Positions 1 to 23,737 of a stretch of DNA of 23,737 bases are shown in pieces. The notes beneath the pieces are model-generated. The model saw only the letters and a list, made by a program, of their open reading frames with translations. It was not told where the DNA came from and searched no databases. The stretch comes from a virus: the IMG/VR virus record IMGVR_UViG_3300031603_000029, positions 1-23,737 of that record, one strand, 5' to 3'. The position numbers were made by a program, and so were the translations under genes. Within the stretch, counting starts at the first letter, position 1, and each line of letters starts with the position of its first letter.

Positions 1-117
1 ATCCTCAGTGACTACTTAGACGACTTTTCTAGCAAAGAGCTACTGACATACAAAGACTTACTAGCAGGTTTCGAGAAAGCCACTAGACATACAATAGAAT
101 GGTTTGAGGAGCACTAA
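1..117 (+). CDS. C-terminal end of an unknown protein (start outside window)
   Basis: An open frame runs from the first base to TAA at 115-117, giving 38 residues that end in ATRHTIEWFEEH. It is acidic and probably helical. I do not recognise it. Its stop overlaps the ATG of the next gene by one base (TAATG), the coupling pattern used throughout this arm, which supports it being a real gene end. Its N-terminus lies upstream of the window, so nothing can be said about its function. Confidence 0.6.
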   Translation: MLSDYLDDFSSKELLTYKDLLAGFEKATRHTIEWFEEH

Positions 118-317
118 TGACAATGCCTGTTGAGAGATACAATGCACTGATGCGTACCCAGAAGTTTTTGATAGAGCTGCAGAATCCTCGGGGTGACTGG
201 AAGAAGATCAGCGAGATACGAAAAGAGGCCACTAGATGTCTGAAGCACTACTCATGGGAGATGGACTTAGAAGACCTAGCGAACCAATCACCTGACATAC
301 TGAGGAAACAACGATGA
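117..317 (+). CDS. Small unknown protein (66 aa)
   Basis: A 66-residue ORF starts at the ATG in a TAATG overlap with the upstream gene and stops in an ATGA overlap with the next gene. It is charged and probably helical, with no membrane segment, signal peptide or metal-binding motif. The family is not recognised. Its place in an unbroken run of coupled early genes makes it a credible small phage protein of the kind often acting on the host. A second in-frame ATG lies two codons in (MTM), so the exact start is uncertain by six bases. Confidence 0.6.
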   Translation: MTMPVERYNALMRTQKFLIELQNPRGDWKKISEIRKEATRCLKHYSWEMDLEDLANQSPDILRKQR

Positions 318-940
318 ATAAATACAAATTAACTACTACAACTAGAACCCTTAAAGGAACTGCTGTGTACCAAATACAGGCTTTAAAGAGCTTCAGAGGT
401 GTCATAGCAGGTGACTTAGGTGGGTGGATTGAGAGCGAGGATAACCTATCTCAGCTAGGAGATTGTTGGGTGTCTACTGGTGCTATGGTGTATGATGAAG
501 CTACTGTGAGTGAAAATGCTAGTATATACGGAAATGCTAGAGTGTACGGAGATGCCTGGGTGTACGGAGATGCTATAGTGAGTGAAAGTGCTAGGGTGAG
601 TGAAAAGGCTAGGGTGTTTGATGATGCTAGAGTGTCTGATGATGCTAGGGTATTTGGAAAGGCTAGAGTGTTTGAAGATGCTATGGTGTTTAAAGGAGGT
701 AGTGTGTTCGGAGATGCTAGAGTGCTTGGAAACGCTAATGTGCTTGGAGAGGGTGGTGTGTTCGGGAATGCCAGGGTGAGTGGGACTGCTACGGTGAGTG
801 GAGACGCTAAGGTGTTTGGAAAGGCGAGGGTGGGTGGAAATGCTAGAGTGCTTGGAAACGCTAGTGTGCTTGGAGATGCTGGGGTGTACGGGAATACTGA
901 GGTGAGTGGAAATACTTGGGTGAGTGAGGAGGCGGTATGA
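314..940 (+). CDS. Left-handed beta-helix hexapeptide-repeat protein
   Basis: The first 54 residues form a short N-terminal region with the phrase AGDLGGWIESEDNLSQ, seen in a family of phage and bacterial YdcK-like proteins. From about residue 55 to the end there are 25 consecutive six-residue units with the pattern x-x-A-x-V-[YSFL], for example GNARVY, GDAWVY and GNASVL. This periodicity is typical of left-handed parallel beta-helices (LbetaH), where the small residue and the valine face inward. Many LbetaH proteins are acyltransferases, but no catalytic histidine is visible, so a structural or binding role is at least as likely. The role in phages is unknown. The unit KGGSVF (residues 127-132) breaks the consensus exactly in the middle of the array. 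The gene overlaps both neighbours by ATGA. Confidence 0.85.
   Translation: MNKYKLTTTTRTLKGTAVYQIQALKSFRGVIAGDLGGWIESEDNLSQLGDCWVSTGAMVYDEATVSENASIYGNARVYGDAWVYGDAIVSESARVSEKARVFDDARVSDDARVFGKARVFEDAMVFKGGSVFGDARVLGNANVLGEGGVFGNARVSGTATVSGDAKVFGKARVGGNARVLGNASVLGDAGVYGNTEVSGNTWVSEEAV
476..937 (+). repeat. Degenerate 18-bp tandem repeats coding the hexapeptide array
   Basis: About 25 diverged 18-base units follow one another in frame, each ending in a valine codon (almost always GTG) plus TAC/TTT/AGT/CTT. Several adjacent units are nearly identical, such as those near 530-570 and 710-760. The array could expand or shrink by slippage in whole-unit steps without breaking the frame. Confidence 0.8.
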
Positions 941-1134
941 ATGCAGACACAATAGTGACAGAGATGCAGCTAGAGTTGCAGCACCTTAGAACAGAGAATG
1001 CTCTATTGAAGCTGCGAGAGGTTATCCAAGATGCGATTGGGGACTTGGACGAGGTGCTATACAGTGGCACATCGACTGAGTTACTGGATGAAACACGAGA
1101 CAGACTACAAGAAGCACTGGGAGTACAGAGATGA
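937..1134 (+). CDS. Small coiled-coil protein A (65 aa)
   Basis: A 65-residue leucine/glutamate-rich helical protein beginning MNADTIVTEMQLELQHLR. It contains the phrase LRTENALLKLREV at about residues 17-29, which recurs in altered form in the two coiled-coil genes downstream (1226-1459 and 1456-1644). This suggests the three arose by duplication. It starts in an ATGA overlap with the hexapeptide gene and ends in an ATGA overlap with a tiny membrane ORF. No catalytic motif is visible; a small oligomerising host-interaction protein is possible but unproven. Confidence 0.6.
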   Translation: MNADTIVTEMQLELQHLRTENALLKLREVIQDAIGDLDEVLYSGTSTELLDETRDRLQEALGVQR

Positions 1135-1229
1135 CCATATCAGATATATTGTTTGCAATATTTGTTTTAGGAATAGCATCAGCCCTGTACTGGCACCAGT
1201 TAATACAAACAGAGGTGATAGTGTTATGA
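1131..1229 (+). CDS. Tiny single-pass membrane protein (32 aa)
   Basis: ATG at 1131 to TGA at 1227-1229 encodes 32 residues beginning MTISDILFAIFVLGIASALYW, a hydrophobic stretch long enough for one membrane span, followed by a short polar tail (HQLIQTE). Both ends sit in ATGA overlaps, with the gene before and the gene after, exactly as the larger neighbours do. That is the main reason for calling so short an ORF real. The function is unknown. It lies among early genes, far from the endolysin, so a holin role is not implied. Confidence 0.55.
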   Translation: MTISDILFAIFVLGIASALYWHQLIQTEVIVL

Positions 1230-1459
1230 GTTATCGAGAAGTACAACTACAAGCAGAGAACAGAACACTAAAAGCACGCGAGGTTGACTTCATTAAACTG
1301 TGTGGTGAGCAGGAGGAGGAGATTACTACACTACGGGAGGCAGTCAAGCGTTTTAAGACCACATGGGAGGACACTGCCAGTGATGATTCTGTATGGGAGG
1401 CTGATATGGAAGATAGCCGCGCTGCTCTGTTCAATCAGGTGACAAGGGAGAATGTATGA
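1226..1459 (+). CDS. Small coiled-coil protein B (77 aa)
   Basis: The frame is open further upstream, but the start is placed at ATG 1226 because it forms the usual ATGA overlap with the 32-aa ORF and restores the family-like N-terminus MSYREVQLQAENRTLKAREV. The protein is acidic and helical, with heptad-like leucines through residue 50 and a tryptophan/aspartate-rich tail. The phrase LQAENRTLKAREV matches LRTENALLKLREV in the coiled-coil gene at 937. Function unknown. Confidence 0.6.
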   Translation: MSYREVQLQAENRTLKAREVDFIKLCGEQEEEITTLREAVKRFKTTWEDTASDDSVWEADMEDSRAALFNQVTRENV

Positions 1460-1644
1460 GAACGCTGAACTCGCCTGCCAAGACATGCCTACGCAGTACC
1501 CTGAATCGTGAGATAGAGCAGGAGGAGGAGAGAGAACAGCTCAGGGAAGATAACGCTAAGCTGCGTGAGCTGCTAGTAGGCTTGTACTCTGAGTCGTACA
1601 TCGAGAGTGTGCTAGCTAGTGATGAAAACAAATACATGAGGTAA
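1456..1644 (+). CDS. Small coiled-coil protein C (62 aa)
   Basis: A 62-residue helical protein starting in an ATGA overlap (ATG 1456) behind a GGGAG ribosome-binding site. Residues about 18-45 are strongly heptad-like, with EQEEEREQLREDNAKLREL. REQLREDNAKLRELLV parallels the repeated phrase in the two preceding coiled-coil genes, making this a possible third paralogue. It is followed by a 7-base gap before the helicase gene, one of the few non-overlapping joins in this arm. Function unknown. Confidence 0.55.
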   Translation: MRTLNSPAKTCLRSTLNREIEQEEEREQLREDNAKLRELLVGLYSESYIESVLASDENKYMR

Positions 1645-1651
1645 CTAGGTT

Positions 1652-2902
1652 ATGAGTATAGAACGCGATGTGTTATCAGTGTTATCCCAGAGAGAGCGGT
1701 ACTTGCGGTACAGTACCCGAGTTCTGGGCAGAGGGGCAGCACTCACACGAGAAACCACACAAATAATAAAGGATCTACGGGAGTACTACAGTAAGTACGA
1801 GCAAGATACCGTATCATGGGGGGAGTTCTCTCAGTGGTTCTTGCTAGTACAGCACAGCATGTATAAGGACGAGGCAGTTGAGCTGTACCAGATGATCTTC
1901 ACCGCAATGGATAACCATGAACCATCTGCCCTTGAGGATGATATCATACGCTCTTTACTGGAGCAGTCAGTAGCAGAGGAGATAGCGGTTATCTCAGGTA
2001 AGATAGCTGAGGGCAATGATAGGCACGGATTAGAAGAAGTAAAGCAATTAATGGACTCATGGGTAGAGTCCCAGCTGGAGGAGGAGGACAATGAGGATGA
2101 CTGGGAGCTTCTGGACCTAGTGCAATGTACCTATGGTGAGGGTGGTTACAACTGGCGACTAAGTGAGCTTAATGTGTCCTGTGGGCCACTGCGGGATAGT
2201 AACCTGGTCCTCTTCGGTGCCCGTCCCAACATAGGTAAGACGTGTTTACTGATGTCTGAGGTCTCTTATATGGCAGGGCAGATAGCCGATGATCGCTGCG
2301 TATTGGCGATACACAACGAAGAAGGCCCCACTTCTGAGCTACGGTTACGGTGGTTGCAAAGCACGATAGGCTGGACACCTGCACAGATCAGTGATGACCT
2401 AGATGGGGCAATGAAAGAATACATCAGGATGCTGGGTACTAAGGATAGGATCATTGTTAGGCATATGCCAGGGGCTTCTGTACAGGAGATAGAGGCCCTG
2501 TGTGTTAAATACAATCCAGCTATCATTGTAGTAGACCAGCTCCGGTTGTGCGGTGGGTTCGGTAAGAACAACACAGAAGTTGAGCGTCTCAAGGATCTGT
2601 ACCGGTGGGCACGGATACAGGCTAGTACCTATGGTCCGTTCCTTACAGTACACCAAGCAGGAGATGCAGCAGAGGGTAGACTGTACCCTAGTGGTAACAT
2701 GCTAGAGGGATGCAAGACAGAGATACAAGGAGCGTTGGACCTACAAGTAATGATAGGATCAGACAGTGATGATAACAGGAGAGGTATTAACATAGTCAAG
2801 AATAAGCTAGCAGGATCTCTTGACAGTGACCCTGCAATGCGTCACCATAACTGGGACGTTACCATTAACCCACTCACCAGTAGATACGAGGGTACACTAT
2901 GA
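1652..2902 (+). CDS. DnaB-like replicative DNA helicase
   Basis: A 416-residue ATPase of the RecA/DnaB superfamily that would unwind the fork ahead of the phage polymerase. Walker A is GARPNIGKT at residues 189-197 (K196, T197), the form typical of DnaB-like phage helicases. HNEE at 221-224 probably supplies the catalytic glutamate. Walker B is IIVVDQ at 291-296 (D295), and the VHQAGD segment near 333 is where DnaB proteins carry a sensor/DNA-contact loop. Residues 1-150 form an acidic helical N-terminal domain. There is no zinc finger or TOPRIM primase domain, so unlike T7 gp4 this is a helicase only, and no primase lies in the window. It is followed by an ATGA overlap with a small ORF, then the polymerase. 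Confidence 0.85.
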   Translation: MSIERDVLSVLSQRERYLRYSTRVLGRGAALTRETTQIIKDLREYYSKYEQDTVSWGEFSQWFLLVQHSMYKDEAVELYQMIFTAMDNHEPSALEDDIIRSLLEQSVAEEIAVISGKIAEGNDRHGLEEVKQLMDSWVESQLEEEDNEDDWELLDLVQCTYGEGGYNWRLSELNVSCGPLRDSNLVLFGARPNIGKTCLLMSEVSYMAGQIADDRCVLAIHNEEGPTSELRLRWLQSTIGWTPAQISDDLDGAMKEYIRMLGTKDRIIVRHMPGASVQEIEALCVKYNPAIIVVDQLRLCGGFGKNNTEVERLKDLYRWARIQASTYGPFLTVHQAGDAAEGRLYPSGNMLEGCKTEIQGALDLQVMIGSDSDDNRRGINIVKNKLAGSLDSDPAMRHHNWDVTINPLTSRYEGTL

Positions 2903-3075
2903 AGTTACTACTAACAGAAGACCAAGAAGATGATGTGGTACTAGCAGCATTGAAGAAGTGCCTACAGCGTACCGGCATAGAGTTCGACTCAGTTCTTCTC
3001 CGGTCATTTAACCACGTTATTGCTTATTACTCAGTCCCCGATGAATGGGAGGACGGAGTGTATGACTCTCCCTAA
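2899..3075 (+). CDS. Small unknown protein between helicase and polymerase (58 aa)
   Basis: ATG 2899 lies in an ATGA overlap with the helicase stop; the frame ends at TAA 3073-3075, 14 bases inside the polymerase gene. The 58 residues begin MKLLLTEDQEDDVVLAALKK and are acidic and helical. Small ORFs of this type sit next to replication genes in many T7-like and marine phages, usually without a known role. No recognisable motif. Confidence 0.55.
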   Translation: MKLLLTEDQEDDVVLAALKKCLQRTGIEFDSVLLRSFNHVIAYYSVPDEWEDGVYDSP

Positions 3076-4276
3076 GCACATAACCTTTGACTTAGAGACC
3101 TCCGTGAACAACACAGGGGAGGATTCGATTGGTGGGTTTCCCGCCTCTCCGTACCATCCTAGTAACCGAATAGTTAGTGCTGGGTTCCTGTCTAACGGGG
3201 AGTACACTGGCCTGTACATGGATGAACTCAACGGGATGGGTTCCCCTACAGGGCTGTTGGTAGGACAGAACATTAAGTTCGACCTCCTGTACCTGTTACG
3301 GGAGTTACCTGGCTTCCGTATACATCTAGCAGAGTGCTGTACCATATGGGATACCCAACTAGCCGAGTATCTCTTATCTGGGCAAGAGCTTAGCATGAAG
3401 CGTTCCCCTAGGGAACTGTCTCTGGATGGGCTATCTGAGAAGTACAAGGGTACACAGAAAGTAGATGTTATTAAGGAGTACTGGGCTGCAGGGAAAAAGA
3501 CAGAGGAAATACCCAGGGAGGAACTACTAGAGTACATGGAGTACGATGTTCGTAATACTGAACTAGCGTTCTGTGAGCAGTACAAGAGGGCTGCTGAGCT
3601 AAACATGTTACCTCTTATTGAGTCCCAGATGGAGGCGTTACTAGCCACTACAGAGATGGAGTTCAATGGCATGTGCTTTGATAAGGCCCTAGCTAAGGAG
3701 TACATAATCCCACTACAAGCAGAGCTGAAACCTATCGCAGAGGGTATCCTAGCAGTACTGAAAGAGAGACTCCCTGAGTTCGGTCGTAAGGTTAATCCTT
3801 ACAGTGCTGGGTCAGGAGATCAGATATCCCTAGCTCTGTTCGGGGGGGAGTACAAGAGCAGGGAGAGCAGGGTTGTGCTGGAGGAGGGGAAGCCTGTGCT
3901 TGTACAGTCCGGCGTTACTATGGGGCAGGTCAGGACTAAGTTCTATAACACGATACTAACTGCTAAGCAATGGCTCCCCTCCCAGGAGAAGTGGGCACTA
4001 AAGAAGGCAGGGATGTACCAAGTAGATGATAAAGTGCTAAAGATACTAATCCACAAGGCAAAGAATGCTGGGTTACTTACATTCCTACAGAGCATACGGA
4101 GGTACAGGGATTTGAATAAGGAACTCAGTACATACCTTATAGGTTTCTCAGAGATAGCATGGCCTACTGAGAACGGCTGGTTCATACACGGGAAGTACAA
4201 CCATGCTATTACAGATACAGGCAGACTGAGTTCCTCGCAACCGAACCTCCAGAACGTCTCAGGTAAAGGAGAATGA
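3062..4276 (+). CDS. polA: DNA polymerase I-type, N-terminal part: 3'-5' exonuclease and thumb
   Basis: 404 residues corresponding to the proofreading exonuclease and thumb of a family A polymerase. Exo I is DLE at D10/E12, Exo II is NIKFD at N70-D74, and Exo III is YMEYD at Y158-D162, so the exonuclease looks active. The protein ends just after TDTGRLSSSQPNLQN (384-398), a conserved primer-template binding segment, and stops at TGA 4274-4276. The polymerase active-site motifs A, B and C are all in the next ORF, joined by ATGA. The start at ATG 3062 is preferred over an upstream TTG because GGAGG (3048-3052) sits nine bases before it and the exonuclease fold begins at once (MTLPKHITFDLE). Confidence 0.88.
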   Translation: MTLPKHITFDLETSVNNTGEDSIGGFPASPYHPSNRIVSAGFLSNGEYTGLYMDELNGMGSPTGLLVGQNIKFDLLYLLRELPGFRIHLAECCTIWDTQLAEYLLSGQELSMKRSPRELSLDGLSEKYKGTQKVDVIKEYWAAGKKTEEIPREELLEYMEYDVRNTELAFCEQYKRAAELNMLPLIESQMEALLATTEMEFNGMCFDKALAKEYIIPLQAELKPIAEGILAVLKERLPEFGRKVNPYSAGSGDQISLALFGGEYKSRESRVVLEEGKPVLVQSGVTMGQVRTKFYNTILTAKQWLPSQEKWALKKAGMYQVDDKVLKILIHKAKNAGLLTFLQSIRRYRDLNKELSTYLIGFSEIAWPTENGWFIHGKYNHAITDTGRLSSSQPNLQNVSGKGE

Positions 4277-5160
4277 GCAGGGTAAAGAGTTGCTTCATCT
4301 CACGATGGGGAGGGCAGGGTAGTATCGTTCAGGTTGACTTCTCCCAGCTGGAGGTAATCGGAGTTGCTTACCTGTCACAAGATCCCAATATGTACAAGGA
4401 TATCAAGGCAGGTATTGACTCTCACTCCCAGAGTGCTTCATGGCTAACAGACCACACCTACGAGGAGGTCCTAGAAGGACACAGGGCAGGGGATAAGTAC
4501 TTCAGCCAAGTACGAAAGGATGCAAAAGGCCCTAGGTTTGAATTACAATACGGGGCTGGTGCTGGGTCTATCGCTGAGAATAACGGTATCAGCAAGGCAG
4601 CAGCTCAGGGTTTTATTGATAACTACTACAGTAGATACCATGTACTACAGGCTTGGCAGGATGGGAACATACGCGCAGTAAAGGCAGCAGCAGAGGGTAG
4701 GTCAAAAGTAACTGTTGTAGATGGTAAGGAACACACAAGACGATGGACAGTAGGGAAACTCCCCAGCATTACAGGCAGGTGGTACACCTTCCGGCAGTTC
4801 GACACACCGGACTGGGTACAGGAGAGTACAGGCAGGAAGTATGACTTCTCACCTACTCAGATCAAGAACTTCCCTTCTCAGGGGTTCGCTACAGGAGATG
4901 TAGTCCCTATGATGCTAGGGCATTCGTACAGGAGGCTACTGCGGTCTTCTCGCTTCCGAGATAAAGCCTTGCACATAGGAACAATACATGATAGTATACT
5001 ATATGACGTACACGATTCAGTACTCGATTCATTCAAACCAGGGATTAAGAATCTTATGGAATTAGCACCAAGGTACATAAAAGAAACATGGGGGATAGAG
5101 TTCGACTTACCCCTCAAGGCAGAAGTTGAGAGTGGTAGATCATGGGATACACTAGCATGA
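4273..5160 (+). CDS. polA: DNA polymerase I-type, C-terminal part: palm and fingers
   Basis: 295 residues carrying all three polymerase motifs: A, VDFSQLE with catalytic D22; B, RKDAKGPRFELQYG with R81, K85, F89 and Y93; C, IHD with H239/D240. The position equivalent to E. coli Pol I residue 762 is phenylalanine (F89), not the tyrosine of T7 or the leucine of some marine phages. The sequence continues directly from the preceding ORF: joined, they read NLQNVSGKGE then SRVKSCFISRWGGQG then motif A, with no material missing. The frame is -1 relative to the first part. It may be a true two-subunit polymerase made by coupled reinitiation, a frameshifted gene, or a sequencing indel. Confidence 0.88.
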   Translation: MSRVKSCFISRWGGQGSIVQVDFSQLEVIGVAYLSQDPNMYKDIKAGIDSHSQSASWLTDHTYEEVLEGHRAGDKYFSQVRKDAKGPRFELQYGAGAGSIAENNGISKAAAQGFIDNYYSRYHVLQAWQDGNIRAVKAAAEGRSKVTVVDGKEHTRRWTVGKLPSITGRWYTFRQFDTPDWVQESTGRKYDFSPTQIKNFPSQGFATGDVVPMMLGHSYRRLLRSSRFRDKALHIGTIHDSILYDVHDSVLDSFKPGIKNLMELAPRYIKETWGIEFDLPLKAEVESGRSWDTLA

Positions 5161-5312
5161 GTACCAAGGGGCAACATGTGCGTAAGTCAGAGGACCACAA
5201 GAAGTACTCCAGTAATTCATTCTGGGATAAGAAAGAAAAAGAGTGGACAGTAGAAGAGAAAGATGATAACCTAAGTACACAACCAAAAAAGGAGAAGAAG
5301 CATGGATCTTGA
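5157..5312 (+). CDS. Small, highly charged unknown protein (51 aa)
   Basis: ATG 5157 overlaps the polymerase stop as ATGA; TGA at 5310-5312 lies inside the next gene. The 51 residues are dominated by Lys, Glu, Asp and Ser, with a lysine-rich C-terminus (PKKEKKHGS), and are probably disordered. No family recognised. Both boundaries fit the coupled arrangement of the arm, but composition alone makes this a lower-confidence call. Confidence 0.5.
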   Translation: MSTKGQHVRKSEDHKKYSSNSFWDKKEKEWTVEEKDDNLSTQPKKEKKHGS

Positions 5313-5580
5313 AGAAGCTAGCACAATCCAGGTACACGACACAGTGTACACCATAGCACAGGAGAACAAGGACGGATTAACAATCAAGGCAGGGTTCTAT
5401 GAGGTTATCACAGTCTCTAAGGACTTCAAGGAGGTTACACTGAAGGTAGGCAAAAGTGAGGTGACTGCTGATACTGGTTCCTTCCATATTGTTGATGATA
5501 CAATCCGTACCGAGAAGCACCCGAAGCTGAAGGCTGCACCTAAGCTCAAGGCAAAACTAAAGGAGACAAGTGATGAGTGA
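5302..5580 (+). CDS. Unknown beta-rich protein with lysine-rich tail (92 aa)
   Basis: The ORF starts at ATG 5302 behind GGAGAAG (5291-5297). Residues 1-70 alternate hydrophobic and polar positions (HDTVYTIAQ, GFYEVITVS, EVTLKVGKS), suggesting a small beta-barrel of SH3 or KOW type. Residues 71-90 are lysine-rich with a PKLKAAPKLKAKLK repeat that could contact nucleic acid. Lying between the polymerase and the probable ssDNA-binding protein, it may be a replication accessory factor, but this is inference from position. Confidence 0.6.
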   Translation: MDLEEASTIQVHDTVYTIAQENKDGLTIKAGFYEVITVSKDFKEVTLKVGKSEVTADTGSFHIVDDTIRTEKHPKLKAAPKLKAKLKETSDE

Positions 5581-5989
5581 GCCAATCCAACTAACAGCAA
5601 CTGTGGATAAGGTCTGGAATAACGAGGGCCACCCTAAACGTGCCCTTGTGATTGATGGCAAGAAGTACGGGGATTACGATGGTAGTAAGTCTGCAGGCGT
5701 TAATAACGGGGATACTGTTTCCTTCATGTACAAGGAGTCAGGACAGTACCTGAACGTGTTCAGTAAGGTCACGGTAGTTACAGCAGGTAACGGTGCTTCA
5801 TCCAGTACTCCTCAGGGTGGGTCCCCTGCTGCACCACAGGGTGCTGATAACCGCCAGGTGATGATAATGAAGCAGAACGGACTTGGCCACGCAGTTAATT
5901 ACTGTAATGCTAATATGCCTGATGGCTACCAACCGGAAGCTGCTATCGATGTAGCTAAGCAATTCCTTGAATGGTACTTGGAGAGTTAG
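5573..5989 (+). CDS. Probable OB-fold single-stranded DNA-binding protein
   Basis: 138 residues. Residues 1-70 look like a compact OB-type beta-barrel (QLTATVDKVW, KRALVIDGKKYGDYD, GDTVSFMYKESGQYLNVFSKV). Residues 71-95 form a Gly/Ser/Pro/Gln linker, and the C-terminal segment is helical, ending AAIDVAKQFLEWYLES. Proteins of this layout next to phage polymerases are usually taken to bind ssDNA. There is no acidic tail like that of T7 gp2.5, so the assignment rests on fold pattern and context. The start at ATG 5573 is preferred over GTG 5570 because AGGAG at 5561-5565 is then seven bases away. The 5' exonuclease gene follows immediately with no gap. Confidence 0.55.
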   Translation: MSEPIQLTATVDKVWNNEGHPKRALVIDGKKYGDYDGSKSAGVNNGDTVSFMYKESGQYLNVFSKVTVVTAGNGASSSTPQGGSPAAPQGADNRQVMIMKQNGLGHAVNYCNANMPDGYQPEAAIDVAKQFLEWYLES

Positions 5990-6898
5990 ATGAGGGATAT
6001 CCTTTTTGATGCTGACTCAGTGCGCTATGCTGCAGGCTTTGCTACACAGAAGACTGTGCATATGCTCCCTAATGATACACGGGAGTACAAGAAGATCAGT
6101 CAGTGCAAGGAAATCATTAAGGATAACAATCTCCCAGCGGACACGGAGATAACCCATAAGGTATACGAGGAGCCACTAGAGAACTGTCTTCAGGTTCTGA
6201 AGCACCTGATGCAGAAGCCGTTAGATGCAATACCGCATAACAAGTACATAATAGCCTTAACCAAAGGGAGTAACTTCAGGCATGACTTAGCGACTATCCG
6301 CCCCTATAAGGCGGGTAGGGCAGCTAAACCCGTCTGGCACAAGGAGATGTTCGAGTACCAACAGAAGCACTGGGGTGGGGTACTGATCCCTAATCTTGAG
6401 GCTGACGACATGATAGGGTTACTGCATAATGAAGGCACTATCTGTGTAGGTATTGACAAGGATCTGCTAACTGTACCAGGCACTCACTATAACTACCAGA
6501 AGCAGATGATGCAGGAGGTAACAACGGAGATGGCGTTACGGAGGTTCTACACACAGCTACTTGAAGGTGATTCTTCAGATAACATTCAAGGGCTTCCGTA
6601 CTGCGCTCCTAGCACTAGAGAGAAGTACAACCTTACTGGAGCTTCAGGGAATGGCTGCGCTAAGGGTTCAGCTAACAAGATCATAAGTCAACTCAGAGGT
6701 ACAGAGAGGGAGCTTTTCTCTGCAGTCAGGGAGTGCTGGTTAGCCCATAGGTTAGATAGTAACCCTGATATATCCCCTGATATCCTAGTCCAAGACATGG
6801 AGGTAGACCTACTAGAGACCGGTAGGCTTCTCCATATGACCCGTGAGTTACACAAGGACGGCTCACCTAAACTTTGGGAATTCCCCTCATGTCAATAA
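5990..6898 (+). CDS. 5'-3' exonuclease / flap endonuclease (FEN family)
   Basis: 302 residues matching the FEN/5'-nuclease family (T7 gp6, T5 D15, Pol I N-terminal domain), which degrades DNA from 5' ends, removes RNA primers and can supply nucleotides from host DNA. Metal-binding acidic residues are visible: FDAD at D7/D9, EADD at 137-140, DKD at D156/D158, and GDSSDN with D194/D197. RPYKAGR (104-110) is the conserved basic segment that contacts DNA. The helix-hairpin-helix normally following GDSSDNIxG is interrupted by about 20 residues (roughly 203-222) before KGSANKII. Family A polymerases of phages lack this domain, so a separate gene beside a split polymerase is expected. It overlaps the next ORF by ten bases. 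Confidence 0.85.
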   Translation: MRDILFDADSVRYAAGFATQKTVHMLPNDTREYKKISQCKEIIKDNNLPADTEITHKVYEEPLENCLQVLKHLMQKPLDAIPHNKYIIALTKGSNFRHDLATIRPYKAGRAAKPVWHKEMFEYQQKHWGGVLIPNLEADDMIGLLHNEGTICVGIDKDLLTVPGTHYNYQKQMMQEVTTEMALRRFYTQLLEGDSSDNIQGLPYCAPSTREKYNLTGASGNGCAKGSANKIISQLRGTERELFSAVRECWLAHRLDSNPDISPDILVQDMEVDLLETGRLLHMTRELHKDGSPKLWEFPSCQ

Positions 6899-7107
6899 CA
6901 AGTATAGCACTAGGGCAGACAGATGCTGCTAACATCTTAGAGGAAGCAAAGACATTGGCAGTAGAGATGCCACAAGTATTTGTAGCGATGTGTACTGAGG
7001 ACTCCGAGGCTCAGTGCTACCTAACTAACCTAACAAACGCAGAGCTATCACACTTACTGTATAGCTGCTTATTGGAGGCACATGGCGCATTCGACACTGA
7101 GGAGTAA
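6889..7107 (+). CDS. Small unknown protein (72 aa)
   Basis: The start is taken as ATG 6889, ten bases inside the exonuclease gene; a TTG at 6874 would add five residues but has no better ribosome site. The product (MSITSIALGQTDAANILEEA) is acidic and helical with three cysteines, no membrane span and no recognised domain. It overlaps the endonuclease VII gene by 26 bases. Function unknown. Confidence 0.5.
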   Translation: MSITSIALGQTDAANILEEAKTLAVEMPQVFVAMCTEDSEAQCYLTNLTNAELSHLLYSCLLEAHGAFDTEE

Positions 7108-7444
7108 CCCAGTACTGAAACAGCGTGAGATCAAGGAGTACAGAGAATCTCTGCTGAAGAAGCAACGAGGGATATGCCCTCTCTGTAGGGAGGAGATTCA
7201 ACTAGAGGAGGCTACCCTAGATCACTGCCATGAGACAGGTAGAGTCCGCCAGGTCCTACATAGGAGCTGTAACGCAGGAGAAGGACGAGTACTAGCATGG
7301 GCAGGGCGGAGATCACGAGGCAATGATGCTGACCTCTGGCTCCGGAACCTCCTGCGGTACTGGAAGAAGAACTATACTAATAACCCAATACATCCGGTCC
7401 ACGGACGGAAGCGACCCAGAAAGCGCAAGAGGAGTAAGAAGTGA
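7082..7444 (+). CDS. Endonuclease VII-type Holliday junction resolvase
   Basis: 120 residues resembling T4 endonuclease VII (gp49), an HNH-fold nuclease that cuts branched DNA before packaging. Visible features: CPLC (C32, C35), catalytic LDHCH (D47, H48, H50), RSCNAGEG (C63, N64, E67), and WLRNLLRYWKKNYTNNPIHP (86-105), which closely parallels the dimerisation-helix region of T4 gp49. The third zinc ligand, a cysteine in T4 gp49, appears to be H60 (HRSC). The last 14 residues are almost all Lys/Arg. It lacks the long C-terminal domain of the T4 protein. A homing HNH nuclease is less likely because the downstream gp49-like helix is present. It fills the role T7 gp3 has in T7. Confidence 0.82.
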   Translation: MAHSTLRSNPVLKQREIKEYRESLLKKQRGICPLCREEIQLEEATLDHCHETGRVRQVLHRSCNAGEGRVLAWAGRRSRGNDADLWLRNLLRYWKKNYTNNPIHPVHGRKRPRKRKRSKK

Positions 7445-7635
7445 GTTTACTATCAGGAGGTGACTTAGTATTTGTCAGGGATGCTCTTAATGAGGCAGTC
7501 CGTGAGATAACACAGGCACAGGACATCACGGACATCTACTCAATGGAGGATCTTGTGGAGTTACTACAGGAGGCTATCCTAGCACAGGAAGCCTTATACG
7601 ATCACGCTAGAGCAAATGGATTACTATCAGTATGA
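7441..7635 (+). CDS. Small acidic unknown protein (64 aa)
   Basis: This gene starts with GTG at 7441, overlapping the endonuclease stop as GTGA, with GAGGAG about seven bases upstream supporting the choice. The 64 residues (MSLLSGGDLVFVRDALNEAV) are acidic and predicted helical, with no recognised domain. It ends in an ATGA overlap with the phosphoesterase gene. Confidence 0.55.
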   Translation: MSLLSGGDLVFVRDALNEAVREITQAQDITDIYSMEDLVELLQEAILAQEALYDHARANGLLSV

Positions 7636-8306
7636 GAGTAGGCATAATTGGGGACAGCCATGAGCCATATTGTCTCGAAGGTTACAGAGAGTTCTGTAAG
7701 AAGACCTTCAAGGACAACAGGGTAAACCAGGTAGTGCATATAGGAGACTTAGTAGATCATCATGCGTTATCCTTCCATGACTCAGAGCCTATGCTCAAGG
7801 GTGTACATGGGGAGTTACTAGACGCTAGAGAACGTCTCAAGCCATGGTACAAGGCCTTCCCTAAGCTGACCCTGTGCGGAGGTAATCACGATCTAATCCC
7901 AGCCAGACAGCTGAAGAAGATAGGCATGGATGCTGAAGTGTGGATGCGTCCCCTAGCTGAGGTCTATAACTTCCCTAAGGGCTGGAAGATGGTTGACATG
8001 ATAACAATAGATGGAGTGCTGTATCATCATGGGTATACTGCAAACGGTGTTAATGGTTTTCGTAATGATAGCATTAAGCGTATGTGTCGTACAGTTACGG
8101 GACACTCCCACGGCAACGCTGGTATTAGTGCTACTGCTAGCAATCATCGTCTTATTTGGGGACTTGCTGTTGGCTGTGGGGTAGACGAGGACTCCTTGTC
8201 AATGGTGTACGGTAAGCACTTCCTACAGAAGCCTATCATTAGCTGCGGGTTAGTTATAAACGGGGAACCACAAATTAAATATATGCAATTAGGAGAGAAG
8301 GCATGA
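7632..8306 (+). CDS. Calcineurin-like metallophosphoesterase
   Basis: 224 residues with the full metal-binding set of the metallophosphoesterase superfamily: GDSHEP (D8, H10), GDLVDHH (D39), GGNHD (N85, H86), YHHG (H132/H133) and GHSH (H158, H160). Such enzymes hydrolyse phosphomonoesters or diesters with two metal ions. Substrates in phages are mostly unknown and could be nucleotides, RNA ends or phosphoprotein. Similar genes occur in several marine podoviruses near nucleotide metabolism genes, as here, where it precedes ribonucleotide reductase. It is joined to both neighbours by ATGA overlaps. Confidence 0.85.
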   Translation: MRVGIIGDSHEPYCLEGYREFCKKTFKDNRVNQVVHIGDLVDHHALSFHDSEPMLKGVHGELLDARERLKPWYKAFPKLTLCGGNHDLIPARQLKKIGMDAEVWMRPLAEVYNFPKGWKMVDMITIDGVLYHHGYTANGVNGFRNDSIKRMCRTVTGHSHGNAGISATASNHRLIWGLAVGCGVDEDSLSMVYGKHFLQKPIISCGLVINGEPQIKYMQLGEKA

Positions 8307-8443
8307 GTGCTATATCAGATTTCTTACTATGGCTAGAGGAAGAGTACCCAGAGGTAATGCAGGATGCTGGTATTCCTCCGAAGTACTGCACTGAGTACCT
8401 AGACATGGTTGTAGCTAAGCGAGAAGCACAGGAGACCGAATGA
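8303..8443 (+). CDS. Small unknown protein before ribonucleotide reductase (46 aa)
   Basis: ATG 8303 to TGA 8441-8443 encodes 46 acidic residues beginning MSAISDFLLWLEEEYPEVMQ. Both ends are ATGA overlaps, with the phosphoesterase before and the reductase after, and AGGAGAG lies just upstream of the ATG. Together these make translation likely. No domain recognised. Confidence 0.55.
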   Translation: MSAISDFLLWLEEEYPEVMQDAGIPPKYCTEYLDMVVAKREAQETE

Positions 8444-10455
8444 GCATGGACCAGTACCAAACCTTTATAGCTACCTCACGATACGCCAGGTGGTTACCTG
8501 ACGCTGAGCGTAGAGAGACATGGGATGAAACCTGTACTCGATACATGGACTTCTGGCGTAACAGAGAGAACCAACCGAAGGGTATCAAGGAGACCATGTA
8601 CAAGGAACTAGAGGCAGCTATTAAGTGCCTTGATGTTATGCCTAGCATGCGCTGTATAATGACTGCAGGACCAGCCCTAGAGCGAGATAATGTTGCAGGC
8701 TTTAACTGCTCTTACTTACCGATTGACCACCCTAGAGCCTTTGATGAGCTTATGTATATCCTGTTGTGTGGTACAGGGGTAGGCTTCAGCGTAGAGCGCC
8801 AGTACCTAGCTAAGCTCCCAGAGGTAGCAGAGGCATTCTTTGACAGTGAGACTACTATCGTTGTACCTGACTCGAAGGTAGGTTGGGCTAAGTCCTTCCG
8901 GCAGTTGATCTACTTACTGTACGCAGGAGAGGTCCCTCAGTGGGACGTTAGTAAGGTCAGAGGACATGGGGTTCCTCTTAAGACATTCGGAGGTAGAGCG
9001 TCAGGACCACAGCCACTCATTGACTTATTCCTGTTCTCAATAGATACCTTCAAGGGTGCAGTAGGACGTAAACTTTCTTCTTTAGAGGCACATGACTTAT
9101 GTTGCAAGATAGCCGAGGTAATCGTAGTTGGAGGCGTTAGGCGTAGTGCTCTTATTTCTCTTTCTAACCCATCTGATGGTAGGCTTAGGGGTGCTAAGTC
9201 AGGCCAGTGGTGGTTGGATAACGGGCAGCGTGCTTTGGCTAACAATAGTGCTTGCTATACTGAACGTCCTGAGTTCGATTTCTTTTTAGATGAGATGCGG
9301 GCACTGTATGAGTCCAAGGCTGGTGAACGGGGTGTCTTCAGTAGGGCTGCTGCACAGCAGATTGCGGGTCGTAATGGCCGTAGAGACGCTGAGTACGAGT
9401 TCGGTACTAACCCCTGCTCAGAGATCATCCTACGACCTAATCAGTTCTGTAACCTCACAGAGGTGGTTGTACGAGCTACTGACACACTTGAGTCACTCAA
9501 GGCTAAGGTAGAGAAGGCTGCGATACTGGGCACTCTACAAGCAACACTTACTGACTTCAGGTATCTCCGGAAGATCTGGAGAACTAACACAGAGGAAGAG
9601 GCCTTGCTGGGTGTTTCACTCACAGGGATTATGGATCATCCGGTACTCAACGGAAGTGAGGAAGAGGAGATCTTTCAGTGCTATCTAAGTGATGATGTAT
9701 GGGCAGACAGTCTTGATGAGTATGAGTTCGTCCCTCCTACCGCTCAGTTATCATTCGATGAGTTCGACCCTGAGGATTCATGTAATACCCTAGATGATGT
9801 ACTTAAACAGCTAAAGGAGGTCGCAGTTGAGACTAATAAGAAGTGGGCGAAACGCCTTGGCATTAATCAGGCAGCGGCAGTTACCTGCGTTAAGCCTAGC
9901 GGTACAGTTAGTCAGCTGGTTAATAGTGCCAGTGGTATTCATCCTCGTTTCTCTAGCTACTATATTCGTACTGTTAGAGCAGACGTTAAAGACCCCCTGT
10001 CGGAATATATGGTTCAAGCTGGTTTTCCGCATGAAGCTGCTATTGGTCAGGATACAACTCTGGTGTTTTCTTTTCCGGTACAGTCACCCGAAGGTTCTAT
10101 ATGCGTTCAGGAAGTGGGAGCGATGGAGCAGTTACGTCTCTGGAAGATATACCAAGATCATTGGTGCGAACACAAACCCAGTATCACAGTCTACTACAAA
10201 GACGAAGAGTTCCTAGATGTATGCTCATGGATGTGGAAGAACTTCGATATAATGAGTGGAATAAGCCTCTTGCCTTTTAGTGACCATACCTACCAGCAGG
10301 CTCCGTACCAAGAGATAACAGAGGATGAGTTCGATGACTTAGTGGATGCTATGCCTGAGTTCAACTGGGAGGAGTTAGCAGCGTATGAGTCAACGGATAC
10401 CACTACCGGGTCACAAGAGCTAGCCTGTGTTGGGAGTTCCTGTGAGCTGCCCTGA
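8440..10455 (+). CDS. nrdJ: Class II (adenosylcobalamin-dependent) ribonucleotide reductase
   Basis: 671 residues resembling the monomeric class II reductase of Lactobacillus leichmannii, which reduces ribonucleotides to deoxyribonucleotides using a B12-generated thiyl radical. All functional cysteines can be placed: C90 (GFNC) and C337 (QFCNLTE) as the redox pair, C326 with E328 in NPCSEI as radical site and acid, and C663/C668 in the C-terminal CVGSSC shuttle pair. Spacings of 11 and 5 residues match the Lactobacillus enzyme (C408-C419, C731-C736). No separate small subunit or activase gene is present, as expected for class II. The phage must take adenosylcobalamin from its host. An acidic segment at about residues 405-450 looks loop-like. 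It starts in an ATGA overlap. Confidence 0.93.
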   Translation: MSMDQYQTFIATSRYARWLPDAERRETWDETCTRYMDFWRNRENQPKGIKETMYKELEAAIKCLDVMPSMRCIMTAGPALERDNVAGFNCSYLPIDHPRAFDELMYILLCGTGVGFSVERQYLAKLPEVAEAFFDSETTIVVPDSKVGWAKSFRQLIYLLYAGEVPQWDVSKVRGHGVPLKTFGGRASGPQPLIDLFLFSIDTFKGAVGRKLSSLEAHDLCCKIAEVIVVGGVRRSALISLSNPSDGRLRGAKSGQWWLDNGQRALANNSACYTERPEFDFFLDEMRALYESKAGERGVFSRAAAQQIAGRNGRRDAEYEFGTNPCSEIILRPNQFCNLTEVVVRATDTLESLKAKVEKAAILGTLQATLTDFRYLRKIWRTNTEEEALLGVSLTGIMDHPVLNGSEEEEIFQCYLSDDVWADSLDEYEFVPPTAQLSFDEFDPEDSCNTLDDVLKQLKEVAVETNKKWAKRLGINQAAAVTCVKPSGTVSQLVNSASGIHPRFSSYYIRTVRADVKDPLSEYMVQAGFPHEAAIGQDTTLVFSFPVQSPEGSICVQEVGAMEQLRLWKIYQDHWCEHKPSITVYYKDEEFLDVCSWMWKNFDIMSGISLLPFSDHTYQQAPYQEITEDEFDDLVDAMPEFNWEELAAYESTDTTTGSQELACVGSSCELP

Positions 10456-10687
10456 CACAGAGGGAGACATAGTAACTCACCCACCGCATTACACAAGCCA
10501 TCCCTCGGGGATAGAGTGTATCCAGGTAACAGAGCATATGGGGTTTAATCTAGGAAATGCTGTGAAGTACATCTGGAGAGCAGACCTCAAGAAGAACAGG
10601 AGGGAGGATCTACAGAAGGCTCAGTGGTACATTAACCGTGAGCTAGAACTAATTGGCACAGTAACTGACATAATAAAAGGGCTATAA
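10442..10687 (+). CDS. DUF3310 protein (T7 gp1.7-like nucleotide kinase family)
   Basis: 81 residues containing HPPHYTSHPSGIECIQVTE and NAVKYIWRADLKK, then DLQKAQWYINREL, the pattern of the DUF3310 family. The family includes T7 gp1.7, reported to be a nucleotide kinase; whether every DUF3310 member has that activity is not established. The start is placed at GTG 10442 because GGGAG (10432-10436) precedes it by five bases; GTG 10427 is the alternative. It overlaps the end of the reductase gene by 14 bases, which fits a shared role in dNTP supply. It is the last gene of the rightward arm; its stop codon lies in the first of two hairpins. Confidence 0.8.
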   Translation: MSCPDTEGDIVTHPPHYTSHPSGIECIQVTEHMGFNLGNAVKYIWRADLKKNRREDLQKAQWYINRELELIGTVTDIIKGL

Positions 10688-10693
10688 AGCCCT
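10671..10693 (-). terminator. Rho-independent terminator for the leftward arm
   Basis: On the minus strand the sequence reads AGGGCT-TTAT-AGCCCT followed by TTTATTA: a perfect 6-bp stem, 4-base loop and T-rich tail. It lies about 45 bases past the stop of the last leftward gene and overlaps the stop codon of the convergent DUF3310 gene. The stem is short, so efficiency may be moderate. Confidence 0.6.
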
Positions 10694-10707
10694 GACTCCC
10701 CAGCCTT

Positions 10708-10730
10708 GCCCCTACCATAGGGGCTTTTTT
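10708..10730 (+). terminator. Rho-independent terminator for the rightward arm
   Basis: GCCCCTA-CCA-TAGGGGC is a perfect 7-bp GC-rich stem with a 3-base loop, followed directly by six T residues. It lies 20 bases after the end of the last rightward gene and just before the convergent leftward gene end, so it should stop early/replication transcripts running into the structural arm. Confidence 0.85.
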
Positions 10731-10735
10731 ATGCC

Positions 10736-11128
10736 CTAAGGAAGTGTTACCCGTTGTGCTTCGATTCTACCCAGCTTGTAGTACACATCCTTTAGCTCAT
10801 CCCCTTGGGCGTTATGGCTACTCCGTAACTCCTCTAGGTCGGTATTCAATGGAGCTATAACAACCAGCCCTATTGCTCCTATGAGGCTAAGCCCCGCAAT
10901 ACCTAAGGTGATTGCAGGCCATATAGGTGTGCGTACATTAACTGCCCTTCGTAGCTCTATCAGTGCTTCTGATATACTTCGTAGCTCTTTCAAGGTGTTA
11001 GCGTCATTTGCTTTGATTGTGGCAACATCAGTTTTTAACTCCCCTATGTCTCTCTCTATATCTGCTTTCCAAAGCCCGTCCTGCTCTGCCACACTATTGC
11101 CCCTTATTGTTGTCATCAGTACAGCCAT
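10736..11128 (-). CDS. Coil-membrane-coil protein, possible lysis accessory
   Basis: 130 residues: a helical charged segment at 20-64 (ADIERDIGELKTDVATIK), one transmembrane segment at about 69-93 (WPAITLGIAGLSLIGAIGLVV), then a second charged helix at 95-125. There is no signal peptide. It is the last gene of the leftward arm and follows the endolysin gene directly, a usual place for holins and spanins, but the single central span with coils on both sides matches neither class well. The start is uncertain: ATG 11128 overlaps the endolysin by 13 bases, while ATG 11116 gives a TGATG coupling. Neither has a good ribosome-binding site, so translation probably depends on the endolysin gene. Confidence 0.6.
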   Translation of the reverse strand: MAVLMTTIRGNSVAEQDGLWKADIERDIGELKTDVATIKANDANTLKELRSISEALIELRRAVNVRTPIWPAITLGIAGLSLIGAIGLVVIAPLNTDLEELRSSHNAQGDELKDVYYKLGRIEAQRVTLP

Positions 11129-11475
11129 ATTACGTTTTGTGGACCATCACCTGATCCCATGTGGATGAAGTTACTACCTATTCCAATTCTAGTGAATCCT
11201 GTGTGGAGTGCTGCACTAATCATGGAGAATCTACTCGAAGAACTCAAGCAGCTTATGTCTGCTCCTTCTCCTGTGATATGCTCACTAGCAGGTACTCCTC
11301 CTACTAGCTTGTTGTACTCCTCGCACCTAGGTCCAGAAGTAACCGTGAATGGTACCCCAGCCTCTGCTCTAGCCCCTTGGAGCAAGAACAGTAACCGGGG
11401 AGAGGGGCGTATATCGCATTCCCCACAAGGGCAGGAGAACAGCATAGGGTCCCCCTTCTCTGTGAAGTACTTCAT
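11116..11475 (-). CDS. M15 family zinc peptidase, probable endolysin
   Basis: 119 residues of the peptidase M15 (D-Ala-D-Ala carboxypeptidase/L-Ala-D-Glu peptidase) type, which cleaves peptidoglycan peptides during lysis. SEHITGEGADI (64-74) supplies zinc ligands H66 and D73 in the SxHxxGxAxD pattern, and FIHMG supplies H105. VTSGPRCEEYN (45-55) is the conserved segment before it. A cysteine cluster (C15, C17, C20) near the N-terminus recurs in phage members of this family. It has no signal peptide or membrane anchor, so it needs a holin. It starts in an ATGA overlap with the 750-residue structural gene; M11 is an alternative start. Confidence 0.85.
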   Translation of the reverse strand: MKYFTEKGDPMLFSCPCGECDIRPSPRLLFLLQGARAEAGVPFTVTSGPRCEEYNKLVGGVPASEHITGEGADISCLSSSSRFSMISAALHTGFTRIGIGSNFIHMGSGDGPQNVIWLY

Positions 11476-13724
11476 TGGGCACCAACCTCCCTGCTGATAA
11501 CTCGCTTGATAGTGTCAGGGCCACTCTTCTGTAGCTGTCTTTGGATGGCTTCTTGGGCTGGTGTCTGTCCAGCAACGAGCCTCTGCGTGCCCTGCCTAGC
11601 GGCAAGGTTTGCTAGAGGGATACTAGCAGGTAAGCCTACTGGACCCAGCATCCCAGCACCACCAGCTAGGAAGTTAGCAAACAGTCTCTCGAAAGGAGTT
11701 ACATGCTCCTTCGGAGAGGCCGTCACTAGCGTGTCCCGCTGCTCTCGCAGCTTAGCTAGCTTCTGTGTGAGTTCCTCTATTTCAGAAGCCTTAGCAAGGA
11801 TTCTCCTCTTCTTAGCAGCCTCTGCTATGTTCTTCCTACCAATTTCCGCTATCTCTGCCCGTAGCCGGTTTACCTCATTGGTTAGATCTTTCGCCTGGCT
11901 CGCTTGCCGCACTTCCTGTGCCTTCACATTGGCCTTACTCGCCTGTTCTGCTGCCTGAGTAAGCACTTCATCTCGGCGTGCTACTACATCAGCAATGTCA
12001 TCAGCTTGGGCTTGGGCAGGTCCAGTCCCTTGCCTTGCTCGTCTTGGGGATTCCTTTACTACATTAACCAACCAGTCACTCGCAGTGAACTCCCCTCTCT
12101 GTCCTGCCTTAGCAGAGGCGGAAGCTACCGTAGGGCGTAACACTCTGTTATGTGCCCAAGCATTCCGCTCCGCCGTAAATACCGCCTGCTGATCTGGTGA
12201 CAACTGCCTCATAATCATATCATCAACCGAGTCCTGTATGGCACCAACGACCCCTCCTAATGCTGCTGACTTGCCCCCAGAATCTGATAAGGAGTTAGCA
12301 ACTATTCCTATCTGGGATCGCATCTGTGTGAGTGCCTCCCCACTAATCCACCCACCCTCTGTGGAGTGCTTCTGCATGTACTGCTCTACAAAGGTGGCGA
12401 CAGCGTTAGGCTGACCACTGGTTAGTACAGTAGCTGAGGCCAACACATCCTCATCAAATATTCTATCTATGTCTGCAAGCACTCTACTCTGGCTTATTCT
12501 GAACTTCTTTCCTTTAGTAACCGCAAAGCCCTTCTCTGTCCATAGGTTGTCTGAAGCCAGCATAGCTCTCTGAGGACTCATACTAGCTACTTCCGCAATC
12601 TCTTTCTCGCTTGCTCCCCTAGGAAGGGAGTCCCTGTAGACATTCTGCCTAAAGAATGCCTCAGCCGCATTGGTTTCCACATCCATTTGCTTTATCTTTT
12701 CGGGAAGTATATTGCTCTTATCCTCTTTTAGTCCCAGCTTGGTACTACCTCCCGCTAGTTTGATGTTATCTGCAACGTTGGCTGACGCACTCTTAGCAGA
12801 CTCTACAGACTCTAGTGTACGTCTTTTTACAACAACCTCCATCTCCTTCACAGAGGTCTTGGCGTTTGCTGTGAGCTGCTTTAGATGGGTGTCAGCCCTG
12901 TCTACCGCTTCCACTACTGGGCGAGACCATCGCTTTGACTGCTGCTCTATAAGGCCCCTACTCCCGAATGCCTTACCGAGTACCTCTCTGTAGAACCATG
13001 GCAGTATATCACCCGTGGTCTTACCTGTCTCGCCTGTTACAGGAGCTTCTGCTAAATTAATCGGAATAAAGTCATCGCCATGCCCTAGGTCTTGTGCAAC
13101 CCGTCTTTTAGATGCAACATTGGCTACCAGTCTCCCAGCCTGCTCAGCGCTACTCAATACTCCGAATGTACCAGCACTCAGAGCCGCACCTTTAGCCATG
13201 CCCTCAGTTTTGTTACCTGCTGGTGCTGCACCTGCACCATACAGACCACCTTCAGCTATAGCTACGCTCGCACCTATCCCAACCTTGTCTCCAACAGAGA
13301 CCCCTCTGAGTCCCGCTAGCCCCCTAGCGCCCAAGACATTAACAGGGGAGAACAGACCTCCGCCTATCTCAAGCAAAGTGCTGGCTACAGGATGGTCTTC
13401 CGAGTACTGATCTCTCTCCAACTGTAGGCCACCCATCATCTCACTGTATATCTCAGAGTATGGGCGCTCTTCTCCTGCTATCTTTGCAACACCAGCAGCA
13501 ATCCCAGCACCCGCTTCATCGGACCACCCGAACATAAGCCCATCTAGTGCTGCTCTGGATGCCATAACAGGGTCTTCGTACCAGCCCTCATTAGCGGTTG
13601 GGTCCTCATTAAGCACACTTAACTCACCACGGTCTGTTATCTCCTCGTAACCAGCGAACTCATCTGTACTTAATGAGGCTAACTCTTCAGGATCAGTGAT
13701 TTCTACCAGATCATAGTCTTCCAT
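11472..13724 (-). CDS. Internal virion / DNA ejection protein candidate (750 aa)
   Basis: An Ala/Gly-rich 750-residue protein. The N-terminus is acidic. The phrases GLMFGWSDEAGAGIAAG, DHPVASTLLEIGGGL and GGLYGAGAAP are typical of a family of large phage structural proteins believed to be carried inside the capsid and ejected. Residues 581-668 form a long charged coiled coil; residues 686-710 (GAGMLGPVGLPASIPLANLA) are hydrophobic and could insert in a membrane. No lysozyme or transglycosylase motif was seen. It is the last of four consecutive structural genes before the endolysin and starts in a TAATG overlap with the 403-residue gene. The exact position in the virion is inferred. Confidence 0.6.
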   Translation of the reverse strand: MEDYDLVEITDPEELASLSTDEFAGYEEITDRGELSVLNEDPTANEGWYEDPVMASRAALDGLMFGWSDEAGAGIAAGVAKIAGEERPYSEIYSEMMGGLQLERDQYSEDHPVASTLLEIGGGLFSPVNVLGARGLAGLRGVSVGDKVGIGASVAIAEGGLYGAGAAPAGNKTEGMAKGAALSAGTFGVLSSAEQAGRLVANVASKRRVAQDLGHGDDFIPINLAEAPVTGETGKTTGDILPWFYREVLGKAFGSRGLIEQQSKRWSRPVVEAVDRADTHLKQLTANAKTSVKEMEVVVKRRTLESVESAKSASANVADNIKLAGGSTKLGLKEDKSNILPEKIKQMDVETNAAEAFFRQNVYRDSLPRGASEKEIAEVASMSPQRAMLASDNLWTEKGFAVTKGKKFRISQSRVLADIDRIFDEDVLASATVLTSGQPNAVATFVEQYMQKHSTEGGWISGEALTQMRSQIGIVANSLSDSGGKSAALGGVVGAIQDSVDDMIMRQLSPDQQAVFTAERNAWAHNRVLRPTVASASAKAGQRGEFTASDWLVNVVKESPRRARQGTGPAQAQADDIADVVARRDEVLTQAAEQASKANVKAQEVRQASQAKDLTNEVNRLRAEIAEIGRKNIAEAAKKRRILAKASEIEELTQKLAKLREQRDTLVTASPKEHVTPFERLFANFLAGGAGMLGPVGLPASIPLANLAARQGTQRLVAGQTPAQEAIQRQLQKSGPDTIKRVISREVGAQ

Positions 13725-14935
13725 TACTCAGTCCCTACTGGATTCTTTGGTATCTTTCTGTACCATTTTCCATTAGCTCCTTGCACTCGATCAGGTTCAC
13801 CTTCTCGTGAAACTGTTCGTTGAACTACCATAGGTGCCCCTCCTTTGGCACTCTGTCCTGCTAGGCCACCTGACCCCTCGTCTGTGGGGAAGTAGTCCGT
13901 AGCCGGCCTACCTTGGGCCTCAGCTAACTCCATCTCTTTCATCTGCAGATCCCATCTGCCCATCAACGCTCTGTAGGAAGCCTCTGCTTCTGCTGGTGCC
14001 AGCTCCTTGTTAAACACAGCGATTCTGAGTGCTTGTATCTCTGCAAGAGCTGCTGCCGCGCCTGTAACTTCAAACTTGTAATCAAGGAATACCTGCTCTG
14101 TCTGCTCAAAGACTACCCGCTGGTTTGCATTGAACTCCACCAAGTCTGTTCCGGAAAGCCCCTCTATTAATGTGTTAAGAGAGTCTCCACCTAGTCCTGT
14201 CATAGAGTCGAGTGCCTTGCCTATCTTTCCTTTTATTCTTCCCAGTGTTCCGAAGTTCGCTTTAAAGTCTTTCTCCTCTAGCCCTTTCGCACCTGCCAAC
14301 CTCTTACGCATCTTAATGATAGCCGTGAGGTTTGCTGCACGGACGGTCTTTGGCGTGAAGTCGGATGGAGTACCTGATAGGTTCGTACCTGGCTTCTTAC
14401 TGTAGCCCTCCATATCCTCAGCGGATAGCTCTTTACCATCCGGTGTATAGAAGCGACTCCCTACTTGGATAGCCTTTACTGAGGGGGCCTGAGGGTTCCC
14501 TATATCTTCATTCCGCACAAGCTCAATCATCGTTTTAGCTGTTGGGGGTGCTACTGGCTTAGGTATCATACCAACTATGTCCTTAGCTCGACCGAATTCA
14601 TCCTTAGCCCCACCTACTACCCCTTCCTGAGCAGCTATCTGACCACTCCTCCTGGTCTCCTTGATGGTATCCATTAGGGATAATCCCTTAGATACGGAGT
14701 CAGCGAACCCAGCTGCAGGACCCTTACTTGGATCTGATCCCATCATACGCATAGCTATATCCTTCATAGCTGCTGCCTGACTCTGATCCGGGTTCATAAA
14801 GGCTTCTATGCCTGTCTGACCTGGATTACGGAACCCTGTCTGTGCTGGTTGTGCTGTCATTGTGTTCAGCTTGCCCTGTTGTGCAGTGGCATTAGCAGAG
14901 ATATTCTGCAGCATTTGTAGTGGTGTAATCGCCAT
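13724..14935 (-). CDS. Structural protein, internal virion candidate (403 aa)
   Basis: 403 residues beginning MAITPLQMLQNISANATAQQ, with a Gln/Ala/Met-rich, probably flexible N-terminal third. A helical central part at about 205-345 contains KMRKRLAGAKG and FEQTEQVFLDYKFEVTGAAAA. The tail is short and polar, with KWYRKIPKNP near the end. No catalytic motif. It is joined by one-base overlaps (TAATG) to the 1101-residue gene before it and the 750-residue gene after it, so the three proteins are probably made together and may assemble together, as do the internal proteins of T7 and N4-type phages. Confidence 0.55.
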   Translation of the reverse strand: MAITPLQMLQNISANATAQQGKLNTMTAQPAQTGFRNPGQTGIEAFMNPDQSQAAAMKDIAMRMMGSDPSKGPAAGFADSVSKGLSLMDTIKETRRSGQIAAQEGVVGGAKDEFGRAKDIVGMIPKPVAPPTAKTMIELVRNEDIGNPQAPSVKAIQVGSRFYTPDGKELSAEDMEGYSKKPGTNLSGTPSDFTPKTVRAANLTAIIKMRKRLAGAKGLEEKDFKANFGTLGRIKGKIGKALDSMTGLGGDSLNTLIEGLSGTDLVEFNANQRVVFEQTEQVFLDYKFEVTGAAAALAEIQALRIAVFNKELAPAEAEASYRALMGRWDLQMKEMELAEAQGRPATDYFPTDEGSGGLAGQSAKGGAPMVVQRTVSREGEPDRVQGANGKWYRKIPKNPVGTE

Positions 14936-17900
14936 TAGATGAGTCCTCTTTGGGCAGTCTGTCCTAGTAATCCCTGCTGTTGCATAGCTAGCCTAATGTT
15001 ACGCTGACTTTCAGTTTCTGGGGGTTTCTCATGTGTTTGTGTAAGGGGTCCTATAAGACCCTGTTCAGGGGCACTGTTAGGCTGCTGGTACATGATCTGA
15101 CTGGGTTGTACCGCAGGGTTGTACTTCATGGGTTCCTTCGTGTACATCTCTTGTGGAGCCTCAGGGGAGGCCTGTGCTGTGTACCTATCTGAGTACTTCT
15201 GCCAAGAGGGTTGTCCTGAGTTACTAGCAGGTAACACACTAGGTGCAATCCACCCCGGAGAGCCTTGTGGCTCCTGAAGGCTAGGCCCGTAGTCCACAGG
15301 ACCGTAATCAGGTCTAATCTCAGGTTCCCCTGTGTTCGTAGCAGGTATGTCCCATAATGCACCATTTGTCTGTGGAATCTGATTATCCTCCTCGTTACTG
15401 TTGTAACTATTGTATGCTTGACTAGCAAGGTACCCAATGAATGCTGCTTCTGATGGACTCACCGATGGTATAGATACTCCTGCACTCTCTTCATCTTCTT
15501 GTAGCTCAGGAGGATTCTGTCCACCACCCGGGAATAGATCAGGTATACCCTGTGTCCCCTGAGAGGGTTCATCATTAAAGGTATCGCCTTGTCCCTGAGT
15601 ACCTTGTCCTGGAACGCCTTGTCCTGGGGTACCTAGTACTGGCTGTCCTTCAGGAGTACCCAACAGTGGGGGAGTACCTTGTGCTGGTATCTCTCCCGGA
15701 ACAGGGCTAACCCCAGGTGACTCTCCTAGTAACGGGGGTATAACTGGAGATGGTGTCTCCTCGGGTACGATCTCTTGAACAGGCGGTTGTACAGGAGCTT
15801 GTATAGGCTCAGGAGCTTGTACAGGGGGCTGTACGGGCTGTTGCACAGGAACAGGCACAGGAGGCTGGATAGGTGCTGGTTCCACCACAGGGGCAACAGG
15901 AGGGGTTACAGGGGCATCAGGAGTAGGTACAGGAAGTACTGGGTTACCCAACAAGGGTTCCTTGTTCTCTAACTCTTCTTGAGCCTTAGTTGCTGCTGCT
16001 TGTTCTGCAGCCTGTGCGTCTGCTATTGCCTGTGCTTCAGCATCGGCTGTGGCCTGAGCCTCAGCTGCTACTGTAGCCTCAGCCTCTGCCTGAGCTGCTG
16101 CTGCTACTTGCTCCTCTTGAGCTATTCTAGCTTCCTCTACTGCGGCTGCTTCTGCAGCTGCCTGAGCTTCAGCTTCTGCCTTAGCTTGTGCTTCTGCTGC
16201 TGCATCTGCTGCAGCTTGAGCTTCTGCAGCTGCTTTAGCTTCTGCTGCTGCTTGAGCTTTAGCAGCTGCATCAGCTGCTGCTTTAGCTTCTTGAGCAGCT
16301 TTAGCTGCAGCATCAGCTGCTGCCTTTTCTTCAGCCGCTATCTGTGCTGCTATCGCTGCTTCTGCTTTAGCCTGAGCCTTAACAGCTTCGTCTGCTGCTT
16401 TAGCTACTTCAGCAGCCTTAGCAGCTGCCTCTTCCTGAGCCTTAGCTCTAGCTGCTGCCTTCTCTGCTTTAGCCTCTGCTGCTGCTTGTGCTTCAGCTGC
16501 TACTCTAGCCTGTTCTGCTACTCTGGCTACTTCAGCAGCTGCTTTAGCTCTAGCTTCTTCTGCTACCTTAGCTGCTTCAGCTGCTTCGGCCTCAGCCTTA
16601 GCCTGAGCTTCTGCTCTAGCTTTAGCCTCAGCTTCTGCTTTAGCTGCTCTGGCTTCTGCTTGAGCCTTAGCTTCTGTTGCTACTCTAGCTGCTTCTGTAG
16701 CTGCTTCTGCTGCTTTAACTTCAGCTGCTGCTTGTGCTTCAGCCTCTGCCTTAGCGTCTGCTGCAGCCTTAGCCTCTGCTACCCCTGAGATAGGTGCCCC
16801 TTGTGGACCCCCTTCACCAAGTAAGCCACCACCCTCCCCCCGCTGCTGTATACCAGCTATCTGTTGCGCTCTCTGTACTTTGAGATATTCGTCTGTGCCA
16901 GCAGCAAGTTTATCAGCTGTCCACTTCAGAACATCACCAGCAGTCTCTTTGATGGGTTCTAATACATTAATAGCCCAGTCAGGAAGGGCAGAGGATGCCT
17001 CTATAACACTTCCGTATACCTCAGCACTCCCACCCACCTCAAGTATCCGCGAGCTAGAACTTGTTGCTATATCTAGGTACTCACCTACACTATCAACTTT
17101 ATCTATAACCCAATCACCGGCAGCATCTATCTTACCCGTTACGTTAGTATCTATGAAGTTACCAGCAGTATCCGCTAGCTCCTCTGGTAGCCCTATCTCT
17201 TTAAACATGTCAGCAGTACTGCCCTCTGGGGCACCCGTGAACCTATCATCTATGTACTCACCAACAGCAGCTGTAACGTATGCAGTAACCCCAGCCTTGA
17301 GTCCGTCTACTACATCCCCTTCAACAGCCCCTGTAACTATCCCTGTCAGTGCTGACTGAACAAGTACAGTAGAGGACCCAGCAAGGGCAGCACCAGGAGC
17401 AGTTAAGGCACCCGCTACTGGCCCCGCAAACATGGCTAGAGCAGTAAGGGCGACCTGCTTCTTGTGCGCATTCCCACCCTTACTTGCCGTTATATGGTAG
17501 TTCCCTACCTGTGCTGCATCTGAGGGTCTAAAGGTGTGACCCTCCTTGTACTTAACAACACCTGTATCTTCACCTATGTTAGTCACGAGGTCATTGTTCT
17601 GATGTCCTCCTGTCTTACCCCATGGTGTCATGTAGGTATCAACCATGCCTGCTGAGTCCACAGCCTCTTGGGTAGGTACACCACCGTTGAGTACCGCGTT
17701 GTGCATCAGAGCATCACTTGGGTCTAGGGTAGATGGGTCCACAGCTGCAGCCCACTTGAGTGCCCTAGCGTCCTGTGCATCCAGCACTCTATCTCGTAGT
17801 TCAGGGGACATGTTTCCACTATCAACGGACATAGTCTCTTCCCATGTGAGATCTAAGTCATTAGCCGCGTTCTGTCTCCTTCTCCAGTACATAGGGTCCG

Positions 17901-18240
17901 TCACAGGAACATCATTCATTCCCAGTAACCCTCTTGCTGAGTCCAGCTGCTGCTGCTTCTCAGGAGTCAATGCAGGGGGAGCTGCCTTGGGCTTGTACTC
18001 TATCGTCTCCGGTAGAACAGCAGCCTTGACCTTACCTGTAGTCTTCGCCTCCTTCTTGAATGCACTCGGATTAGCCTCCTTAACTGCTGCTAAGGCCTCA
18101 GGATGCTCCTTCCAGTACTTCTCTAGGGCTATCTCCATAGCAGTACGCTTCACAGCAGGCTTTGCTTTAGGCTTGGTTAGCGACCTATTAAGCAACCCTG
18201 TGTTCCAGTTCTTATCTGAATTGAAGTTAAGTAGAGCCAT
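14935..18240 (-). CDS. Giant TolA-like internal/ejection protein (1101 aa)
   Basis: The domain order is unusual. Residues 1-250 are polar with a Lys/Ala-rich start. Residues 262-330 are a hydrophobic Gly/Ala-rich segment (VALTALAMFAGPVAGALTAP) able to insert in a membrane. Residues about 486-756 are almost only Ala, Glu, Lys, Gln, Arg and Asp, the composition of the TolA periplasmic helix. Residues 757-880 are Pro-rich (QPPVQAPEPIQAPVQPPV), 880-950 Gly/Gln/Pro-rich, and the C-terminus is polar. As one helix the Ala-rich part would be about 40 nm (271 x 0.15 nm), enough to cross a periplasm. I infer an ejected channel component, but a fibrous virion role is possible. AAGGTG precedes ATG 18240. 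Short (G/P)LLG motifs recur. Confidence 0.55.
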   Translation of the reverse strand: MALLNFNSDKNWNTGLLNRSLTKPKAKPAVKRTAMEIALEKYWKEHPEALAAVKEANPSAFKKEAKTTGKVKAAVLPETIEYKPKAAPPALTPEKQQQLDSARGLLGMNDVPVTDPMYWRRRQNAANDLDLTWEETMSVDSGNMSPELRDRVLDAQDARALKWAAAVDPSTLDPSDALMHNAVLNGGVPTQEAVDSAGMVDTYMTPWGKTGGHQNNDLVTNIGEDTGVVKYKEGHTFRPSDAAQVGNYHITASKGGNAHKKQVALTALAMFAGPVAGALTAPGAALAGSSTVLVQSALTGIVTGAVEGDVVDGLKAGVTAYVTAAVGEYIDDRFTGAPEGSTADMFKEIGLPEELADTAGNFIDTNVTGKIDAAGDWVIDKVDSVGEYLDIATSSSSRILEVGGSAEVYGSVIEASSALPDWAINVLEPIKETAGDVLKWTADKLAAGTDEYLKVQRAQQIAGIQQRGEGGGLLGEGGPQGAPISGVAEAKAAADAKAEAEAQAAAEVKAAEAATEAARVATEAKAQAEARAAKAEAEAKARAEAQAKAEAEAAEAAKVAEEARAKAAAEVARVAEQARVAAEAQAAAEAKAEKAAARAKAQEEAAAKAAEVAKAADEAVKAQAKAEAAIAAQIAAEEKAAADAAAKAAQEAKAAADAAAKAQAAAEAKAAAEAQAAADAAAEAQAKAEAEAQAAAEAAAVEEARIAQEEQVAAAAQAEAEATVAAEAQATADAEAQAIADAQAAEQAAATKAQEELENKEPLLGNPVLPVPTPDAPVTPPVAPVVEPAPIQPPVPVPVQQPVQPPVQAPEPIQAPVQPPVQEIVPEETPSPVIPPLLGESPGVSPVPGEIPAQGTPPLLGTPEGQPVLGTPGQGVPGQGTQGQGDTFNDEPSQGTQGIPDLFPGGGQNPPELQEDEESAGVSIPSVSPSEAAFIGYLASQAYNSYNSNEEDNQIPQTNGALWDIPATNTGEPEIRPDYGPVDYGPSLQEPQGSPGWIAPSVLPASNSGQPSWQKYSDRYTAQASPEAPQEMYTKEPMKYNPAVQPSQIMYQQPNSAPEQGLIGPLTQTHEKPPETESQRNIRLAMQQQGLLGQTAQRGLI
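15970..16785 (-). repeat. Low-complexity Ala/Glu/Lys/Gln coding tract
   Basis: About 815 bases encode an almost uninterrupted run of short units such as AEAKAAADAK and AEAQAAAEAK (residues about 486-756 of the 1101-residue protein). On the plus strand this appears as repeated GCTGCTTCAGC-like triplets. Internal slippage or recombination could change its length in frame. Confidence 0.8.
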
Positions 18241-18266
18241 TTTACACCTTGTCTTTGGGTTTACTT

Positions 18267-18290
18267 ACACACCGTAGTACACACCGTAGT
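18267..18290. repeat. Perfect 12-bp tandem duplication in an intergenic gap
   Basis: ACACACCGTAGT occurs twice in direct tandem (18267-18278 and 18279-18290) within the 70-base gap between the 404- and 1101-residue genes, about 27 bases upstream of the latter's ATG. Read on the transcribed strand it is ACTACGGTGTGT twice. It could be a protein or RNA binding site, or a simple duplication. Confidence 0.85.
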
Positions 18291-18310
18291 GCAATCAGTA
18301 AGCGCAGCAT

Positions 18311-19525
18311 CTAGCCCCCGTAAGGGTTGTATTGGTTATTGTATTGGACTTGGAAGCTAGAATCACCTAGTTGGGGTGCCACTTTACCCGCGGGGCTATA
18401 CGGCACTGTGAAGTTAGGGTCATTCAATTGAGGCGCTCCACCACCAGGGTTATACGGAACTTGGAAGTTGGGATCATTTAGTTGTGGTACTCCACCACCA
18501 GTAGGGTTCATATTTATAGGTAACGGCTGTGTAGCAGCTCCTCCTGGAGCGGGTGTTACTAGGTCATTAGCTGTATTGTAACCGCTAAATGCCCCTCCTA
18601 GTATGTTCGTCAGGTTCCCTTCTTGCCCCTGTACTGTTCTGTTAACTCCTCCTGGAGCTTGGTTAACCCTGTTACCCAGACGAGTAAGGCTGTCAATAGG
18701 TGCAGTCTGATTGAAGTCAAAGCGGTTCTTATCAGCACCAATAAGCCTCTGCTCGTAGTCTGTTCTTTCTCTACCAATGTTCTGTACACTCTGTCCCGGT
18801 GAACCTAAGGCAGAGATAGCACCTGGAATAGCATTAATTCCCCACTGCTTAACATTGTTATTGTACTGGTTCTGATTGATGTCCTGATTACGGGCATTAA
18901 TCTGTGCATTGATATCCCCAGTGCGTTGGTTAATGCTCTGTCCTCTTGCGTCTAAGTTAGCTCTAGCAATGGACTCTGACATCTTACCTACAGAATCAGA
19001 CACAGCTTGTCCCTTCATCTGTTGTGCCCTAGAGCCACCAAAGGCTCCTTGTTGAGTAGCCTGTAGGTCTAACCCCGGGAGCATTCTCTCTTGCAGGTTC
19101 CGCATGATGGGGTTAGCAACAGCACTCTGCAGCCTTGGATCTATACCAAAGCCTATCTGGTCTTGTAGCTGGAATCCCCCAACTTGATCTGCACCCTGTA
19201 GCTGCCCTTGTACACCCTGAACCATGTTATTAACTAACCCCTGCTGCTGGTTAGTGGTCCCTAGACGCATGTTCTGTCCAGCTATGTAGCTAGGATCAAG
19301 CTCTGCAACGGTCTGCCCTGGGAAGTACTTCTGAGGTCCCTCTAGGTACTGCTGCTTAGAGGCATTCAAGAAGTTAGTAATGCCCTCTTGCTGCCCTGGG
19401 TGCATGTACGGTGCTTCTGTAGTCTTCTGGTCAGGAGTACCCTTAGACCCTAAGTATCCCCCCAGAGCAGCTCCTCCTGCCTTTATTAGTGAGTCCGGTA
19501 CTTCAAATCCAAATAAACTAGCCAT
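18311..19525 (-). CDS. Structural/internal virion protein with C-terminal repeats (404 aa)
   Basis: 404 residues rich in Gly, Gln and Asn. The N-terminus MASLFGFEVPDSLIKAGGAALGGYLGS resembles small phage ejection proteins that start with a Gly/Ala hydrophobic helix. The phrase QQGAFGGSRAQQMKG (158-172) followed by a helical ARANLDARGQ region is common in internal proteins of marine short-tailed phages. Residues 343-404 hold three copies of an approximately 18-residue unit (GGGVPQLNDPNFQVPYNP and relatives). AGGGG lies seven bases before ATG 19525. It may correspond in role to the smallest T7 ejection protein (gp14), by order and composition only. Confidence 0.6.
   Translation of the reverse strand: MASLFGFEVPDSLIKAGGAALGGYLGSKGTPDQKTTEAPYMHPGQQEGITNFLNASKQQYLEGPQKYFPGQTVAELDPSYIAGQNMRLGTTNQQQGLVNNMVQGVQGQLQGADQVGGFQLQDQIGFGIDPRLQSAVANPIMRNLQERMLPGLDLQATQQGAFGGSRAQQMKGQAVSDSVGKMSESIARANLDARGQSINQRTGDINAQINARNQDINQNQYNNNVKQWGINAIPGAISALGSPGQSVQNIGRERTDYEQRLIGADKNRFDFNQTAPIDSLTRLGNRVNQAPGGVNRTVQGQEGNLTNILGGAFSGYNTANDLVTPAPGGAATQPLPINMNPTGGGVPQLNDPNFQVPYNPGGGAPQLNDPNFTVPYSPAGKVAPQLGDSSFQVQYNNQYNPYGG
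18338..18499 (-). repeat. Three tandem ~54-bp coding repeats
   Basis: Consecutive units encode GGGVPQLNDPNFQVPYNP, GGGAPQLNDPNFTVPYSP and the more diverged AGKVAPQLGDSSFQVQYN at the end of the 404-residue protein. The first two share most codons as well as residues, which suggests fairly recent duplication. Confidence 0.85.
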
Positions 19526-19599
19526 CTTATTCCCCTGATTCCTTAAATTGTTTTACTGTTATGAATGCGTTATAACTAGGCACTGTACTGCAGTATTAC

Positions 19600-20034
19600 T
19601 CATGTTAGTACCCACTCTAGGTTGCTTGCTATTAGAGCATCTGCAGTGTACTGAGTAGATAGTGTTCGTGTGCTTGTTCCTGCAATGTTAGTACCATTGC
19701 CATCAATTGTTACTGCCCCGGTACTGGCCCGTACTACCGTCACTCTAGCTCCTTCTGTTCTAGCGGGTAAGGTTACTGTTACCGCAGAGGTGTTATTACA
19801 GATTACTGTTTCGTGGGAGAACTCACCCGTTACAGAGTAATTCCCTGTAATGTTAGTGCTGTACGATAGCGTCCGCAGTGTGCCCTCGAAGGACTCTTGG
19901 ACTGCAAGGGATTGCTCCTCTGTGAAAGCAAGGAGTGCCCTAGCCCACTTAGCCAGAGCTTCGTTACTCTCCCCTTCTAGTATCGGTGTTAAGGGGATAG
20001 CTTTCTGTGGAGTATTCCTTCCCCTAACAGCCAC
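19600..20034 (-). CDS. Small beta-rich tail-associated protein (144 aa)
   Basis: The gene starts with GTG at 20034, overlapping the tail-hub stop as TAGTG, with GAGGG upstream. Residues 1-55 are helical (NEALAKWARALLAFTEEQ). Residues 56-144 are Thr/Val-rich with alternating beta pattern (SVTGEFSHETVICNN, AVTVTLPARTEGARVTVVRA, GAVTIDGNGTNIAG), like short beta-prism domains found in phage tail and fibre proteins. A role as a tail fibre adaptor or decoration protein is inferred from this pattern and from its place between the tail hub and the internal-protein genes. The specific family is not recognised. Confidence 0.55.
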   Translation of the reverse strand: MAVRGRNTPQKAIPLTPILEGESNEALAKWARALLAFTEEQSLAVQESFEGTLRTLSYSTNITGNYSVTGEFSHETVICNNTSAVTVTLPARTEGARVTVVRASTGAVTIDGNGTNIAGTSTRTLSTQYTADALIASNLEWVLT

Positions 20035-21773
20035 TATCTAGTACCCTCTATTCTACCTATGAACTCAATAGCCTGTACTTCCCACTCAGTGTTCAAGGAG
20101 GCAGAGTACAGCTCAAACAAGAGCCAACGACCTGCAGTTCTTAGGTTATGGAAGTCGAACCCAGTTGTCATATCTGTGTAACTTCCCCATGTGACTGTCC
20201 CACCCTCAGTCTCAGACCAACCAACTCGGTACTGGAGACCACTGCCGATAAAGCCTATACGAACACTGTCTAGCTCCTTAATAGCATCGGCACTACCTAT
20301 GCTAATAGGTTTGGTTCTCACAAAGGCTGTCATAGCCGCTGTGTCAGCATTGTTTCCGATGTTCTCTTGATAGATCTTACCACTCTCTGATCCAGAGATA
20401 GGAGAGCTAAGTATACGTCTCTCCTCCCCTGCGGAGCGAGCATTGGTCACAACACTCCATGTTCCCTTTCGGTAGTTATAAGTAACACCTCGGGTTATCT
20501 TGGCACTACCAGTAGGGAAGTACCAACGAATCTGGTTATCTTCCTCGTTGTGGAATCCAACTGTTTTTGCTAGCTGACCCTGATTCACGTTATCCTTGAA
20601 GTACGTTCTGATAGCGGGTTCATCTATGTAATTGAACTCAACACCATCAGTCACGAAGAAGCCCTGACCACTCAGTCCGTAGTTCTGTCTACCTACAGGT
20701 ACGATGGAGTGCTTAGACACAGCACCTATTCCGTTCACTGCAGGTTGGTAACCGAACACGAGGTTATTAGCTAGGTAGTTCACAAGGAACATCTGATCTT
20801 TCCCGTACACAGCGATCCTGTTACCCAAAGGAACAGCAGCGATTATGTCCGTATCTAGCTCTCTGATCTCTAACTGTCCTGCTAGGTTAGTTGTTGAGGT
20901 AACCCAATCATCTACACTATCAGCTGCAGACCAGATGAACTCCTTGCTGGAGACAGAGGTATTAAAGCCTAGTAAGTGAGGTCCCCGTTTCACAAAGATC
21001 TCTATTGATGTGACATCCATGTTACTAACAGCAAAGGTGAAGGTAGCTCCTGTACCTGAAGCAGAGGCAGTGTGTCCTGTTGGTACTGTAGTCCATCCAG
21101 TTCCGCCTGCAGTCATACCTATAGAGGTTATTACACCACCTGATGCTGCAAGGACTGTAGCAGTGGCTCCTGTGCCATCACCACCAGTAAGAGTCAGTAC
21201 CTCACCTGCTATGTACCCTGTACCACCACTGACTAACTGAATTAGGTTAACAGCCTGGTACATGCTGGTGAAGTTACCATCAGTCTTTCTTATCTGAGGA
21301 TGGTCCTCTCCTGATGTAGCAAGGATGAATGCTCCGTAGGTAATCATACTCCAATGGTCTGCTTGTACTATACCGAAGTCCCACACAGAGGTTCCTGTAT
21401 CCCATGTAGTGCTTCCTGCATCCCACTGAGAGCCACCTGAGTCCTCAAACAGGGTATAGCCTGTGCCTAGCTCTTCAATGGTCTTCTCTACAGAGTTAAC
21501 CCTGTACAGAGAGGTAATGTCCCCTGCGTATACGATAGCTTCTGTAACGTTCTCTGCTATCTGTGTTAGACCCCGTATAGGCTTACCCTTTCCTGTATCC
21601 GCTAACTGACTCCAGCCATTGAGCTTCGCTACACCTACTTCAGTGAAGTAAACGTTCTCTCCTGTTTCCCATAGGGGTATCTTATCAGAGAACAGGTTCT
21701 GGTAAAGCCCCGTGCTAATCTCTTCTCCAAGAGGGTACTTGAACCCTCCTTGCTTGTCCTGTTCTAGCGGCAT
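20034..21773 (-). CDS. Tail hub / P22 gp10-like stabilisation-type protein (579 aa)
   Basis: 579 residues, beta-rich throughout, beginning MPLEQDKQGGFKYPLGEEIS and ending in a beta domain (WEVQAIEFIGRIEGTR). The general layout (an N-terminal GLYQNLFSDKIPLWETGENVYF segment, blades such as VPLGNRIAVYGKDQMFLVN, and YNYRKGTWSVV) resembles phage tail stabilisation or tubular proteins with a beta-propeller core, as in P22 gp10. Two local oddities: a WDxGxxxWDxGxxxWDFG triple repeat at 117-134, and an extra Gly/Thr-rich domain at about 178-250 that interrupts the propeller. AGGGGA overlaps the upstream holin-candidate stop and serves ATG 21773. It should close the portal channel and join the tail. 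Confidence 0.65.
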   Translation of the reverse strand: MPLEQDKQGGFKYPLGEEISTGLYQNLFSDKIPLWETGENVYFTEVGVAKLNGWSQLADTGKGKPIRGLTQIAENVTEAIVYAGDITSLYRVNSVEKTIEELGTGYTLFEDSGGSQWDAGSTTWDTGTSVWDFGIVQADHWSMITYGAFILATSGEDHPQIRKTDGNFTSMYQAVNLIQLVSGGTGYIAGEVLTLTGGDGTGATATVLAASGGVITSIGMTAGGTGWTTVPTGHTASASGTGATFTFAVSNMDVTSIEIFVKRGPHLLGFNTSVSSKEFIWSAADSVDDWVTSTTNLAGQLEIRELDTDIIAAVPLGNRIAVYGKDQMFLVNYLANNLVFGYQPAVNGIGAVSKHSIVPVGRQNYGLSGQGFFVTDGVEFNYIDEPAIRTYFKDNVNQGQLAKTVGFHNEEDNQIRWYFPTGSAKITRGVTYNYRKGTWSVVTNARSAGEERRILSSPISGSESGKIYQENIGNNADTAAMTAFVRTKPISIGSADAIKELDSVRIGFIGSGLQYRVGWSETEGGTVTWGSYTDMTTGFDFHNLRTAGRWLLFELYSASLNTEWEVQAIEFIGRIEGTR

Positions 21774-21782
21774 CTGTGTCCC

Positions 21783-21944
21783 CTACTTTTTAGCTTTATA
21801 GCCCAAGAATGCAAACCGTTCCAGTATCGTGTACGCCTTAGCCACCCACACATCATCTTTTGGCGTGTCAGTATAGTTGCAAATTACTGAGGCAACCGTG
21901 ATTAGTGAGGTCGCTAGAACATAAATGTCTAGTAAATATTCCAT
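21783..21944 (-). CDS. Small single-span membrane protein, holin candidate (53 aa)
   Basis: ATG at 21942-21944 to TAG at 21783-21785 encodes 53 residues. An N-terminal hydrophobic span (YLLDIYVLATSLITVASVIC, about residues 3-22) is followed by TDTPKDDVWVAKAYTILERF and a short basic tail (YKAKK). Small phage proteins with one span followed by a TPxDD...K.Y...E pattern are often annotated as holins or as unknown, so a holin that releases the M15 endolysin is plausible but unproven. It starts in a TAATG overlap with the DUF7936-type gene. The lack of linkage to the endolysin, more than 10 kb away, is unusual for a lysis pair. Confidence 0.6.
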   Translation of the reverse strand: MEYLLDIYVLATSLITVASVICNYTDTPKDDVWVAKAYTILERFAFLGYKAKK

Positions 21945-22276
21945 TATGCCGCCTCCGTCCAAGGTACGCCTGTAGCGGTAGTCGCGTTTTTAACGATCTG
22001 CGCGTCTACCCTTTCGGTGCGATTAGCTTCAATACCGGCTTTGTCGAACCCTTCGCTATCCCAAACCCATTGCAAAACTGCGGCTTCGGTTAGATCAGCA
22101 TAAGGTACATATCCTGCGGCTGAAGCATCATAGGTAGTGACAAACTTACCTGCTTCGACTGCGCTCTCAGTTGATCCTTCGTTTTGTGCTAGGCATTGCC
22201 AAATAACTTGGAATACGCCTCCGTCTGAATCGGTGTGGGTCATGTTTTGTACTGACCACGTTGTTGTTACTGCCAT
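21944..22276 (-). CDS. DUF7936-type phage protein (110 aa)
   Basis: 110 residues beginning MAVTTTWSVQNMTHTDSDGG, with VFQVIWQCLAQ, YVPYADLTEAAVLQWVW and NRTERVDAQIVKN. This pattern is known from many marine phage and cyanophage proteins grouped as DUF7936. The family lies near tail fibre genes but has no assigned activity; a tail accessory or fibre assembly role is a guess. CAGGAG lies seven bases before the ATG, and the gene follows the previous one after two bases. Confidence 0.7.
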   Translation of the reverse strand: MAVTTTWSVQNMTHTDSDGGVFQVIWQCLAQNEGSTESAVEAGKFVTTYDASAAGYVPYADLTEAAVLQWVWDSEGFDKAGIEANRTERVDAQIVKNATTATGVPWTEAA

Positions 22277-22278
22277 AA

Positions 22279-22557
22279 TTAGGCTCCTGTGCTTTCGTTA
22301 ATGGTAATTTCTTCTGGGACTATAGCGGCTAGGTGTGTATTCCAAGCGGTTACAACATCACTTGTCCATAGTAGGGTCGCTAAGGAAGTTAACCCTAGCT
22401 CTTCAATGATGGGCGCACCCAACCTGTCTGCCCCTAATTCTGTTGTTTCAGTGCCAATTAGATATTCAACCCCTTCTGAAACTACGGTACGCTTCGTCTT
22501 TACATTTAAGATATTAAAGGGCTTTACAATAGTAACTTCTATAACTTCAGTATTCAT
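22279..22557 (-). CDS. Small unknown protein downstream of tail fibre (92 aa)
   Basis: 92 residues beginning MNTEVIEVTIVKPFNILNVK, with an initial beta pattern, a central IIEELGLTSLATLLW helix and an acidic end. AAGGA, overlapping the fibre stop codon, serves as ribosome-binding site. It sits directly between the tail fibre and the DUF7936-type gene, so it is probably tail-related, perhaps a fibre chaperone, but no family was recognised. Confidence 0.55.
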   Translation of the reverse strand: MNTEVIEVTIVKPFNILNVKTKRTVVSEGVEYLIGTETTELGADRLGAPIIEELGLTSLATLLWTSDVVTAWNTHLAAIVPEEITINESTGA

Positions 22558-22567
22558 TGTTTAATCC

Positions 22568-23737
22568 TTATGTAATGCTTACGACGGTGCTGTAGGCGAG
22601 AACTTCTATAGATGATACTGTGTTCCACTCTGATCCCGCTGTGTTTACAAAGGTCACAGTGTAAGACGTCCCGCTAGTATGTGAGGCAGACACGGTTATA
22701 CCACTGTTGGCTAAACTGGTAGCCGTGAAATAGTGGCTATCACTGACATAGTTTGTACAATGTATAATACCCGTCGCATATCGTCTGGTACTGGATGAAG
22801 ATGTTGTACCTTCAACATTGTAGAAAACAGAGTGGGGGTACCAAGACCCATCCGAACCATGAGTAATGGTGAATGTGGTTGTTTCGGCCCCTGTTTTCGT
22901 CATTGAGACTTTTAAGTGGCCGCTCTCAGATATTGCACCATTCACGGATAGCGGGAAGTTTGGGGTTGAGTCTCCTATGCCTACGTTGCCGTCCGACCCT
23001 TGGACAAACAGCGCATGAGTATTGGTATCAGACTCAACCCTAAAGTCACGGTCTAGGCCACCCTCGTTAAAGGTAGTAGCAGTACCCGTTAGTTGCAGTA
23101 ATTGGTTGTTCGTTCCTGTGCCTCCCACACAAAAATTGTGGTAGTTATTAGAGCCTGTATTAGCGCTATCCGCTACATACTGCATAAAATAGGTAGCCAT
23201 TGGCCCTACAAACGAGTATGTGCAGGTTTGGGTTTCATTTAAAGGTCTTACAACTACACCATCAGTATCATTGTTTGTAAGCTGTCTTACGTCTAAAGTA
23301 GCGGCAGGGGCAGACCGATTGATACCTATTTTACTGTCGTTTCCATTAACAAAAAAGCAGTGAGTTTCGCCATCAGACTCAACCCTGAAGTCAGCGTCTA
23401 TGCCACCTTCGTTGAATACCACGCTACCAGAGTTAGCAATAGCCATAGCATTAACCCAAGTTATGGCGGTGTCTGCTGTGCCACTGGGAGCTACATAGGA
23501 AGTAATCGATCCAAGATTATCAAAAGCTATGCGTGCCGCTGGATCGGTTTCAATATACTTATCTCCACCTGATGAAGCGTAGTAGTTGTTACATCCCACC
23601 CATAGTTGCTCGTTAGAAGTTGAATCAAAACCCTGTATCATTCCTTGTGAAGATAATTGTAATGAACTTACTTGACTGTTTTGACCGGCTTTAGGGATTA
23701 CACCGAAGCCTACGTTGCCAGAGGAGTCAATGCGCAT
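22568..23737 (-). CDS. Tail fibre protein, C-terminal part (start outside window)
   Basis: At least 389 residues of a fibre; the frame is still open at the window edge. The first visible residues (MRIDSSGNVGFG) match the interior phrase common in fibre repeats, so the M is probably not the start. Two copies of a roughly 33-residue unit FNEGG(I/L)DxDFRVESDxxTHxxFVxG occur at residues 107-139 and 222-254, each followed by a (K/N)(I/V)GI turn. Residues 264-389 form a distinct Ser/Thr-rich beta domain that is the likely host-contact tip. The visible C-terminus shows no intramolecular chaperone (peptidase S74) motif. Being first of the visible leftward genes, it heads a tail module. Confidence 0.75.
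   Translation of the reverse strand: MRIDSSGNVGFGVIPKAGQNSQVSSLQLSSQGMIQGFDSTSNEQLWVGCNNYYASSGGDKYIETDPAARIAFDNLGSITSYVAPSGTADTAITWVNAMAIANSGSVVFNEGGIDADFRVESDGETHCFFVNGNDSKIGINRSAPAATLDVRQLTNNDTDGVVVRPLNETQTCTYSFVGPMATYFMQYVADSANTGSNNYHNFCVGGTGTNNQLLQLTGTATTFNEGGLDRDFRVESDTNTHALFVQGSDGNVGIGDSTPNFPLSVNGAISESGHLKVSMTKTGAETTTFTITHGSDGSWYPHSVFYNVEGTTSSSSTRRYATGIIHCTNYVSDSHYFTATSLANSGITVSASHTSGTSYTVTFVNTAGSEWNTVSSIEVLAYSTVVSIT
22976..23074 (-). repeat. Fibre repeat unit, copy 2
   Basis: Encodes FNEGGLDRDFRVESDTNTHA and continues to NVGIG, a diverged copy of the unit at 23321-23419. Both lie in the tail fibre gene about 345 bases apart. Confidence 0.75.
23321..23419 (-). repeat. Fibre repeat unit, copy 1
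   Basis: Encodes FNEGGIDADFRVESDGETHC and continues to KIGIN, the partner of the copy at 22976-23074. Confidence 0.75.

Follow-up and report, generated by a model that had tools for sequence, protein, structure and literature searches.

The replicative family A DNA polymerase encoded in the window (the whole stretch of DNA analysed, 23,737 nucleotides, a 23.7 kb virus record consisting of a single virus contig) is divided between two overlapping open reading frames and, judged from its sequence, is very likely to be an obligate two-chain enzyme, for which coupled translation, assembly and activity are proposed. An N-chain of ∼45 kDa would carry the exonuclease, the thumb and the first palm strands, and a C-chain of ∼33 kDa the remaining palm, the fingers and the catalytic aspartates. 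Both chains would be translated from one mRNA, the C-chain by termination-reinitiation at an ATGA overlap, and would assemble into a heterodimer by together completing one palm. The two ORFs and their join comprise the following features.

3062..4276, plus strand: N-half of the split family A DNA polymerase (3'-5' exonuclease, thumb and first palm strands), 404 aa, with the tail TGRLSSSQPNLQN-VSGKGE; assigned with Pfam, PHROG and AF2.
4273..5160, plus strand: C-half (remaining palm and fingers, with motifs A, B and C), 295 aa; assigned with Pfam, PHROG and AF2.
4273..4276, plus strand: ATGA join, in which the stop codon of the N-half overlaps the start codon of the C-half; direct reading.
4265..4271, plus strand: AAAGGAG, read as K-G-E in the tail of the N-half and doubling as a Shine-Dalgarno-like core ahead of the C-half start; direct reading.
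4264..4266, plus strand: in-frame TAA, the upstream closure of the C-half frame, which confines any -1 shift to 4267-4276; direct reading.

The N-half terminates at the TGA at 4274-4276, six residues (VSGKGE) past TDTGRLSSSQPNLQN. The C-half starts at the ATG at 4273 (MSRVKSCFISRW), continues through motif A (VDFSQLE) to its end at 5160, in a frame that is -1 relative to that of the N-half. Direct reading thus confirmed the initial annotation, which had placed the split between TGRLSS and motif A with an ATGA overlap and a -1 frame for the C-half. The best start of the N-half was the ATG at 3062, versus a TTG at 3020 in the mechanical ORF list. Overlaps of 4 bases, previously ascribed to most joins in this arm, were counted at roughly half of them (about 8). 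The helicase gene and the polymerase N-half have a 58-aa ORF (2899-3075) between them, which overlaps the former by 4 nt at its stop and the latter by 14 nt at its start. A ribonucleotide reductase gene (8440-10455; phrog_367, Pfam B12-dependent insertion domain) is located downstream in the polymerase arm. The right arm carries two large ORFs of 750 and 403 aa on the minus strand (11472-14935), for which Pfam gave no match and PHROG nothing better than a weak one.

At the break point the sequence of intact relatives is NL-PRKGT-SKVK or NI-PKGNK-SAVK, in general form N(L/I)-P(R/K)...-S-x-V-K, and that of the window is NV-SGKGE/(M)SRVK. The polymerase of the window therefore has no residues missing at the break, as had been claimed. 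The Pfam DNA_pol_A profile (PF00476) was shared out nearly without a gap, positions 40-133 in the N-half and 140-380 in the C-half, with matches over its cut-off in both. The 3'-5' exonuclease domain (Pfam DNA_pol_A_exo1) was located in the N-half, and PHROG matches were to 9556 and 17 for the N-half and to 2573 for the C-half. The exonuclease residues D10/E12, D74 and Y158/D162 (Exo I-III) were invariant in a 21-row alignment of N-halves, and the polymerase residues D22, R81/K85/Y93 and H239/D240 (motifs A, B and C) in a 21-row alignment of C-halves, so that the full set of exonuclease and polymerase motif residues noted at the outset is indeed present.

The AF2 model of the C-half (pLDDT 94.5) aligned to Klenow residues 684-928, Bst 632-876 and Taq 589-831, with Z 23.9 against Bst Pol I over 241 aligned residues (rmsd 2.5). 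The N-half model (pLDDT 85) aligned to Bst Pol I residues 314-631 with Z 17.9 over 308 aligned residues (rmsd 3.8). The break therefore corresponds to Bst 631/632, and the two predicted models together make up the right-hand polymerase fold. The C-half was confidently predicted on its own. When the N-half was modelled alone, residues 381-388 and 400-402, around TGRLSS and in the tail, had pLDDT values below 50; a palm stretch predicted with such low confidence is compatible with docking on the C-half, of which it is no proof.

The same break, to within a few residues, was found in Zobellviridae isolates, the Vibrio phages ICP2, ICP2_2013_A_Haiti, VP41s3 and MJW. Like the window, these have a family A polymerase with identical break residues and a C-half starting MS-x-[IV]-K, in the gene order helicase, polymerase N, polymerase C, exonuclease. 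The window also shares the defining arrangement of this Icepovirus type, in which the break falls after NLQN and before the S-x-[IV]-K that opens the C-half and each part has a separate start and stop; identity is about 40-53% per half. It differs in its 4-nt overlap without an insert, whereas the halves are separated by different HNH endonuclease genes in ICP2 and MJW, by a small ORF of 86 aa in VP41s3 and by a gap of only 9 nt in ICP2_2013_A_Haiti.

IMG/VR scans and six-frame HMM sorting yielded 83 distinct loci in which separate ORFs encode the halves. After removal of three doubtful loci and of the incomplete ones, 74 full-length pairs were retained, 43 with the break of the window (site A) and 31 with a break of the type seen in the OM43 phage MEP401 (site B). 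Loci left out of the counts were L027, a frameshifted intact gene, and L294 and L302, with breaks at SSNP/SSDP that are perhaps introns or damage; L359 was counted under site B, not site A. A back-translated pattern search using the N-half of the window alone gave no matches, and a scan of genome contigs gave one relative, in a Sinomicrobium MAG (L245), with an intact polymerase. The split is thus conserved in related phage genomes, in isolates as well as in the 43 full-length site-A pairs, and because the same break recurs across the whole clade it is more than a chance event. A one-base sequencing or assembly error that split an intact gene had been offered as one explanation, and the record comprises just one virus contig; relatives within the clade, sequenced isolates among them, are however split here too, with a C-half that has its own ATG, and two of them (L265, L367) carry the identical ATGA join. 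With the break shared by cultured isolates and independent assemblies, such an error is effectively refuted.

Insert-free site-A joins measured -4 nt (the window, L265 and L367), -1 (L160), +1 (L093/L094 and L151), +3 (L090/L091) and +9 (L003), and the frame relation across those of the relatives was 0, +1 or -1. Most other site-A loci have 100-1700 nt separating the halves. The insert-free joins were scattered in separate subclades, with at least 7 changes between the tight and insert states among 36 site-A rows. Programmed -1 frameshifting, also raised initially, would join both frames of the window into one polymerase of ∼78 kDa. The C-half frame is open from 4267, and the earlier reading that the TAA at 4264-4266 restricts a -1 shift to 4267-4276 was correct; a shift within these 10 nt would yield the fused protein. 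Direct reading of this stretch nevertheless revealed no X XXY YYZ slippery heptamer, no stimulatory RNA structure was predicted (fold z -0.05), and the variable frames of the relatives, together with the 100-1700 nt between the halves in many of them, speak against a frameshift. Frameshifting was accordingly judged highly improbable.

The inserts between the halves included HNH genes (L002, L005), a 2OG-Fe(II) oxygenase (L092) and a nucleotidyltransferase-like gene (L109); many others were small ORFs without a family. The initial statement that no intron or homing endonuclease occupies the site therefore holds for the window and fails for its relatives, in which HNH genes and other cargo lie exactly there. 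Just past the N-half stop of ICP2 and MJW (L002:4514-4560 and L005:3443-3490), ∼35 bp were nearly identical despite the different HNH genes; this gap appears from the sequence to be one in which cargo is exchanged between fixed flanks. In a site-B phage, three tandem tRNA genes (L364:3797-4026) lie downstream of the split polymerase, and tRNA genes near the polymerase were also present in L098, L160, L265, L281 and L377. An odd Rfam tmRNA match (RF00023) at L096:5475-5553 spans just 79 nt yet covers the full model range.

Removal of a self-splicing intron or intein at the break has been suggested for MEP401 in the available passages of PMC10580990, and for ICP2 a joined CDS is annotated around the HNH gene (NC_015158). 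In the window, however, zero bases separate the halves, and in the relatives both halves come with a stop and a start of their own and the inserts hold ordinary ORFs. An intein would be an insert between parts in one frame; the window has no insert, and its parts are in different frames. Rfam searches at the gathering threshold returned no intron at the break in 55 sources, nearly all of them split loci. The same searches matched the group I intron model RF00028 at L107:4256-4517, at motif B of the C-half of a locus that is also split at site A, and are therefore able to detect introns in the polymerase gene. A divergent, sub-threshold intron could lie inside some relatives' inserts. In four further loci (L328, L366, L368 and L369) the C-halves or palm parts were broken near motif B by a similar intervening sequence under the Rfam threshold; these interruptions are perhaps divergent introns. 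Splicing at the break itself was given only a very slight probability, and two separately translated chains are the preferred reading.

Of 76 split loci, 53 had a Shine-Dalgarno core 17 to 5 nt ahead of the start codon of the C-half, against a background in those loci of 18% of all ATGs and 12% of in-frame internal ATGs. The AAAGGAG core of the window is separated from the ATG by 1 nt only, a poor spacing, and for this reason termination-reinitiation at the ATGA is the favoured route by which the C-half would be translated. No promoter- or terminator-like site was identified between the halves of the window. The closest relatives of the window were only 45-47% identical, and selection was consequently measured on relatives alone: in 13 relative pairs, with dS saturated in some, N-halves gave dN/dS values of 0.03-0.31 and C-halves values of 0.05-0.18, wherever the ratio was defined. 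In the relatives, each half is evolving under purifying selection. Were the halves never to assemble, one would be a relic and the phage would rely on another polymerase or on one part. The record may be an incomplete genome, but every catalytic residue is kept, the replication-gene neighbours are retained and selection acts on both halves in the relatives; a relic was considered very unlikely. The two-chain option listed in the initial annotation is strongly supported, by conservation of the break in the clade and by selection on both halves in relatives.

Split DNA polymerases have been reported in the OM43 phages MEP401 and MEP402, in passages of PMC10580990 that suggest an intron. Like that of the window these are family A enzymes in two ORFs, the exonuclease and first palm part in one and the remainder in the other. 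The MEP401-type break lies ∼12 residues further downstream, immediately before motif A (IKTLFLSRYGE / MILNADAKALEW), in a separate clade with a small ORF between the halves; the window is not broken after SRYGE. The available passages of PMC10580990 are silent on any difference between the MEP401 and ICP2 breaks. In the T4-like Aeromonas phages 25 and 44RR the family B polymerase is split as gp43A/43B, and 43A and 43B of phage 25 co-purify with polymerase activity (PMC2988022). This is likewise a replicative phage polymerase in two polypeptides, but of family B, of separate origin and linked to a seg endonuclease or intercistronic sequence, whereas Pfam places the window in family A. The NrdA ribonucleotide reductase of phage Aeh1 is in two polypeptides and still functional (PMC2988022); it is a different enzyme, split by mobE insertion, while the split of the window type persists without an endonuclease. 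Split phage polymerases are already known (MEP401; T4-like family B), and that of the window is a new variant. In a literature search of incomplete coverage, no paper describing the site-A family or its insert-free joins was found.

In the trees the window was grouped with ICP2, VP41s3 and a few contigs, in a starred set of 7 or 9 rows; the set was not starred in a reduced LG+G4 tree. Site-B rows formed a single clade with support 100, and site-A rows were not always one clade in free tree searches. Holding the site-A rows as one clade gave a likelihood 6.4 higher than the free search and a p-AU of 0.575 (AU test on 35 rows, LG+G4), and a single site-A origin was therefore not rejected. The simplest reading is two fissions, one for each site; on the free trees the labels have to change three times. 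One group of fused polymerases nested among the site-A rows in two free trees with weak support, which makes re-fusion or two origins possible. Among the relatives examined no clear case of re-fusion was found. Insertion of an HNH gene as the cause of the split was unsupported: HNH-free relatives are scattered through the clade, which suggests that the HNH genes came in later, and the first event is not visible. Fission at site A probably occurred once, in the ancestor of the Icepovirus-type polymerases, and the junction would afterwards have been filled and emptied with cargo genes repeatedly.

The distance to fusion is one stop codon for ICP2_2013_A_Haiti and for L090/L091, and one indel for the window. 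In several lineages re-fusion would take only one or two mutations, and the finding of no clear case led to a further, tentative proposal, considered rather unlikely as a whole: the segment from NLQN to motif A may tolerate fission and have been cut on at least two independent occasions, with the two-chain state kept because it brings an advantage, such as separate dosing of the proofreading and polymerising parts or a site at which proteins encoded between the halves could dock.

The two-chain reading would explain the joined or intron-containing annotations of these polymerases and the view taken in one past paper. The break point is also a place where mobile and accessory genes settle. A polymerase cut through the palm, stable in its clade and probably arisen twice within ∼12 residues, would be a natural experiment on the division of an active single-chain enzyme, and the split phages may be a source of ready-made two-part family A polymerases.
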